Source: Bacteroidota bacterium | GTDB taxonomy: Bacteria > Bacteroidota > Bacteroidia > Chitinophagales > Saprospiraceae | Assembly: GCA_017858735.1 (NCBI GenBank) | Contig: JAFMBH010000006.1 | Coordinates: 1 to 64,000, forward strand | Reading direction: 5' to 3' | Length of the DNA: 64,000 nt | Shown here: positions 1-64,000 of the stretch, piece after piece | Layout of the letters: each line of letters begins with the position of its first letter | Numbering within the stretch: the first letter of the stretch is position 1 | Made by a program: the position numbers and the translations under genes | The notes under the pieces: generated by a model | Database searches by the model: none | What the model was told of the DNA's origin: nothing | The model's input: the letters and a program-made list of their open reading frames with translations, nothing else

Positions 1-23
1 GCTTAATCAGGAAAATTGAATCC

Positions 24-3000
24 ATGCGCATTACTTCCATTTTACTTTTGATTGCCCTGCCAATAATCCTTCTAGGTCAATCACCTGCCTTTCTTCCTGT
101 TGACATTAACAAATCACAAAGTAGTATTTCTGGTTTACGAATGGCCTGCGACAATTTTGCTGGTACCTTTCGTTTAGGCAATAGTGCGCCAACCAATAAA
201 AGTACGGCCACTTCGGACAGAAAGCATATTTATCTGTGTAAAAACGACTCCGTATCCATTATACATAATGGTGATTTCAAACTTTCAGCTGACCCAAAAC
301 CCGCTACCCCGCCTGGTATTGGGTACATTATGTATAAATGTTTACCTAAAGGACCTATTGGGCCAGCCTTATCAAACATTCTAACAGATCCATGTTTACT
401 AACACAGGCAGCAGTAGGTGGCACCTTTACCTCCAAAACCGAAGGACTTTGGATGGTCAAAGAAAAAATAAACGGAGACCTGACTTTTTTCAATCAAGGT
501 CAACTTCAGGCTTCTTTTAATTCAGGAGGGCCTGTAAGCTATTGGTTTGCACCAGCTACTTTGGACGATTTTGATGGAAAGAAGTATGAGACGTCGACTG
601 GTTCAACCGTGGCTGGGGCTTGTGTGAATGTAAATATAACGGAAGCTATACAAGTTACTTATCTTAATCCGATTGTGGTAGAAGAGGTTACTAAAAATTG
701 TTTAATTAATAATTGTGTCAGTAGGATTGTTGTAAAGGGTGGATTACCTGAATTTAATAGTAGCTCTTACACTAAAATTTCAATAATTAATAAAAATAAT
801 GCCAATATAAAAGGTAAAATAATAAGTAGCAATTTATATAAGCACAATGATACCTTAGAAATATTTGTTCCTGTACCTGGAGAATACATTATCACTGCGA
901 CAGATGAATACAGCTGCGATGGAAATATTACCCTAGATATAACATCCTGTCCATCTACTGCCTTCATCCTACCCAAACAAAATGCAAAGTTTGGCGACGA
1001 AATTTGTTTTCCTGTTACTGCTTCCAAGGTCACGGATGCTGTTTCCTTAACTTTAGGAGTTACCTGGGATAACACTATCCTGAAATACACTAAATTAGAT
1101 ATATCTAATTCTAAACTGCCTGGTCTGGGAGTAAGTGACATAAGTTACAGTCCAATATCTAACGACATAAAAATATCCTTTTTTAAACAGGGAGGTGCAC
1201 CATTTTCAATGAATGATGGTGACTTATTATTTAACGTATGCCTTGAAGTTATTGGAGCAGACGGAAAATCGAGTCCATTGACCTTTACTAATTTAGGCAC
1301 TGCACCCTCACCATTGGAAGATGATTGCGGCAAGCCTATGGGTTTTCAATTTTCAAACGGACATATAAATATTACTAATGAGATTTTATTTGTAGATGTT
1401 AAAGTGGATAGTATTCCTTGTCAGAATGTGGGCAATAATACAGGAGGTTTCGAGGTAACCGTAACGGGAGGGACAATGCCCTATAAGGTAACCTGGCTAA
1501 ACAAAGATGATAATACCACAGGATCTATCAATATAAATAGTTTAGATGGCAAAACCATTATTCCAGGTTTAGATGCGGGAAATTATCTTTTAACCATCAC
1601 AGATTCTGCCCCTACACCAAACTCCTCAACCAAGGAAAGAGAAATTCCACCATCGAGAAATTTTGTTGTCCGGTTGGATATTATAAAAGACATCATCTGT
1701 AATAATGATAGTAATGGAGAGCTTAAAGCAACCGTACTGATTGATGCACAAGAGGAAAATGATTTAACTAATTTTGATTTTACCTGGAGCAATAATCCAA
1801 CTATAAAAACTAATTTTCAACAAGATTTAGCCGCGTCATCCAGCGCATATACAGTTACTGTTAAGGATAATTTTGGTTGTTTGGCACAAGCTTCTGAAAA
1901 TTTGACTAATCCCAGTAAAATTACTTTCACCCAAGTATCCCTTGTAAAAGCTACCTGTTCTGGTGTAGCAGACGGGGAAGTAACCATCTCAGTAAATGGA
2001 GGTATTAAATCATCTTCAGGATACACCTTAAAATGGGAAGATCAAGTGGCCTCTTTTCAAGGAACCTCATCGCTAAGACCTAATCTCTTACCAGGCACAT
2101 ATTCTATTTCTGTAGTGGATGCAAGGGGCTGTCAAAAATCATATCCCGTTATCCTTGACGCTAATAAAATACTGGACTTTGATATCACTGGTGTGGATGC
2201 CAGTTGCTTAGGAAAATGCGATGGAAAGGCCATTATTGTAGTTGCACAGTCTGCTACGGGCATCCCTTCTTTTAATATCAGTTCAGGATTAAGTGTTCCA
2301 ACTGGTAGCGGTATCAACTACCAATTTTCTGGCTTATGTTCAGGCAGTTATAATGTTACTATGTTAAGTTCTGAAGCGGGGAAACAATGTTCTATTGAAA
2401 AAACAGTGATTATCACCGATCCTGAAGTTTTGAAAATAGATACGATAACTTATGCACAAGAATCCTGTACTGCGGGCGGTGGTAAGGATGGAAAAATTAA
2501 AGTAGCGGCAAAGGGCGGCGTAAGTCCTTATGCCTATAATTGGGCAAGTGCGACGACCAGTAATTTATCGGATAGTAGCGCTGTGGTGAATCTGACAAAG
2601 GGAACCTATACCGTCACCGTAAAAGACGGCGGAGGATGTGAAGTTCCTTTCGCATTTGAGATAAGTTCCCGCACTCCGCCTAAAATCACTGAATTGAACA
2701 CCGCTTTTGTCACTTGTATTGGAAATACGGACGGAAAATTATCGATAAAGGCCACGGCTGGCGATTCACCCATAAGCACCTATACCTGGAGTAATGGCGT
2801 AAGTGGTCAATTTCTTAATGCATTGTCTGTTGGAACTTATAAAGTTACTGTAACAGGGACTGACGGATGTTCTGTGGATAGCTCCGTTCAGGTTTTAAAT
2901 CCTGACCCATTAAAGCTATCAGACACTAAAACTTTTGAACCAACCTGTGTAGGCAAGGCAGACGGACGCATCGTTATAACGCCAGTTGGTGGAACGGCGC

Positions 3001-4685
3001 CTTACAAAATAAGCTGGGAAAATAGTACCCAAACGGGTACTTCGCTTGTTAACATAGGTAAAGGAACCTATCGCTTTAATTTGGTCGATGCTAACAACTG
3101 TCCTACGTTTAGTCAGAATATTGTATTAGTCGATGCCCCTGAGATTCTCATTATAATGAGCGGTTTGGCGGAAGTCAGTTGTTACACTGGAACGCAAGAC
3201 GGTAAAGCAACGGCTACAGCGAGTTACAGTGACGGGAAAGTCGGTACCTTCGATTTTGAATGGAGTAGCGGTGAAAGTCAGGCGGCTTCAAATAGCAGTT
3301 CTGCTACAAAATTAAGGTCGAATCTGAATACCTTAACGGTAACAGATAACAATTTGTGCACAAAAATTGAAACCGTAAATATTCCTTTACCTCCGGTTAT
3401 TGTTGCTAATGCGACGGTTAAACCAGTTACTTGTTTTGGATTAGGTGATGGTTCCGTAGATCTGGCGCCAACGGGAGGAAGAGGTGCATTTACTTTTGTG
3501 TGGAATACGGGATCGACTTCATCGTCCATCATCAACATGAAAAATGGTGAATATACTGTAACCATTACTGATGGGAATAACTGTGCGACAGAAGAAAAAG
3601 TAACCGTTACCGAACCCGCTCAATTATTATTGGCTTTAGATGCGGCCAAAACAAAAAACGTCAGTTGCCCCGGCTTATCAGATGGCGTTTTAGTATTTAA
3701 GTTGACTAATGAAACGGGAATTAATCCTTTAGGCGCCACTCCCTACCAATGGTCCACCGATGCTGGAGTAGCGAGTTCCAGTAACAGCAAGGATAAATTG
3801 CCTGCAGGCACCTATCGTGTTACGGTGACGGACAGTAAAGGCTGTCAAGATCAAACCCAACATATATTTACCACACCTGATCCGATCATTGCTTTTTTCA
3901 ATCCGGTGAATCCTCCTTTATGCTATGGTACTACTACTACATTATCAGTAAAGAGCGTTAGTGGTGGTAACGGCTTAAAATTATCAGATTACGTATTCAG
4001 TGTAAACAATAGTGGCATTAGCTTTCCTGTAGACCAAAACATACAAATTTTTGCCGGAAGGACTATTATACAAGTGGAGGACTACCTTGGATGTGCTTAT
4101 ACGGAAACCATTGATGTAAGTTCCCCCCTACCCTTACTTGTAGAATTTAACCCAGGCAGTATAAACATTCCATTGGGTGACACCTCAGTACAGCTAAAGC
4201 CTGTCATTCAAACATCTAACCCCATAAGAACCTATAAATGGACACCAAGTGCGGGATTATCTTCCTCCAGCATAGCCAATCCAACCATTCGGGAGTTATA
4301 TGGGGATCAAAAATTTAATCTGGAAGTTACTGATATAAATGGTTGCAAGAGCAATGGGAACATTCAGGTATTGGTAGATCGGAATTATTCTGTATTCATA
4401 CCCAATGTTTTTTCACCGAATGGGGATGGTATCAATGATGAATTGAGAATACATTCTTGTTTGGGCGTCAAAGAAATAAACAATTTTAGGATATTTGACC
4501 GTTGGGGGAACCTGATAAAGTCGTTAAATACAGTGCCTATTGATTGTGAAGGGGGGACTATATTATGGGACGGAAGTTATACAACGAGAGCGGCCAATGT
4601 TGGTAGTTATGTTTATACCTTTGAAGTATTGTTTCTTGACGGCTACAGGCGCCCTTATTCTGGCGACTTCGTTATCATAAAATAA
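24..4685 (+). CDS. SprB-repeat surface protein with cohesin-like domain and T9SS type B C-terminal domain
   Basis: A 1553-residue secreted protein. Residues 1-19 form a hydrophobic signal peptide (MRITSILLLIALPIILLGQS). Residues about 312-450 resemble a cohesin/CBM-like beta-sandwich (begins FILPKQNAKFGDEICFPVTA). From about residue 465 to 1300 there are ten to eleven repeats of roughly 80-85 residues, each with C-x-G-x-x-DG near its start and a GTYxVTVTDxxGC-like end; these are SprB repeats. The last 85 residues carry the gliding-motility-associated C-terminal signature (FSPNGDGINDEL, then FDRWGN), the type B sorting signal of the type IX secretion system. The family role is adhesin or matrix protein on the cell surface; the ligand cannot be told. 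The start ATG lies 23 bases from the window edge, so upstream control is unseen. A hairpin terminator follows. Confidence 0.9.
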   Translation: MRITSILLLIALPIILLGQSPAFLPVDINKSQSSISGLRMACDNFAGTFRLGNSAPTNKSTATSDRKHIYLCKNDSVSIIHNGDFKLSADPKPATPPGIGYIMYKCLPKGPIGPALSNILTDPCLLTQAAVGGTFTSKTEGLWMVKEKINGDLTFFNQGQLQASFNSGGPVSYWFAPATLDDFDGKKYETSTGSTVAGACVNVNITEAIQVTYLNPIVVEEVTKNCLINNCVSRIVVKGGLPEFNSSSYTKISIINKNNANIKGKIISSNLYKHNDTLEIFVPVPGEYIITATDEYSCDGNITLDITSCPSTAFILPKQNAKFGDEICFPVTASKVTDAVSLTLGVTWDNTILKYTKLDISNSKLPGLGVSDISYSPISNDIKISFFKQGGAPFSMNDGDLLFNVCLEVIGADGKSSPLTFTNLGTAPSPLEDDCGKPMGFQFSNGHINITNEILFVDVKVDSIPCQNVGNNTGGFEVTVTGGTMPYKVTWLNKDDNTTGSININSLDGKTIIPGLDAGNYLLTITDSAPTPNSSTKEREIPPSRNFVVRLDIIKDIICNNDSNGELKATVLIDAQEENDLTNFDFTWSNNPTIKTNFQQDLAASSSAYTVTVKDNFGCLAQASENLTNPSKITFTQVSLVKATCSGVADGEVTISVNGGIKSSSGYTLKWEDQVASFQGTSSLRPNLLPGTYSISVVDARGCQKSYPVILDANKILDFDITGVDASCLGKCDGKAIIVVAQSATGIPSFNISSGLSVPTGSGINYQFSGLCSGSYNVTMLSSEAGKQCSIEKTVIITDPEVLKIDTITYAQESCTAGGGKDGKIKVAAKGGVSPYAYNWASATTSNLSDSSAVVNLTKGTYTVTVKDGGGCEVPFAFEISSRTPPKITELNTAFVTCIGNTDGKLSIKATAGDSPISTYTWSNGVSGQFLNALSVGTYKVTVTGTDGCSVDSSVQVLNPDPLKLSDTKTFEPTCVGKADGRIVITPVGGTAPYKISWENSTQTGTSLVNIGKGTYRFNLVDANNCPTFSQNIVLVDAPEILIIMSGLAEVSCYTGTQDGKATATASYSDGKVGTFDFEWSSGESQAASNSSSATKLRSNLNTLTVTDNNLCTKIETVNIPLPPVIVANATVKPVTCFGLGDGSVDLAPTGGRGAFTFVWNTGSTSSSIINMKNGEYTVTITDGNNCATEEKVTVTEPAQLLLALDAAKTKNVSCPGLSDGVLVFKLTNETGINPLGATPYQWSTDAGVASSSNSKDKLPAGTYRVTVTDSKGCQDQTQHIFTTPDPIIAFFNPVNPPLCYGTTTTLSVKSVSGGNGLKLSDYVFSVNNSGISFPVDQNIQIFAGRTIIQVEDYLGCAYTETIDVSSPLPLLVEFNPGSINIPLGDTSVQLKPVIQTSNPIRTYKWTPSAGLSSSSIANPTIRELYGDQKFNLEVTDINGCKSNGNIQVLVDRNYSVFIPNVFSPNGDGINDELRIHSCLGVKEINNFRIFDRWGNLIKSLNTVPIDCEGGTILWDGSYTTRAANVGSYVYTFEVLFLDGYRRPYSGDFVIIK
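1420..3930 (+). repeat. tandem SprB repeat array inside the first gene
   Basis: About eleven degenerate in-frame units of 230-270 bases. Their leading Cys codons fall near 1420, 1698, 1956, 2205, 2466, 2715, 2947, 3180, 3432, 3666 and 3922. Common core: Cys, two or three residues, DG, then GG-x-x-PY, W-x-x-G, and GTY-x-VTV-D-x-x-GC. The last unit lacks the DG core. Units differ enough at DNA level that recent duplication is not obvious. Confidence 0.85.
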
Positions 4686-4719
4686 TATACTGGTATTTTT
4701 TCCTTAAATAAGGAAATTG

Positions 4720-4764
4720 AATGGAGCGTTGGGACGCTAAATATGTTCCAACGCTCCATTTTGC
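4720..4764 (+). terminator. rho-independent terminator after the SprB-repeat gene
   Basis: Perfect 13-bp arms at 4720-4732 and 4748-4760 with a 15-base loop, followed by a short T-rich tail. A second small AT hairpin (arms 4699-4706 and 4709-4716) precedes it. Both lie just after the stop codon at 4683-4685. Confidence 0.8.
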
Positions 4765-4849
4765 TTTTCAGAACAATTCCCTCAAGGGAAATCGATAGTT
4801 CGTTGACAAAAGAATAACCCTCTGTTCAATAATTAGGTGAATCCAGCAA

Positions 4850-5126
4850 TTATTCAAATAGGATTTCATCAAATTTAACCTTTGATTTCAAGCGTACTGC
4901 TGCAAAGTCATAGTAACTAATTTTGTTTAAGCGTTGAAGCTGAGAAACCGGGTAATATTCTCTATTATTTTTATTCCGGTTCTGCTGCCATTAAATAGTA
5001 ATCTTTTCCCACTTCATAGAAATAATTATTTTCACCGGAACATGCTAATTTACCGTTCAATCCAAAGCCTGGTATTCTTCCCGAATAGGCCAGTTTATCA
5101 GGCCCAATACAAGGTGTTTGTATTCA
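4850..5126 (-). pseudogene. decayed gene remnant of unknown family
   Basis: The 577-base gap between the two surface-protein genes has no intact gene, but the minus strand carries two overlapping open stretches with protein-like composition. One frame reads from about 5123 down to a stop at 4971-4973 and includes PDKLAYSGRIPGFGLNGKLA and ENNYFYEVGKDYYLMAAEPE. The other runs from about 4985 to a stop at 4850-4852 and includes REYYPVSQLQRLNKISYYDF and ends VKFDEILFE. A single frameshift near 4975, in an A/T-rich run, would join them into about 90 residues, apparently the C-terminal part of a protein. Upstream all frames are closed. I do not recognise the family. A 95-codon plus-strand frame over the same bases looks like an antisense shadow. 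Confidence 0.45.
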
Positions 5127-5262
5127 GCTACATCCATATTATTGCAGAGTTTATTCGCTGTTGGCGGTTTCAACATTCAGGACTCACCAAAAATAAATTT
5201 AATAATTTGACTTCTAAGTAGAACTACTTAACTTAAAATTTCAAGTATTTAAAAGTTTAACC

Positions 5263-6486
5263 TTAGTTCATTACCAGCACTGTGGTTGATTTGGATATTG
5301 TGTCCCCTTTGCACTGATGGAGCACCAGCACGCGATATACTCCGGCCTGAACCGTCTGCCCGTTATACGTACCGTCCCATTGATCACTTGAATTAGTGGT
5401 GGAAAAGATTTTATTTCCCCATCTATCCCAAATTTCAAAAGAGATCAGTGACGTTATGATTCTTGGATTACTTAACCCAAAGGAATCATTCAGTCCATCC
5501 CCGTTTGGCGTAAAAGCTTTGGGTAAAAATGCTTCATCGCATTTCAAATCATTGGGATCGATGACCACTATTCTAAAAGAGTCTGTGGCAATACAGGGCG
5601 TTGAGGCATCCTTAAGTTCCAGTTTGTAGGTATAATTCCCTGATGCCAGCGGCGAAATGACAGGTTCTTTTATGTTAGGGTCACTCACCCAGAAACTGGG
5701 AGACCAGGTAAAATCGGTAGCACAGGTTGGGGACAGTTGAGTAACTACATCGTCTCCCACATAAACTATTTCATTATCGTTGACAATATTATCAACGGGT
5801 TGGTATAATTTCCCAATTTCAGATTCCAGGAGTGCGCGGTTATAGAAGCGTAAATCGTCCATAAGGCCATTGAAACCAATTTCATTGGCACCGTAACAAG
5901 AACTTCCACCTACGACTAAATTACCATTATTGAGGACATTCACGCGGGAGGCAGAGGTTTGTTCTGACACCAGATTGCCATTATAATAGAGTCTTATTTT
6001 TGACGCATTTCTGGCAATAGTGATATGATGCCAGCATTGACCTTTAGGTAATTCATAAATAATATTCACCTGTTTATTGATCCCTTCGGTGAGAGCGACA
6101 TTAAGATTTCCGGTAAGCGGTCTGAATCGAACCACCAGAGAATTATCCACCAGACAATCGTTGCGCTTTTTTGACAAGAGGTATTGAATACCCTTATCAT
6201 TCCCCACTTTAAAGTAGAAACTAACGGTAAAATCCTCTGTATCGAATTCAGTATTTACTGCGCCAATAATATTTACGAGGCTGGCATTTCCCGAAAAGCG
6301 AATCGCCTCATTGAGTGGACCGCAGACGTAATCGACGCCATTATTTCCAATGGCATCATTTGAAAGATTACCTGTATCATCTTTCAGATTTTTATTAAAC
6401 GGATAATAAGCAACAAGTCCAGCTTTCGTTTGGGCTGAAATATTAGCATAGAAACATAGCAAAAGCGAGCCTATAAAAAGACGCAT
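5263..6486 (-). CDS. LamG-domain secreted protein with T9SS type B C-terminal domain
   Basis: A 407-residue protein starting with a signal peptide (MRLFIGSLLLCFYANISAQ). Residues about 20-230 match a concanavalin A-like LamG fold: AYYPFN near the start, then FTVSFYFKV, W-H-HITI and GLMDDLRFYNRAL, the usual Laminin_G_3 landmarks. A short beta-rich linker (about 240-310) leads to a gliding-motility-type C-terminal domain (FTPNGDGLNDSFG, then IWDRWGNKIF). Known family role: carbohydrate- or matrix-binding protein delivered to the surface by T9SS. It lies 25 bases downstream of the YbaB-like gene on the same strand and may be cotranscribed. It shares its sorting-domain class with the protein at the start of the window. 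Confidence 0.88.
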   Translation of the reverse strand: MRLFIGSLLLCFYANISAQTKAGLVAYYPFNKNLKDDTGNLSNDAIGNNGVDYVCGPLNEAIRFSGNASLVNIIGAVNTEFDTEDFTVSFYFKVGNDKGIQYLLSKKRNDCLVDNSLVVRFRPLTGNLNVALTEGINKQVNIIYELPKGQCWHHITIARNASKIRLYYNGNLVSEQTSASRVNVLNNGNLVVGGSSCYGANEIGFNGLMDDLRFYNRALLESEIGKLYQPVDNIVNDNEIVYVGDDVVTQLSPTCATDFTWSPSFWVSDPNIKEPVISPLASGNYTYKLELKDASTPCIATDSFRIVVIDPNDLKCDEAFLPKAFTPNGDGLNDSFGLSNPRIITSLISFEIWDRWGNKIFSTTNSSDQWDGTYNGQTVQAGVYRVLVLHQCKGDTISKSTTVLVMN

Positions 6487-6511
6487 AGAGGAAATCGTTA
6501 CGGATTAAAAA

Positions 6512-6817
6512 TTATTTTAGGGAATCAAAAATGGCCGGCGAAAAAGCATCCATCATTCTGGTGGTTTCTCTTTCCTCCGCTTCCATAGACATATCAAGTG
6601 CTTTATTTACTGTTAGGGTTAGAAGGGTTTCCAGTTCTGATAGTGGCGTCACCTTCATCATTTCCTCATTGATGTGAATGTTTGTTATATTTCTATTTCC
6701 ATCGGCAGACACTTCAATCATTTGATTGTCGGAGATGGCTACGATCGCAATGTTACTTAAATTTTCAAGTACAGACTGCTGAACCTCCATCATTTCATTG
6801 AATATTAGCTTTGACAT
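6512..6817 (-). CDS. YbaB/EbfC family nucleoid-associated protein
   Basis: 101 residues, the usual size for YbaB/EbfC. The characteristic centre is present: I-x-V-x-ADGNRNITNIHINEEM, followed by a helix ending in VNKALDMS. Family members form dimers that bind DNA and affect nucleoid structure. In many bacteria the gene sits with dnaX and recR; here it is followed by a surface-protein gene, so the context says little. The N-terminal helix is shorter than in E. coli YbaB. Identification is by the conserved core only. Confidence 0.75.
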   Translation of the reverse strand: MSKLIFNEMMEVQQSVLENLSNIAIVAISDNQMIEVSADGNRNITNIHINEEMMKVTPLSELETLLTLTVNKALDMSMEAEERETTRMMDAFSPAIFDSLK

Positions 6818-6967
6818 AATTTGTTTAATTTAATAATACGCACAATGTACAGTAATAAAAGTCAACCTTCAACCATTTTGAGTTTCTACTGTATAAATGT
6901 TTAACGAAGTTATTTCAATTTTAATGTAATCAACATAATTAATGTAAAACTTTAGGGCAAATTTTAA

Positions 6968-6975
6968 TAGATTTG
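6968..6975 (+). promoter_or_regulatory. candidate -7 element for tatC
   Basis: TAGATTTG matches the Bacteroidota -7 consensus TAnnTTTG. No clear TTTG -33 element is seen 19-20 bases upstream. If real, transcription starts near 6982, which excludes the upstream TTG at 6979 as the tatC start. Confidence 0.4.
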
Positions 6976-6999
6976 TGATTGAGAATCAAAAATACCACA

Positions 7000-7851
7000 G
7001 TGAAAAAAAAACAAGAAGAGAAAGACATGTCTTTTTTCGACCATCTTGAAGAGTTAAGGTGGCATATTATAAGGTCATTAGTTGTGATACTAACCATAGG
7101 AATTGTTTTATTCATCAATAATGCCTGGTTTTTTGACGTTGTTTTATTTGGACCTACAAAAGCCACTTTTATATCCTACCGTTGGTTTTGTGATATGGGA
7201 AATGCGATTGGACTTGGCGATAGCGTCTGTTTTTCCCCACCATATATTAAAAAGCAGGCCATTGGTTTTGCCGAAGCATTTACAACAAGCATATCCGTAT
7301 CATTCATTGCTGGTTTTATCATAGGATTTCCGTATGTATTTTGGGAATTCTGGCGATTTATCAGTCCGGGGTTATACAAGCATGAAAAGAATGCAGCGAG
7401 GGGTGTTGTTTTTATATGCTCTTTTTTATTCTTATTAGGCGTAAGTTTTGGCTATTTTGTTATTGCGCCATTTGCCGTTAATTTCTTAAGTGGATTCACT
7501 ATACCCGGGGTTGAAAACACCCCTACGCTCGATTCCTATCTGAACTACATCGTTATGTTCACTTTACCTACAGGTTTGGTCTTTGAGTTACCTGTTGTGG
7601 CTTATTTTTTAGCCCATTTGGGTATATTGGGTGCAGATTCCATGCGTGATTTTCGAAGACACGCCTTTGTTGTCATACTAATTGTTGCGGCCGTTATCAC
7701 CCCACCAGACGCGGTAAGTCAGTGTCTTATTGCTATTCCCTTATACGGCCTGTACGAAGTCAGCATATTAGTTGCTGCAAGGGTAACTGCGAGAAAGGCA
7801 AAGAAGGAATTAGAGGAAGAAGAAGCTGACCGAAAAGAAATGAACTCGTAA
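7000..7851 (+). CDS. tatC: Sec-independent translocase subunit TatC
   Basis: Core channel component of the twin-arginine translocon, which exports folded proteins across the inner membrane. The N-terminus has the TatC hallmark DHLEELRWHIIRS, and six hydrophobic membrane segments follow, with the conserved FxFEFWRFISPGLY-type cytoplasmic loop (FWEFWRFISPGLYKHEK) and a Lys/Glu-rich tail. The open frame reaches a TTG at 6979. A GTG at 7000 or ATG at 7027 fits better, because family members carry a short Lys-rich leader before MSFFDHL and a likely -7 element ends at 6975. No tatA is in the window. The Gfo/Idh enzyme at 56-57 kb has a Tat signal and is a predicted client. Confidence 0.93.
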   Translation: MKKKQEEKDMSFFDHLEELRWHIIRSLVVILTIGIVLFINNAWFFDVVLFGPTKATFISYRWFCDMGNAIGLGDSVCFSPPYIKKQAIGFAEAFTTSISVSFIAGFIIGFPYVFWEFWRFISPGLYKHEKNAARGVVFICSFLFLLGVSFGYFVIAPFAVNFLSGFTIPGVENTPTLDSYLNYIVMFTLPTGLVFELPVVAYFLAHLGILGADSMRDFRRHAFVVILIVAAVITPPDAVSQCLIAIPLYGLYEVSILVAARVTARKAKKELEEEEADRKEMNS

Positions 7852-7862
7852 TCTGTTTATTC

Positions 7863-8300
7863 ATGGAAAGATTATCATCAAATGCCACCTTGTTTCTGAA
7901 CATATTCCTTCCTGTTTTCTGGAGTGTATTTTTTGGCGCATTCACCTTAGGCGTCTTTTTGGCCGATGAAATTTATTTTGGATTTTTACCCTACGCCTCC
8001 TTCAGGTGGGCCACCTTATTTTTCTACCTTACCGGTTTAGCCGTTATTTATTTTACTTTTCTACGTTTGAGAAGAGTTGAAATGACCGCTGATTCCCTAT
8101 ATATTACTAATTATTTCAAGACCGCAAGATATCCCATCGGCGCCATATCCTATCTGGAATGGCGCCGATGGTTTGGTCTTTCACTTGGCATTTTTCATCT
8201 GCATGCAAAGGGTATATTCGGTCAAAAAATTCTTTTTTTAGGAAAGAAGAAAGTCATTGACCAATTACACGATGCCTATCCTGAATGGCTAAAGCCTTAA
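7863..8300 (+). CDS. small membrane protein with PH-like C-terminal part
   Basis: 145 residues, not assigned to a named family with certainty. Two hydrophobic segments (about 10-32 and 45-67) are followed by a soluble stretch (MTADSLYITNYFKTARYPIG, then LGIFHLHAKGIFG) with the strand pattern of short bacterial PH-like domains found in membrane proteins of this phylum. It starts 11 bases after tatC and is probably cotranscribed. Its stop overlaps the porX stop in a shared TTAA (8297-8300), so the two genes converge without a spacer. Function unknown. Confidence 0.7.
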   Translation: MERLSSNATLFLNIFLPVFWSVFFGAFTLGVFLADEIYFGFLPYASFRWATLFFYLTGLAVIYFTFLRLRRVEMTADSLYITNYFKTARYPIGAISYLEWRRWFGLSLGIFHLHAKGIFGQKILFLGKKKVIDQLHDAYPEWLKP

Positions 8301-9856
8301 GCCTTAGAGCGTAGATGCATAATGGGACAAATCATTTCCTCTAGTGATATTCCACCGTGTTGAAATGTATTCTTATAATAATTCAAATAGTGATTATAAT
8401 TATTTGGGTATAAAAAGAAGCCATCTTCCTTTGCAAAAATGTAAGTGGAACTAACATTAGGGCGGGGCAAACCAGCTTGCCCGGGATCCTTTAGTTCCAG
8501 GACGTTCTTTTTATCATATTGAAGGTTCTTTCCAACTTTATATCTCAGATTACTGGTAGTTTCTCTGTCCCCCACCACTTTGACAGGCGTGTTCACGCGA
8601 ATGGTTCCATGGTCAGTGGTGATAATGAGCTTCACATCTTTTTCGGACACCCGTTCTAAGGCAGCCCAGAGCGGAGAATTAGCGAACCACGATCTTGTTA
8701 GAGACCGGTAAGCCTTTTCATCACCCGCCAATTCTTTTAAAACCTCCATTTCAGTCCTTGCATGGGAGAGCATATCTATAAAATTATAAACAATAACGGT
8801 AAGGTCATTATTCAAACAATTAAAGATATTGTCCTGAAGTTGTCTGGCGGCCTGGACTTGCGTAATTTTAAAATACTCGTGCTTAATGTCCCGTCTGAAC
8901 ACCTTTTTTATCTGTGCGGCAAGTAATTCAGCTTCAAAATTATTTTTACCCCCTTCTTCAATATCCCCGACCCAATACTGCGGAAATTGTTTTTCGATGT
9001 CCGCCGGCATCATACCGGCGAAAATAGCATTTCGGCTATACTGCGTAGCGGTTGGTAAAATACTAAAGAAATAATCTTCATTTTGCAATTTGAATCTTTC
9101 CAGTAAAATAGGTTCGATCACTTTCCATTGATCAAATCTAAGATTATCCAGGACGAGTAAAATAGTTGGGCATTCAGGTTGAACGTGTGAAAAAACTTTT
9201 TCCCTAAGAAGATTAAATGATTTTACTGGACCTTCCGACGGATTTTTCATCCAATGCGGATAGATACCCGTTATATATTTACAAAATGCAGCATTTGCCT
9301 CTTTTTTCTGTTGAGACAAAATATCAGCCATTTCGTTAGAATTAGAATGATCAATTTTTAGTTCCCAGGAAATAATTTTTTGATAAATCTCTGCCCATTC
9401 TATATAATCCATGCCACTTTGGAGTTGCATGAAAATTTGTCTGAACTCCTGTTGGTAATCAGAAGAAGTTTTTTCCCGAACCAATCGTTTATTATCTAAA
9501 ATTTTCTTCAGGGTCAACCAAATTTGATTTGGGTTAACGGGTTTAATCAAATAGTCGGTAATTTGGGAACCCAGCGCCTCCTCCATAACCGTTTCCGCCT
9601 CATTTTTAGTAATCATCACTATTGGCAGATTAGGATTAATCTGTTTAATACGGGCCAGGGTTTCCAGTCCATTGATTCCGGGCATACTTTCGTCCAGAAA
9701 GACCACATCAAACTCATTTCCTGTGGCACATTCATCGACGGCATCATGACCATTTGTGACCATAACCACCTCATAACCTTTTGATTCAAGAAACATGACC
9801 TGAGGTTTCAACAAATCAATTTCATCATCTGCCCAAAGAATTCTAATTTTATCCAT
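8297..9856 (-). CDS. porX: PorX: response regulator with PglZ phosphatase-like domain, T9SS regulator
   Basis: About 519 residues from the ATG at 9856; the longer frame adds 12 residues with no sign of coding. Residues 1-120 form a receiver domain with acidic pocket (WADDE), phospho-acceptor Asp55 (VFLDESMPG) and Lys in YLIKPVNP. The rest is a PglZ/alkaline-phosphatase-fold domain: LLVLDNLRFDQW, TATQYSRNAIF, YNFIDMLSH and TTDHGTIRV supply the metal-ligand motifs. This architecture is PorX, the regulator that with the kinase PorY controls T9SS genes in Porphyromonas and Flavobacterium. PorY is not in the window. It is divergent from the HD phosphohydrolase gene, a pairing common in the phylum. 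Its presence agrees with the three T9SS client genes here. Confidence 0.93.
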   Translation of the reverse strand: MDKIRILWADDEIDLLKPQVMFLESKGYEVVMVTNGHDAVDECATGNEFDVVFLDESMPGINGLETLARIKQINPNLPIVMITKNEAETVMEEALGSQITDYLIKPVNPNQIWLTLKKILDNKRLVREKTSSDYQQEFRQIFMQLQSGMDYIEWAEIYQKIISWELKIDHSNSNEMADILSQQKKEANAAFCKYITGIYPHWMKNPSEGPVKSFNLLREKVFSHVQPECPTILLVLDNLRFDQWKVIEPILLERFKLQNEDYFFSILPTATQYSRNAIFAGMMPADIEKQFPQYWVGDIEEGGKNNFEAELLAAQIKKVFRRDIKHEYFKITQVQAARQLQDNIFNCLNNDLTVIVYNFIDMLSHARTEMEVLKELAGDEKAYRSLTRSWFANSPLWAALERVSEKDVKLIITTDHGTIRVNTPVKVVGDRETTSNLRYKVGKNLQYDKKNVLELKDPGQAGLPRPNVSSTYIFAKEDGFFLYPNNYNHYLNYYKNTFQHGGISLEEMICPIMHLRSKA

Positions 9857-9972
9857 AATAGCTGAAGTAAGTAAATAATAAGAATGAAACAATTATAAGT
9901 AATTTCCCGTTAAAATACGGATTAAAACGGCCATGGGCGATTAAATATTGCTTTAAAAAATTTCATCGACTT

Positions 9973-11202
9973 ATGCAAAAGTCAAAAATAATCAATGATC
10001 CTGTTTACGGGTTCATCCAAATACCCGAAGGTATTCTGCTTGATTTGATAAACCACCCCTATTTCCAAAGGTTATCCCGAATAAAGCAGGTAAGTCTGGC
10101 CCATTATGTTTATCCGGGCGCGCATCACACCCGTTTTCACCATGCTTTAGGAGCTTTGCATTTAATGCAGGAAGCGCTGTCTATATTGACATCGAAGGGA
10201 GTAGAAATTTCCCCATCTGAGCAAACTTCCGCTTGCATTGCCATCTTATTACATGACATTGGGCATGGTCCATTTTCACATACCTTAGAAAACACCTTAA
10301 TTAAAGTTTCCCATGAAAAGCTGTCTATTGCCTTTATGGAAGCTTTGAATATAACCTTTGAAGGAAAGTTAACGGAAGCCATTTCGATATTCAGGGGTAC
10401 CCATCCAAAATATTTTCTTTCACAACTTGTTTCCGGACAATTAGATGTAGATAGGCTGGATTATTTAAGCAGGGACAGCTTCTTTACGGGAGTTACGGAA
10501 GGAGTTGTTGGGTATAGCAGAATTATTAAAATGCTATCTGTTTCAGATGGAGCGTTAGTTGTTGAGGAAAAAGGCATTTATAGTGTAGAGAAATTCCTTA
10601 TTGCCAGAAGATTAATGTATTGGCAGGTTTATTTGCATAAAACCGTATTAGCTGCCGAAAATATGTTAATAAAAATCATTGAAAGAGCCCGGATTTTGCA
10701 TAAAAGACATCAGTTACAATATATTCCCTCTTCTTTAAAATATTTTATGGACAATGACATAACGGAAGAGCATTTATCGGCAAACACTTTATTTTTACTA
10801 GATAAATTTGCGGCTTTAGATGACATTGACCTGTTTTCTGCCATCAAAGAATGGCAAAATGAGGAAGACCCATTGCTTGCTTTTATATGTAAATCCCTTT
10901 TGAACAGAGAATTATTCAAATTAAAATTTTCTGACCTACCTATCTCAGACGAAAAATTATTGGCGGAAGAATCTAACATAAAAAGCTGGTGGAAAGGTGC
11001 AGACGAAGAAATATTCTTTTTACTATTTAGTGGAAAGGAGAGCAATCGGGCGTATTCTTACGCGCAGGAGGAAATTAAAATTCTGACTAAAGAGGGGGTT
11101 GTCAAACCAATGTCAGACTGTGTTGATTATCCTTTACCGCCTGGAGGCATTGAAAAATACTACCTTTGTTATGCAAGTAACCCAAAAGAAAAGACGCTTT
11201 GA
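9973..11202 (+). CDS. HD-domain phosphohydrolase, dGTPase/SAMHD1-like
   Basis: 409 residues. The HD metal-site signature is complete: the first His in AHHTRFHHALG, then LLHDIGHGPFSHTLE and LDVDRLDYLSRDS. The long C-terminal helical part matches YdhJ/SAMHD1-like bacterial proteins rather than short HD domains. Family members hydrolyse deoxynucleoside triphosphates or other phosphoesters; the substrate here cannot be read from sequence. In many Bacteroidota this gene sits beside porX and upstream of lpxD, but here a DUF6427 gene follows. The start ATG at 9973 is preceded by an AT-rich spacer shared with divergent porX. Confidence 0.85.
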   Translation: MQKSKIINDPVYGFIQIPEGILLDLINHPYFQRLSRIKQVSLAHYVYPGAHHTRFHHALGALHLMQEALSILTSKGVEISPSEQTSACIAILLHDIGHGPFSHTLENTLIKVSHEKLSIAFMEALNITFEGKLTEAISIFRGTHPKYFLSQLVSGQLDVDRLDYLSRDSFFTGVTEGVVGYSRIIKMLSVSDGALVVEEKGIYSVEKFLIARRLMYWQVYLHKTVLAAENMLIKIIERARILHKRHQLQYIPSSLKYFMDNDITEEHLSANTLFLLDKFAALDDIDLFSAIKEWQNEEDPLLAFICKSLLNRELFKLKFSDLPISDEKLLAEESNIKSWWKGADEEIFFLLFSGKESNRAYSYAQEEIKILTKEGVVKPMSDCVDYPLPPGGIEKYYLCYASNPKEKTL

Positions 11203-11284
11203 TATGAAAACTGCTATGTTTTTGGGTCAATGAGCTATAAATTTCTTATATTTCGCGAACTTAAAATAACTTAAAACATTTGCA

Positions 11285-12268
11285 GTGCTGCAACTTTTTA
11301 GAACCAACCAAATATTAGCAAGCGTCTTTGGATTTTTATTTGTTTTTATTTGGCATTCCAGTGTATATATAAATGTTCCCCCTTGGGAACCCAGCCGTAG
11401 CGGCATTTTAATGAACGAAATAAGCCGCCTAACTGGTCACTCAGGTATTTGGGCGAGGACTATTGTATGGGTACAGTTAGCTGTTCAGGTTGCGCTGGGA
11501 AATCAGATAGTAAACAAATATAGATTAGCCGAGGCATCTACCGTTTTCCCTGGTCTATTTATCATTTTACTCAGTTGTTATTCCCCTTATTTTTTATTTT
11601 TATCCACCTTTCATTTTGTTAATACCTTATTAATACTTATTCTTTATATTCTACTTGGTACTTACAATCAGCCCAAATCTGCAGATGATATTTTTAATGC
11701 AGGACTGGTAGCAGGTATTTCCTTTTTATTTTTTCCACCTACAATTTATCTTATTTTATTCATATTCATTTCATTAAGCATTTTAAGAACTTACAATATC
11801 AAAGAGAGAATTATAGTAATCTGCGGTTTTATAGTGCCTCCATTTTTTGCTGGCATTTATTATTACTGGCAAAACAGTTTTGATTTGTTTTATAAACTTC
11901 AGTTTACTGATATTTTCAATACACCCAACTTATTCGTAACGCCTGTCGAGTATATAAATCTCTTGCTTTACTTTGTTTTTATTTGTCTTATTTCATTTTT
12001 AATATTTTCATACAACAAGATTGCCTATCGAAAAATTATACAATCGAGGAAACGAATAAACATAATGTATTGGATTTTAGGTATTACCTTTATTACATTA
12101 TTTTTACTACCAAAGCAAGGTAAAGATGTTTATCTGTTACTTTCCTTACCTTTAGGACTATTAACCTCATTAGGATTTATATCGATGAAGCCTAAACTGG
12201 CTGAAATTTTTCATTTTGTATTAATTCTGGGGTTATTAGTTAGCCATTATGTAGGATTATTTTTATAA
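11285..12268 (+). CDS. DUF6427-family polytopic membrane protein
   Basis: 327 residues, very hydrophobic, with about nine to ten membrane segments and aromatic-rich loops. The N-terminus ([13 protein letters not shown]) resembles the DUF6427 family, which is restricted mostly to Bacteroidota. No enzyme motif is visible and the function is unknown. The frame opens with GTG at 11285; no nearby ATG fits the conserved N-terminus. It ends 17 bases before purQ, so cotranscription is likely, which fits genomes where this family sits near purine or membrane-biogenesis genes. Confidence 0.75.
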
Positions 12269-12285
12269 AATCAACTCTTATCTGT

Positions 12286-12993
12286 ATGAAATTTGGCGTT
12301 GTTGTTTTTCCTGGTTCCAATTGTGACGAGGACGTTTTTGAAGTTTTTTCCAGCTATCTGGGTATGGAAACCATCAAATTGTGGCATAAGGATGAAGATT
12401 TAAAAGGACTTGAACTGGGGGATTGTATTATTCTACCTGGAGGATTTTCATACGGGGATTATTTAAGATCAGGCGCTATTGCCCGATTCTCCCCTATAAT
12501 GAAGTCAGTTATTTCTTTTGCGGAAAATGGAGGATTAGTTTGGGGGATATGTAATGGTTTTCAGATATTATGTGAGGCTGGTTTATTGCCGGGCGCCCTT
12601 CTCAGAAATGAAAATCAGCAATTTATTTGTAAGAATGTTCACATTGTACCCTCAAGCAATCAAAGTGTAATAACGGCCCAACTGACGCCTAATGTGGCCT
12701 TAAAAATTCCTATTGCCCATGCAGAGGGTCGCTATTTTGCTGATGAAGCTACTTTAGCAGGTTTGAAACAAAACGACCAGATCTTATTTCGCTACAGCGA
12801 TGCTTCAGGGAATGTAGATGCACCATCCAATCCAAATGGATCTATTGATAATATAGCTGGAATATGTAATATCGGACGAAACGTATTTGGCATGATGCCA
12901 CACCCTGAACGTGCGGCAAATACCATGGTTGGCAACACAGATGGACTTAAGTTATTTGAATCACTGCTAACAAGTTCAAAGATATTTTCTTAA
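12286..12993 (+). CDS. purQ: phosphoribosylformylglycinamidine synthase subunit PurQ
   Basis: Glutamine amidotransferase subunit of FGAM synthase, fourth step of purine synthesis; it feeds ammonia to PurL. 235 residues, the expected size for the small-subunit type. Class I amidotransferase motifs are intact: FPGSNCDED at the N-terminus, [12 protein letters not shown], nucleophile Cys89 in [14 protein letters not shown], and the catalytic His/Glu in MMPHPERA. purL and purS are not in the window. It follows the DUF6427 gene by 17 bases. Confidence 0.95.
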
Positions 12994-13032
12994 TTTTTAG
13001 GTTTTGAAAACGTTTGTTTCATTTTAATGTAT

Positions 13033-13076
13033 GTAACCGAGGTTACTTTAAGCTAATAATTTGTTTTGTAATTTTG
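13033..13076 (+). promoter_or_regulatory. palindrome and -7 element upstream of dsbD
   Basis: A 6-bp inverted repeat (GTAACC at 13033-13038, GGTTAC at 13041-13046) lies about 23 bases upstream of TAATTTTG (13069-13076), a match to the -7 consensus TAnnTTTG. The palindrome sits where a -33 element would be, so it may be an operator. A start near 13083 would exclude the longest reading of the dsbD frame (13014). Confidence 0.45.
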
Positions 13077-13112
13077 CGTTATGAAACTTACCAATCAATC
13101 ATTTTAAAATTT

Positions 13113-15200
13113 ATGCGTTCAATGAAACTATCTATATCCTTAGCTTTTTTTTTAGGTTTGATCATTAACTTACATGGACAGATATTCAATCCGGTAAGTT
13201 GGAATTACCAATGGAAGAACATAGCTAAAAATGAGTATGAGCTTGAATTTATCGCTCAGATAGATGAGGGGTGGAACATATATTCACAATATCTGGAGAG
13301 TGACGACGGTCCAATACGCACGAGTATCATTTGGGACAAAGGTTCCCATTATACCTTAGTTGGTAAAGCACTTGAAGAAGGAAACATATATAAAGGTTTC
13401 GATGATATTTTCGGAATGAACGTAATAAAGTTATCCGGTAAAATCATTTTCAAACAAAAAATAAGGGTAACTGATCCGACAAAACCAATCACCGGGTATG
13501 TAGAATTTATGGCTTGTGATAAAGAGCGATGCCTTCCTCCGGGGGAAGCTAATTTTTCATTTCAGGTAACTGCTTCAAAGGAAGAAGCCACTGATAATGA
13601 GGAAAAAAAAACAAGTTCAGAAACTGAGGAGAGCGAAACATCGATCGTTCCGTCTATCATAGAAACGGATCAAGTGCCCACACCAGTTGAGAAAACGGGT
13701 ATTTTCTCTATAACAAAGCCAGGAAAGCCCATAAATGAATGTTCTACAGATGAAACTACAGTATCATCTGAAACAGATTCTTATTTCAATATTTTTATTC
13801 TGGGCTTTTTAGGAGGATTATTAGCCTTGTTGACTCCCTGTGTCTTCCCCATGATTCCGCTCACGGTAAGTTATTTTACCAAGGGATCAGGAGATAGAAA
13901 GAAAGGTATAATCAATGCATTTCTTTATGGTTTTTTCATTTTCATGGTGTATGTTTTGCTAAGTATTCCATTTCATTTAATGGACAGCATACAACCTGAC
14001 ATACTCAATGATATTTCTACGAATGTGGGACTAAACCTATTCTTTTTTGTTATATTCATCGTATTTGCCATTTCATTTTTTGGCTATTTCGAGTTAGCCC
14101 TACCGGAATCATGGACCAATAAAGCGAGTTCAGCAGAAGGCGTTGGAGGCATATTAGGCATATTTTTCATGGCCCTGACCCTGGCATTAGTATCATTTTC
14201 CTGCACGGGTCCAATATTAGGTTCTCTTTTGGCAGGAACGATGTCATCATCATCCGGAGCTATGCAATTAACCGTAGGAATGGGTGGATTTGGCCTGGCA
14301 CTAGCCTTACCTTTTGGCTTATTTGCGGCATTCCCTGGCTTATTGAACAGACTACCAAAATCAGGAGGCTGGATGAACAGCGTAAAGGTCGTTTTAGGAT
14401 TTTTAGAATTAGCCCTTGCCCTCAAATTCCTTTCGAATGCAGACTTGGTGAAACACTGGGGATTGGTGAAAATCGAAATTTTTCTAGGCCTTTGGATTAT
14501 CATTTTTAGTGCCCTCGCTCTTTATTTATTTGGTGTTATCCGCATTGGCCATGAATCAAAAAAGGATAAAAGAAGTCTCACACATAAAATATTAGGTTTT
14601 GCCAGTATATTATTCGTAGCCTATTTAGTGTCCGGTTTCCGATTTGACGAACGTGCCGGAACTTATAAATCTTTGACTGCTTTAAGTGGAATGGCGCCAC
14701 CAACCTGTTACAGCTTAGTATATAATTGCGATTGCCCACATAATTTAAATTGTTTTAAGGATTTAGAAGCGGGCTTAGCTTTTGCAAGATCAGTGAATAA
14801 ACCAGTAATGATCGATTTCACGGGTTATGCTTGTGTGAATTGCAGGAAAATGGAAGAGCATGTCTGGCCAGACCCCACTGTATATTCTTTACTTAATGAC
14901 AAATATGTTATTATTTCCTTATATGTTGACGATAAAACGTTATTGCCTGAGGATGAGCAAATAACGGTAACACAAGCGAGTGGAAGCAACAGGAAATTAA
15001 GGACTGTTGGAAATAAGTGGTCTAACCTTCAAACCAGTTATTTCGACACAAATAGTCAGCCTTACTACGCTTTACTTTCCCCATCGGGAGAGCTGTTAAA
15101 TAAACCTGCGGCATACACTCCAGATGTTGAAACCTACGCGAACTTTTTACGCTGCGGCTTAGACGCGTTCAGCAAGGTACAAAACAAAAAACAGGAATAA
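13113..15200 (+). CDS. dsbD: thiol:disulfide interchange protein DsbD
   Basis: Transmembrane reductant conduit that carries electrons from cytoplasmic thioredoxin to periplasmic thiol proteins. After a signal peptide ([19 protein letters not shown]), an N-terminal DsbD-alpha domain holds a Cys pair ([11 protein letters not shown]). A Ser/Thr/Glu-rich linker precedes eight membrane segments with the redox cysteines in [12 protein letters not shown] and FSCTGPILG. The C-terminal thioredoxin-like domain has [12 protein letters not shown] (CVNC). The longest frame opens at 13014, but a likely -7 element at 13069-13076 and the signal peptide favour ATG 13113 or 13122 (695 or 692 residues). It could serve cytochrome c maturation or SCO1-type proteins. 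Confidence 0.92.
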
Positions 15201-15207
15201 AAAAATA

Positions 15208-15696
15208 TCAACTAAAGCTGAGGAGAATCTGGTTTTTTTCAACGGATTCTCCCGGCTTTACGAATAGCTCTGAAACAATACCATTTACCGGAGATTTCAA
15301 TACATTTTCCATTTTCATAGCCTCCAGAATAAACAGGAAATCACCTGAATCGACCTCATCTCCCTCCTGGACGTTAACTTGCCTGACTAGTCCTGGCATT
15401 GGTGCTCTTAATTCTTTTAATTTATTTGATTTTTTAGATTTCAGATTCATTTTTAATATTTGCTGATCCACAGCATCCGATATATGAACCAGGTAGGTAC
15501 GTCCATCTATTTGAATTTGGTACATTTTAAGCTCATGGTTTACCTCCTTTACAGAGACTAACTTTGCCTTATTATTATCCAGAATAATTTGATTATTTAC
15601 ATCGGAATCATTTAGCGTAATATTATCCGAGTCAATGAGTTGAAATGTATATTGGCCGGCATTAACATCTAATATAAAGGGTAAATTATTGAACAT
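15208..15696 (-). CDS. biotin carboxyl carrier protein of an acyl-CoA carboxylase
   Basis: 162 residues. The C-terminal 75 residues are a biotinyl domain: APMPGLV, then EAMKMEN with the biotin-accepting Lys128, and SPVNGIV. The N-terminal half resembles the extension seen in Bacteroidota carriers of propionyl- or acetyl-CoA carboxylase, not the Pro/Ala-rich linker of FabE-type AccB. The carboxylase and carboxyltransferase subunits are not adjacent. It lies 10 bases after the four-helix membrane gene and seems to be the last gene of the run from the PorP-like gene or bactofilin. Its end is 7 bases from the convergent dsbD stop. Confidence 0.85.
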   Translation of the reverse strand: MFNNLPFILDVNAGQYTFQLIDSDNITLNDSDVNNQIILDNNKAKLVSVKEVNHELKMYQIQIDGRTYLVHISDAVDQQILKMNLKSKKSNKLKELRAPMPGLVRQVNVQEGDEVDSGDFLFILEAMKMENVLKSPVNGIVSELFVKPGESVEKNQILLSFS

Positions 15697-15706
15697 AAAT
15701 AAAATA

Positions 15707-16096
15707 TTAGTGATTATTCAGCTTCGTCAAGGTATAGGTCTCAAAAATAGCAAAAAGAACGTAGATAATAAGAAACAAAATAATTTCTGGATTTTCGAGG
15801 GGTTGTAATAAAAGATGTACCAAGAGGAGAACTAAGATAGCGCCGCCAATTTTGATCCCACTTCCACCCATAACGATTCTAATAAAAGCATTACCAGCAG
15901 AGAGGGAAAGATTTTTCAGTGCTGACAAATAAATAACGATAGAAAATAGAGAAAAGTAAGCGTTAGCGACCCATCCGACGTTCGAATTTGGAATATAATG
16001 TTTTGAAAAAAAGATAATAATTGAGCAGACAATTAGCTGGGCGACCACAAACAGTGCAATAAAGGAGGAATAAGCATCCCGGTATTGACGTGTCAT
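15707..16096 (-). CDS. four-helix membrane protein, ATP synthase I-like
   Basis: 129 residues with four predicted membrane helices and almost no soluble part. No catalytic motif. Position next to the AtpZ-like gene and the size match the small unnamed membrane protein that precedes atpB in many Bacteroidota ATP synthase clusters. Here no ATP synthase subunit follows; the next gene is a biotin carrier 10 bases away. Assignment rests on context and hydropathy, so function is tentative. Confidence 0.6.
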   Translation of the reverse strand: MTRQYRDAYSSFIALFVVAQLIVCSIIIFFSKHYIPNSNVGWVANAYFSLFSIVIYLSALKNLSLSAGNAFIRIVMGGSGIKIGGAILVLLLVHLLLQPLENPEIILFLIIYVLFAIFETYTLTKLNNH

Positions 16097-16099
16097 AGT

Positions 16100-16315
16100 C
16101 TATTTACTTTTTTTGGGCGTAATGAAGTCTTTTAGCGACAAATAAAGAGAAGCGAAGGTTCCAAAAAGCACGAAAATGAGGGTAAACAAGGGGAAGGAAA
16201 GAATTAAGACCTTATCCAGATATTGCCCTAAGAGCACGGAGAATAAAATAATAGCACCCATTTGAAAAGCCATTCCGGCATATTTCATAATATAAGTACT
16301 TGATGATTTTTTCAT
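16100..16315 (-). CDS. AtpZ/AtpI family protein
   Basis: 71 residues with two membrane helices separated by a short loop (LLGQYLDK), the pattern of AtpZ/AtpI proteins that assist assembly of the F1Fo ATP synthase c-ring or act in Mg2+ handling. The N-terminal YAGMAFQMG motif is typical of the Bacteroidota members. It starts 14 bases after the bactofilin gene and ends 3 bases before the next membrane gene, so these three are almost certainly one transcript. Confidence 0.8.
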   Translation of the reverse strand: MKKSSSTYIMKYAGMAFQMGAIILFSVLLGQYLDKVLILSFPLFTLIFVLFGTFASLYLSLKDFITPKKSK

Positions 16316-16329
16316 TTATTGGATGAACC

Positions 16330-16707
16330 CTATTTATTTTTCATGACGCAGGAACCATTAAAAGAAGCCCCGGCCTGAACGATTAATTTTTGGGTAATAA
16401 TATCCCCTGTAACCACGGCATTTTCTCTGATATTCAACACATCTCCGACGGTTAATTTTCCTTTGTATTTACCTTCTATATGTGCACTGGCGCAGGTTAC
16501 ATCGCCTTCAATAATACCACTTGGGCCGATAATTACTTTAGAATCACAGGTTAAATTTCCAAAAATCGAACCATCTACCCGAATATCGCTGGCAGAACTA
16601 ACATTTCCGTCAATTACGGTACCAACTGCGAGCGTATTAAAAGCATTCGGAGAAGGAATAGCGGATATATTAGATTTTTCTTCTGTTTTGTTTTTTGATG
16701 AGAACAC
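16330..16707 (-). CDS. bactofilin (polymer-forming cytoskeletal protein)
   Basis: 125 residues. A short polar N-terminus leads into a repetitive beta-helix with the bactofilin pattern: GTVIDGNVSSASDIRVDGSI, then GNLTCDSKVIIGPSGIIEGD and further turns. Bactofilins form filaments that scaffold cell-shape and envelope functions. It is the first of a four-gene run with the AtpZ-like protein, a membrane protein and the biotin carrier, and lies 19 bases downstream of the PorP-like gene. Bactofilin followed by AtpZ is a common pair in this phylum. Confidence 0.9.
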   Translation of the reverse strand: MFSSKNKTEEKSNISAIPSPNAFNTLAVGTVIDGNVSSASDIRVDGSIFGNLTCDSKVIIGPSGIIEGDVTCASAHIEGKYKGKLTVGDVLNIRENAVVTGDIITQKLIVQAGASFNGSCVMKNK

Positions 16708-16726
16708 GATAGGTAGATTTTAGAGA

Positions 16727-17860
16727 TTAGAAATCGGGACAATACACAGATTTTTTGGTATTTCCTAATATTTTGTATTGCAGACTAAATTCAAAGGCAC
16801 CCTGACCATTTGAAGCAGCTCTTAGTGGTGAGACGTTAATATCATAACTGAATCCAAGACTAATATCATTAAAATCGAAACGAGCAGAGAGGATCGCTGC
16901 ATCGACGAGTACGCCTCCGTTATCTGCGGCAACAGTGCCGTTTATTCCATTATCTCTGGAAGAAATACGAGCCCAGACACCCAATTGAAAAGCCTGATAT
17001 TCCCCGGGATTATCATTTAGGGTAAAACGGAAACTATTACCACCATTCACCTGAAAAGCGGGACCTTGTTTCATATAAATGATACCGGGCAGAACGCCTA
17101 AATTTTGAGCAACGGGAAATTCCCCCCCTGCATGCACGGTAATTCTGGTAAAAATCAAATCGGTATTTCTAACAATAACACCTCCAATATCGCTGCTTGA
17201 AAATGCCTGGTTCGGTCTGTTTAGATGGTGGTAAGCCCCACCGATATAATAATTCGTATTTTTATTTAACACATTAAACCAAAGGAGACCAGCTGCCATG
17301 TCGGCAAATATAAAATTATCAATATTGAAACCAGGTTCGTTTGCACTTAGCGTCGGATCAAAACCACCGGAGCCATTGTGCTGGGTTCCCCAACGCAAAT
17401 TCAAGAAATCTATACTTCGTTGAGCTGCTCCACCTTCTGCACCTACCACCACATAACTTGCTTTATCGCGATAACCCCCAATTTTTTTACTGTAGGAAAA
17501 GGATAACTTACCTGTTTGGGTAGCGAAGCCGGCATCGCCCGCCTTATCTCCCCAAACGGTGCCACCCACGCCAAAGAAATCATTTCGTCCAACGGCCATT
17601 CGCTGATCATAAGAAACAGAATAAGTACGAAATGATTTATCTCTTAAAACACTGGCCCACTGATTCCTATAATTTCCTGTAAGTCGAATATTGCCATTCA
17701 TTACACCAGTCATGGCAGGATTCAAATTCAAGGGGGACATATAGAACTGGGAGAAGTGAATATCCTGACTATTCAGGTTAAACACCACTAAGCCCAACAC
17801 AACTACAACCACTCCGCGGATATATCTCTGTACCCCAGAGTTTGCTGAATTTATGGCCAT
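16727..17860 (-). CDS. PorP/SprF family type IX secretion membrane protein
   Basis: 377 residues. The N-terminal hydrophobic segment is followed by QDIHFSQFYMSPLNLNPAMT, the signature of the PorP/SprF family of outer-membrane beta-barrel proteins linked to T9SS. The rest alternates short beta strands ending in FEFSLQYKIL. Family members anchor or help secrete CHU_C-type (type B) clients, and many copies per genome are usual, often each beside a client. No client is adjacent here, although two type B proteins lie at the start of the window. The N-terminus carries an unusual 17-residue leader before the hydrophobic stretch; a GTG or later start is possible. Confidence 0.88.
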   Translation of the reverse strand: MAINSANSGVQRYIRGVVVVVLGLVVFNLNSQDIHFSQFYMSPLNLNPAMTGVMNGNIRLTGNYRNQWASVLRDKSFRTYSVSYDQRMAVGRNDFFGVGGTVWGDKAGDAGFATQTGKLSFSYSKKIGGYRDKASYVVVGAEGGAAQRSIDFLNLRWGTQHNGSGGFDPTLSANEPGFNIDNFIFADMAAGLLWFNVLNKNTNYYIGGAYHHLNRPNQAFSSSDIGGVIVRNTDLIFTRITVHAGGEFPVAQNLGVLPGIIYMKQGPAFQVNGGNSFRFTLNDNPGEYQAFQLGVWARISSRDNGINGTVAADNGGVLVDAAILSARFDFNDISLGFSYDINVSPLRAASNGQGAFEFSLQYKILGNTKKSVYCPDF

Positions 17861-17979
17861 TAATATATTTTTAAAGATTTATAATTCTTAGGCAGTGCTA
17901 AGTTAAAAAAAGTAATGATTTAACGAAAGCCCCAGGTTCAATATTGCCTGTTTAATTCATATAAAATGGTAAAAAATGA

Positions 17980-18017
17980 AAAAAAGTTCTGATATAACTT
18001 GATATCAGAACTTTTTT
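17980..18017 (-). terminator. strong terminator after rpsT
   Basis: Perfect 16-bp arms (17980-17995 and 18002-18017) with a 6-base loop. The arms begin and end in runs of six A/T pairs, so it can work in both directions. It lies 23 bases downstream of the rpsT stop. Confidence 0.92.
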
Positions 18018-18040
18018 ATTCACTCTAAAAAACTAAAATA

Positions 18041-18298
18041 CTATTTAGCTAAACCGTTAACGAAACGAGTTAACTTACCTTTCAGGTTCGCCGCTTTATT
18101 TTTGTGCCAGGTGTTTGATTTTGATAATTTATCAATCATCTGCACCACTTTGCCTAAGAAAGAACCTGCTTCCGCTGATTCAGACATGTGACGAAGCTTC
18201 TTTATAGCAGAACGAGCGGACTTCTTATAGTACCTGTTTTGTAAACGGCGCTTAGCATTTTGACGTATGCGTTTTGCAGCAGATTTATGATTTGCCAT
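18041..18298 (-). CDS. rpsT: 30S ribosomal protein S20
   Basis: 85 residues, the normal length for S20, very rich in Lys and Arg. Conserved features: MANHKSAAKRIRQNAKRRLQ at the start, SARSAIKK, and NKAANLKGKLTRFVN at the end. It binds 16S rRNA early in assembly of the small subunit. Monocistronic: it has its own promoter (18331-18362) and its own strong terminator (17980-18017). Confidence 0.97.
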   Translation of the reverse strand: MANHKSAAKRIRQNAKRRLQNRYYKKSARSAIKKLRHMSESAEAGSFLGKVVQMIDKLSKSNTWHKNKAANLKGKLTRFVNGLAK

Positions 18299-18330
18299 GG
18301 CTATATTTTTTTAACATTTTAATCGAAGGG

Positions 18331-18362
18331 CAAAAGTAAACAAAACACTTAATAAATCCAAA
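18331..18362 (-). promoter_or_regulatory. promoter for rpsT
   Basis: On the minus strand TTTG (18362-18359), a 20-base spacer, then TACTTTTG (18338-18331), a near-ideal Bacteroidota -33/-7 promoter (TTTG, about 19-20 bases, TAnnTTTG). It gives a leader of about 25-30 bases before the rpsT ATG. Confidence 0.75.
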
Positions 18363-18500
18363 TAATTAAAATAATAACACTAAAAAAGTTTGGGCAAAAG
18401 AAAAATAAACCCCAATTATATATTCTTGAAAAGTTGATATTTGTCTGAAAGTACCTTTTATTTGCATGATGATTAAAAACGTTTAAAGTGCGAATATAAA

Positions 18501-21245
18501 ATGAGTGATTTTTCATTTATAAGCAATGCCCACCCAGCATACATTGAATCGATGTATGTACGATTTTTAGAAAATCCTACATCGATAGATCCTGAATGGT
18601 ATCATTTTTTCAAAGGTTTTGAATTTGCAGAATCTTCGACCATAGAAAAGAGAACCTCCGGATCGAATTTTTCAACGAAAGAATTTCAGGTAGTTGCGTT
18701 AATTAACGCTTACAGATCGCGTGGACATTTGCTTTCCACAACCAATCCTATCAAGCAGCGAATGGATCGTCATCCAAAATTACAAATAGAGGATTTCAAT
18801 TTATCAGAAAGCGATCTTTCTACTTCCTTTGCAGCAGGAACAGAATGTGGATTACCTGCCCAGGCTACTTTATCGGAAATTATATCACACTTAAATAGAA
18901 TTTACTGCGGTCATATTGGTTTTGAGTTCCAGCATATTCAAAACCGGGACAAACGCAGATGGTTAAGGGATAGGATTGAAAACCACCGTCCTGAAAACCA
19001 ATATGGACTGTCCATTGAAAAAAAGAAAAGGATATTAGAAAAACTAAATGGCGCCGTCATTTTTGAAAAATTCCTTCACACCAAATATATTGGACAGAAG
19101 CGTTTTTCCCTGGAGGGAGGTGAAGCCACGATTGCCGCTTTAGATGCCATCATTAACTATGCTGCCTCACACGGCACCAAGGAGGTCATCATGGGTATGG
19201 CCCATAGAGGAAGATTAAATGTACTTGCCAATATTTTAGGTAAGACGTACACACATATTTTTAATGAATTTGAGGGTATTGCAATTCCTGATCAAAGCTT
19301 TGGTGATGGCGACGTAAAATATCATTTAGGCTATTCCTCTCAGGTAAAAACATCTGATGGTATTACCGTTCACCTTGAATTAGCCCCTAATCCATCGCAT
19401 TTAGAATCTGTAAACCCTGTGGTAGAAGGTTTTGCGAGAGCGAAGGCCAACGTACTTTATAAAGAAGATTACGATTGTATATTGCCACTATTGATACATG
19501 GCGATGCCGCTGTGGCCGGACAAGGCGTTGTTTATGAAACCGTTCAAATGAGTAAACTTCCCGGTTATTACACGGGAGGAACTTTACATTTCGTAATAAA
19601 TAACCAGGTTGGATTTACCACCGACTGGGAAGAGGCACGCTCCTCCACTTATTGTACAGCGGCGGCCAATGCCATTGGTGCCCCTGTATTTCACGTAAAT
19701 GGTGACGATCCTGAAGCTATTGTCTTTGCAGCTGAGCTAGCCACGGAATATCGGCAGACTTTCCATGAAGATGTGTTTATAGACATGGTTTGCTATCGCC
19801 GCCACGGGCACAATGAAGGGGACGACCCGAAATTCACCCAACCCGACATGTATTCCATCATAATTAATCACCCAAATCCCCGGGAGATTTATTTGAAAAG
19901 ACTGGTGGAAAGAGGAGAACTCGAGAAAAAGATTGCCGATGAATTAGAAGCAGACTTTTGGAATATGTTGCAAGAAAGGCTCAATGAGGTGAAAGAACAC
20001 AATCTGCCCTATATTATGCAGGAGCCTGAGCAAGCGTGGAAGGAAATGATTCGCTCAACGTATGCTAATTTTGAAAATACCCCGGTAACTGGTCTTGACA
20101 AAAGCGTTCTCCAGGATATTTTGGACAAAATGCATGAAATTCCTTCTTCCTTCAAGCCGCTACCAAAAATGAAACGTCTGATTGAGGATAAAATCAAGTT
20201 GGTTGAAGCGGATAAATTGGACTGGTCTATTGGTGAATTACTTGCTTATGGCTCAATCCTTAATGAAGGAAAAGATGTTAGAATGAGTGGGCAGGATGTG
20301 AAAAGGGGTACTTTTTCTCATAGACACGCTGTTCTTTTTGACTCCGAGACGAATGCTCAATATAACAGACTAAGTAAGTTATCGAACGAACAAGGCACGT
20401 TCAGAATTTTCAATTCCTTGTTATCAGAATTTGCTGTTTTAGGCTTTGAATATGGTTTTTCCCTCGCAACGCCTCACGCATTAAACATCTGGGAAGCACA
20501 ATTTGGTGATTTTTATAATGGTGCACAAACTATAATTGACCAATATATTATGTCTGCCGAGAGTAAATGGAACAGACAAAGCGGGCTCGTACTTTTATTA
20601 CCTCATGGTTATGAAGGACAAGGTCCTGAGCATTCCAGTGCCAGATTGGAGCGTTTTCTTCAAAACTGTGCCGAGATGAATTGGATCATTGCCAATGTAA
20701 CTCAGCCTGCGAATTTTTTCCACTTACTTAGAAGACAATTAGCCTTTCCTTTCCGTAAGCCTTTAGTGGTTATGTCGCCTAAATCGATGCTAAGACATCC
20801 TGAATGTGTTTCCCCACTCAAAGATTTTGTAGGTTCAACGAAGTTCAAAGAATTGATTGATGACCCTGAAATCTCCGCAAAAAATGGTAAAAAGGTATTT
20901 AGGGTATTATTTTGTTCCGGGAAAATTTACTACGATTTAGCTACCAGGAAGAAAGAAGAAAAAAGAGACGACATAGCTATTATTCGATTAGAGCAGCTCT
21001 ATCCTCTTCCTGAAAAACAGATTCGCGAACTTATGGAGAAAAAATATACCGGAGCCATGGAAATTTGCTGGGTTCAGGAAGAACCTGTAAACATGGGAGC
21101 CTGGAGGCACGTATCCTTCTCTTTACCTGATATCCCTTTCCGCTTAATATCAAGGAGAAGAGCGGCAACACCTGCCACAGGATTTAAGAAAAGACATGAC
21201 GAGGAACAGGAAATCATCATTTCCGTAGCCTTCGAGAGAAAATAA
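18501..21245 (+). CDS. sucA: 2-oxoglutarate dehydrogenase E1 component
   Basis: 914 residues, the usual size of the thiamine-diphosphate-dependent E1 subunit, which decarboxylates 2-oxoglutarate in the TCA cycle. The N-terminus has the E2-binding segment (AYIESMYVRFLENPTSIDPEW). Further landmarks are GMAHRGRLNVLANI, HLELAPNPSHLESVNPVVEG, GDAAVAGQGVVYE, CYRRHGHNEGDDP and LLPHGYEGQGPEHSS. The E2 gene sucB is not adjacent. It converges on hemW with a shared bidirectional terminator between them. The 200-base gap upstream holds the divergent rpsT promoter; no clear sucA promoter was identified. Confidence 0.96.
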   Translation: MSDFSFISNAHPAYIESMYVRFLENPTSIDPEWYHFFKGFEFAESSTIEKRTSGSNFSTKEFQVVALINAYRSRGHLLSTTNPIKQRMDRHPKLQIEDFNLSESDLSTSFAAGTECGLPAQATLSEIISHLNRIYCGHIGFEFQHIQNRDKRRWLRDRIENHRPENQYGLSIEKKKRILEKLNGAVIFEKFLHTKYIGQKRFSLEGGEATIAALDAIINYAASHGTKEVIMGMAHRGRLNVLANILGKTYTHIFNEFEGIAIPDQSFGDGDVKYHLGYSSQVKTSDGITVHLELAPNPSHLESVNPVVEGFARAKANVLYKEDYDCILPLLIHGDAAVAGQGVVYETVQMSKLPGYYTGGTLHFVINNQVGFTTDWEEARSSTYCTAAANAIGAPVFHVNGDDPEAIVFAAELATEYRQTFHEDVFIDMVCYRRHGHNEGDDPKFTQPDMYSIIINHPNPREIYLKRLVERGELEKKIADELEADFWNMLQERLNEVKEHNLPYIMQEPEQAWKEMIRSTYANFENTPVTGLDKSVLQDILDKMHEIPSSFKPLPKMKRLIEDKIKLVEADKLDWSIGELLAYGSILNEGKDVRMSGQDVKRGTFSHRHAVLFDSETNAQYNRLSKLSNEQGTFRIFNSLLSEFAVLGFEYGFSLATPHALNIWEAQFGDFYNGAQTIIDQYIMSAESKWNRQSGLVLLLPHGYEGQGPEHSSARLERFLQNCAEMNWIIANVTQPANFFHLLRRQLAFPFRKPLVVMSPKSMLRHPECVSPLKDFVGSTKFKELIDDPEISAKNGKKVFRVLFCSGKIYYDLATRKKEEKRDDIAIIRLEQLYPLPEKQIRELMEKKYTGAMEICWVQEEPVNMGAWRHVSFSLPDIPFRLISRRRAATPATGFKKRHDEEQEIIISVAFERK

Positions 21246-21253
21246 ATGTATGA

Positions 21254-21290
21254 AAGCCAGGTATTCACATAAAATACCTGGCTTCTTTAT
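21254..21290. terminator. bidirectional terminator between sucA and hemW
   Basis: Perfect 12-bp arms (21254-21265 and 21273-21284), 7-base loop, T-rich tail on the plus side and A-rich lead on the minus side. It serves sucA and the end of the minus-strand arginine-hemW run. Confidence 0.88.
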
Positions 21291-22408
21291 TTTTCAGAAG
21301 CAAATAATTGGCTGGATATATGGTCTGCCCACATTTTTCCTTGCGTTGTTAAGAAATAAGTGCCGTCTGATTCAAAAATCATGTCGGGTATAAATTCTTT
21401 TACTTCCTCCAAAAAAGTAGATTTGAATGGCTCGGACATATCACTGGGATTAACTCCCCAATGTGTTCTGAGCCTTGTCAGTATATATTCGTTAAATTTT
21501 TGGGTTTCCGATAGTATTTCTACTTCCTTTGGAGGCAAAATTCCTTCATTTAATGCCTCGATATATTTTTTATTATTTGCCACATTCCAATATCTGGAGC
21601 TTCCATTATACGAATGAGCTGAAGGACCAAGGCCCATATAATGCCGCCCTAACCAATAGGAACTATTGTGATTTGCCTCCATTCCCGGCAACGCAAAATT
21701 TGAAATTTCGTAATGTTGATACCCTTTTTCCGTTAATAATTGAATCAACAGGTCAAATTGTCTATTAGCTTGTTCCTCTTGAACGGGAGGAGAGGTCCCT
21801 TTTTTTACAAAATGAGCGAGGGCAGTCTGATCTTCCACGGTCAGACAATAGGCAGAAATATGCGGTATTTTTCGATCTGTCAATGCAAGAATATCACTTA
21901 TCCATTGATCGTCTGAAACGCCAGGCACACCATAAATGAGATCAGCCGTCATATTATTGAAACCAGCTTCTGCAATCAAACGCAAAGCATTTAAAGCATC
22001 CTGATTATTATGCGCCCTATTCATCCATTTAAGCGCATGCGCTTGAAAAGACTGAATACCCAAACTAATTCTATTAATAGATAAACTTCTCCACACCTGT
22101 AACAAACTGGGATTTATATCATCTGGATTAGCTTCCAGGGTAATTTCTGCCGAGGGAGAAATATCAAAAGTAGTATTCAGGTGGTAAAATATTTCCTCTA
22201 ACTCAGATTCATTCAATAAGGAAGGCGTTCCCCCACCGAAATAAACGGATGCGACGGGTTGATTTTGAAATTCGTCTTTCCTTAAACTCATTTCCTTAAT
22301 GAGCGCCTTTACAAAAAGAGGTTTTCCAGACTGATTGGTTGAAAAATGAAAATTACAATAATGGCAAGCCTGTTTGCAAAAAGGCACATGAATATAAATG
22401 GCAATCAT
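21287..22408 (-). CDS. hemW: HemW-type radical SAM heme chaperone
   Basis: 373 residues. The radical SAM cluster motif is at the N-terminus: VPFCKQACHYCNF with Cys11, Cys15 and Cys18 (CxxxCxxC), and the next residue is Asn-Phe as in HemW. Also seen: YFGGGTPSLL, EANPDD, GIQSFQ and DLIYGVPG, common to HemN/HemW, and a C-terminal HemW domain. The fourth Cys typical of true HemN is absent, which favours the heme-chaperone HemW over an oxygen-independent coproporphyrinogen oxidase. Last gene of the arginine run, 37 bases after the MGMT-like gene. HemJ at 32.7 kb is another heme gene in the window. Confidence 0.9.
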   Translation of the reverse strand: MIAIYIHVPFCKQACHYCNFHFSTNQSGKPLFVKALIKEMSLRKDEFQNQPVASVYFGGGTPSLLNESELEEIFYHLNTTFDISPSAEITLEANPDDINPSLLQVWRSLSINRISLGIQSFQAHALKWMNRAHNNQDALNALRLIAEAGFNNMTADLIYGVPGVSDDQWISDILALTDRKIPHISAYCLTVEDQTALAHFVKKGTSPPVQEEQANRQFDLLIQLLTEKGYQHYEISNFALPGMEANHNSSYWLGRHYMGLGPSAHSYNGSSRYWNVANNKKYIEALNEGILPPKEVEILSETQKFNEYILTRLRTHWGVNPSDMSEPFKSTFLEEVKEFIPDMIFESDGTYFLTTQGKMWADHISSQLFASEK

Positions 22409-22445
22409 TCAGCTATTTTAAAATTCCAACCGAAAAATATCAAAG

Positions 22446-22850
22446 TTACGCCATTTCAGCTTTCAATTGTTCTTTCAGAAAATCTTCACCAAAGGTTAAT
22501 CTTGCTGCCATTTTGGATCCTGGAGCTATTACCCTCCAGAAAGGCGTAATTTCCGAGAGGTTTTTACCCAATTTATATTGTTCGAAAGCAGCTTCTGCGG
22601 CCATTCTAACGAAGATTGCGGTACTTAACGGGCAGGAATTATCGGCATGAAAATCGGATGCCAGGTCTTTTCGCAGTGTTTTCATGTCCACAAGATGTCC
22701 TTTAGGCACTTGACGCATATAATCGTCCACCAATTTAGGTGTAGCGACCAACATCAGGCTATCGGCAGGAATATCAGAAAATGCTTCCTGAAGCTTCACC
22801 ACTTTAGGTTCCTTTTTCACATTGAGCTTTTCGGTCCATGATTTTTGCAT
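22446..22850 (-). CDS. MGMT-fold protein lacking the alkyl-acceptor Cys
   Basis: 134 residues. The C-terminal 90 residues resemble the DNA-binding domain of O6-alkylguanine-DNA methyltransferase: VPKGHLVDMKTLRKDLA parallels the IPxGxVxTYxxLA helix, followed by CPLSTAIFVRMAAEAA and TPFWRVI. In active MGMT the last motif is PCHRV; here Phe104 and Trp105 replace the Cys and His, so it cannot act as a suicide alkyltransferase. It may be an alkyltransferase-like lesion-binding protein or a divergent family with another role. It follows argH by 20 bases and precedes hemW by 37, inside the arginine transcript. Confidence 0.7.
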   Translation of the reverse strand: MQKSWTEKLNVKKEPKVVKLQEAFSDIPADSLMLVATPKLVDDYMRQVPKGHLVDMKTLRKDLASDFHADNSCPLSTAIFVRMAAEAAFEQYKLGKNLSEITPFWRVIAPGSKMAARLTFGEDFLKEQLKAEMA

Positions 22851-22870
22851 AATGAGTGGTCGTTTAAAAA

Positions 22871-24208
22871 TTAGCGAATACGTGTAAGGACATTATATTT
22901 TTCTTCAATTTTTCCAAATGGAAATCTATCCTTAACCAATTTCCATTTCTGAAAAATCTCCTTATTACAGAGTTGTCCGATAGAACCTTCATGAACATGA
23001 GAAATTTTATTCCCTGGCACAAACTCATTTTTCTCTACCATTTCACCCACCTGTTTATAGGCATCTCTAAATGGAACACCCTCTAAAACGAGCTCGTTAA
23101 CCTTTTCAACCGTAAATAGATAAGCATATTTTGGATCATCCAGTAGATTATGGTGAATTTTCAACTGTGGCAAAACAAAAGCAATCATTTCCAGGCATTC
23201 CTTCATGTTATGAATGGCTGGAAAAATAACCTCCTTTAATAATTGAAAATCCCGGTGATAGCCAGCGGGAAGATTATTTATTAACAGGCTAACTTGCCCC
23301 GGCAGTGCCTGTAAAAGATTACATTTACCTCTTAACAATTCAAATACGTCCGGATTTTTTTTGTGCGGCATAATACTTGAGCCTGTGGTATATTCTTTTG
23401 GGAGGGTAAGAAAATGATAATTCTGGCTGGAATAAAGCACGACATCTGTTGAAAATTTACCTAAGGTAGTGGCGAGAGAAGCCAACGCAAAGGCGATAAA
23501 TAATTCCGATTTACCTCTTCCCATTTGGGCATGAATCACATTATAACTAAGGTCTTCAAAACCCAGCAATTCCGTTGTCATTTTTCTATTCAGGGGAAAG
23601 GAAGAACCATAGCCAGCTGCAGAGCCTAATGGATTATGGTTTACGATATTAAAAACACTTTCCAGTAGCAACAAATCTTCCGTTAGCGATTCAGCATAAG
23701 CACCAAACCAAAGGCCGAAAGAAGATACCATAGCAACCTGAAAATGGGTATAACCAGGCATTAGTACCTCCTTATGTTGTTCGCTTTGCTCTTGAAATCC
23801 ATGAAAAACGAGTTCCATAAGACGCACTATTTCCTGTAATTCAGCGCGAAAGAAAAGTCTTAAATCCACGAGCACCTGATCGTTCCTTGATCTGCCACTG
23901 TGTATTTTTTTTCCAATATCGCCCAAAGATTTTGTGAGCAACAGCTCAATTTGAGAATGGACATCCTCCACGTCGTCATCCATTTTGAAGAGACCCTTCT
24001 CAATATCCTGATAAATATTTTTCAAGGACGCGGAGAGTATATCCAATTCATTTTTTGAAATCAGCTGAATAGATTCCAGCATCTGGATATGAGCTAAAGA
24101 GCCAAGAACATCATATTTTGCCAAAAGCAGATCCATTTCTCTATCCATTCCTACGGTAAAGGCATCAATTTGTGGTTGAACTAAGAAGTCTTTTTCCCAA
24201 AGTTTCAT
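22871..24208 (-). CDS. argH: argininosuccinate lyase
   Basis: Last arginine step: splits argininosuccinate to arginine and fumarate. 445 residues. The fumarase/aspartase superfamily signature GSSIMPHKKNPD is present, as are the substrate segments HSGRSRNDQV and PGYTHFQVA. The catalytic Ser is in the GSSIMP loop. It starts 3 bases after the deacetylase stop. It is the seventh step-specific gene of the arginine operon and is followed by two genes of unrelated function. Confidence 0.95.
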   Translation of the reverse strand: MKLWEKDFLVQPQIDAFTVGMDREMDLLLAKYDVLGSLAHIQMLESIQLISKNELDILSASLKNIYQDIEKGLFKMDDDVEDVHSQIELLLTKSLGDIGKKIHSGRSRNDQVLVDLRLFFRAELQEIVRLMELVFHGFQEQSEQHKEVLMPGYTHFQVAMVSSFGLWFGAYAESLTEDLLLLESVFNIVNHNPLGSAAGYGSSFPLNRKMTTELLGFEDLSYNVIHAQMGRGKSELFIAFALASLATTLGKFSTDVVLYSSQNYHFLTLPKEYTTGSSIMPHKKNPDVFELLRGKCNLLQALPGQVSLLINNLPAGYHRDFQLLKEVIFPAIHNMKECLEMIAFVLPQLKIHHNLLDDPKYAYLFTVEKVNELVLEGVPFRDAYKQVGEMVEKNEFVPGNKISHVHEGSIGQLCNKEIFQKWKLVKDRFPFGKIEEKYNVLTRIR

Positions 24209-24211
24209 CCT

Positions 24212-25291
24212 TCAGATTTTAGGTATATGAATGCCGGTAATAATGGCATGATAAAGAGAGAGGCCATTCTCTATTTCATTTATTTTAATAAACTCATCGG
24301 CCGTATGAGATCGGGCTGAATCACCTACGCCCAGTTTTAAAGACGGGAAAGGCATCAAAGCCTGGTCTGAAAGGGTTGGTGATCCAAAAGGAATCAAGTT
24401 TAAATGCAGCCCGGATAGAACCAAAGGATGATCTAAGGAAATTCCGGAAGATTTGAGTCTGAAGGAACGTGCCTTCAAATCTGCTTTCACATGTTGTTTG
24501 AGTATTTCAAATACCTCCTCATTGGTATAAAGTTCATTGGTTCGAACATCTATGACAAAGGAGCATTGGTCAGGCACCACATTATGCTGGGTACCTGCAT
24601 TTATCTGGGTAACGGACAATTTAACGGGCCCTAAAAAGGCAGAAATTTTAGGGAAAGCGAAAGAATGAATAGATTCAATATCCTTCATCGCTTCATAGAT
24701 GGCATTGACCCCTTCATTTCTTGCTGCATGTCCAGATATTCCTTTTGACACTGCATCGACCACCATGAGGCCTTTTTCAGCCACGGCCAGCTGCATGGTA
24801 GTGGGTTCCCCCACGATGGCCATGTCGATGGGAGGTAGCAGGGGTAAAATAGAGGCAATGCCCCCACCTCCTGAAATTTCTTCTTCCGCCGTGGCAGCAA
24901 AAACGAGATTAACCTCTAAATGCTCTGAAGTTCTCAATTGAAGGAAAGTACAAAGCAGGCAAATCAGGGAAGCACCCGCGTCATTACTACCTAATCCAAA
25001 AATATTATCATCAACCCTTGTTGCCTCAAAGGGAGAAAAAGTCCAGCCGGACACAGGTTTAACGGTATCATGATGAGAATTGAGTAATAGCGTAGGTTTA
25101 TTTGGGTCCCAAACCGATGAAATAGCCCAAACATTATTCCCTGAACGAAATGGCTTAGCTCCCTGATTTTCAAGGCAATCAAAAAACCATTGAGCGGTCT
25201 GATCTTCCTCTTTTGAAAAGGAGGGAATTTGAATGATTTCCGACAACCATTTTACTGCATTTTCAAGAAATTCAGCCTTAGAGCTATTCAT
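24212..25291 (-). CDS. M20 deacylase of the arginine pathway (acyl-citrulline/ornithine deacylase)
   Basis: 359-residue M20 metallopeptidase-family enzyme. Zinc-site motifs are intact: LNSHHDTVKP, GLGSNDAGAS, AATAEEEISGGGG and VGEPT. In operons whose transcarbamylase acts on acylated ornithine, as here, this enzyme removes the acyl group from N-acyl-citrulline rather than from N-acetylornithine. Whether the acyl group is acetyl or succinyl is not readable from this gene; the transcarbamylase suggests succinyl. Its ATG overlaps the argB stop by one base, implying translational coupling. Often labelled argE. Confidence 0.9.
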   Translation of the reverse strand: MNSSKAEFLENAVKWLSEIIQIPSFSKEEDQTAQWFFDCLENQGAKPFRSGNNVWAISSVWDPNKPTLLLNSHHDTVKPVSGWTFSPFEATRVDDNIFGLGSNDAGASLICLLCTFLQLRTSEHLEVNLVFAATAEEEISGGGGIASILPLLPPIDMAIVGEPTTMQLAVAEKGLMVVDAVSKGISGHAARNEGVNAIYEAMKDIESIHSFAFPKISAFLGPVKLSVTQINAGTQHNVVPDQCSFVIDVRTNELYTNEEVFEILKQHVKADLKARSFRLKSSGISLDHPLVLSGLHLNLIPFGSPTLSDQALMPFPSLKLGVGDSARSHTADEFIKINEIENGLSLYHAIITGIHIPKI

Positions 25292-26064
25292 TATTTACAA
25301 ATATGAGTACCGCCGTTGGTGAGAAAAGAATCAGGACCACAAATAACGACTTTTGCGACACCATTTTCAATGGCATTGAATGCATTTTCCAATTTTGGAA
25401 TCATTCCAGCATGAAAATATCCCTTTTCGCGCCCCTCGATGAAGGCAGAACGATTAAGAGAGGGGATTACGGTACGAGGGTCAGAAACATCTTCGAGTAC
25501 GCCCGGCAATTCCAGGCAATAGGTGAGGTTTACCGAATAGATATTGGAAAGAGCAGTAGCCAGCGTAGAAGCGATAGTATCGGCATTGGTATTTAGTAAT
25601 TGCCCTTGCCCATCGTGGGTAACGGCGCAAAAGACCAGGGTCAAATCAATATTCATGAAATGGGATAAGGTTTGAACATTTACCGTTACCGGATCCCCTA
25701 CCCAACCAAAATCTACCTCTTTTACGGGTCGCTTTACCGAAAGAATGGCATTGGCATCTGCCCCGGATAATCCAAGCGCGGATAAACCTATTGAATGACA
25801 ATGTGCCACTATTTTTTTATTATACCAGCCGGCATACGTCATCACGGCAATTTCCAGGGAATCAGTATCAGTAATTCGTCTACCGTCAACAAAAACGGAG
25901 GGAATGCCCAATTTTTCAGCAAGAACGGTTGCTTTTTTGCCTCCTCCGTGAACGATTATTTTTCTTCCCTCTTTTTCTGAAAATGCACTTAAAACCGACG
26001 CCAGGACAATGTCATTGCTTAATACATTACCACCTATTTTAAGAATATGGAGCATTTCCTTCAT
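25291..26064 (-). CDS. argB: N-acetylglutamate kinase family (predicted N-acylglutamate kinase)
   Basis: Amino acid kinase-fold enzyme phosphorylating N-acylglutamate, second arginine step. 257 residues. Motifs: LKIGGNVLSN near the N-terminus, IVHGGGKKATVLAEKLG, and NTNADTIAST in the ATP region. The N-terminus is short, without the arginine-sensing helix of feedback-inhibited hexameric kinases, so strong direct arginine inhibition is not expected. It lies 12 bases after the transcarbamylase gene. By linkage to an acyl-ornithine transcarbamylase with Ala89 it may accept N-succinylglutamate. Confidence 0.92.
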   Translation of the reverse strand: MKEMLHILKIGGNVLSNDIVLASVLSAFSEKEGRKIIVHGGGKKATVLAEKLGIPSVFVDGRRITDTDSLEIAVMTYAGWYNKKIVAHCHSIGLSALGLSGADANAILSVKRPVKEVDFGWVGDPVTVNVQTLSHFMNIDLTLVFCAVTHDGQGQLLNTNADTIASTLATALSNIYSVNLTYCLELPGVLEDVSDPRTVIPSLNRSAFIEGREKGYFHAGMIPKLENAFNAIENGVAKVVICGPDSFLTNGGTHICK

Positions 26065-26076
26065 TCGGCAAGAGGT

Positions 26077-27018
26077 TTAACCTTTTAATAAATCGTACAA
26101 AACGGCTTGTGCAGCCCAGGTTCTATTATTTGCCTGAGCGATAACGATGGAATCGGGACCATTTATTACTTCGTCGGCGACGATAACATTTCTTCTAACG
26201 GGAAGGCAGTGCATAAATTTTGCCTTAGAAGTGAGCGCCATTTTTTCGGCAGTGATGGTCCAGGAAGGATCTTTTGACAGAATAGCTCCATAGTTTTCAA
26301 AGGAGGACCAGTTTTTTGCATAAATAAAATCGGCACCATCGAAGGCCTCATTTTGATTAGTCGTTACATAGGTATCGCCCATAAAATCGGGTGAAAGATG
26401 ATACCCTTCAGGATGGGTAACGACTACATCGACATTTGCGCGTCTCATCCATTCCACAAAAGAATTAGGAACAGCCTGTGGCAAAGCACGGGGATGGGGA
26501 GCCCATGAAAGGACCACCTTAGGCCTGTCTTTTTGTTTAAATTCCTCTATCGTTAGTAAATCGGCGAACGATTGAAGAGGATGACGGGTAGCTGATTCCA
26601 AACTAACTACAGGAACCGATGCATATTTTACGAAGGCAGAAATCACTTCCTCCTGATAATCTTTATCGCGTTGAACTAGGGAAGGAAAACTGCGAATGCC
26701 AATGACAGATGCGTATTGACTTACGACAGCGGCGGCTTCTTTTACATGTTCTGCGCTATTTCCATCCATAATGGCCCCATCCTCGAACTCAATTTTCCAT
26801 CCATTATCGGCATTCATGCTTATTACCTGCATACCAAGATTCAGACCAGCCTTTTCTGTACTAAGGCGGGTTCTCAAACTGGGATTAAAAAAAAGGAGGA
26901 CCAATGTTTTATTGACTCCGTATTGTCTGTAGTTTTCAGGTGATCCCTTGATATCTTTTGCCAAAGCTAATAATCGAATGATTTCGTTTACCTCTGGTGC
27001 GGCTATAAATGACTTCAT
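26077..27018 (-). CDS. argF': N-acyl-L-ornithine transcarbamylase, predicted N-succinylornithine type
   Basis: Carbamoylates N-acylornithine to N-acylcitrulline. 313 residues. Carbamoyl-phosphate loop FNPSLRTRLST, ATRHPLQSFADL, WAPHPRALPQAVPNSF and HCLPVRRN match the Xanthomonas/Bacteroides acyl-ornithine family, not ordinary OTCases, which have SMG and HCLP-x-H. Published work on that family showed that the residue equivalent to Glu92 of the Xanthomonas enzyme (Pro90 in Bacteroides fragilis) decides acetyl versus succinyl substrate. Here DGNSAEH places Ala89 at that site, and small residues there go with succinyl specificity. The start codon overlaps the argD stop by four bases. Confidence 0.93.
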   Translation of the reverse strand: MKSFIAAPEVNEIIRLLALAKDIKGSPENYRQYGVNKTLVLLFFNPSLRTRLSTEKAGLNLGMQVISMNADNGWKIEFEDGAIMDGNSAEHVKEAAAVVSQYASVIGIRSFPSLVQRDKDYQEEVISAFVKYASVPVVSLESATRHPLQSFADLLTIEEFKQKDRPKVVLSWAPHPRALPQAVPNSFVEWMRRANVDVVVTHPEGYHLSPDFMGDTYVTTNQNEAFDGADFIYAKNWSSFENYGAILSKDPSWTITAEKMALTSKAKFMHCLPVRRNVIVADEVINGPDSIVIAQANNRTWAAQAVLYDLLKG

Positions 27019-28172
27019 ACGGGAACAGATTGGGGGGTAGCATAGAGAACAGATTTAAATCCGTCCAATAATTGATCTATTTCATTTTCGCCAACCGACA
27101 AAGAAGGCAGAAGTCGTATGGTATTCGGGTCAGAGGAAGAGCCTGTAAAAATATGATTTTCCATCAGTAATTTCTTCCTTAGCGCTGCGGTATTATAATC
27201 GAATTCGATACCAATCATGAGACCCTCACCACGCACCTCAACCACACCGGGCAGGGCACTATTTTTCAATTCGTTTATCAATAACTGACCAGAAACTGCG
27301 GCATTTTCCATCAATTGTTCATCGCGAATAACTTCAAGAACAGCAATCCCAGCGGCGCAAGCCAGGTGGCTTCCACCAAAAGTAGTGCCTAAAAGGCCAT
27401 GTTTTGCTTTAAAACGGGGGTGTAACAATATACCTCCGATAGGAAAACCATTTCCCATGCCTTTTGCCATACTAATTATATCTGGTTGAATACCAGATTT
27501 TTGGAAAGCGAAGAAAGAACCACTTCTACCATAACCCGATTGTATTTCATCGAGGATCAGTATAGTATTTGAAGCCTGACAAAGCGTTGATATTTTTTGT
27601 AAGAAAGCGACGTCAGGAATGTGAATACCTCCAATTCCTTGAATGCCCTCGATGATAACGGCGGCGATATCATTATCTAAAAACGCATTGTCGATTGCGT
27701 CAAAATCATTTAACGGCAGATAAACCACCTCAAAGGTGCTGTTTATAGGTGCCTGAATACCTTTACTATCTGTTACATTCACGGCAGCCGACGTTCTGCC
27801 ATGGAAAGCCTTTTTAAAAGCGATAATTTTTTTTCGTCCATTTTCGAAAGAGGCCATTTTAAGGGCATTCTCATTCGCCTCGGCGCCAGAATTACATAGG
27901 AAAAGATGATAATCATGGCATCCACTAATTTCGCCAAGAAGCGTAGCCAATTCATTTTGCAAGGGATTTAGAATAGAATTGGAATAAAAAGCAATGGCAT
28001 TGAGTTGTTCGGCAATTTTTGAAATATAATGCGGATGGGAATGACCGATAGAAATGACGGCATGACCGCCATAGAAATCGAGATATTTGGTTCCTTTTTC
28101 ATCCCAAACATAAGATCCAAGACCTTTTACCGGGCAAATATCATAGAGAGGATAAACATCGAATAATTTCAT
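27015..28172 (-). CDS. argD: acylornithine aminotransferase
   Basis: Class III PLP aminotransferase, 385 residues, converting N-acylglutamate semialdehyde to N-acylornithine. Signature segments: YLDFYGGHAVISIGHSHP, NSGAEANENALKMA, FHGRTSAAVNVT, LDEIQSGYGRSG, and the PLP Lys in ISMAKGMGNGFPIGG. It lies 18 bases after argC and overlaps the next gene by four bases. Specificity for acetyl- or succinyl-ornithine cannot be judged from the residues I can place. Confidence 0.94.
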   Translation of the reverse strand: MKLFDVYPLYDICPVKGLGSYVWDEKGTKYLDFYGGHAVISIGHSHPHYISKIAEQLNAIAFYSNSILNPLQNELATLLGEISGCHDYHLFLCNSGAEANENALKMASFENGRKKIIAFKKAFHGRTSAAVNVTDSKGIQAPINSTFEVVYLPLNDFDAIDNAFLDNDIAAVIIEGIQGIGGIHIPDVAFLQKISTLCQASNTILILDEIQSGYGRSGSFFAFQKSGIQPDIISMAKGMGNGFPIGGILLHPRFKAKHGLLGTTFGGSHLACAAGIAVLEVIRDEQLMENAAVSGQLLINELKNSALPGVVEVRGEGLMIGIEFDYNTAALRKKLLMENHIFTGSSSDPNTIRLLPSLSVGENEIDQLLDGFKSVLYATPQSVPV

Positions 28173-28190
28173 ATCAAAAAATTAAAAGAT

Positions 28191-29147
28191 TTAAAAGGCG
28201 GTAGATTTAAGGTTCAGGCCTTCATTTTCAGGGTAACCGAACATAAGATTCATATTTTGCACTGCCTGGCCTGAGGCACCTTTGAGTAAATTATCAAGCA
28301 CGGAGATAATATGAACACATTTTCCTTGTTTTTTTACCTGTACCACACAATTATTGGTGTTAACGACCATTTTCAGGTGAGGATTAAGGTCCGTAACCTT
28401 TGTAAAGGGTTGGTTTTTATAATAGGAGGGAAACAGATCATCCAAATCTGCTTGCGATACATCTGATTCGAAGTAAATAGAAGCGAGTATACCTCTGGTA
28501 AAATCACCTCTCATGGGAATAAAATGCAGATCCTGATTAAAATCGGGTTGTAATTGCTTGAGGCTTCTTACTATTTCTGGAATATGTTGATGATCGAAGG
28601 CCTTATAAACCGAAATATTTGAAGAACGCCAACTAAAATGAGTGGTATCACTGAGCGCCTGACCGGCACCGGTAGAGCCAGTAATGGCATGAATATGTAT
28701 GGAATTATTCAGGAGATGATTTTCAGCAAAAGGCAGTAAAGCGAGTTGAATAGCCGAGGCAAAGCAACCTGGATTAGCGATTCTTTCAGCCGTTCTAATA
28801 TTTTCATGATTCAGCTCTGGTAAACCGTAAATAAAAGAGGAATCCAATCTGAAATCATTTCCCAAATCGATACATTTTACGCCATTGGGAATCACATTTT
28901 CCTGCATAAATATGGACGATTTGCCATGCCCCATGCATAAGAAAATGACGTCGGCCAATAGCGGAGGATTGGATAAAAAATACAGGTCTTTCAGTTGAAA
29001 GAGATCATCATGTACTGCGGCGACCGATTTACCTGCCTGGGAATTACTTTGTGCAAAGGCAATGACCACTTTAGGATGAAAAGCGAGCAATCGCAACAAC
29101 TCACCACCTGTATAACCGCCTGCACCAATAACACCAACTTTAATCAT
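28191..29147 (-). CDS. argC: N-acyl-gamma-glutamyl-phosphate reductase
   Basis: NADPH-dependent reduction of N-acylglutamyl phosphate, third step. 318 residues. The N-terminal Rossmann motif is VGVIGAGGYTGGELLRLL. The catalytic Cys128 lies in NPGCFASAIQLALLP. The C-terminus has NNCVVQVKKQGKCVHI and DNLLKGASGQAVQNMN, typical of the short ArgC type. It begins 3 bases after the argG stop. Confidence 0.95.
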   Translation of the reverse strand: MIKVGVIGAGGYTGGELLRLLAFHPKVVIAFAQSNSQAGKSVAAVHDDLFQLKDLYFLSNPPLLADVIFLCMGHGKSSIFMQENVIPNGVKCIDLGNDFRLDSSFIYGLPELNHENIRTAERIANPGCFASAIQLALLPFAENHLLNNSIHIHAITGSTGAGQALSDTTHFSWRSSNISVYKAFDHQHIPEIVRSLKQLQPDFNQDLHFIPMRGDFTRGILASIYFESDVSQADLDDLFPSYYKNQPFTKVTDLNPHLKMVVNTNNCVVQVKKQGKCVHIISVLDNLLKGASGQAVQNMNLMFGYPENEGLNLKSTAF

Positions 29148-29150
29148 AAT

Positions 29151-30359
29151 TTAGGAAAGCTTTTGTTGTTTTGAGAGCACCTCGAAAAAAATCCTTGACT
29201 GATTACCTGCAATTTTGGTAAAGCCCTTTACATCTTCGCCGGACCAACCTTTATTCATTTCGCCATAGTGTCCAAACTCAGGGTTCATCAGATCAAAATC
29301 GGAATGTATGCCTTCGAGAACGAAGCGATAAGGGTAAAGAGTAAGGGTTACGGTACCGGAAACATGCGACTGCGTATCTTCGAGGAAGTGTTCAATATTT
29401 CTCATAACGGGATCTAAGAACTGCCCTTCATGAAGGAGCATACCATACCAATTTGCCAATTGTTCCTTCCAGTATTGCTGCCATTTGGTGAGGGTATGTT
29501 TTTCCAGCAGGTGATGACTTTTCAAAATGATAAGTGGAGCGGCTGCTTCAAAGCCAACACGACCTTTTATACCAATGATGGTATCACCGACGTGAATATC
29601 CCTTCCGATAGCAAAAGGTTCTGCCATCATTTGCAGGGCATGGATAGCTTCGAGAGAAGTGTCAAAAACCTTACCATCGACGCCAACCAATTCACCTTTA
29701 GCATATTGCAAGGATACGGAAACAGGATTGGAAGCGGTAAGCGGAGAGGGATAAGCCTCTTCGGGTAATCCTTTATGAGAGGTTAGGGTTTCGACCCCAC
29801 CGACACTGGTACCCCAGAGACCTTTATTAACGGAATATTTGGCTTTTTCCCAATTCCAATTAAAACCCCAGGCGATTAATTTATCTATTTCGGTTTGCCT
29901 TGCCAATTTCATATCCCTAATAGGCGTAATGATTTCAAGATCATGGCCCAGAATTTGAAAGGCAATATCAAAGCGCACCTGATCATTTCCAGCTCCTGTT
30001 GAACCATGAGCGACCGCCTGAGCGTTTATTTCAGTGGCATATTTAGCTGTTTCAATGGCTTGAAACATTCTTTCAGCACTTACTGACAGCGGATAAGTAT
30101 TATTTCTCAATACATTTCCAAAAATGAGATATCGAATACATTGAGAATAAAAATCCTGCTGAGCATCTACTATTTTAAACGAAGCTGCCCCCAACTGAAA
30201 AGCTCTTTCCTCTAAGCGAGCAGCGTCATCGGCGGTAAATCCGCCGGTATTGACTGTAATGGCATGCACCTCACAATTATTTTCTCTTGTTAGCCATGGA
30301 ATACAGAAAGAAGTATCCAAACCACCACTGTAGGCTAAAACGACCTTTTTTTTACTCAT
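29151..30359 (-). CDS. argG: argininosuccinate synthase
   Basis: ATP-dependent condensation of citrulline and aspartate. 402 residues. The PP-loop is AYSGGLDTSF at residues 9-18; AHGSTGAGNDQVRFD and the ATP-site region PIRDMKLAR are also present. Its start overlaps the GNAT gene stop by four bases (ATGA), which suggests coupled translation. It precedes the early-step genes in the operon, an order common in Bacteroidota. Confidence 0.95.
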   Translation of the reverse strand: MSKKKVVLAYSGGLDTSFCIPWLTRENNCEVHAITVNTGGFTADDAARLEERAFQLGAASFKIVDAQQDFYSQCIRYLIFGNVLRNNTYPLSVSAERMFQAIETAKYATEINAQAVAHGSTGAGNDQVRFDIAFQILGHDLEIITPIRDMKLARQTEIDKLIAWGFNWNWEKAKYSVNKGLWGTSVGGVETLTSHKGLPEEAYPSPLTASNPVSVSLQYAKGELVGVDGKVFDTSLEAIHALQMMAEPFAIGRDIHVGDTIIGIKGRVGFEAAAPLIILKSHHLLEKHTLTKWQQYWKEQLANWYGMLLHEGQFLDPVMRNIEHFLEDTQSHVSGTVTLTLYPYRFVLEGIHSDFDLMNPEFGHYGEMNKGWSGEDVKGFTKIAGNQSRIFFEVLSKQQKLS

Positions 30360-30937
30360 TTATTCTCGACGATTAGATGTGTTAAATTGAGCGTCATTTG
30401 CTCTTCTTCCACCTTTGAGGGCGCTAACATAGCGGTACACAGGCACATTCTTCTCTCATTTCTTACCAGAATGTCATAATTTGGACAACTTTTACAACCA
30501 GCCCAAAACGCATCATCCTGAGTTAGTTCGGAAAAAGTTACGGGTTTGTAGCCCAATTCCGTATTAATTTTCATTACAGCCAGGCTCGTAGTGATACCAA
30601 AGACTTTAGCTTCGGGAAATTTATCTCTGGCAAGATTAAAAACTTTACGTTTGATTTCTCTGGCAAGTCCCGATTTTCTATAATCCGGATGTACGACTAG
30701 GCCTGAATTAACAACATACCTGTTATGACTCCAAATTTCCACGTAACAGAAACCTACCAGCACGTCACCATCAAAAGCAACTACAGCATTACCCGCTTCC
30801 ATTTTGGCTCGAATATACTCTGGTTTGCGAGCTGCAATACCTGTTCCTCTTGCTTTTGCTGATTCTGCTATTAAGAGGCAAACATTTTCTGCATATTGCA
30901 CATGATCTGCCGACGACACTAAAACCTTTAAATCCAT
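30356..30937 (-). CDS. GNAT acyltransferase, predicted N-acyl(succinyl)glutamate synthase
   Basis: 193 residues, first gene of the arginine operon. The acetyl-CoA-binding core is GLVVHPDYRKSGLAREIKRK, followed by SLAVMKINTELGYKPV. The C-terminal part carries a Cys pattern unusual for GNATs: Cys148 and Cys151 (GCKSC), then Cys165 and Cys167 (MCLC). This is the protein type linked in Bacteroides to the missing first step of arginine synthesis, where the acyl donor is thought to be succinyl-CoA. With Ala89 in the transcarbamylase the inference here is N-succinylglutamate synthesis; acetyl transfer is the alternative. No classical argA or argJ is seen. Confidence 0.85.
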   Translation of the reverse strand: MDLKVLVSSADHVQYAENVCLLIAESAKARGTGIAARKPEYIRAKMEAGNAVVAFDGDVLVGFCYVEIWSHNRYVVNSGLVVHPDYRKSGLAREIKRKVFNLARDKFPEAKVFGITTSLAVMKINTELGYKPVTFSELTQDDAFWAGCKSCPNYDILVRNERRMCLCTAMLAPSKVEEEQMTLNLTHLIVENK

Positions 30938-30953
30938 GTCAGGAGATTAAGTT

Positions 30954-31064
30954 TTAAAAAAATAGTATTAATATCTTGGTTAGGGAATGGGCAGAAATAC
31001 ACTGCCTGGGGTGGAAGTTAATATAATACGCCCTTAGGGGCGCGGCAAGTTGCGGACGCGACAT
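30954..31064 (-). CDS. 36-codon leader ORF upstream of the arginine operon
   Basis: Not previously recognisable as a gene by size. ATG at 31064-31062, stop TAA at 30956-30954, 16 bases before the GNAT start. The peptide starts MSRPQLAAPLRAYYINFHPR and has Arg at positions 3, 11 and 20, and three His. Within it lie two hairpins on the minus strand: CGCCC-CTAA-GGGCG (31042-31029) and GGCAG, 7 bases, CTGCC (31006-30990). A good promoter ends at 31108, which would put the ATG about 35 bases from the transcript start. No Shine-Dalgarno is obvious. A role as an attenuator peptide is inference; the alternative is a structured leader with a chance frame. Confidence 0.45.
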   Translation of the reverse strand: MSRPQLAAPLRAYYINFHPRQCISAHSLTKILILFF

Positions 31065-31107
31065 GGAAAAATAACCTGAACTTCCCTTGTTTTTTTCATA
31101 ATGGGTG

Positions 31108-31138
31108 CAAATATAATAAAGCAAAACGAATAATTCAA
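31108..31138 (-). promoter_or_regulatory. promoter of the arginine operon
   Basis: On the minus strand TTG (31138-31136), a 20-base spacer, then TATATTTG (31115-31108), a good match to the Bacteroidota -33/-7 promoter. Predicted start near 31100, giving a structured leader of about 160 bases before the GNAT ATG. No ArgR-type palindrome was identified nearby. Confidence 0.7.
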
Positions 31139-31188
31139 GTATTATGTTTCCATTAACAGAAATATAACGCCCCTTCAGAAGCTATACC

Positions 31189-32544
31189 TTAATTCTCTCC
31201 CAACTTCCTCATTCTTATTCCGTAAAAAACAAGGTATGCATAAGCGATGGCTGGAATAAGGAAAGAATACTTTACCCCAACACTGGGAATATCAGCAAAT
31301 AAACCTTGTAATGGTGGAATAATGGCTCCCCCTGCAATCATCATGATCAAAACAGAAGAACCGACGCTCGTATAAGCGCCTAATTTTTCAATAGCCAGGG
31401 TGAAAATATTTGACCACATGATGGAATTAAAGAGGCCAATGCCTAAAATAGACCAAAGAGCTACTTGACCTTGCGTATTCATGGTAACAACCAATAGAAT
31501 GATATTCATGAGAGCAAAGACAGAAAGTAATCGGGATGGAATGCCTTTTCCAAATTGAAAAGCAACAAAATTAAGGATCATAACGGCTAAAAATCCAAAG
31601 GAAAGCATTGGGTCAGCGCCGTAAGAAGTAGAGGCAATCCAGGAGACACCGAAGGCAATCAGAGGAAAAAGGATCATGAGGCCCAATTTATTTTTATCCC
31701 CTTGTTTTGATAAAGAAACAGCGCCCATAAATCGACCCACCATGGCACCGCCCCAATAAAATGCAACATAGGAACCAGCGGTTTTCATTTCTAAATTGAG
31801 TAAACTGTCTTGCTTTAGGTATTCAACCATAAAACTTCCCACCGCTATTTCTGATCCAACATAGCAGAAAATAGCTATAGCACCCAGATAAAGCTGAGGA
31901 TATTGCCATAAACTAAAGCCATGACTATGATTGGTTTCCTCTGTCTGAATAGCGGGCAAGGAAAGTCTGCTGAAAATAAAAGCGATAATAAATAGTATGA
32001 TTGACATGACAACGTAAGGCAAACGAACAGTGGACACATCTACTTTATCTGTATTTTGCAAAATCAGTAATGCCCCAAGTAATGGCGCTATAGTGTGTCC
32101 AAGGGAATTAAAACCCTGTGCTAAATTTAGACGACTAGCCGCAGTATTTTCAGGCCCGAGTACGGCAACATAAGGATTAGCAGCCACTTGTAAAATAGTT
32201 ATGCCACTTGCTAAGATGAATAATCCAAGTAAAAATACACTATATTCCTGAACTATTGAAGCAGGGTAAAAGGTAAGACAGCCAAAACCCATTAAAGTTA
32301 ATCCTAATACAATGCCGCCCTTGTACCCCATTTTTTTAATCAGATAACCCGCGGGAATACTCATTAAAAAATAGGCGCCAAAAAAGAAAAACTGAATAAG
32401 CTGAGCTTGCCAATGCTTTAAATCAAATACCGCTTTTAAATGCGGCACTAAAATATCATTTAAGGAAGTTAACAATCCCCAAAGAAAAAATAAAACAGTT
32501 AGTATGATAAATGAAAATTTGGCAGAAGAAGGCGTTGTTTGCAT
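31189..32544 (-). CDS. FucP/GluP-family sugar MFS transporter
   Basis: 451 residues with twelve membrane segments. The N-terminal region (LFFLWGLLTSLNDILVPHLK) and GYLIKKMGYKGG match the fucose/glucose-galactose:H+ symporter branch of the major facilitator superfamily. The likely substrate is a hexose taken up from the periplasm; the exact sugar is unclear. The gene is upstream of, but transcribed apart from, the arginine operon, whose promoter starts about 50 bases after its stop. It could import sugars released by the SusCD system at the end of the window, but nothing in the DNA links them. Confidence 0.88.
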   Translation of the reverse strand: MQTTPSSAKFSFIILTVLFFLWGLLTSLNDILVPHLKAVFDLKHWQAQLIQFFFFGAYFLMSIPAGYLIKKMGYKGGIVLGLTLMGFGCLTFYPASIVQEYSVFLLGLFILASGITILQVAANPYVAVLGPENTAASRLNLAQGFNSLGHTIAPLLGALLILQNTDKVDVSTVRLPYVVMSIILFIIAFIFSRLSLPAIQTEETNHSHGFSLWQYPQLYLGAIAIFCYVGSEIAVGSFMVEYLKQDSLLNLEMKTAGSYVAFYWGGAMVGRFMGAVSLSKQGDKNKLGLMILFPLIAFGVSWIASTSYGADPMLSFGFLAVMILNFVAFQFGKGIPSRLLSVFALMNIILLVVTMNTQGQVALWSILGIGLFNSIMWSNIFTLAIEKLGAYTSVGSSVLIMMIAGGAIIPPLQGLFADIPSVGVKYSFLIPAIAYAYLVFYGIRMRKLGEN

Positions 32545-32641
32545 GGTAACGTTGTTGAAAACTAAAAATGGTTTATTGAATGGGAAAGTAAGACATTTTT
32601 TTGAAAAATAAATTAGATTTTAGAACAAAAATATTATTCTC

Positions 32642-32672
32642 TTGGAACATGGCATAAATCTACCTACTTTTC
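32642..32672 (+). promoter_or_regulatory. promoter for hemJ
   Basis: TTG (32642-32644), a 20-base spacer, then TACTTTTC (32665-32672), one mismatch from the -7 consensus. The hemJ ATG follows 34 bases later. Confidence 0.6.
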
Positions 32673-32706
32673 GCCTACCAATTTTTTATCCAAAACAAAG
32701 AATACC

Positions 32707-33255
32707 ATGTATTTTCTCTTCAAATCATTACATATTGTCGGATTCGTTTCATGGTTTGCCGGTCTGTTTTATTTAGTTAGAATTTTTGTCTATCAGGTTG
32801 AATCATGGGAAAAAAGCGAACCCGACAGAAGCATATTAAGCCATCAATTTGACCTGATGGCCCACAGGGTATATACTATTATTTGTAAGCCAGCCTTGTA
32901 TATCACCTGGACTTTTGGTTTGGGAATGCTCTGGCTAAATGGTTTAGCCTGGTTATCTGCCAACAACTGGATGTTTATCAAGTTAATTTTTCTGGTTGGT
33001 CTTACACTTTACCATTTTTGGTGTGGAGCTTTAATACCAAAACTGGAGAAACGCACCTTAGGTATCAGCTCCTTTCAATTTAGGATGTTAAACGAGGTTC
33101 CAACCGTATTTTTAGTAGCTATTTCATTGTTAGCCGTTTATAAAAACAGCCTTGATTTCTTAATGGCATTGGGAGGCATTATCCTTTTTGGCATAACCCT
33201 TTTTGTAGCAACGAAAGCCTATAAGAGCGCGCGGGATAGAGGTAGCGCACGATAA
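32707..33255 (+). CDS. hemJ: HemJ-type protoporphyrinogen IX oxidase
   Basis: 182-residue inner-membrane protein with four to five helices. The HemJ features are visible: His in FKSLHIVGFVSWFAGLFYLVR, a Lys in CKPALYITW, and FRMLNEVPTVFL. HemJ oxidises protoporphyrinogen IX to protoporphyrin IX in bacteria lacking HemY and HemG. It is monocistronic with its own promoter. The stop codon lies inside a long-loop inverted repeat (33210-33265). hemW is at 21-22 kb on the other strand. Confidence 0.88.
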   Translation: MYFLFKSLHIVGFVSWFAGLFYLVRIFVYQVESWEKSEPDRSILSHQFDLMAHRVYTIICKPALYITWTFGLGMLWLNGLAWLSANNWMFIKLIFLVGLTLYHFWCGALIPKLEKRTLGISSFQFRMLNEVPTVFLVAISLLAVYKNSLDFLMALGGIILFGITLFVATKAYKSARDRGSAR

Positions 33256-33265
33256 GGCTTTCGTT
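33210..33265 (+). terminator. inverted repeat spanning the hemJ stop
   Basis: 11-bp perfect arms (33210-33220 and 33255-33265) enclose 34 bases that are rich in GCGC. The first arm is coding, the second covers the stop codon. No long T-run follows directly, so termination is only possible. Confidence 0.4.
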
Positions 33266-33304
33266 AAATATAATTATTGCCTTAAGAATGAAGACATTAA
33301 AAAG

Positions 33305-33718
33305 TTAGTGAGGTAATTTATCTCTCACCATTCCGTAGGTATAAGTTCCAAATACTGCACCGGCGATAACGACAATAATAAAAAAATAACCATTCCCGGC
33401 CAAAACGAACATAGGACCTGGACAAGCACCCACCAGGGCCCAACCTAATCCGAAAATAGTTCCGGAGATTAAATGTCTTTTTATATTGAGAGGTAGGGGC
33501 GAATAGGTCACCAAGCCACCGCCGGCAACTTTCACTTTAAAAATCTTCAACAGCGTCATAGAAATTGCACCTATCACCACCGCGGTACCAATAATACCAT
33601 ACATGTGAAAACTTTCGAATCTAAACATTTCATAAATTCTAAACCAGGAAATAGCTTCTGATTTGGTCATAGTAATGCCAAAAAAGATACCTATGAGAAA
33701 AAAGATAATTCCTTTCAT
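33305..33718 (-). CDS. YeeE/YedE family protein, C-terminal-half type (DUF6691)
   Basis: 137 residues, four membrane helices. Conserved Cys motif GWALVGACPGPMF matches the second half of TsuA/YeeE thiosulfate-uptake proteins. It follows the other half-protein by 12 bases. In Bacteroidota and many proteobacteria such split pairs (PmpA/PmpB) act with rhodanese or thioredoxin in sulfur uptake. Neighbours here are a thioredoxin, a rhodanese and a SulP permease, which supports a sulfur role. Confidence 0.85.
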   Translation of the reverse strand: MKGIIFFLIGIFFGITMTKSEAISWFRIYEMFRFESFHMYGIIGTAVVIGAISMTLLKIFKVKVAGGGLVTYSPLPLNIKRHLISGTIFGLGWALVGACPGPMFVLAGNGYFFIIVVIAGAVFGTYTYGMVRDKLPH

Positions 33719-33730
33719 ATTAGATAGAGT

Positions 33731-34300
33731 TTATAGGATATAAGGTAATAAAAAATGGGTCATTAGCAGGCCTCCAATAAAGAAACCGATGACTGTTAAC
33801 AAGGAAGGTAGTTGAAAATGAGAAAGCCCAGTGATGGCATGACCACTGGTACAACCGTCGGCATAGCGGGATCCAAAACCGACAAGAAAACCACCTGCGA
33901 GCGCAATAATCCAGGCTTTGAGACTATCCCAGCGAAAATATTCATCGGGAAAAAAGCCACGACCTAAAGAATCATCTGTGGGATAAACGATACCAAGTTT
34001 CTCTAAGGCAAAAATCGTATCGGTATCGAGGCTTACGGCAAAAGGATTTGGGAAAATAACCCCGGCAATGAATCCGCCTATTATGGCTCCTCCGATAAAG
34101 AATAGTCTCCAACTATCTTCTTTGTAGTCAAATTTAAAAAACTCATTTTTCTTACCCGCGCCTACTAACCCACAAATATTTTTGAATGTAGTGGAAACCC
34201 CGAAAGACCGGCCTGCCATGGTAAGTAAAAAAAGAATAAAGGCAATGGCTAATCCAGAAATTGACCAATGCCAGGAAGGGTAAATTAAATCGTCGAGCAT
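33731..34300 (-). CDS. YeeE/YedE family protein, N-terminal-half type
   Basis: 189 residues, five hydrophobic segments. The YeeE signature GFGSRYADGCTSGHAITGLS holds the conserved Cys used in thiosulfate or polysulfide passage in TsuA. It complements the next gene, which has the matching GACPGP half, so together they form one split transporter. It begins 24 bases after the thioredoxin gene stop. Confidence 0.87.
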   Translation of the reverse strand: MLDDLIYPSWHWSISGLAIAFILFLLTMAGRSFGVSTTFKNICGLVGAGKKNEFFKFDYKEDSWRLFFIGGAIIGGFIAGVIFPNPFAVSLDTDTIFALEKLGIVYPTDDSLGRGFFPDEYFRWDSLKAWIIALAGGFLVGFGSRYADGCTSGHAITGLSHFQLPSLLTVIGFFIGGLLMTHFLLPYIL

Positions 34301-34324
34301 TTTTTACCCAAAAATACATTTACT

Positions 34325-34636
34325 TTAAGAATTTTTGTACAATTCTAGTTGTGAAACCAAAGAAAATGCTGATTGCATGCCGGAAACCCTCCATTTCAAT
34401 TCTCCATTTTTATAAATAGCCAGCGTTGGAACCCCCGTTATATTTAATTGCTGGGCTATTTCAGGATTCCTATCAATATCAATTTTAATGATTTTCGCAT
34501 GCTCCCCTACACTTACAGCTACTTCCTTTAAAATAGGAGCCATAGCTTTGCAAGGACCGCACCATTCCGCTGAAAAATCAATTAAAACGGGAATTTCTGA
34601 ATGAATGAGATCATTAAACGATTTCTTGATTGCCAT
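34325..34636 (-). CDS. thioredoxin
   Basis: 103 residues, single thioredoxin fold. Active site WCGPC with Cys26 and Cys29, cis-Pro in [11 protein letters not shown]. No signal peptide, so cytoplasmic. First gene of a run with the split YeeE/YedE transporter; a likely job is reducing sulfur carried in by it, though a general reductant role cannot be excluded. It could also supply electrons to DsbD. Confidence 0.9.
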
Positions 34637-34718
34637 ATTTGTTTTAGTTTAGTCAGGCAAAACTAATTCAAAATGGAAGGCATAGCTGTGATATGAATCA
34701 CGTTAATAAAATAAATGC

Positions 34719-37700
34719 TTATTTTATTTTAATAATCTGCTGAAATCCTTCATCCTTCCCTGCTTTAACTTTACAAAAGAGAATAAGATCTGAGGTAAGT
34801 TCGGAGAGATTCAGCGTCCAGTTATTCAAACCCTTCATACCCTCTCCACTCAACTTTTTCAATATTCTTCCTGATAAATCACTAATGATTATTTCCGTAA
34901 AGGTTGATTGCGGCAAATAAAACGAAATGACCGTTTCGCTATTAAACGGATTAGGTACAGCGGAGTACACCCTGAATATTTCCTTTTCAAAAGGCCTTTT
35001 AACCAGATTCAATGGGAAAATTTGTGTTTCCTTATACGCTTCAGGCGACAACACATTATTAGCTAAATACAGGTCATTAAAAGGCAGATTATTTGAAGAA
35101 AAGAGCAAGGAGAACAGCACGCCATCATCCGTTAATTTTTCAGCACTGACGTTCAATAAACCTCTTTCGGCTACGATATTTACGTAATCAGACGTTAAAC
35201 TACCCGGAATGAAAGATATATTGTTTGAAAAACGAGGATTCCACTGTATCGTCGATTGAAAGCCTTCTGGTTTATTTTTCTCATTAAAGAAGAAAGAAAC
35301 CAGAAACTCTCCATTGACAGCATTTTCTGTAACGGAATAATATAATGGCCAGGGGGAAACTTCTCTTCGGAACTGTACACCAGGCACCTGATTTAATGGA
35401 GCATCTCCTGAAAGATCGCCAATTTTGACCGCAGTAAAGGAACCTGTGGTATCTTTAGAAATGTCAGAATAAATAATTTCCTCTGGAAAAGGTGTTTTCC
35501 AGGGATCCGATGAATCGGGAAATATAAAATGGGTGGGAATAAATCGCCAGCTTGTATTTTTTTCAAATTTTGACGAAAGATTTATCACCAATTTCCTCAG
35601 TTCCAACAAATCCCGAATACTGATGTTACCAGAATTATCAATATCAGCAGCAAGAAGTTGCAAGGGTGACTTTAAAGTTTGCCCTTGAAGAAGCTGTCTT
35701 TGAAGCAGCACTAAATCAAGGGTTGAAATGCCATTTTTATAATCATTGGGACTCACTGGTTTTAAAATATAAGGACCTCCCGTTGAAATATTTTGAATGG
35801 CAAACAATCCATTTTCATTGGTCTGGCCAGAAGAAGTGGTGAAACCAGAGAGACCAACAGTTACCTGATTTACTGGTTTTCCTGTAGCCGTTTTTATAGC
35901 CCCGGTTATTTTGACTTTCGGGCTACAAGTATTTAAAGAATCTGGTAAATAGAGAGAAACGTCACATGAAACAGAGATTCCCTTAGCGTCGGTAAGGAAA
36001 ACCCTCAATGGGATAGCCATATTTTTTAAGGCAGAACAATCGAAACTCAACACAGAATCTTTATCGTTCGGAATATAACTTGCAGATAAATCTGACACTT
36101 TCTTAAGAGATAAAAATGAACCGGGAAAACAAGTGGATAAGTTGGAAACCAACTCTTTATTATTTAAAACATCTCTTGCGTTTATCTTAACCAGACCACT
36201 TTCACCAGAAGATAATGGCGTAAAGTTTTTAGTCAGCTTTTGTACACAATCTAAGGATTGAAGGCTGGAAGGGATAACCGATACAGGTAAAACAGCGCTT
36301 GATTTCTGCTTCCAATGATCAGACACCTCTATCCACAGGTCATAATTTCCTGGTTGAATAGCATTGATACGGGCGGTAAGAAACCCATTTTTATATACTC
36401 CGTTATCTACCTTTCCTCCCCATGATATCCTTGTTTTTGTGTTTTTCTCATAAAGAACTACGGAATCGAGTGAAACAGAGGAAAAGGGACAATTCTCAAG
36501 TATTTTAACTGTCAAAGACATAGATAATCCGCAGGAACCATTGGTTTGTATCACCAAAGATGAATCCGGGACTATAATAACAGGCTTAATTGTGTCAGTA
36601 AGGTTTAGGATTTGGGTATATTTCCAGGCAAAAACTTGATCATTATCGCAGGTTAAGGAATTATTTTTAGGATAATCATTCAGTGAAACCGGGCTCAAGG
36701 TAGAAAGTGTTGATCCCGACACCATCCTCGTGGGATCGAATGTGACCAAGGTATTTTCATTCAGTAATCTATCCTTTTCTGCATTTAATTTTGCCATGGA
36801 ATGGTAAAAGGGCATGGCCTTTCCATTAGCATTTAACTTCCTGGGAATGGTTCGTGCAAATGTTGAAGGATTTGAAGTAATATCTTTACAAACGGCATCA
36901 GAGGGTACATCGCACCAATTAATTAGGGTATAAGTTCTTTGAATGGTTATCCCATTGCTCCCTTTCTCCTGATCGCTGGAAAGGGAGTCAACAAAAGAAA
37001 TAGCCAATAAATCGCAAGCATTTGAGGTGACGGATAAGGAAAAGGCTGGATCTGAACCACAAAAAGCAGTTGTATCGGGAGGAATATTAATTGTAAAAGT
37101 ATGAGAGGGACGCACCAGGATAATTTGAGAATCACGAACGATTACGGATTTATTATCCACTAACTTTTCAACCATCCAGTGCCTGGTAATATGTCCTGAA
37201 CCGCATTTTACATAATCAACGGTACTATAATTAACCTTTCCGGTACAATCCAAACCATAAATTGCGGGCATACCAAACAATTCATTAGACTTAAATTCGT
37301 CTTTTAAAGCATTCAATGCTGCGGTATCGGTGCAACTCACCCAATTTTTAGCCTTTTTGTTTGGATCTTGATTTAGATTTGGGGAGAAGACCACGGGATT
37401 CATGACATCTTGTAAAACAACCTGAAATTCACAATAACTATTATTTGTGAGATTACCGAAGCCGATATCACTTGCCCATAATTCAGCCACATTTTCCTTG
37501 CCGGCATCGCAACAAAAGTATTCGATATAAGGTAGAAAGCGAGGGGTATAATAAAGGCCGGCATTTCTTCCAACATTAATTCTTTCAAAGTCAGCGATAG
37601 TCACTTTCCCATCCTTATTTCCATATTTATCATAATCGAGATTCCCCAAAAAGTTATCTAAAATGCAGGAAGAGGAGACCACCCTTCTTAGATAGAGCGT

Positions 37701-39461
37701 GTCCAGCGAGCAATTATCTGTTGAGCCATTATTGACCATATCGGTTCTGATTCTTGCTGAAACCTTGTTTGTCCTACCGTTAGTGTACCAATTTGAATTG
37801 GCACTGAACAATAAAGGTACTGTTACGGACGGTTTACAGCGAACCCTAGGGAAAACCTGATCTTGCAGCACAAAATAGAGCGTATCATAGCTTATTGCTT
37901 CACATTCTCCGGCGGTTGCGGCCACAATAATTCTATGCGCGCCGGCTGGCAAGTCATCAATAGACGACCCTAAAGGGGTATTAACCAAAGGATAATTCAC
38001 CTTATTCCAAACGGAAGAACTTTTGAATTTCCCTGAAACAGAGATAACTTTAGATTCTACCTGATAGGAAAGCAACAAATTGGCCCGTGGGGTACAATCA
38101 TCTTTTACGGTCCAATTGAACCATTTTCCAAGATCGCGTTCATCGGTTCCATGCGTAAAAGGCAGTAAAATATTGCTTTTACATGCATTTCCTGGTAGCT
38201 GAATAAACACTGGATTTGCAGCATCCCTTCCTAAAACGGTATTTTGCCCAGAACCCGTCAGTGCAGGAAAGGAAGGGCCTGATGTGCGCGAAAAATAAAT
38301 CCACAAAGTATCTGTAATGATTTTCTTTTGGCAAATATCTTCAATAGTTACTACGATTCGAACCCGTTTACCGTCATTACAAGCGGAGTAAACCCTCGAT
38401 TTATAGGAAACATTCCATAAATTTTGTTTATCAAAAAGGCTGATAGTGTCCTTAAAACCATTTGGCCAGGTATAGAATGCGCTGTACACAGATTTTACCA
38501 AACGATCTAATTCCATGCTATCTGAAATGGAGCACACATCAAATCTTACATCATCAGGTGCTTCACATTTATAAAAAGAATTATTCTGATCAATTTTACC
38601 TGACGGAAAATGTGGGTGCGATTTAATTCTAGGATTATCACCTAAGGGACCGAAGGAATACAGACTTGCCGGAGCATAATCGTAAGCAAGGGATGGCGTT
38701 ACATCGCAGGAAGCGGGATTACCAATTTTTCTAAAGAAGATTTCCTGAACAAAAACAGAGGCATTATTAGAATTATCTGTAAAAGTAAAAGTTCGTTTAA
38801 TTTTCGAAATAAGGTGAGGAAAAACCGAACCATTTTTAAATTTTATCATCGTGTCGCAGGGAAAGAGGATTAATTCATCCTTCACATTTCTCGAAATAAA
38901 ATTTGGGCTACAACCGTCTTTCACTAAGGGGAGACCTAAAAACAGAGGAGCATCTGATTGGGTCCAATTGAGCTGATTATTAAGAACAGAGGGAATATCA
39001 TTTTCCGAAAGAATCAGGGTATCTCTGCTTTCCCAATCTCTTTTAGCCGCATCGTCTTTAAAAACGGGGCCAATAGTATCCCTGACAAAAACCTGTCCGA
39101 GGCAAACCAATCCGCCTTTTGAATTAAATAAAGAGAAAGGAAAAATACCCAAACGATTAATGACTCCACCTCGAACGGGCGTCATATTTACGCCATCATA
39201 AACGATAACATAGCCTTGAAAGAGAGGAAAACATTCCCCAAGAATTTCTGCCGGGGTAATTTCGTAAATACAATCGTTGGTTACGTAAACCTTAATATCC
39301 TGACAAGATAACTTGCATGAATCCATTTTTTGTAAAAGCACAGGAGGATAATGGGTAAGCGGCAGGAGCCCTGTTTGTTTGGCAAAACCATTCAAAGGGG
39401 CAAGCAAGCCTAACCAAAGTAATGATACAAAAAATAAATTAGTGTGTATTCTCATCAGCAT
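34719..39461 (-). CDS. giant secreted protein with dockerin-like segment and T9SS type A sorting domain
   Basis: 1580 residues. Signal peptide at residues 3-27 (FFVSLLWLGLLAPLNGFA). Most of the length is Ig-like and HYR-like beta repeats rich in Cys and Asp, with phrases such as VLQDVMNPVVF. A carboxypeptidase-regulatory-like domain (KITGAIKTATGKPVNQVTV) leads to a dockerin-like pair of Ca2+ loops near residues 1248-1295 (NGISTLDLVLLQRQLL and DIDNSGNISIRDLLELRKLV). Then comes a cohesin-like sandwich and the type A sorting domain (PNPFNSETVISFYLP to the end). A further EF-like loop, DKYGNKDGKVTIADF, lies near residue 620. Role: surface or extracellular protein of unknown ligand. It lies between the sulfur genes but is probably unrelated. 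Confidence 0.85.
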   Translation of the reverse strand: MLMRIHTNLFFVSLLWLGLLAPLNGFAKQTGLLPLTHYPPVLLQKMDSCKLSCQDIKVYVTNDCIYEITPAEILGECFPLFQGYVIVYDGVNMTPVRGGVINRLGIFPFSLFNSKGGLVCLGQVFVRDTIGPVFKDDAAKRDWESRDTLILSENDIPSVLNNQLNWTQSDAPLFLGLPLVKDGCSPNFISRNVKDELILFPCDTMIKFKNGSVFPHLISKIKRTFTFTDNSNNASVFVQEIFFRKIGNPASCDVTPSLAYDYAPASLYSFGPLGDNPRIKSHPHFPSGKIDQNNSFYKCEAPDDVRFDVCSISDSMELDRLVKSVYSAFYTWPNGFKDTISLFDKQNLWNVSYKSRVYSACNDGKRVRIVVTIEDICQKKIITDTLWIYFSRTSGPSFPALTGSGQNTVLGRDAANPVFIQLPGNACKSNILLPFTHGTDERDLGKWFNWTVKDDCTPRANLLLSYQVESKVISVSGKFKSSSVWNKVNYPLVNTPLGSSIDDLPAGAHRIIVAATAGECEAISYDTLYFVLQDQVFPRVRCKPSVTVPLLFSANSNWYTNGRTNKVSARIRTDMVNNGSTDNCSLDTLYLRRVVSSSCILDNFLGNLDYDKYGNKDGKVTIADFERINVGRNAGLYYTPRFLPYIEYFCCDAGKENVAELWASDIGFGNLTNNSYCEFQVVLQDVMNPVVFSPNLNQDPNKKAKNWVSCTDTAALNALKDEFKSNELFGMPAIYGLDCTGKVNYSTVDYVKCGSGHITRHWMVEKLVDNKSVIVRDSQIILVRPSHTFTINIPPDTTAFCGSDPAFSLSVTSNACDLLAISFVDSLSSDQEKGSNGITIQRTYTLINWCDVPSDAVCKDITSNPSTFARTIPRKLNANGKAMPFYHSMAKLNAEKDRLLNENTLVTFDPTRMVSGSTLSTLSPVSLNDYPKNNSLTCDNDQVFAWKYTQILNLTDTIKPVIIVPDSSLVIQTNGSCGLSMSLTVKILENCPFSSVSLDSVVLYEKNTKTRISWGGKVDNGVYKNGFLTARINAIQPGNYDLWIEVSDHWKQKSSAVLPVSVIPSSLQSLDCVQKLTKNFTPLSSGESGLVKINARDVLNNKELVSNLSTCFPGSFLSLKKVSDLSASYIPNDKDSVLSFDCSALKNMAIPLRVFLTDAKGISVSCDVSLYLPDSLNTCSPKVKITGAIKTATGKPVNQVTVGLSGFTTSSGQTNENGLFAIQNISTGGPYILKPVSPNDYKNGISTLDLVLLQRQLLQGQTLKSPLQLLAADIDNSGNISIRDLLELRKLVINLSSKFEKNTSWRFIPTHFIFPDSSDPWKTPFPEEIIYSDISKDTTGSFTAVKIGDLSGDAPLNQVPGVQFRREVSPWPLYYSVTENAVNGEFLVSFFFNEKNKPEGFQSTIQWNPRFSNNISFIPGSLTSDYVNIVAERGLLNVSAEKLTDDGVLFSLLFSSNNLPFNDLYLANNVLSPEAYKETQIFPLNLVKRPFEKEIFRVYSAVPNPFNSETVISFYLPQSTFTEIIISDLSGRILKKLSGEGMKGLNNWTLNLSELTSDLILFCKVKAGKDEGFQQIIKIK

Positions 39462-39585
39462 TCATTAACCTTTAATAACGGTAAGAATTCAAATATTGTT
39501 CCATATTTTAAAAAACGGACAAACTAAAAATAGATTACAAATATAATATTTTTTTTGAATATGTAAAACATGTATTTTAAAACAA

Positions 39586-39618
39586 AAACAGGCCAACAAA
39601 AAAAATGCAGGCCTGTTT
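39586..39618 (-). terminator. terminator after the rhodanese gene
   Basis: Perfect 9-bp arms (39586-39594 and 39610-39618) with a 15-base A-rich loop. On the minus strand it is followed by a T-rich run (39580-39585 and beyond). Confidence 0.78.
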
Positions 39619-39640
39619 AAGTGGGATATTAGCTTAGTGA

Positions 39641-39910
39641 TTACGCCTCCAGGGAATCCCAGGAACCTCCATTATAGACTTCAGTTGCTCCATTATTTTG
39701 AAGCATAGTGGTTGCCATACCACTTCTATTACCTGAACGACAAACTAAAATCAGCGGTTTGGACATAGCCATAAGCTCATCTAACCTGGAGGGGACTTCA
39801 CCTAGTGGAATATTTAAAGAATTCGGAAAGTGACCCTCACTAAATTCCCAAGGCTCCCGCACATCGACGACGGAAACACCCGGCATTTTTAAAAAATTTG
39901 ATACAGACAT
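39641..39910 (-). CDS. rhodanese-like domain protein
   Basis: 89 residues, a single rhodanese domain without signal peptide. VVDVREPWEFSEGHFPNSLNIP and the active-site loop with Cys57 (LVCRSGNRS) are intact, so sulfurtransferase activity is expected. It lies 9 bases after the SulP permease gene, probably cotranscribed. It belongs to the sulfur-related neighbourhood with the YeeE pair and thioredoxin 5 kb away. Confidence 0.88.
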   Translation of the reverse strand: MSVSNFLKMPGVSVVDVREPWEFSEGHFPNSLNIPLGEVPSRLDELMAMSKPLILVCRSGNRSGMATTMLQNNGATEVYNGGSWDSLEA

Positions 39911-39919
39911 TGAAAATAA

Positions 39920-41656
39920 TTAAGGATGATTAGTCTGCAAAGTTAATGAAGTGTTTGGGTTTTTCATTTCAAAGCCAGACAAGTTTTGCAGGGCATAATT
40001 TTGTGCTTCCGTCACGGTAAGGAAAAAATGATTTTCACCTATTTCAGGTACGACGTTGGCTTTTATCAATAAATCTCTGACGGGTCCTTTCACTGAAGTA
40101 AAGCAAAAACAGAGATTTTTCTTTTTATAATCGTTAACCAGTTCCAGTAACTGCTGCAATCCTGTACTATCAATATAATTTACACTTTCCATATTTAAAA
40201 TAAGCCATTGAAGCTTTGGACCTTTTTCAAGAATCCAATCTGTTAATTTATCTCTGAAGAAAGAGATATTAGCAAAGAAAAGATCGGCATCGAAGCGAAC
40301 GATTAAAATTTCAGGAATAATTTCCAACCCCTGGAAACGATTGATATTCCTAAAAACATCAGAATCCGGCACTCTGCCTAAAATAGCAAAATGAGGTCTT
40401 GAAGCTCTGAAGATCATGAGGGCGAGTGATAAAAGCACACCAATACCAATACCGAGTATTATGCCAAAAAATAAAGTACTAATAAAAGTTGCCAGCAGCA
40501 TAAAAAAATCTTGCCGATTACTTTTCCATAAAAACTTTGGTTCTTTAATATCGAGAAGGGTATAGACAGCAAACAGGATAATGGAAGCTAATATAGCCTT
40601 GGGTAAAAAGTAGAAATACGGTGTCAAAAAGAGCAGGGTGACAATGATAAAAAGGGAAGAAACGATGGACGCCACGCCCGATTTTGCCCCTGCCTGATGA
40701 TTTACGGCGGTGCGGGAAAACCCGCCGGTAATGGGAAATGCCCGAACGAAAGCGGCCATCATATTTACGGTACCCAGTGCGATTAACTCCTGATTTGCCC
40801 TCAGTTTATAGTTATTATGAATTCTCTGCATGGTTTTAGCGATAGAAAAACTTTCTAAAAATCCAACCAAAGAAATGGCAAAACTGGCAGGAAGTAAGTC
40901 CTGAAACAAGGTCCAATTCAATTTTGGTAAATAAAGTTCCGGCAAGCCTTCGGGAATTTTTCCTAATATTTTAACCCCCATGGCATCTAAGTTTCCCCAT
41001 TTTGTAATTAAGATGCCTCCTAATAATAAAACAAGAGCCCCTGGAATACGTATTTTGAACTCCTTAAAAGCTATTAACAACAACACACCCGCTATGGCCA
41101 AAAAGAAGGTAGGTAAATTGGTCTCCCCGAAACGATGAAACCATTCCGAAAAGGAAACTAAAAAATGTCCCTTTTGAGTAAAATTGATACCCGTTAAATG
41201 ATTTAACTGCGAACTCATTATGATCAAAGCAGCAGCAGAGGTAAATCCGCTAATAACAGGTTGAGACAGGAAGTTAACTAAGAAACCCATTCTAAAAACC
41301 CCCATTAAAAATTGAATGATTCCGACAAGTAAAGCCAGGGTCAAAGCTGCTTCCACATAGGCGTGGGACCCTAAAACGGCATAAGCCTGAATAGCTGAAG
41401 CTGTAAGGATTGAATCCATGGCCACAGGACCTACCGCTAATTGCCTGGATGTTCCTAAAATAGCATAAACGAGAAGAGGAATAGTCACTGCGTATAAACC
41501 ATGAATGGGAGGCAGCCCGGCCAGCATAGCATAAGCCATCCCTTGAGGAACAAGAATGATACCGACAATTAGCCCAGCATAAATATCTTTTTTAAAATCA
41601 TCTTTTGAATAAGATTCCAATAATTCAAGAATGGGAAAAAATGTTTTTAAAGACAT
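39920..41656 (-). CDS. SulP family anion permease with STAS domain
   Basis: 578 residues: ten to twelve membrane helices followed by a C-terminal STAS domain from about residue 435. SulP landmarks: DIYAGLIVGIILVPQGMAYA, AGLPPIHGLYA, and FPITGGFSRTAVN. The STAS core reads WLILNMESVNYIDSTGLQQL with the conserved Asp-Ser-Thr. SulP members carry sulfate, bicarbonate or other anions; the rhodanese partner and nearby sulfur genes favour sulfate, but bicarbonate is possible. Confidence 0.87.
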   Translation of the reverse strand: MSLKTFFPILELLESYSKDDFKKDIYAGLIVGIILVPQGMAYAMLAGLPPIHGLYAVTIPLLVYAILGTSRQLAVGPVAMDSILTASAIQAYAVLGSHAYVEAALTLALLVGIIQFLMGVFRMGFLVNFLSQPVISGFTSAAALIIMSSQLNHLTGINFTQKGHFLVSFSEWFHRFGETNLPTFFLAIAGVLLLIAFKEFKIRIPGALVLLLGGILITKWGNLDAMGVKILGKIPEGLPELYLPKLNWTLFQDLLPASFAISLVGFLESFSIAKTMQRIHNNYKLRANQELIALGTVNMMAAFVRAFPITGGFSRTAVNHQAGAKSGVASIVSSLFIIVTLLFLTPYFYFLPKAILASIILFAVYTLLDIKEPKFLWKSNRQDFFMLLATFISTLFFGIILGIGIGVLLSLALMIFRASRPHFAILGRVPDSDVFRNINRFQGLEIIPEILIVRFDADLFFANISFFRDKLTDWILEKGPKLQWLILNMESVNYIDSTGLQQLLELVNDYKKKNLCFCFTSVKGPVRDLLIKANVVPEIGENHFFLTVTEAQNYALQNLSGFEMKNPNTSLTLQTNHP

Positions 41657-41745
41657 ATAAATGCATTGATCAAGTGCAGAAGATACACAATATTAGACCA
41701 TTGCGCTGAATAATAATGTGACTACCATTACATAAGGGTATTAAA

Positions 41746-41780
41746 AACAAAAAAAGATGATCCCCAAAGAAGGGATCATC
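41746..41780 (-). terminator. terminator after the SDR gene
   Basis: Perfect 9-bp arms (41756-41764 and 41772-41780), 7-base loop, and a T-run on the minus strand (41746-41755). It lies about 113 bases after the SDR stop. The stretch from 41781 to 41892 has no ORF and could be a long 3' untranslated region or a short RNA. Confidence 0.85.
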
Positions 41781-41892
41781 CTGACTACACTCACTAGTTT
41801 ATCAACTTACTAACTGTATGAAAAAGTATTACTATTAACATCAAACGAATATACAAAAAAAAGAGATATAAAAAATAGAAATGGTTGGTTTA

Positions 41893-42921
41893 TTAAAAAT
41901 TTAATGGGAAGAAAAAATTATTCCTTTTCTGCTGTTGATAAGCGCTTACCGTATCTAAGATAGACTGATGAACAGGTAAATATTTATTAAATCCGGGAAT
42001 GGTCAATGATTTATCAGTTTTGTAGAAGAAGGAATTTTTTGAAAGCCTCAAAGATTCTCTGGTAATAAAGGGTCTTTTACCCGATAATCGGGCTATAAGC
42101 CAGGCGAAAGGAAGAATAAGCGATTGAATAACGGAAGGTATTGAAATCCAGTTAATCTTTTTTTCCAACGCGCCGGCGACGGTGGTAAAAAAGTCATTAT
42201 ACGATTGAATGCCGGCTACTAAAATGAACCGCTGAGACTGTACATCTGAACACATCAGATGGTACATAGCTTTTACCACATCTCTTACGTCCACCCAGGT
42301 AGCTGCTCCATCGGGAATAAATGGAAATCCACTATCAATGAGAGAAAAGAAGCGGGAAGTTCCTTCAGTCCAGCGACCGCTGCCAAGGATCATACCTGGA
42401 TTTACAATAACGGCCGACAATCCCTCAGCCATACCTCTCCAGACTTCTTGTTCGCCCAAGAATTTAGACATACCATAACGGGAATTGTAGGGGCTATGTT
42501 TCCAAACTGCGTTTTCGTCTAATGTTTCGCCAGCTTTAGACCTGCCCAAAGCGGCGATAGAACTAACGAAGCAAAATTTCTCAATTTCATTATCCAGAGA
42601 CAGGTTCACTAAGTCAGCCGTTACTCTCACGTTTATCAGCTGCATTTCCTTATAATCTCTGGCATCGAAAGAAACGAGGGCGGCGACATGAAAAACCCAA
42701 TCGACGTCTTCGAAACAATCGGAGAGAAAAAACCAATCTGTCAATTCGCCTTCTACCCAAGCGATTTGGCCGGCTATGTCGCCAACCAAATCGAGGGAAC
42801 TACTTTTTCTTTTAATAGCCCGAATATTATTATAGCCTTGTTGGACTAAAAACCTTAACAGATAAGAACCGAGGAAACCCGTTCCGCCAGTTACCAGAAT
42901 CCGTTTATTTTTATTTTCCAA
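41893..42921 (-). CDS. NAD(P)-dependent epimerase/dehydratase family protein
   Basis: 342 residues of the extended short-chain dehydrogenase type. The NAD(P) motif is ILVTGGTGFLGSYLL, the catalytic pair is in YGMSK with an upstream Ser in FVSSIAALG, and VNPGMILG follows. Close to dihydroflavonol-4-reductase-like and hopanoid-associated sugar epimerases; substrate unknown. It starts 32 bases after the cytochrome c stop, so the two may share a transcript. Its terminator is at 41746-41780. Confidence 0.8.
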   Translation of the reverse strand: MENKNKRILVTGGTGFLGSYLLRFLVQQGYNNIRAIKRKSSSLDLVGDIAGQIAWVEGELTDWFFLSDCFEDVDWVFHVAALVSFDARDYKEMQLINVRVTADLVNLSLDNEIEKFCFVSSIAALGRSKAGETLDENAVWKHSPYNSRYGMSKFLGEQEVWRGMAEGLSAVIVNPGMILGSGRWTEGTSRFFSLIDSGFPFIPDGAATWVDVRDVVKAMYHLMCSDVQSQRFILVAGIQSYNDFFTTVAGALEKKINWISIPSVIQSLILPFAWLIARLSGKRPFITRESLRLSKNSFFYKTDKSLTIPGFNKYLPVHQSILDTVSAYQQQKRNNFFFPLNF

Positions 42922-42953
42922 TGTAGGGAATTAATGATTAGGCTAAAAGAAAA

Positions 42954-43280
42954 TTACTCTGGCTTCAGGGTCATAGTATATTGGGCAACGGCCTTAATTT
43001 TCTCTTTATCGAGTAAAGCTTTAAAAGAAGCCATGGCTTTCCTGCCATTGGTAACCACCTCAATTCTTTCGTTCAACTTAAGTTTTGAAACGGTAAGATT
43101 AGCGGCACCACTGGCACCCATATCGCCATAGATACCATGGCAGGTAACACAGTATTGCTTATAAATCTTTTTACCGTCCACCGCAGAGGGTTTATTTGAC
43201 GTTGACTCACTGACTGAAATTTTAGCGCCCATCATGAGGATAGAGCTAATTAAGGCAGCGAAAATTAAAATATTTCTCAT
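42954..43280 (-). CDS. small secreted c-type cytochrome
   Basis: 108 residues with an N-terminal hydrophobic segment (FAALISSILMMGAK). One heme motif, CVTCH with Cys44, Cys47 and His48, and a distal Met in KAMASFKALL. A mono-heme class I electron carrier of the periplasm or membrane surface. SCO1 and DsbD in the window are genes of the same envelope redox economy. Partner oxidase not seen. Confidence 0.87.
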   Translation of the reverse strand: MRNILIFAALISSILMMGAKISVSESTSNKPSAVDGKKIYKQYCVTCHGIYGDMGASGAANLTVSKLKLNERIEVVTNGRKAMASFKALLDKEKIKAVAQYTMTLKPE

Positions 43281-43442
43281 GTGTTTGGATTTTAGTTTCC
43301 AAAAATAGGTTAAAATAAATAAAAACGAAACTTGTGCGAACCATTAATTTATCATTAACAATTGACCTTATATACTGATGCGACCCATTATGTACTAAAT
43401 ATCCCTTATCTTTATACATTAACAATCAAAAAACGAAATAAT

Positions 43443-44285
43443 ATGAGCCAACCAAACTTGGGATTTCCCTCTGGCAAATTTCTTGGAACCTTAGGGGTTA
43501 TCTTATTAATTGCTATTGTGGTCATCATTTTTTCAAATGCGACGTTCATCACCATTAATGCAGGTGAGCGAGGTGTTTTATTCAGAAGATTCTCGGGAGG
43601 TCTGGAAAAGACAAAAATCTACAGTCCTGGATTTCATGTATATGCACCATGGAATTCCATGTACATTTACAATGTTAGAGAACAACAACTGGAGGAGCAG
43701 ATGGAGGTTTTATCAAGTAACGGATTAAATATAAGAGTTGACGTAACTGTTAGAGCGCACCCATCGTTTGACAAAATCCCTGAACTTCACGAAACTTTTG
43801 GTAAAGATTTTATAGAGTCATTAATCAGACCGGAAGTAAGGAGTTCCGTTAGAAAAATAATTGGCCGGTTTACCCCGGAGGAATTATATTCTACGCGTCG
43901 GGAGGAAGTTCAGACGCTTATTCAAAAAGATCTGGAATTAACGCTGGTTAAAAACTTTATTACGTTAAGAGCTGCGTTAATCAGGGAAATCAGCTTACCT
44001 GAAAAGGTAAGAACAGCTATTGAGGAGAAAATACAAGCTGAGCAATTATCCTTGAAATTTGAATACATCCTTGATCAGGAGAAGCAGGAATCGGAGCGTA
44101 AAATAATTGAAGCCAAAGCGAAAGCTGAATCTAACCAAATACTTACAGCGAGTTTATCAGACAAGATATTAAAGGATAAAGGCATTGAAGCTACCTTAAA
44201 GCTAGCTAATTCACCTAATTCAAAAATAATTATTATAGGAAGCGGCAAGGACGGTTTACCTTTAATTTTGGGTAACCAAAACTAA
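43443..44285 (+). CDS. SPFH/Band 7 (prohibitin-like) membrane protein
   Basis: About 280 residues from the ATG at 43443; an upstream reading from 43362 adds 27 residues that do not look coding. One N-terminal membrane helix (LGVILLIAIVVIIFSN), then the Band 7 domain (INAGERGVLFRRFSGGL, PGFHVYAPW, LNIRVDVTVR), then a Glu/Lys-rich coiled coil (QEKQESERKIIEAKAKAE). Prohibitin-type members form large rings in the membrane that affect protease or lipid organisation. Flanked by minus-strand genes, so it is its own unit and shares a terminator with SCO1. Confidence 0.88.
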   Translation: MSQPNLGFPSGKFLGTLGVILLIAIVVIIFSNATFITINAGERGVLFRRFSGGLEKTKIYSPGFHVYAPWNSMYIYNVREQQLEEQMEVLSSNGLNIRVDVTVRAHPSFDKIPELHETFGKDFIESLIRPEVRSSVRKIIGRFTPEELYSTRREEVQTLIQKDLELTLVKNFITLRAALIREISLPEKVRTAIEEKIQAEQLSLKFEYILDQEKQESERKIIEAKAKAESNQILTASLSDKILKDKGIEATLKLANSPNSKIIIIGSGKDGLPLILGNQN

Positions 44286-44297
44286 ATAGATAGAAGC

Positions 44298-44339
44298 GAG
44301 AGGTAAAAAATGTAGAATGAATCTACTTTTTTATCTCTC
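44298..44339. terminator. bidirectional terminator between the SPFH gene and SCO1
   Basis: Near-perfect inverted repeat: 44298-44315 pairs with 44323-44339 with one G-T pair and one bulged T, 7-base loop. The A/T-rich stem core gives T-runs on both strands. The downstream arm covers the last codons of the SCO1 gene. Confidence 0.75.
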
Positions 44340-44958
44340 CTTTTGTTTCCTTTAATAATTTTTGGATATCTAGAATGAAGCCATCCACCGATAAGGGATC
44401 CGTTCCGTCACAGAAGCTTCTAATATGGTTTTTATCATCAATTAAGATGAGCCGCCCGCTATGATCGAACCCACCCGGAGCCTCTTCATTCTCGATGGCA
44501 ATACTAAAATAGTCTTTTGCAATATCGAAAATGGCTTCTTTTTTGCCCGTTACAAATTTCCATTTTTCGGTATTTACGCCAAGATTTCTTGCATAATTTG
44601 CTAATCTTTCCACGGTATCCCGCTTGGGGTCGATAGAAAAAGAAACGAACATTAATTTATCTTCCTTCAAATACTGTTCATAGACTCTTAGCATTTGTCT
44701 GCTGACCATTGGGCAGATACTTGGACAACTTATAAAAAAGAAATCTACCACATAAATTTTATTCTCCACCGACTTTTCGGTAAAAGGCAAACTATCCTGG
44801 TCAATAAAAGAAAAAGAGGGGATTGTGTGATATTTTATCGTACCATCTTCCAGTGTTTCCTTATTGCCCAAAATGGGAAGAACCTCTGATTCGACCTTAT
44901 TGCAACTGAGAGATAAGGATAGGAGGAAGAGAATCAAAAATATATTCGTAAAATTCAT
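44323..44958 (-). CDS. SCO1/SenC family copper chaperone lipoprotein
   Basis: 211 residues. Lipobox ending at Cys19 (LSLSC), so an anchored periplasmic protein. Thioredoxin-like fold with the copper motif CPSIC (Cys78, Cys82) and the distal copper ligand His166 (FDHSGRL). SCO proteins deliver copper to the CuA centre of cytochrome oxidase or keep its cysteines reduced. It starts 3 bases after the neighbouring lipoprotein gene. Confidence 0.9.
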   Translation of the reverse strand: MNFTNIFLILFLLSLSLSCNKVESEVLPILGNKETLEDGTIKYHTIPSFSFIDQDSLPFTEKSVENKIYVVDFFFISCPSICPMVSRQMLRVYEQYLKEDKLMFVSFSIDPKRDTVERLANYARNLGVNTEKWKFVTGKKEAIFDIAKDYFSIAIENEEAPGGFDHSGRLILIDDKNHIRSFCDGTDPLSVDGFILDIQKLLKETKGEIKK

Positions 44959-44961
44959 TTA

Positions 44962-45387
44962 TTAATTATTTACGGAGAGCTTCTCCTTCCATTTTTTACC
45001 TAATTCCAGGCTGGCATTGGTATGCACTTTGATATCGGAAATTATCTTTTTCTGTTCCTGCAGATAATCTATTATTTGATTATTATTTTTTGAAGACTTC
45101 ATAATATGTGGTGGAATATAATCATTCATCCAGACCATCATTTCATCTTCAGCTTTCTCCAAATCATTTGCTTGTTTGAGGAGCTCGATTTTATTGTCTG
45201 GGGAAATAGTCGAATCAGTTTCCACTTTTTTTCTAAAGGCCATATAAAGGTAAGTTATTTCACCTGTTTTGGGCATAACCTCATCATGAATCTCCATAAT
45301 TTCGTTATGAAGAACCTCTGCATCATTATTTTTGCAGGAAAGGAGGTTTAGAAGGAAAAACACTGGTAGTAACCTTGCGTACAACAT
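44962..45387 (-). CDS. small helical lipoprotein
   Basis: About 141 residues from the ATG at 45387; the longer frame from 45462 overlaps the upstream gene and lacks a sensible start. Lipobox LLSC gives Cys17 as the lipidation site. The rest is charged alpha-helix (HNEIMEIHDEVMPKTGEI; then MMVWMNDYIPP). Similar short lipoproteins are found next to SCO1 genes in Bacteroidota; function unknown. A copper-related or scaffold role would be guesswork. Confidence 0.72.
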   Translation of the reverse strand: MLYARLLPVFFLLNLLSCKNNDAEVLHNEIMEIHDEVMPKTGEITYLYMAFRKKVETDSTISPDNKIELLKQANDLEKAEDEMMVWMNDYIPPHIMKSSKNNNQIIDYLQEQKKIISDIKVHTNASLELGKKWKEKLSVNN

Positions 45388-45448
45388 ATTAATTTTATAC
45401 TTAAAAAGGCTAAAAATTAATAAAAAGTTTAGCAGAGGAAGGAAAAAA

Positions 45449-45985
45449 TTATTCCAGGACACCCTTTTTAACTTCGTACTCCTTTATGAAACCTTCAACA
45501 ATTTCATCGATAATATCTTTGAGGTAAGAACGCTCCATTCTGGCTATAGCTTTGAGTTTTTTCAACTTACTCTCATCAAAAACAAGCGTTAATCTGCGAG
45601 TATTACCAGGACCAAGCCTCATAGATTTAGGATCAACGGTACTTCTCAGGATAGCATCGAGGCCAGCCATAGGCTTTAAAGTTCGTTTCTTATTGCTTGT
45701 GTCATCCTGAATATAATTAGGATCGGTATATTTTTCAAATGAATCATCGAAAGCCTCTTGAAGAAACGTTTGAAGATCATCACTAAACTTCTTACCATGA
45801 GATCGTCTGAGAGGAGCTGAGGGTTGTTCCCCAAGCAGAGAAATCCCTTCTATAGGTCTTATGTTTCCCTCCATTGGAAGAAGGGGCTGCTGATTTATTG
45901 GACTTCCAGCATGAAAAACAGGGCTAGTCTGACTAGCTTCATGAAGGAGGTCCTCCATACCCGATGTGAATCTTTTTTTACTCAT
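45449..45985 (-). CDS. ParA-associated protein with C-terminal ribbon-helix-helix
   Basis: 178 residues, mostly disordered N-terminal two thirds with a recurring start (KKRFTSGMEDLL) resembling the ParB-type leader that contacts ParA. The last 50 residues look like a ribbon-helix-helix: a short strand RRLTLVF, then two helices (DESKLKKLKAIARMERSYLK and DIIDEIVEGFIKEY). This is the layout of ParG/Omega-like DNA-binding partners of ParA. It lies 32 bases after parA on the same strand. No ParB/Spo0J gene is present. The DNA-binding reading is inferred from pattern, not from a clear family match. Confidence 0.65.
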   Translation of the reverse strand: MSKKRFTSGMEDLLHEASQTSPVFHAGSPINQQPLLPMEGNIRPIEGISLLGEQPSAPLRRSHGKKFSDDLQTFLQEAFDDSFEKYTDPNYIQDDTSNKKRTLKPMAGLDAILRSTVDPKSMRLGPGNTRRLTLVFDESKLKKLKAIARMERSYLKDIIDEIVEGFIKEYEVKKGVLE

Positions 45986-46017
45986 TTCATTTTAAATCAA
46001 AAAAACAGAAATCATTT

Positions 46018-46773
46018 TCAGGCTCCTTCTGTTCTGGTGAGTAATTCTTTACAAAGTGCTAAATAATCTTCTGACCCCGGGCTAGATGGACTGTAGGCAA
46101 AAATGTCTTTTCGCTGAGCGGGTGCTTCTGCGAGGGCTACGTTATCTCTTATTAGGGTCTCAAACAGTAATTCTCCAAAATATTTTCTGATGGTATCAAC
46201 TACGTCCCTGTTTAGCACTTTTCTTTGATCATACATAGTAGCTACAACCCCTGCAATTTGCAAATCTTTATTTAACCTGAGTTGAACCTTTTGAATGACC
46301 TGTTTTATTTTAGCAAGCCCCTGCATGGCCAGAAATTCGGTTTGCAGTGGAATGAGGACATAATCGGAGCTTGTCAGTGAGTTCAGCGTAAGCAAACCCA
46401 AGGAAGGGGGACAATCGATGATAATAAAATCATAATTATCTCTGATTTGGTCTAATAATTCTTTAAGAATATATTCTCTTCCAGCCTCATTTATCAGTTC
46501 CATTTCGGCTCCGGAGAGATCGAGGGTAGAGATAATGACATCCAGATTATCTTTGGCTGGATAAGGAACCAAGGGGCTTTCCCCTCTTAAGGCCTCGTAA
46601 ATAGTGTTAGGAAATCTGGGTAAACCAAGAGAAATTGTTAAGTTAGCCTGCGGATCCAGATCTAAAAGACAAACTCGCTTACCCAATTCGACTAAACCAG
46701 CACCAATATTGATAGCGCTGGTTGTTTTTCCAACACCCCCTTTATGATTTAATAGCGAAATAATTAGTCCCAT
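46018..46773 (-). CDS. ParA-family partition ATPase
   Basis: 251 residues without an N-terminal helix-turn-helix, so of the short type Ib/Soj size. Deviant Walker A KGGVGKTTSAINIGAGL, Walker B IIDCPPSLGLL, and LDLDPQANLT are intact. Such ATPases bind DNA nonspecifically and move DNA or protein cargo. Its partner is the ribbon-helix-helix gene immediately downstream instead of ParB, which resembles plasmid parFG-like pairs. It may be a cargo-positioning system or a plasmid-derived leftover. Confidence 0.9.
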   Translation of the reverse strand: MGLIISLLNHKGGVGKTTSAINIGAGLVELGKRVCLLDLDPQANLTISLGLPRFPNTIYEALRGESPLVPYPAKDNLDVIISTLDLSGAEMELINEAGREYILKELLDQIRDNYDFIIIDCPPSLGLLTLNSLTSSDYVLIPLQTEFLAMQGLAKIKQVIQKVQLRLNKDLQIAGVVATMYDQRKVLNRDVVDTIRKYFGELLFETLIRDNVALAEAPAQRKDIFAYSPSSPGSEDYLALCKELLTRTEGA

Positions 46774-46818
46774 AATTAGTTAGAATGATTGTATCAGATG
46801 AATCTGGCAGTAATTTTA

Positions 46819-46868
46819 CAAAAATAGTAATTATTTTGGTTAAAATAAACTTTTATCTTTTAGCTTTG
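46819..46868. promoter_or_regulatory. divergent promoter region of parA and the thioesterase gene
   Basis: The 118-base gap holds TATTTTTG on the minus strand (46826-46819, -7 for parA) and TAGCTTTG on the plus strand (46861-46868, -7 for the thioesterase) with TTTG at 46835-46838 and a 22-base spacer, slightly longer than usual. Confidence 0.5.
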
Positions 46869-46891
46869 ATTTTCATGAATTAAATATTTGT

Positions 46892-47428
46892 ATGTTGGAG
46901 GAATTAAATCAGTATGCTGTAAAGGTTGATATCAAAGTACAGTGGAGTGACATGGATATATCTCAACAGGTAAACAGTACGCGCTTTTTCAGTTGGTTTG
47001 AGGTTGCCAGAGTAGAATATTTCATTCGATTAGGACTTGACATCATTGACAATGATGAAGAACCAGGCTTCAGGGTAAAACAGCAAACCATTGTATATCA
47101 GACAGCTGTAAATTTTCCAGATACCATTGTGATAGGAATCAGGGCTATTTTTGCCGATCAAAATAAAATTGAACTAGAGGCTGCTTTTTATTCGCGAAGA
47201 CACCATACGCTGGTTGCCAAAGCCAATGTAAGCATGGAAGCATACGAATATCTAAAAAACACACCCTCACTGATTCCGCTGAACATTCAAAGAAGAGTTT
47301 CCCAACTCGATGAAATACAGATCGAGGAATCTGGAGTGCAGGAAAAATTTGACCCTAATGCTGCCATCCCTGAATTTTCCGATGAAGACATTGCAAACGA
47401 ATGGTTGGGAGAGTTACCCAAGACTTAG
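46892..47428 (+). CDS. acyl-CoA thioesterase, hotdog fold (YbgC/4HBT-like)
   Basis: 178 residues. The 4HBT motif VQWSDMDISQQVNSTRFFSWFE holds the active Asp of YbgC-like thioesterases (usual form DxDxxxHVNNxxY); the His and Tyr positions are Gln and Phe here. A 45-residue acidic tail follows the hotdog domain. It likely hydrolyses acyl-CoA or acyl carrier thioesters of unknown chain. It is alone on this strand, convergent with the sulfatase after 22 bases. Confidence 0.75.
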   Translation: MLEELNQYAVKVDIKVQWSDMDISQQVNSTRFFSWFEVARVEYFIRLGLDIIDNDEEPGFRVKQQTIVYQTAVNFPDTIVIGIRAIFADQNKIELEAAFYSRRHHTLVAKANVSMEAYEYLKNTPSLIPLNIQRRVSQLDEIQIEESGVQEKFDPNAAIPEFSDEDIANEWLGELPKT

Positions 47429-47450
47429 TTTTTAAAAAACAAGGCCGTTT

Positions 47451-48953
47451 TCAATGTATTGTGCCCACGGGTCGACGTCCGCTACCTGCTGCGCCGGTAA
47501 GATCATCTCCCAAATCAGCCCTGGCTTTATTTGCGAGTTGGGTCAGTTTTTCCATGATGTCAGGATGAGCGTTCTGAACATCATATAATTCAGTGGGATC
47601 CCGACTTAGGTTATAGAGTGCGACGGGAAAAGGGAAATCTTCAGGTGTGGGGCTTGGAAACCCATCGTTTCCGGGTAGATTTTGGGTGTAAGTCCTTCCC
47701 GGATGTTGAAAAACCAGTTTCCAGTGATCATATCTGACGGCTTCCAGTGCATTTTTCCGATAATAATACAAGAATTCCCTCCTAATTGGCTGGTTCAGAT
47801 TTCCCTTTAAGAAAGGTAAGAAAGAAAGGCCGTCCATTTGAACTTTTGGCAAGGGCAAATTTAATATTTCGGCGAGGGTTGGAAAAACATCTATCGTAGC
47901 GGTGAGTTGATTACAAATTGAACCGGAGGGAATGACCGACGGCCAACAAATGATGGCGGGCACGCGGTGTCCACCTTCGAAAGTGGTTCCTTTTCCCTCT
48001 CTGAATCCACCTGCACTTCCTGCATGATTACCATAATTGAGCCAGGGTCCATTATCACTGGTAAAAATAATCATTGTATTTTTAGAAATCCCTAATCTAT
48101 CGAGGGTTCTGACAATGGTATCCACAGACCAATCAATTTCGGCCATCAGATCGGCAAATAAACCTTTCCCCGTATAATTTTTGAATCTGTTGGAAACAGC
48201 GATAGGGACGTGAGGCATGGAGTGAGCCAAATAAAGGAAAAAAGGAGCTTTTTTATTGGATTCCACAAAAGAAATGGCCCTTTCAGTGTATTGTTTTGTT
48301 AAATCACCTTGTTCCTGCAAGGTGGTTATCAAAGCAAAAGTGTCTTTATTTAAGATTAATGGAAGCGTTGGAATCGACTTTTTCCATCCGGTAGAGGGAG
48401 AACCATCATAATGGACAGGCCACATATCATTAGAATAAGGCAATCCAAAAAAGGAATCAAAACCTTGATTCAAAGGCATAAAGGAAGGATGATCACCTAA
48501 ATGCCATTTTCCAACAGCAGCTGTCCTATAATTCTTTTGTTTTAACAGTTCTGCTATGGTAACCTCATCAGGGCTGAGACCAAGTTTTGAACCCGGGAAA
48601 TAAGCCCCTGAAACCCCCATCCTATTTGGGTAACAACCTGTCAACAGCGCAGCACGGGAGGCACTGCAAACAGCTTGAGCGCTTAAAAAATTAGTAAAGC
48701 GCATACCTTTAGCCGCTAATTTATCAATGGCTGGCGTAGTATATCCCAATGCTCCATTACATGAAAGATCACCGTATCCAAGATCATCCATATAAATGAG
48801 TATAATATTGGGATTATCCGTATTTTTTGCAGGGAAAAATGGGAGAATATCTGTCAAAGAAGTAGATAAAATCGAAAGCAAAAAGGGAAAAAGAAAGAGC
48901 ATAACAGACGATTTAAAGATTATTTTACTCAATATAGGAAAATAACGATACAC
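47451..48953 (-). CDS. type I sulfatase
   Basis: 500 residues. Hydrophobic leader (VMLFLFPFLLSILS), then the sulfatase fold: NIILIYMDDLGYGD metal-site Asp pair, formylglycine motif CSASR with Cys96 (C-x-A-x-R), GKWHLGDHP, and the second metal site TSDNGPW. Cysteine type, so it needs a formylglycine-generating enzyme, not seen here. Family members cut sulfate esters from polysaccharides or small aryl sulfates. It is isolated, 8 kb from the SusCD operon. Start could also be the Met at residue 18. Confidence 0.9.
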   Translation of the reverse strand: MYRYFPILSKIIFKSSVMLFLFPFLLSILSTSLTDILPFFPAKNTDNPNIILIYMDDLGYGDLSCNGALGYTTPAIDKLAAKGMRFTNFLSAQAVCSASRAALLTGCYPNRMGVSGAYFPGSKLGLSPDEVTIAELLKQKNYRTAAVGKWHLGDHPSFMPLNQGFDSFFGLPYSNDMWPVHYDGSPSTGWKKSIPTLPLILNKDTFALITTLQEQGDLTKQYTERAISFVESNKKAPFFLYLAHSMPHVPIAVSNRFKNYTGKGLFADLMAEIDWSVDTIVRTLDRLGISKNTMIIFTSDNGPWLNYGNHAGSAGGFREGKGTTFEGGHRVPAIICWPSVIPSGSICNQLTATIDVFPTLAEILNLPLPKVQMDGLSFLPFLKGNLNQPIRREFLYYYRKNALEAVRYDHWKLVFQHPGRTYTQNLPGNDGFPSPTPEDFPFPVALYNLSRDPTELYDVQNAHPDIMEKLTQLANKARADLGDDLTGAAGSGRRPVGTIH

Positions 48954-49025
48954 TTTTCCTTTGTGATGCAGAAAAAAAATAGCACTTTTGTTTATTATAT
49001 TATTTAAACTTTTACCAAGCTCACC

Positions 49026-49616
49026 ATGAAAAACGAATTTTCCATCGTAAACATCTTATTGATTTTAGCAGTTGCCTTTCTCCTGGTTGATAAATTCATC
49101 AGTTCAAGCAAAGGTTCAACCGCTACAAATACTGCTTCGGCAAACTCAAATATACCCGATGGTTCCATCGTGTACATAAACACAGATAGCTTATTGTCAA
49201 ATTATGGTTTCTTTAAAGAAGAAGCAGCAAAGTTAGAACAAAAAGGAAAAGAAGCGGAGGCTTCCCTTCAGGCACGAGGACAGGCTTTACAAAGAGAGTT
49301 TGCTCAGGCTCAGAACAGAGTACAAACAGGTACCTTAACACCACGACAGGTGCAGGAAGAAGAACAGCGTCTTATGCAAAAACAACAAAGTCTTGCAGCA
49401 GAACAAGAAAGACTGGGACAAGGTCTTATGGCAGATCAACAGGCTCTTCAAGGTATCATTCAAGGTAAACTAAAAGGCATTCTCGAGGATGTCCGAAAAG
49501 AGAAAGGGTATAAATATATCCTGAACTACGCTACAGGTACAGGGGTACTTATGGTAGATAAAAACTTAGATATAACTACCACTGTGGTAGAACTGTTGAA
49601 TAATAAGGAACAATAG
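49026..49616 (+). CDS. OmpH/Skp family periplasmic chaperone-like protein
   Basis: 196 residues. An N-terminal membrane helix (IVNILLILAVAFLLVDKF) replaces a cleaved signal, then IVYINTDSLLSNYGFFKEEA, a long Gln/Glu/Arg-rich coiled coil (about 80-150), and the C-terminal strand YILNYATGTGVLMVDKNLDIT typical of OmpH. Skp/OmpH holds unfolded outer-membrane proteins in the periplasm; the uncleaved anchor may keep this one at the inner membrane. It is monocistronic and ends in a strong terminator. Confidence 0.87.
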   Translation: MKNEFSIVNILLILAVAFLLVDKFISSSKGSTATNTASANSNIPDGSIVYINTDSLLSNYGFFKEEAAKLEQKGKEAEASLQARGQALQREFAQAQNRVQTGTLTPRQVQEEEQRLMQKQQSLAAEQERLGQGLMADQQALQGIIQGKLKGILEDVRKEKGYKYILNYATGTGVLMVDKNLDITTTVVELLNNKEQ

Positions 49617-49627
49617 ACTTATCAACA

Positions 49628-49674
49628 TGTTGTTGTGGAAAATATGCGTGTTTTCCACAACAACATTTTGTTTT
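49628..49674 (+). terminator. terminator after the OmpH gene
   Basis: Perfect 15-bp arms (49628-49642 and 49651-49665), 8-base loop, then TTTTGTTTT. Each arm contains TTTTCCACA, a DnaA-box-like 9-mer. Confidence 0.88.
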
Positions 49675-49799
49675 AAATTATTTACTAACAAAACAAATTA
49701 TTTTTTTATTTTATACAATAACTTGACAATCAATACATATTAAACATATTTATCTAGCATTATTCCTTGATAAATTCGCATTTTACAAAGTTATCCACA
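49634..49799. other. cluster of three DnaA-box matches in an AT-rich gap
   Basis: TTATCCACA at 49791-49799 is the consensus DnaA box. TTTTCCACA occurs at 49651-49659 (plus) and 49642-49634 (minus), fitting TTWTNCACA, but these two lie in the terminator arms. Between them 49671-49790 is very AT-rich. The rest of the 372-base gap (to 49988) holds no gene, no cobalamin-riboswitch core and no clear promoter. It may control nrdJ or be part of an origin; alternatively chance. Confidence 0.4.
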
Positions 49800-49988
49800 G
49801 GCTGTTCAAATTACGTTCACGGCAAAATTTGTACAATTGAAATAGGTAGATTAAATTGCAGTCGATTTCATTATCACACTAAGAACAAACTACTCCCACT
49901 CCTGGAAAAGAGAAACCTTACTTAACCGACATCTGGCTGGGTGCTATTTTATTATTATTATTTTTAAAGATTTGAAATTAAAAGAGCT

Positions 49989-52562
49989 ATGGGAACTTCA
50001 TTAATGTTGAAAAAATCGGAACAAAACCTTCAAAAAACGTACTCTCATGAAGAGGCACTGGCCACTGCTACAGATTACTTTAAGGGTGACACGCTGGCTG
50101 CCAGCGTCTGGGTAAACAAATATGCCTTAAAAGATTCATTTGGAAAGATTTACGAAAAATCTCCTGATGATATGCACAGAAGGATTGCCAAAGAATTGGC
50201 AAGAATTGAAGCTAAATATGCCAACTCACTAACTGAGTCTGAAATATATGACTTACTTGCCGATTTTAAATATATTATCCCTCAGGGAAGTCCTATGGCA
50301 GGTATTGGCAACCATTTTCAGGTTTCTTCCCTCAGTAACTGTTTCGTCATTGGTACCGGAGCAGATTCTTACGGCGGTATTATCAGAACCGACGAGGAGC
50401 AGGTACAATTAATGAAAAGAAGAGGAGGTGTTGGACATGATTTATCGCATATTCGTCCAAAGGGAAGTCCTGTCATGAACTCTGCCTTAACTTCTACAGG
50501 TATAGTTCCTTTTATGGAAAGATATTCCAATTCAACCCGAGAAGTTGCTCAGGATGGCCGTCGTGGTGCTTTAATGTTATCAGTTTCAAGTAAACACCCT
50601 GATGCTGAGGATTTTATAGATGCTAAACTGGAACAGGGGAAAGTTACCGGCGCAAATGTATCCGTCAGGATTGACGATAAATTTATGCGTGCCGTTATTT
50701 CAGGAAAAAAATATGTACAACAATATCCCATTGAAAGTAAAAATCCAACCTTCACCAAGGAGGTAGACGCATCGAAAATTTGGGACAAAATCATTTATAA
50801 CGCTTGGAAATCGGCTGAACCTGGCGTGCTGTTCTGGGACACTATCATCAGGGAATCTGTCGCTGATTGTTATGCAGATTTAGGCTACAAAACCGTTTCG
50901 ACGAACCCTTGCGGTGAAATTCCTCTTTGCCCTTACGATAGCTGTCGTTTACTTGCCATTAATTTATATCATTATGTAAAAAATCCTTTCACCCCTGAAT
51001 CTTCCTTTGACTTTGATCTTTTTGCAAAACACGTGCAAATTGCCCAGAGATTAATGGATGACATCATTGATCTGGAAATTGAGAAAATCGATGGTATTCT
51101 TGCTAAGGTGGAACGCGATCCGGAAGACAGCATAATGAAATCGGTTGAAAAAAACCTTTGGGAAAAGGTTAGAAAAACATGTATGAACGGACGAAGAACC
51201 GGCGTGGGTATCACTGCAGAAGGTGATATGCTGGCTTCCCTCGGCTTGCGCTATGGCTCAGAAGAAGGCACGGCTAAATCTGTTGAAGTTCACAAAACAC
51301 TGGCAATTAATGCGTACAGAAGTTCTGTTCATCTTGCAAGAGATAGAGGAAGTTTCCCTGTATTTGACGCTGAAAGGGAAAAAAACAACCCATTTATCCA
51401 GCGTTTACGCGAAGCTGATCCAACTTTATATGAAGAAATGCTCGTTCACGGCCGACGCAATATTGCATTATTGACCATTGCTCCTACGGGTACTACCAGT
51501 TTGATGACCCAGACCACTTCGGGAATAGAGCCTGTGTTTATGATTTCCTACACCAGAAGGCGTAAGGTTAATCCTAATGACCCGGAGGTCGAAGTTAACT
51601 TTATAGACGAAGTGGGGGATCACTGGGAAGAATTTCACGTTTTCCACCATAAATTTTTGGATTGGCTGCAAATAAATGGTTATGATGTAGCCAAAGTAAA
51701 AAAATTACCTGCCGAGGAATTAGACAAAATAATTGCCACGAGTCCTTATTATAAGGGAACCGCAAATGATGTGGATTGGGTTCAAAAGGTAAAAATGCAG
51801 GGTGCTATTCAAAAATGGGTAGATCATTCTATTTCAGTGACTGTAAATGTACCGGAAGAGACTTCTGTGGAGATGGTACGTCAGATTTATCAGACTGCAT
51901 GGGAGGAAGGTTGTAAGGGCTGTACCATTTACCGTGACGGTTCTCGTTCCGGGGTCCTTATCTCCGATAAAAAAGAAGGTTCTTCAGAACACCCTACTTC
52001 TTCTTTTCCCGAAACGTCCTCTCCGAAAAGACCTGTTATACTGGATGCAAAAGTCGTTCGATTTATGAACAATAACGAACCGTGGATGGCTGTCATTGGT
52101 CTTTTACACAACAGGCCTTATGAAATTTTTACCGGTGCTGCCGTTGATATCTTTAAATTCCCCGATTACGTTACACAAGGTTGGGTAAGCAAGGCAAAAG
52201 ATGACAAAGGTCAAAGCAGGTATGATTTCCAGTTCACGGACAAGGACGGCTATAAAATTACGATTGAAGGATTGTCCCGCTCGTTCAACAAAGAATTCTG
52301 GAACTATGCCAAACTTATTTCAGGCGTCCTAAGACATGGTATGCCTTTGTTAAATGTAGTAGATTTAATTTCTGGTCTCACCGTAGAACAATCTTACATC
52401 AACACATGGAAAAATGGCGTCATAAGATCCTTAAAAGCATTTATCCCTGACGGAACCATTGCTTCAGAAGCAGAATGCCCTGAATGTGCTGATCCTAACG
52501 GCCTGATATTTAAGGAAGGTTGCTTAATTTGCAAAAGTTGTGGCTTCTCCGAATGTAATTAA
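49989..52562 (+). CDS. nrdJ: adenosylcobalamin-dependent (class II) ribonucleotide reductase
   Basis: 857 residues. Reduces ribonucleotides to deoxyribonucleotides without oxygen dependence. Landmarks: MKRRGGVGHDLSHIRPKGSP, STNPCGEIPLCPYDSCRLL with the active-site Cys, TIAPTGTTSLM and EEGCKGCTIYRDGSRSG. The C-terminal CPECADPNG then CLICKSCGFSECN is a zinc-ribbon/redox Cys tail. It begins after a 370-base AT-rich leader with a consensus DnaA box. No riboswitch for cobalamin was recognised. An unusual Ser/Pro/Glu-rich linker (SSEHPTSSFPETSSP) separates core and tail. Confidence 0.93.
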   Translation: MGTSLMLKKSEQNLQKTYSHEEALATATDYFKGDTLAASVWVNKYALKDSFGKIYEKSPDDMHRRIAKELARIEAKYANSLTESEIYDLLADFKYIIPQGSPMAGIGNHFQVSSLSNCFVIGTGADSYGGIIRTDEEQVQLMKRRGGVGHDLSHIRPKGSPVMNSALTSTGIVPFMERYSNSTREVAQDGRRGALMLSVSSKHPDAEDFIDAKLEQGKVTGANVSVRIDDKFMRAVISGKKYVQQYPIESKNPTFTKEVDASKIWDKIIYNAWKSAEPGVLFWDTIIRESVADCYADLGYKTVSTNPCGEIPLCPYDSCRLLAINLYHYVKNPFTPESSFDFDLFAKHVQIAQRLMDDIIDLEIEKIDGILAKVERDPEDSIMKSVEKNLWEKVRKTCMNGRRTGVGITAEGDMLASLGLRYGSEEGTAKSVEVHKTLAINAYRSSVHLARDRGSFPVFDAEREKNNPFIQRLREADPTLYEEMLVHGRRNIALLTIAPTGTTSLMTQTTSGIEPVFMISYTRRRKVNPNDPEVEVNFIDEVGDHWEEFHVFHHKFLDWLQINGYDVAKVKKLPAEELDKIIATSPYYKGTANDVDWVQKVKMQGAIQKWVDHSISVTVNVPEETSVEMVRQIYQTAWEEGCKGCTIYRDGSRSGVLISDKKEGSSEHPTSSFPETSSPKRPVILDAKVVRFMNNNEPWMAVIGLLHNRPYEIFTGAAVDIFKFPDYVTQGWVSKAKDDKGQSRYDFQFTDKDGYKITIEGLSRSFNKEFWNYAKLISGVLRHGMPLLNVVDLISGLTVEQSYINTWKNGVIRSLKAFIPDGTIASEAECPECADPNGLIFKEGCLICKSCGFSECN

Positions 52563-52593
52563 TCAAAAATTGCCCCTTTAAATAAGTTTGATC

Positions 52594-52625
52594 GTGTTGT
52601 CGCATTGCGGCAACACTTTTTTATT
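52594..52625 (+). terminator. terminator after nrdJ
   Basis: GTGTTG(T)CGC pairs with GCG(G)CAACAC: 10-bp stem with one T-G pair, 3-base loop, arms 52594-52603 and 52607-52616, followed by six T and a T-rich tail. Confidence 0.85.
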
Positions 52626-52707
52626 TTATATGTTTCTTTTTATAGATTCTCTAAGGACAATACCTGTTATATTTGCTTTGCTAATTCATCCTTTTAACGT
52701 CGAAGAT

Positions 52708-53550
52708 ATGTCAAATTATTATAATTTTAATGGTCAGATAACTGCCTCATCAGAAGTAAAGCTATCCGTAAGCGATTTAAGTATTTTAAGAGGATACGGT
52801 ATTTTTGACTACTTTTTGGTTCGACAAAAAACTGTCATGTTCCTCGATGATTATCTTAACAGGTTCTACGGATCTGCTCAAATTTTAGGGCTTAACATTC
52901 CTGTCACAAAAGATGAAATGGCCCGGCAGATTTATGCATTGATAGAGGCAAATAATACGACTGATGCTGGCATAAGATTGTTACTTACCGGGGGGTATTC
53001 TGAGGATGGATATACCCCATCGACGCCAAATTACCTGATTTTACAGCATCCTATTTCATGGGTACCCCAAAAAGACTATGAAACAGGCATAAAATTAATC
53101 ACCCATTTATTTCAACGGGAACTTCCTGAAGTAAAATCCATCAATTATTTAACAGGGATAAAGCTTCAACAAGAGATGAAAAATGCAAGTGCCGGTGAAA
53201 TTTTATATCATGACGGTCAGTTTTACAGAGAAACGGTTAGGGCAAATGTCTTTTTTGTAGTTAATGATGAAATTTTCACCCCTGCTCAGAAGATACTCAA
53301 AGGAATAACCAGAAAACACATTCTTACCATAGCCTCGAAGCATTGTAAGGTCAACGAAATAGAGGTGCCATTAAATTTTCTGGACAAAGCATCCGAGATA
53401 TTTATAACCTCATCGACTAAAGGGGTTCTTCCTGTCGTCAATGTGGACGGGATGATGGTAGGCCAGGGAAAACCAGGTCCTAAGGCGTCCCTTTTATTAA
53501 CTGAGTGGGAAAAATACTGTGAAGCCTATATCAAAGACCACTCAAATTAG
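52708..53550 (+). CDS. class IV PLP aminotransferase (branched-chain/D-amino-acid type)
   Basis: About 280 residues from the ATG at 52708; the frame reads upstream to 52588, into the nrdJ terminator, so the longer start is unlikely. SDLSILRGYGIFDYFLV and LDDYLNRFYGSA are the fold-type IV N-terminal hallmarks; PLP Lys is in INYLTGIKLQQEM and TSSTKGVLPV follows. Could be a branched-chain aminotransferase, D-amino acid transaminase or 4-amino-4-deoxychorismate lyase; length and context do not decide. Confidence 0.8.
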   Translation: MSNYYNFNGQITASSEVKLSVSDLSILRGYGIFDYFLVRQKTVMFLDDYLNRFYGSAQILGLNIPVTKDEMARQIYALIEANNTTDAGIRLLLTGGYSEDGYTPSTPNYLILQHPISWVPQKDYETGIKLITHLFQRELPEVKSINYLTGIKLQQEMKNASAGEILYHDGQFYRETVRANVFFVVNDEIFTPAQKILKGITRKHILTIASKHCKVNEIEVPLNFLDKASEIFITSSTKGVLPVVNVDGMMVGQGKPGPKASLLLTEWEKYCEAYIKDHSN

Positions 53551-53577
53551 TTCACCTACTGATTTATATTTGAAAAT

Positions 53578-54201
53578 ATGAACCAACCACATCTAATTAC
53601 GCCAGAACAACTGGCTGGCATGGACAGATTTTACAGAATGAACCTGATAAATTCATTATCGGGATATAAACAACCTTTCTTAGTTGGGACGATTGACGGG
53701 AGAAACAGAACCAATCTGGGATTATTTAACTCCTTGGTTCATATTGGAGCACAACCGGCAAGATTAGGATTTTTTATTAGGCCACTTACGGTGCCCAGGC
53801 ACACTTATCATAATATCCTTGAACGCAAAAAATTTACCATAAATCTGGTTGCAGAAGCCTTTATCGACCCTAGTCACCAAGCCTCCGCTGATTACCCCTG
53901 GGGCGTGTCAGAATTTGAAAAAACAGGATTAACACCCTATTTTTCAGCATCGCACATTGCCCCTTACGTGGAGGAGGCCACCATTCGGATAGGATTGGAA
54001 CTGGAGGAAGAGCAAAAGTTAGCTTGTAATGGTAATATATTGATTGTCGGGAAAGTAGTGGAGATTTATGTTCCTGAAAATGGTATCTTCCCCAATGGAA
54101 GTATCGATATTATTGGTCAAAAAACGGCTGGCGTAATAGGTTTAGATACTTATTTTACCACAGAAATCAAGAAAATTTTACCTTACGCTAGGCCCAACTA
54201 A
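53578..54201 (+). CDS. flavin reductase-like FMN-binding protein
   Basis: 207 residues. The split-barrel flavin fold is suggested by KQPFLVGTIDGRNRTNLGLF, PARLGFFIRP and HTYHNILERKKFTINLV. Resembles the flavin reductase-like (FMN-binding split barrel) family common in Bacteroidota, catalytic role unassigned. It lies 27 bases after the aminotransferase and 10 before radA, so the three are probably one transcript. Confidence 0.78.
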   Translation: MNQPHLITPEQLAGMDRFYRMNLINSLSGYKQPFLVGTIDGRNRTNLGLFNSLVHIGAQPARLGFFIRPLTVPRHTYHNILERKKFTINLVAEAFIDPSHQASADYPWGVSEFEKTGLTPYFSASHIAPYVEEATIRIGLELEEEQKLACNGNILIVGKVVEIYVPENGIFPNGSIDIIGQKTAGVIGLDTYFTTEIKKILPYARPN

Positions 54202-54211
54202 ATATAAAAAA

Positions 54212-55591
54212 TTGTCAAAGGTTAGAAAAGTATTTATTTGTAGTTCATGTGGAGCACAATCGCCTAAGTGGACTGGAAAATGTCCTTCTTGTGGCGAGTG
54301 GAACACCTATCAGGAGGAAGTGCTCCAACGAGACACTTCGGCGGAACCAGGCAGGAATGCCTGGAAAAGTGGGACCTCCCATGAGATACTCCCCCAGCCT
54401 ATTGCCCTTCCGGACATTCAATCAAATGATACCCCCAGATTAGTTACGAGCGATGACGAACTAAACAGAGTCCTCGGAGGAGGTATCGTCAGAGGTTCTC
54501 TCGTTCTCATTGGAGGACAACCAGGCATTGGGAAATCTACCCTTCTTCTTCAACTTGCGCTACAATTAAACGCTAAAGTAATCTATGTATCAGGGGAAGA
54601 AAGTGAGGAACAAATAAAAATGCGTGCCGACCGATTGGGAGGAAATCCTTCTCAATGTTACATTCTGACAGAGACCAACGCTACCCGAATTTGTACCATC
54701 GCCTTAGATTTTCAGCCAGACCTGATTATAGCCGATTCCATACAAACCCTTTCTGTTCCCTATTTAGATGCCATGCCTGGAAGTATCTCTCAAATCAGAG
54801 AGTGTGCAGGGGAGTTCCAGCGATTTGCGAAAAGCACCCATATCCCTGTTTTTCTTATCGGTCATATAACGAAAGATGGCACCTTAGCCGGACCAAAATT
54901 ACTGGAACATATCGTTGACACAGTCCTTCAATTTGAGGGAGAACAACAATATACCTATCGGATACTCAGGACCTTGAAGAACCGATTTGGCTCTACCGAC
55001 GAAATGGGTATTTATGAAATGCAGGCAGGAGGGTTACGGCAGGTTTCCAATCCTTCCGAGCTTTTGCTTTCTCAACACGAAGAAACGCTGAGCGGAAGTG
55101 CCGTTGCTGCTACCCAGGAAGGTATGCGCCCCATGCTGATTGAAACGCAGGCTTTGGTTTCAAAAGCAGTCTATGGAACCCCTCAAAGATCGGCTACTGG
55201 CTTTGATTTGAGGCGATTAAGTATGCTTTTGGCGGTATTAGAAAAAAGAGGAGGATTACCTTTTGGGCAGCGGGATGTTTTTCTAAATATTGCCGGTGGC
55301 ATCAGAGTGGACGACCCGGGTATTGATCTGGCCATTGTTGCCGCCCTTATTTCCTCACTGGAAGATGTTCCCATTCCACAAAAAAGTTGTTTTGTTGGGG
55401 AAGTAGGATTATCAGGAGAAATCAGAGCGGTCAATCGGATTGAGCAAAGAATACAGGAAGCTGACCGCCTCGGATTTGAGACAATTTATCTTTCAAAATA
55501 CAATTTGAAAGGTCTTGATACCCAAAGATTCGGTATCAAGATTCACTCATTTGGAAGATTAGAAGAATTATACACTGTCCTTTTTACGTAA
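54212..55591 (+). CDS. radA: DNA repair protein RadA
   Basis: 459 residues, the usual length. Order of domains: N-terminal zinc finger (Cys10, Cys13, Cys24, Cys27 in CSSCGAQSPKWTGKCPSC), RecA-like ATPase with Walker A GGQPGIGKST, the RadA motif KNRFGSTDEMG, and a C-terminal Lon-protease-like domain (GGIRVDDPGIDLAI). RadA drives branch migration in recombination repair. The frame starts with TTG at 54212; no ATG lies before the zinc finger. It is followed 11 bases later by the DCC gene. Confidence 0.95.
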   Translation: MSKVRKVFICSSCGAQSPKWTGKCPSCGEWNTYQEEVLQRDTSAEPGRNAWKSGTSHEILPQPIALPDIQSNDTPRLVTSDDELNRVLGGGIVRGSLVLIGGQPGIGKSTLLLQLALQLNAKVIYVSGEESEEQIKMRADRLGGNPSQCYILTETNATRICTIALDFQPDLIIADSIQTLSVPYLDAMPGSISQIRECAGEFQRFAKSTHIPVFLIGHITKDGTLAGPKLLEHIVDTVLQFEGEQQYTYRILRTLKNRFGSTDEMGIYEMQAGGLRQVSNPSELLLSQHEETLSGSAVAATQEGMRPMLIETQALVSKAVYGTPQRSATGFDLRRLSMLLAVLEKRGGLPFGQRDVFLNIAGGIRVDDPGIDLAIVAALISSLEDVPIPQKSCFVGEVGLSGEIRAVNRIEQRIQEADRLGFETIYLSKYNLKGLDTQRFGIKIHSFGRLEELYTVLFT

Positions 55592-55602
55592 TATCATATT
55601 TC

Positions 55603-56016
55603 ATGAAAATGACTGACATCTCACCTGAAATACATCCTCAACCCACTCTTTTTTATGATGGGGTGTGCAATCTTTGTCACTTTTCAGTGCAATGGATTAT
55701 TAAAAGAGATCAAAGAAAAATTTTCAGGTATGAAAATTTACAATCTGAAGCAGGGCAAAATATCATTAAGCAGATAGCCCCTTCGATGCTATCATCAGAC
55801 AGCGTAATATTAGTCATGGATGGACAAATTTTCTTGTATTCTGATGCTTCATTAGCTGTTCTAAAGAAATTAGGAGGTATTTATACGCTACTTGGTAGAA
55901 TAGGGTTTTTACTCCCTCTTTCTTTTAGAAATACCATTTATCGCTTTATTGCCAAAAACAGATATAAATGGTTTGGAAAAAAAACTGACTGCATTTTACC
56001 TCAAAATGAATATTAG
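55603..56016 (+). CDS. DCC-family thiol-disulfide oxidoreductase-like protein (DUF393)
   Basis: 137 residues. N-terminal LFYDGVCNLCHFSVQWIIKRD carries the DxxCxxC motif (Cys22, Cys25) of DUF393 proteins, which have a thioredoxin-like fold. The C-terminus is basic (IAKNRYKWFGKKTDC). Often encoded beside unrelated genes; substrate unknown. Last gene of the plus-strand run from the aminotransferase. Confidence 0.85.
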   Translation: MKMTDISPEIHPQPTLFYDGVCNLCHFSVQWIIKRDQRKIFRYENLQSEAGQNIIKQIAPSMLSSDSVILVMDGQIFLYSDASLAVLKKLGGIYTLLGRIGFLLPLSFRNTIYRFIAKNRYKWFGKKTDCILPQNEY

Positions 56017-56078
56017 GGTAAAAGCCCCAGAAAAAACGGCAAATAACGAAGTCAGAGATAAGGAAGGGACATAGAAAA

Positions 56079-56102
56079 GGCTGTCCAAGAGAATGGACAG
56101 CC
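56079..56102. terminator. terminator between the DCC gene and the Gfo/Idh gene
   Basis: Perfect 8-bp arms (56079-56086 and 56095-56102) with an 8-base loop, A-run before and T-rich tail after, so it can serve both convergent units. Confidence 0.8.
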
Positions 56103-56122
56103 CCTTTATTTATAAAGAATGT

Positions 56123-57460
56123 TTAATACAAAAATGGTTTTCCATTCGCAAGAACTTCCTGCGTTTTCTCATCAAAAGTCACACGAGCTCCTGTTCTATA
56201 GGCAGCGGTTGACATGATGGTTGCGATAGAATGTTGGTAACCTGCTTCAATAGGTGCATTAGGTTGCTTTCTGGAACGAACGCATTCCATCCAGTTTTTA
56301 ATGTGATTGAAGGTGAGTGAATCACCGCCTGTGTTAGCAGCAGTTTCCACTTTATCGCCATCCAGTTTAAAGCTTTGTAATAAATTAGCTTTCATACCCA
56401 TTGCTTTTGCCTCTCTTTCTCCCATACCACCTTCAGAAGAAATCTCATTGGTATCGAGGTTAATCATACCACCGTTTGAGTAGTATAATTCTTTGGTACC
56501 CCCTGCACCGTTTGAGAAACGGCTGGTAAATTGAACCTGGAAACCTGATTTCAGATCATCGGCAGGACCATAATCGAAGACAACGGTTAAGGTATCGGCA
56601 TTGGTTCTGCCGTCTTTCCACTGATAAATACCACCATTGGCGACGGCACTTCTCGGGTGAGCTAATCCACTGAACCAGTGAACAGTATCGATCTGGTGAC
56701 TCATCCATTGGCCCGGAATACCTGAGGAGTATGGCCAGAATAAGCGATATTCCAAATATTTTCTTGGGTCGAAAGCTTCGAAAGGTCTATTTAACAAATA
56801 ACGTTTCCAATCGATATCTTCTTCTTTCAGTTGAGAAACCAATTCTGGTCTTCTCCAACGACCGGGTTGATTGACATTCCACATTAATTCAACCATAACG
56901 ATAGGGCCGAATTTACCACTTTTAATAAAATCAGCGGCTGCGTGATAATTCTGGCCGCTTCTTCGTTGAGAACCAATTTGTACAATTTTACCGGATTCTT
57001 TCACTGCTTTAAGCACGGCTCTGTTATCGGCCATCGTTTCAGCCAGTGGTTTTTCAGCATAAATATCGCATCCCGCCTTCACTGCTTCGATGGTATGGAG
57101 TGCATGTTGAAAATCGGCGGTACTCATAAAAACGGCATCTACATTTTTAGATGCATAGAGTTCGTCGTTATTCCTATACATAGTAACATTTGAACCCAGC
57201 GCTTTATCGATAAAAGCCTTACCGTCTTCTCTTCTTTTTTTCCAGATATCAGAAACACCCACCATTTCAAAATTCATTGAGCCCATTAATTCTTTAAATG
57301 GAGGAACGTGAGAACTTCTAAAACGGTCTGAAAATCCAACACAAGCTACGCGCACTCTGTCATTGGCACCGATGATACGTGCATAACTAGAAGCAGAGAA
57401 GCCAATGGCGGCACCAGCTAAGACTGATTTTTTAATAAAATCTCTTCTGTTTGTTTTCAT
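56123..57460 (-). CDS. Tat-exported Gfo/Idh/MocA oxidoreductase
   Basis: 445 residues. A twin-arginine signal opens the protein: NRRDFIKKSVLAGAAIGFSA with Arg5-Arg6. The NAD(P)-binding fold follows (RVACVGFSDRFRS instead of the usual GxGxxG, then VDAVFMSTADFQHALH and YAEKPLAETMADNRA with the catalytic EKP). The C-terminal sheet has MSHQIDTVHWFSG. Exported members with bound cofactor oxidise sugars in the periplasm. In this operon, next to DUF1080 genes, a glycoside 3-dehydrogenase role is likely. It is the last gene before the terminator. The imperfect GxGxxG is worth noting. Confidence 0.88.
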   Translation of the reverse strand: MKTNRRDFIKKSVLAGAAIGFSASSYARIIGANDRVRVACVGFSDRFRSSHVPPFKELMGSMNFEMVGVSDIWKKRREDGKAFIDKALGSNVTMYRNNDELYASKNVDAVFMSTADFQHALHTIEAVKAGCDIYAEKPLAETMADNRAVLKAVKESGKIVQIGSQRRSGQNYHAAADFIKSGKFGPIVMVELMWNVNQPGRWRRPELVSQLKEEDIDWKRYLLNRPFEAFDPRKYLEYRLFWPYSSGIPGQWMSHQIDTVHWFSGLAHPRSAVANGGIYQWKDGRTNADTLTVVFDYGPADDLKSGFQVQFTSRFSNGAGGTKELYYSNGGMINLDTNEISSEGGMGEREAKAMGMKANLLQSFKLDGDKVETAANTGGDSLTFNHIKNWMECVRSRKQPNAPIEAGYQHSIATIMSTAAYRTGARVTFDEKTQEVLANGKPFLY

Positions 57461-57480
57461 TGCTATTGATTTAAACTTTA

Positions 57481-58872
57481 TTAGTTTATTTTCCTAATCT
57501 TAATATTTTTAAACGAAACATTATCTCCATGATCCTGAATTAGGATATGCCCAGCATCGGCGGCGCCAAAGCCAGGATATTTGACATATTTGCTTCGGGC
57601 AACCAACGCTTTATAGATAGGAGATTTTCTTTCATATTCTACTACCTTATAGCCATTTAGCCAATGCTGCACTTTATTATCGGGATATACGATCACTCTA
57701 CCTGTATTCCAATCGCCAATTTTCTTTTGAAATCTTGGCTCCACCTTAATAGAGGGAATCAAATCGTAAAGACTACCCAGGGTTCTGTTTCCAACTACCC
57801 CTTCCTTTGCATCAGGATGTTTTGCATCATCCAGAATTTGAAATTCCAGACCCACGCCAGATTTTCCGTTGGAATCATAAGATTCATCTACAAAATATTT
57901 AATACCAGAATTAGCACCTTCCGTCAACTTAAAATCGAATACCAGTTCAAAAGCACTGTATTTATCTTTTGTAACGATATCATTTCCCGTTTCTGAACCA
58001 TCGGAACCGCCCACCATTAGGATACCGTCCTGCGTTTTCCATCTTACAGAAGGCATTTTATCTGAATGCACATTTCTCCAGCCTGTCATATCTGCACCAT
58101 TGAAGAGAGAGACAAAACCCTGAAATTTCTCTTGTTCAGACAACTTATTGGTTAACAAATTGACCACAGGCGTTTGGTCAAGAGGCATAGCCTTCAAATT
58201 TTTGGTATTAATCTTAATATTTCTCCAACGTATTTCCTTACCCGGGACAGCATCTTTGCCTATAGAGTGTACTTGAAAAGCTATCAAACCAGAGAGCGTC
58301 AGATCATCTATTAAGGCAGAAACAGGTACATCATTTACCCAGGTACGAATTACCGGACCGATGGCTTCGATACGATATTTGTTCCATGCTTCCTTTTTAA
58401 AAGCAGTTTTTGCCGGAGGATTAATGTTTGGAATATACAGCCAATCACGCCTTGCCTCGTCATAAATACCACCAGACCAGGCTCTATCGGACGGATCAAT
58501 TTCCATTTGATAGCCATGAACTCTGCCATTTTTAACTTCGGGCAAGGAGAGGCTTCTGAATTGAATACCTGAATTCATGGAATTATCCACTTTCAGTTCC
58601 ACTTCGAGGATAAAATCGCCATAATCTTTCACAGTGGCCAGAAATGAATTTGGGGTATTGGGCACGGTAGTCCCTACGATGGCACCGTCTTCTACCCGGT
58701 ATTTGGCTTCGCCGTTCAGCTGTTTAAATCCGGTAAGATCTTTACCATTAAACAATAGTTCCCAACCATCTTTTTTTTCCTGACTTGTCAGTACATTAAG
58801 CTGTGCCTGTAAGTTAATCTGGGAAACAGAAACAAGGAGCAGACAGAGGAATTTTCCAAAATGTAAGTTCAT
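57481..58872 (-). CDS. tandem DUF1080 protein (3-keto-disaccharide hydrolase family)
   Basis: 463 residues, signal peptide at the start (FLCLLLVSVSQINLQAQ). Two DUF1080 domains: about 34-225 (GWELLFNGKDLTGFK; GIQFRSLS) and 250-460 (GFVSLFNGADMTGWRN; SGIKYFVDESY). The family, with a concanavalin-like jelly roll, includes enzymes that cleave 3-keto-glycosides. The doubled form could give two active sites or one active and one binding domain. It follows the single-domain paralogue by 30 bases and precedes the oxidoreductase by 20. Confidence 0.88.
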   Translation of the reverse strand: MNLHFGKFLCLLLVSVSQINLQAQLNVLTSQEKKDGWELLFNGKDLTGFKQLNGEAKYRVEDGAIVGTTVPNTPNSFLATVKDYGDFILEVELKVDNSMNSGIQFRSLSLPEVKNGRVHGYQMEIDPSDRAWSGGIYDEARRDWLYIPNINPPAKTAFKKEAWNKYRIEAIGPVIRTWVNDVPVSALIDDLTLSGLIAFQVHSIGKDAVPGKEIRWRNIKINTKNLKAMPLDQTPVVNLLTNKLSEQEKFQGFVSLFNGADMTGWRNVHSDKMPSVRWKTQDGILMVGGSDGSETGNDIVTKDKYSAFELVFDFKLTEGANSGIKYFVDESYDSNGKSGVGLEFQILDDAKHPDAKEGVVGNRTLGSLYDLIPSIKVEPRFQKKIGDWNTGRVIVYPDNKVQHWLNGYKVVEYERKSPIYKALVARSKYVKYPGFGAADAGHILIQDHGDNVSFKNIKIRKIN

Positions 58873-58902
58873 TTGATATTTATGTTAAAATGTTAAAAAG
58901 GG

Positions 58903-59505
58903 TTAAATATCTTGAATCAGGATATTCCTGAATTGAATTGCCATTTCATTTTTTGGATGCAATTGAAGGCCTATTTGTCCTTCATTAGGAATGGTATCGG
59001 ACAGATACTGAAGCACTTCGATGCCATTTAGCCAAACGGTAAAATTTTTCCCTTCGCATTTAATCCTCATGGTATTCCAGCCATTGGGTTTAAGTATTTC
59101 AGGAATATTAGCAGCGGTCACGGGGTAACCCTTCCCTGGCATATAAGGAGAGCCTGTTTTATCCATTTTCAGGGAACCCGAAATACCTATTTGAATTTGA
59201 TTAGCTTCAGATTTTAAAAACACGCCAGAATCCACAACGCCATCGCCCATTTTAAAATCAGTTTGAAAAATAAAATCTGCAAAAATTCTTTCAGTCCAAA
59301 GAATACTGCCCTTTCTTTCCGGGCTACTTTTAACGTCTAAAACACCGTCCACCACTTGCCAGCTATCTTTTTCAGCGGAGGCGATCCAGCCCTTTAAATT
59401 TTTACCATTAAAAAGTTTTTTTAAAGACGGTTCTTTAGTTTGTGCTAAGGCTTCCAAAGAAAAGAAGGTTAAAAAAGACAAGAAGAGGAAAGGTGAAAAT
59501 CTCAT
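58903..59505 (-). CDS. single DUF1080-domain secreted protein
   Basis: About 200 residues from the ATG at 59505. The upstream in-frame TTG at 59532 lies in the T-run of an attenuator hairpin, so the later start, which begins the signal peptide MRFSPFLFLSFLTFFSLEALAQ, is better. One DUF1080 domain: KKLFNGKNLKGWIA, SWQVVDGVLDVKS, GVFLKSEA and IQFRNILIQDI at the end. Same family as the next gene, but divergent, probably a different substrate. Confidence 0.87.
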   Translation of the reverse strand: MRFSPFLFLSFLTFFSLEALAQTKEPSLKKLFNGKNLKGWIASAEKDSWQVVDGVLDVKSSPERKGSILWTERIFADFIFQTDFKMGDGVVDSGVFLKSEANQIQIGISGSLKMDKTGSPYMPGKGYPVTAANIPEILKPNGWNTMRIKCEGKNFTVWLNGIEVLQYLSDTIPNEGQIGLQLHPKNEMAIQFRNILIQDI

Positions 59506-59532
59506 ATTATTCAGCATTTTAGTAAAAAACAA

Positions 59533-59559
59533 TAGGGGTGACTTATAAAGCCACCCCTA
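59533..59559 (-). terminator. intra-operon attenuator hairpin between susD and DUF1080 genes
   Basis: Perfect 8-bp GC-rich arms (59533-59540 and 59552-59559), 11-base loop, and a TTTTTT run on the minus strand at 59524-59529. It follows the susD stop by about 15 bases. Such partial terminators after susCD are common and would lower expression of the downstream enzymes. Confidence 0.7.
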
Positions 59560-59573
59560 ATATAAGAAAAAAA

Positions 59574-61247
59574 TCAATAACCAGGATTCTGTGCAAAAGC
59601 AGAAGCATTTCCTGTAACTCTATCTATTTGAACTTGAGGAATAGGACGCAGCGCATGAAAAGGTTTAATGTTAGAGGCACCCTGGGGGTTATATTTTTGT
59701 ACTCTTTCCACGAGAATTCCCCAACGTTTAAGATCGAGCCAACGCATTTGCTCACCAATTAATTCTCTTTCTCTTTCTTCGATAATTAATTCAAGATTCA
59801 TTTTTTCAGAAGTAATTTCCATTGCTGCTTGTTTACCAGGGAAAGCAGCGCGACGGCGAACTACGTTGATGGTAGCAACCGCTCCATCTTTATTACCTGT
59901 CAGTAACTGAGCTTCTGCTAACATCAGGTAAGTATCTGCAAGACGGAAGGCGATATAATCTCTACCTCCTTGAAATTGTGTTCTATCAATTCTACCTCCA
60001 TCTATGTGTTTTGCGACGGATGGAAAAAGACGCTCATCATATCTGGAGGGCACTAGCACCTGGTATTTTTTTGCCGCTCTTTCCGCCATTGGCATTTCAT
60101 AGCCTGGTAAAAAGATACAAGTATCACCCGCTGCGAAAGTCACTTTAGATTTTGAATTATCAAAACTAATGTTATAAGTTCCAGGTTTGTTTGAGAAATA
60201 AACATCTTTGAAAGTTTTCTTATAACGGCTATCATTAACTCTATCCTTAAATATGACATCCAAAGTATATTTAGTCGGCATATAACGCTTAAAAGGTCTG
60301 CCGTTAACAACGTCACGCTGCATACCAGGTTGAACATCATATTCCATCAAAAAGAATACATGGGCGTTATTTCCACCTCCATTGGTCAATGGATCCCGGG
60401 TATATTGAACAGACCAGATAACCTCATCATTAATTTCATTTCCCTGTTGGTGTACCAAACCAAAATCTGGCAATAACTTTAGTCCATAGTTATTGATGAC
60501 ATTTTGAAACAAAGGAATAGCTTTGGCTAAATCATCATTGGCCTTTGCCTCTGAGGTACTTTTGGTCAAATAAACTTTTCCGAGTAAATGTTCTGCGGCA
60601 GGCCGGGTAGCTTTACCGTAAAGCGTAGCTTTGGCTTTTGCCTCAAGATCTGGTATTGCTTCAGTCAGATCTTTGATAATAGCCGCATATTGCGCCTGAA
60701 CCGTTGAACGGGTTACCTCCTTAGTTGGTGCTACCGTTTCCTTTAATCTCAAATCTACTCCACCAAATAATTGGGTCAGGATAAAATAATTATGGGCACG
60801 AATGAATTTGGCTTCAGCAACTCTTTGCTTTAAGGTAGCCTCTGGCATTCCAGTAACATTTACACTCCTGTCAATAACTGCATTACAAGTATTTATCCCT
60901 CGGTAAAATTCATCCCACAGTTGTTGAACATGTCCATTCCTGGAATCAAATTGGCTATTATAGGTATTCATAAACTTCCAGCTACCATCAGCGCCATTGG
61001 TATGGGTATCGGTTCCAAAAATGGTAAAATTATTACCTCTCTCCGTTCCATACCAGGCTCTGATAGAAGAATAAGCCGCATTCACCCCATCATTTACACC
61101 TGCGGGTGTATTCAAATAATCATTTCCGATGGCTGAAATTACGTCCTCTTGCAGCAAATCGCCACAGGAAGGAGCCGAGAGTAGGAAAAAAAGGAACACT
61201 CCTACCGAAATCTTATTATTTATGTGCATTGTTTTCATAACATTCAT
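59574..61247 (-). CDS. susD-like: SusD/RagB-type outer-membrane lipoprotein
   Basis: 557 residues. Signal with lipobox LLSAPSC (Cys28 in FFLLSAPSCGDLLQED). Helical tetratricopeptide-like body of the SusD fold: AEAKFIRAHNYFILTQLFGG and IAFRLADTYLMLAEAQLLTG are typical, and the C-terminal RWLDLKRWG motif is present. It binds glycans at the cell surface and works as the lid of the SusC channel. Starts 13 bases after the susC gene. Confidence 0.92.
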   Translation of the reverse strand: MNVMKTMHINNKISVGVFLFFLLSAPSCGDLLQEDVISAIGNDYLNTPAGVNDGVNAAYSSIRAWYGTERGNNFTIFGTDTHTNGADGSWKFMNTYNSQFDSRNGHVQQLWDEFYRGINTCNAVIDRSVNVTGMPEATLKQRVAEAKFIRAHNYFILTQLFGGVDLRLKETVAPTKEVTRSTVQAQYAAIIKDLTEAIPDLEAKAKATLYGKATRPAAEHLLGKVYLTKSTSEAKANDDLAKAIPLFQNVINNYGLKLLPDFGLVHQQGNEINDEVIWSVQYTRDPLTNGGGNNAHVFFLMEYDVQPGMQRDVVNGRPFKRYMPTKYTLDVIFKDRVNDSRYKKTFKDVYFSNKPGTYNISFDNSKSKVTFAAGDTCIFLPGYEMPMAERAAKKYQVLVPSRYDERLFPSVAKHIDGGRIDRTQFQGGRDYIAFRLADTYLMLAEAQLLTGNKDGAVATINVVRRRAAFPGKQAAMEITSEKMNLELIIEERERELIGEQMRWLDLKRWGILVERVQKYNPQGASNIKPFHALRPIPQVQIDRVTGNASAFAQNPGY

Positions 61248-61261
61248 TAAGAAATTTAAAA

Positions 61262-64000
61262 TTAGAACTTGGCATTCAGGCCAATAGTGAAGGTACGGAT
61301 AGCAGGACTAACGGAACTAGTTACTTCTCCACCTCCAACACCTTGCTCGCCATCGGCCCAGGTTTCAGGATCCACACCTTGATATTTAGTAATGTATTGG
61401 GAAAATATGAAGGGTTGCTGAATACTGGAGAAAAAACGAAGACTTTCCATTTTTAATTTAGCAACCAATTTTTTTGGCAAGTTGTATCCAATATTAATGT
61501 TTCTCACTTTTATGAAGGATCCATCAAAATAGGCCAGTGAACGGTCATATTTTGGAAATTCCTGAGTTACTACAGGTTGTGGGAACGCATTGGTTGGATT
61601 ACTTGGCGTCCAATAATCAACCGCAAGGTTATTGTAACGACCAGCCAATCTATTTTGACTTACATGGTAACCGCTACGAATCATTTGACCAATCCTTGCG
61701 AAAATGAAGAAGGAGAAATCAATACCTTTGTAAGAAAAGCGATTGGTTAAACCGGCAGCAAAATCGGGAACGGCAGATCCAAGAATCTGGCGATCACTGG
61801 CGTTTATTCTTCCATCTCCATTAAAATCTTCCACTTTTATCTGACCTACTCTGTCTCCAAAAACTTTAGCCTGATCGGCCTCATTTGATTGCCAGATTCC
61901 TAATTTCTTATAATCAAAAAATACAGTCAATGGTTTGCCAATAAATCGACCTGCAGCGATATCATCTACTTTACCGTTAGCCAATTCTAAAATGGCTTCT
62001 GTATTTTTATTGAAAATCAAATCTGTTTCCCAGGTAAAGCCACCTTTATCTACGTTTACAGTAGAAAGGGTCAATTCAACCCCTTTGTTTTGTGTAGAAC
62101 CCACGTTTGTTGTGAAACCTCCAAAACCTGTAGAAGTGGGCAGAGGCTGGGGAGCTAATAAGTCCGTTGTTACCGTATTATAGTATTCTGCAGAACCATT
62201 AATTCTTCCTGAGAAAAAGCTAAAATCAAGACCAAGATTTGCTGTAGTTGAAGTTTCCCAACGAAGATCGGGATTACCTATAGTGTTTGGTCTGTACCCA
62301 AATCCCGCTGTATTATCATACGCATAAGAAGTTCTTCCAAGCAATGCCTGTGTTTGATATGGATTAATGGCTTGATTACCAATAGCTCCATAACTTGCTC
62401 TTAATTTCAATGTTTCAAGAAATCCTAGATTCTCCATAAAAGATTCTCTGGCGATATTCCAACCTACTGCTACAGAAGGAAAAATACCATATCGATTATT
62501 TGTTCCAAATCGGGAAGAACCATCAGCACGAACCGTAGCAGTCAACAGATACTTCTCTCTGAAATCGTAATTAATTCTACCCATGTAGGAAAGTAATGCC
62601 CATTCTGAAAGATTAGTGGAGGCGCCTGTAATCAAGCTGGCAGAACCCAAGGAATGATATAATTGCGCTTCGGCAGGGATACCAGAAACGCTAATGCGTG
62701 CAAACTCTTCTCTGTCTTTTTGAAAGGATTGTAATGCCGTGAAATTAAAATTATGAGAACTTCCAAATTTCTTATCATAAGTGAGGATATTTTCCAAGGT
62801 ATAATTGAAATTAAAACGGTCTTCAACACTACCTGTAGCTACACCACCTCTTTGACTATTTGTAAAAGCACCGGTAAACCGGCCATTTCTTGTAACGGTG
62901 AAATCAGGTCCAAAATTCACCCTGTACCTTAAACCCTTTGCGATTTGCCATTCGCCGTAAATACTATTAAATATACGATATCTTTTACCAAGATCTTCCT
63001 GTGCGCCATCCACGATTTCAGCAAATGGATTGGTTCTAAGGCCATCTAAAGTTGGAAGAAATATGAGATTACCTTCATCGTCATAAGGTTTACCTAAAGG
63101 ATTCTCGGCTAAAGCGCCACCAAGTGGATTATAATTTTCTCCATTTCTGGAGCTGTTTACAAAAAGGGTAGATAAGCCAACTTTCAGGCTTTTATTAATC
63201 TGATGATCTAAATTGACCCTGAAAGTATAACGAGTGAAATCTTGTTTTTTAACCACACCTATATCCTGAAAAAAGTTACCGGTAATATTAAAGGTAGTTT
63301 TTTCAGATCCACCGGAAATACCCAATTGATGGGACTGAATCATTCCATCTTGTAACATACCATTCACATAATCAGTACTTCTGCCCAATTTAATACTTTC
63401 CATTTCTATGGGCTCGAAAATCTTAGCATCATCAGCTTCTGTTCCCTGACCAAGTGGATATTGTCCGATGGCTCTTCTTGATTCCCTTTTGTACTCAGCA
63501 AAACCAGGACCATCAAAAACTTTAATATTGCCCAGACTTTGATTCGAACCTACATAGGTATCAAAAGAAACTACCGTTTTACCTGCAGCACCTCTTCTTG
63601 TAGAAATGATGACCACGCCATTCGCACCTCTTGCACCGTAAATTGCTGTAGCTGAAGCATCTTTAAGAATTTCCATAGACAGGATATCCTGCGGATTGAT
63701 ATCGTCAATCCCCCCTGATAAAGGAATACCATCTACCACATAAAGCGGGTTATTTGTTGCATTAAAGGAACGACGTCCCCTGATACGAATCTGTGGTCCG
63801 GCACCGGGTTTACTTCCTGCCTGTACTACGTCAACACCAGCCGCTCTACCTTGTAATGCCTGACGGGCATTCGTTACAGGAAGTGCCATAATATCTTCTG
63901 CACTGACAGACGATATAGCACCCGCTAACTGACTTTTCTTTTGTGTACCATAACCAACGACGACGACCTCAGAAAGATTTTGAACATCTTCGTCCAAGGT
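61262..64000 (-). CDS. susC-like: SusC/RagA-type TonB-dependent transporter (N-terminus beyond the window)
   Basis: At least 911 residues, open to the right edge of the window, so the signal peptide, carboxypeptidase-like domain and TonB box are not visible. The visible part opens with LSEVVVVGYGTQKKSQL, the SusC-specific start of the plug, then PLYVVDGIPLSGGIDDINP and ILKDASATAIYGARGANGVV (DASATAIYG plug motif). The rest is a 22-strand barrel with aromatic-rich strand ends; the last residues TFTIGLNAKF are the C-terminal strand. It imports oligosaccharides with SusD. Confidence 0.93.
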   Translation of the reverse strand, partial: TLDEDVQNLSEVVVVGYGTQKKSQLAGAISSVSAEDIMALPVTNARQALQGRAAGVDVVQAGSKPGAGPQIRIRGRRSFNATNNPLYVVDGIPLSGGIDDINPQDILSMEILKDASATAIYGARGANGVVIISTRRGAAGKTVVSFDTYVGSNQSLGNIKVFDGPGFAEYKRESRRAIGQYPLGQGTEADDAKIFEPIEMESIKLGRSTDYVNGMLQDGMIQSHQLGISGGSEKTTFNITGNFFQDIGVVKKQDFTRYTFRVNLDHQINKSLKVGLSTLFVNSSRNGENYNPLGGALAENPLGKPYDDEGNLIFLPTLDGLRTNPFAEIVDGAQEDLGKRYRIFNSIYGEWQIAKGLRYRVNFGPDFTVTRNGRFTGAFTNSQRGGVATGSVEDRFNFNYTLENILTYDKKFGSSHNFNFTALQSFQKDREEFARISVSGIPAEAQLYHSLGSASLITGASTNLSEWALLSYMGRINYDFREKYLLTATVRADGSSRFGTNNRYGIFPSVAVGWNIARESFMENLGFLETLKLRASYGAIGNQAINPYQTQALLGRTSYAYDNTAGFGYRPNTIGNPDLRWETSTTANLGLDFSFFSGRINGSAEYYNTVTTDLLAPQPLPTSTGFGGFTTNVGSTQNKGVELTLSTVNVDKGGFTWETDLIFNKNTEAILELANGKVDDIAAGRFIGKPLTVFFDYKKLGIWQSNEADQAKVFGDRVGQIKVEDFNGDGRINASDRQILGSAVPDFAAGLTNRFSYKGIDFSFFIFARIGQMIRSGYHVSQNRLAGRYNNLAVDYWTPSNPTNAFPQPVVTQEFPKYDRSLAYFDGSFIKVRNINIGYNLPKKLVAKLKMESLRFFSSIQQPFIFSQYITKYQGVDPETWADGEQGVGGGEVTSSVSPAIRTFTIGLNAKF

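Follow-up and report, generated by a model that had tools for sequence, protein, structure and literature searches.

The arginine operon in the window (the whole stretch of 64,000 nucleotides that was analysed) is preceded on the minus strand by a 21-codon open reading frame at 31099-31034, which we consider, with a probability of about 0.8, to encode an arginine leader peptide acting as a sensor. This tiny gene for a 21-residue peptide probably works through its Arg codons, which would let the ribosome report a shortage of arginine, and the reading of arginine supply by a leader peptide is well supported by the upstream regions of related genomes. Genome comparison establishes the leader ORF, its Arg content and the fact that ArgR is undetectable; carried out class-wide, it points to a control of the arginine operon other than ArgR. 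It also corrects the reading of the window leader, which lies in another frame than the 36-codon ORF singled out by a sequence-only reading of the same region. The features concerned are the following.

31108 to 31138, minus strand: predicted operon promoter, consisting of TTG at 31138-31136 (-33 region) and TATATTTG at 31115-31108 (-7 box TAnnTTTG), recognised from sequence
31034 to 31099, minus strand: leader ORF MKKTREVQVIFPCRVRNLPRP-stop, 21 codons and TAA, recognised by its conservation in the genus and by Arg-ending ORFs at the same place in relatives
30954 to 31064, minus strand: 36-codon ORF of the sequence-only reading, judged to be a chance ORF (not conserved in the genus, not rare in shuffles)
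31028 to 31043, minus strand: hairpin 1, GCGCCC(CTAA)GGGCGT, with the leader TAA in its loop; relatives have other stems at this place
30990 to 31006, minus strand: hairpin 2, GGCAG(TGTATTT)CTGCC; a hairpin at this place is above chance across the family
30938 to 30989, minus strand: pyrimidine-rich, G-poor spacer (T 20, A 18, C 12, G 2), by its composition a candidate Rho-binding stretch
30356 to 30937, minus strand: GNAT-family acetyltransferase, first gene of the operon (Pfam PF00583)
22871 to 30359, minus strand: remainder of the operon, argG to argH (best NCBIfam matches and ORFs)

The operon follows the order GNAT-argG-argC-argD-N-acetylornithine carbamoyltransferase-argB-argE-like-argH, and this gene content therefore makes arginine the right context for the leader. 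The NCBIfam scores of argG, argD and the argE-like protein fall below the curated cut-offs, those of the other operon proteins above them. The GNAT protein matches general GNAT models only, and its cysteines 20, 64, 148, 151, 165 and 167 are kept in all 11 aligned relatives; judging from its position in the operon, it may perhaps, as a guess, provide the acylglutamate-making step. A GNAT match was obtained in 72 of 150 family genomes, one of the matches being weak.

The start, the stop and the length of the leader ORF are unchanged, with four Arg each time, in all seven genomes of the genus and in the named record L118, and the genus variants that have Lys instead of Arg5 carry Arg at 13 or 17. 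The end of the leader falls inside hairpin 1, whose loop contains the TAA at 31036-31034. Taken by itself the window leader is weak, with four Arg in 21 codons and none of them adjacent, and 63 of 5000 shuffles of the window intergenic region contained an ATG ORF whose nine final codons included three or more Arg (p about 0.013). This rarity is modest alone, and the weight for the leader therefore comes from the relatives.

Upstream regions of GNAT genes in the family contain short ORFs that end in runs of Arg, often as ...CGT CGT CGC CCT TAG GGGCG, with a hairpin lying over the terminal codons and the stop. For each of 174 non-redundant regions, out of 197, the highest number of Arg within the final 12 codons of any short ATG ORF was determined; its mean was 3.47, versus 0.91 in dinucleotide shuffles (Z 38); Pro came second after Arg in the enrichment at ORF ends (Z 8.9), every other residue remaining at Z 3 or below. 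At least four Arg in the last 12 codons were present in 97 of the 174 regions, 1.7 being expected. All six Arg codons are used (CGC 198, CGT 125, AGG 73, CGA 54, CGG 35, AGA 24), and therefore it is the amino acid that is kept, not one DNA motif. The general hallmarks of a leader peptide are thus present: codons for the end product recur regardless of the synonymous codon, and frame, start and stop are conserved.

A second rule (ATG start, 320 nt, three or more Arg among the nine final codons) was applied to four sets that overlap partly, as some of the named records are the same genomes as G-labelled ones. Leaders were recovered in 43 of 70 family loci (2.1 expected), 29 of 47 order/class loci (1.2 expected), 61 of 80 named records (2.4 expected) and 37 of 80 further class loci (2.8 expected), this ATG test showing no leader in the remaining 27, 18, 19 and 43 loci, respectively. 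Some of these apparent non-leader loci have a match farther up, as in G037 (the genome of L033), at about 330 nt upstream, and some may use other starts. Named records with Arg leaders include Maribacter, Zobellia, Cellulophaga, Winogradskyella, Mucilaginibacter, Balneolaceae and Rhodothermia, the last two being placed outside the class Bacteroidia. The leader-end motif CGYCGYCGCCCNTARGGGCG has eight exact matches in the 150 family genomes, all eight upstream of GNAT; with one or two mismatches the matches are mostly elsewhere and the reversed control also yields many, so that these are uninformative.

The family loci derive from 70 of the 72 matching genomes (G019 and the weak G144 were excluded). 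A further GNAT search, with 80 matching, contributed 20 new loci (L071-L090, of which L076 and L084 repeat L041 and L050), and the class search, with 123 matching, contributed 30 loci (3 repeats), 80 further ones and G080 (equal to L054), with G191, G648, three interrupted by internal stops and seven that matched only weakly left out. The 174 regions and the sets of 102, 99 and 155 leaders were made non-redundant.

Bacterial arginine operons are commonly explained by ArgR. A search for ArgR (TIGR01529), which was positive in 9 of 14 control genomes, gave no match in 150 family genomes, neither in this one nor in the 149 others searched, although a very divergent ArgR could be missed; this agrees with the earlier remark that no ArgR site is obvious in the region. 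The search of 345 class genomes gave 15 matches; 13 were strong, but only 3 exceeded the curated cut-off, so the model is not fully sensitive in the class. ArgR repression resembles the proposed leader in that it controls arginine operons and in that argR holds the place before GNAT in some class genomes, and differs from it in being undetected in the family. GNAT is also present in nine of the 13 strongly matching genomes, and in all nine argR is located upstream of it and on the same strand, with 47-146 nt between the matched stretches. The genomes with argR directly before GNAT are G351, G391, G424, G455, G485, G514, G564, G628 and G648. Under a loose leader test (ATG, GTG or TTG start; 400 nt), an Arg leader was found in 41 of 72 ArgR-negative further class loci and in 2 of 8 ArgR loci, one of the latter lying inside the argR stretch and the other being a 13-codon GTG ORF. 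Genome G480 has a weak partial ArgR match (25 bits), and its locus L117 has a leader.

The two hairpins that had been pointed out from the sequence alone are present, at 31043-31028 (GCGCCC/GGGCGT) and 31006-30990 (GGCAG/CTGCC), and both are kept within the genus. In relatives the stem of hairpin 1 is mostly CGCCC/GGGCG, being replaced by GACCC/GGGTC in L050, L054 and L065 and by GGACC/GGTCC in L062, L063 and L068. At the place of hairpin 2, 51 of 54 loci have a hairpin that scores above the average of its shuffles (stem score 15.0 vs 9.9, p 1e-10); in a few of these 54 loci hairpin 1 is doubtful. The stretch behind the leader had a mean energy z-score of -1.18 (42 loci), but such scores were dropped because a control stretch was nearly as low (-0.85, 20 loci), and the stem-score test was used instead. 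RNAalifold on MAFFT alignments of the downstream modules found 4 pairs in every run, owing to unequal lengths of spacers and bulges, and hairpin 2 was taken from the stems of single sequences. A trp-like alternative pairing was at chance level in the 54 loci (8.1 vs 7.7, 27 of 54 above shuffles, p 0.058), and the window showed no such pairing. Mutually exclusive C:D and D:E pairing appeared convincing by eye (L022, L010) but was at chance once the spacer was shuffled with hairpin 2 fixed.

The second hairpin has a characteristic tip in 41 of the 197 loci (L096 to L194), namely AGGTGNGTCC in 38, AGATGTGTTC in 2 and TGGTGTGTCC in 1. The named members of these 41 loci are Flavobacteriaceae, and family f75 is Flavobacteriaceae by likeness to named records. 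The pattern AGGTGNGTCCRRTTC has 19 matches in 60 f75 genomes, 18 of them situated 54-109 nt upstream of GNAT; the reversed control pattern has none. No Rfam match was obtained for the AGGTGNGTCC hairpin at this place in the 7 such loci searched. The same tip after an Arg leader was also observed in L267-L285. A reading of the AGGTGA of the f75 hairpin as a Shine-Dalgarno sequence was set aside because L117 and L189 have AGATGTGTTC, with the pair kept as A-U. The sensing part (Arg codons, shared) appears separable from the output part, made of RNA modules that differ by family.

Leaders of histidine operons were used as a control. Out of 36 hisG-bearing genomes 30 loci were taken and 28 used, two having run off the contig; His leaders (at least three His) are present in 19 of these 28 regions, and an Arg-type ORF, by the second rule, in one. 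Canonical intrinsic terminators follow 13 of the 19 His leaders (0.23 expected) versus 7 of 99 Arg leaders (2.0 expected), suggesting that the output of the Arg leaders is probably not the classical one. With a slightly different terminator rule, 15 of 155 Arg leaders were positive, 7 of them inside the ORF. T-tract terminator-like hairpins within the leader ORF, with the stem ending 40-42 nt before the stop, were observed in L077, L079, L115, L188, L300 and L312. In the window, the only terminator-like match is a weak one at hairpin 1 (2 such in the region, 0.5 expected), and an intrinsic terminator sought in the spacer at 30938-30989 was not found there. Taken with the antiterminator pairing, which is not above chance in the 54 loci, this leaves the window without the terminator and antiterminator pair of the classical trp and his type. 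The his operon of this genome (L228, G000:C162:10000-13000) has the His leader MINIAFHIGHHHYVLLCSVG followed, by eye, by a strong intrinsic terminator; this leader lies closely behind a tRNA-Phe gene.

The last 60 nt behind the Arg leaders are rich in C and poor in G (0.222 and 0.113, mean of 102 loci), compared with 0.165 and 0.177 for his, and the window spacer has 12 C and 2 G in 52 nt; 24 other upstream segments of the window also have slightly more C than G (0.159/0.129). Because of this RNA composition and for lack of alternatives, Rho is ranked first among the possible outputs of the arginine leader, an assignment which we put forward tentatively and at slightly less than even odds.

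A promoter is predicted, from sequence, directly upstream of the leader ORF. The sequence-only reading had placed a consensus promoter here, and the sigma70-like TTGAAT-17-TATATT at 31138-31110 is indeed present, but it is no evidence by itself because the 501-nt region has 2 such matches with 1.4 expected. What had been overlooked, besides the conserved ORF in the other frame, is the Bacteroidota box TATATTTG, which ends 8 nt before the leader ATG. Of 102 loci, 53 have TAnnTTTG no more than 35 nt ahead of the leader ATG, versus 6% of random 38-nt windows, and the gap between box and ATG is 4-8 nt in 44 of these 53. The Bacteroidota promoter consensus is TAnnTTTG with TTTG near -33 (PMC7366714), and a start a few nucleotides past TATATTTG, as this consensus implies, would have the leader ORF begin at or near the 5' end, its ATG probably lying within a few nucleotides of the transcript start. 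If transcription does start just past the box, such a position would be unusual, given that about 3.7% of the 5' UTRs of Bacteroides thetaiotaomicron are described as shorter than 10 nt (PMC7366714) and 5.5% of the examined mRNAs of Flavobacterium psychrophilum as leaderless (PMC9723704).

From these features the following sequence of events can be proposed. A ribosome would begin to translate 31099-31034 very close to the 5' end of the mRNA. Under a shortage of charged tRNA-Arg it would stall on Arg 14, 16 and 20 and thereby cover hairpin 1, and transcription would continue into GNAT-argG-C-D-F'-B-E-H, this being the presumed sign of the response. When arginine is plentiful, the ribosome would reach the TAA in hairpin 1 and leave, so that hairpin 1 could close; the C-rich, G-poor RNA behind the leader would be exposed and transcription would end early, most likely through Rho. 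Extended to much of Bacteroidota, the proposal is that an Arg leader reading the charging of tRNA-Arg replaces ArgR before the GNAT-led operon, that its output is non-intrinsic (Rho, or some other factor that recognises an RNA hairpin, a possibility to which the AGGTGNGTCC hairpin of Flavobacteriaceae points) and that some Flavobacteriaceae stack two leaders; in this wide form we hold it to be possible, though a little less probable than its opposite.

The same Arg leader could act through other outputs. Intrinsic termination of the trp/his type, in which hairpin 1, an antiterminator and hairpin 2 would form a switch, is consistent with the conservation of both hairpins, with the weak terminator-like match at hairpin 1 of the window and with individual relatives, such as L085, whose terminator TGACTACT(TATGC)AGTAGTCG is followed by TTTTT and has its stem end 37 nt past the stop, and L338, with a good terminator 59 nt past the leader stop. 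It is nevertheless unlikely, as hairpin 2 of the window has no T tract, canonical terminators are far rarer behind Arg than behind His leaders, and the mutually exclusive pairing does not rise above chance. Moreover, the strong terminator of its own his leader indicates that the organism seems to use T-tract terminators where the mechanism is intrinsic attenuation. A control of GNAT translation, by RNA refolding that frees or hides the start, or of mRNA stability is rather improbable as well. In favour of it, 16 of 18 f75 loci have the tip of the second hairpin at a rather fixed distance from the GNAT ATG, 54-63 nt, but the predicted mean unpaired fraction of the GNAT start is 0.547 with the ribosome stalled versus 0.542 with the ribosome at the stop, and the predicted difference in openness exceeds 0.15 in 3 of 102 loci, the window not being one of them.

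Other readings concern the sensor itself. TnaC ends in Arg-Pro-stop, and free arginine might hold the ribosome at an Arg-Pro-stop of the leader as tryptophan does on TnaC, an idea that finds some ground in the fact that more leaders end in Pro than in any other residue (46 of 170). The remaining C-termini vary, however (R 36, A 18, V 16, I 13, F 10 and others of the 170), the N-terminal parts look unrelated between lineages by eye, the Pro codon belongs to the CCC arm of hairpin 1 and a biosynthetic operon needs the opposite sign, all of which makes a nascent-peptide sensor very unlikely; R23 of TnaC is mentioned in PMC8429421. The 36-codon ORF, for its part, exists as described (31064-30954, Arg at 3, 11 and 20), with the GNAT start at 30937 lying 16 nt past its stop, and it is open in the window together with the hairpins. 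It is not kept in the six other genus genomes, though, where its frame has 38, 45, 45, 39 (frameshift) and 45 codons and, in the sixth, no ATG: L266 has ACG instead, and so does the named record L118. Loss of the ORF in close relatives was among the outcomes that the sequence-only reading had named as refuting it, and for this ORF that outcome is what was observed. Neither is it rare: of 3000 dinucleotide shuffles of the 251-nt intergenic region, 404 contained an ATG ORF of at least 36 codons, and 179 contained one that also had at least three Arg. As to a ligand-binding RNA, the window has no Rfam match at gathering score, in line with the earlier failure to recognise a known riboswitch, and at E up to 5 the leader region (30600-31400) gave only psbNH at 31155-31199, upstream of the promoter, with 12.3 bits against a gathering score of 45. 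The same search in 12 relatives produced three sub-threshold matches, of which one, in L143 (1309-1362), lies upstream of the gene on the opposite strand and scores 28.1 bits vs 55. The 36-codon ORF and a ligand-binding RNA are thus both extremely improbable as the functional element; the broader suggestion of a translated element responding to arginine is strongly supported by the comparison, by way of the ORF at 31099-31034.

Leader-peptide (ribosome-mediated) attenuation is known for his, trp, leu and similar operons, and in Escherichia coli translation of the short ORF TnaC, which senses tryptophan, decides premature Rho termination. With the former the arginine leader shares a short promoter-proximal ORF, codons for the end product and a hairpin over the last codons and the stop, and His leaders of this type occur in the same class and in this genome. 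It differs in the amino acid, in having no intrinsic terminator in the window and most relatives, in having no supported antiterminator and in an ORF that is probably nearly leaderless. It would thus act like leader-peptide attenuation and yet fails two defining features, and it is therefore set apart from the classical intrinsic-terminator type. Within the same phylum, strong clues for leader-peptide attenuation upstream of amino-acid operons have been presented for Flavobacterium psychrophilum (PMC9723704); the relevant section of that paper has pheA and hisG among the genes named, not arginine, which its main text mentions once, for cyanophycin. The rbfL leader of Staphylococcus aureus (PMC13009471) also senses arginine shortage through Arg codons, but its two Arg codons (AGA, AGG) are read by a scarce tRNA, and it acts on the translation of a biofilm regulator, whose ribosome-binding site it covers, so that stalling lowers expression. 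Arginine codons and the arginine level likewise matter in the speF leader of Salmonella, which in contrast controls ornithine decarboxylase and polyamine synthesis, not an arginine operon (PMC6386406). In toiL and other uORFs of Escherichia coli, translation of a short ORF decides premature Rho termination as proposed here, but these sense ribosome-targeting antibiotics and Rho has been shown for them (PMC12121999), whereas in our case it is deduced. Among the matches listed in a search of open-licence PMC papers, none concerned an arginine leader peptide in Bacteroidota.

Other recurrent elements were observed around the leaders. The motif [AT]CATAT lies within the leader ORF in 25 of 41 family loci (2.4 expected; e.g. 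L009, L010, L013, L036, L039). In 18 of these 25 its distance from the ATG is 15-18 nt, it occurs in all three frames, and none was seen in the sequences of the genus. Within 45 nt past the leader stop it is found in 13 of 41 loci (3.5 expected), 7 times at 12-13 nt and 4 times at 1 nt. Finally, two Arg-ending leader ORFs stand in tandem before GNAT in 22 of 127 loci, by a loose rule that admits chance ORFs, the second ORF often being without an ATG start; tandem loci include L096, L106, L117, L141, L150, L154, L159, L160, L162, L166, L169, L172, L177, L180 and others.
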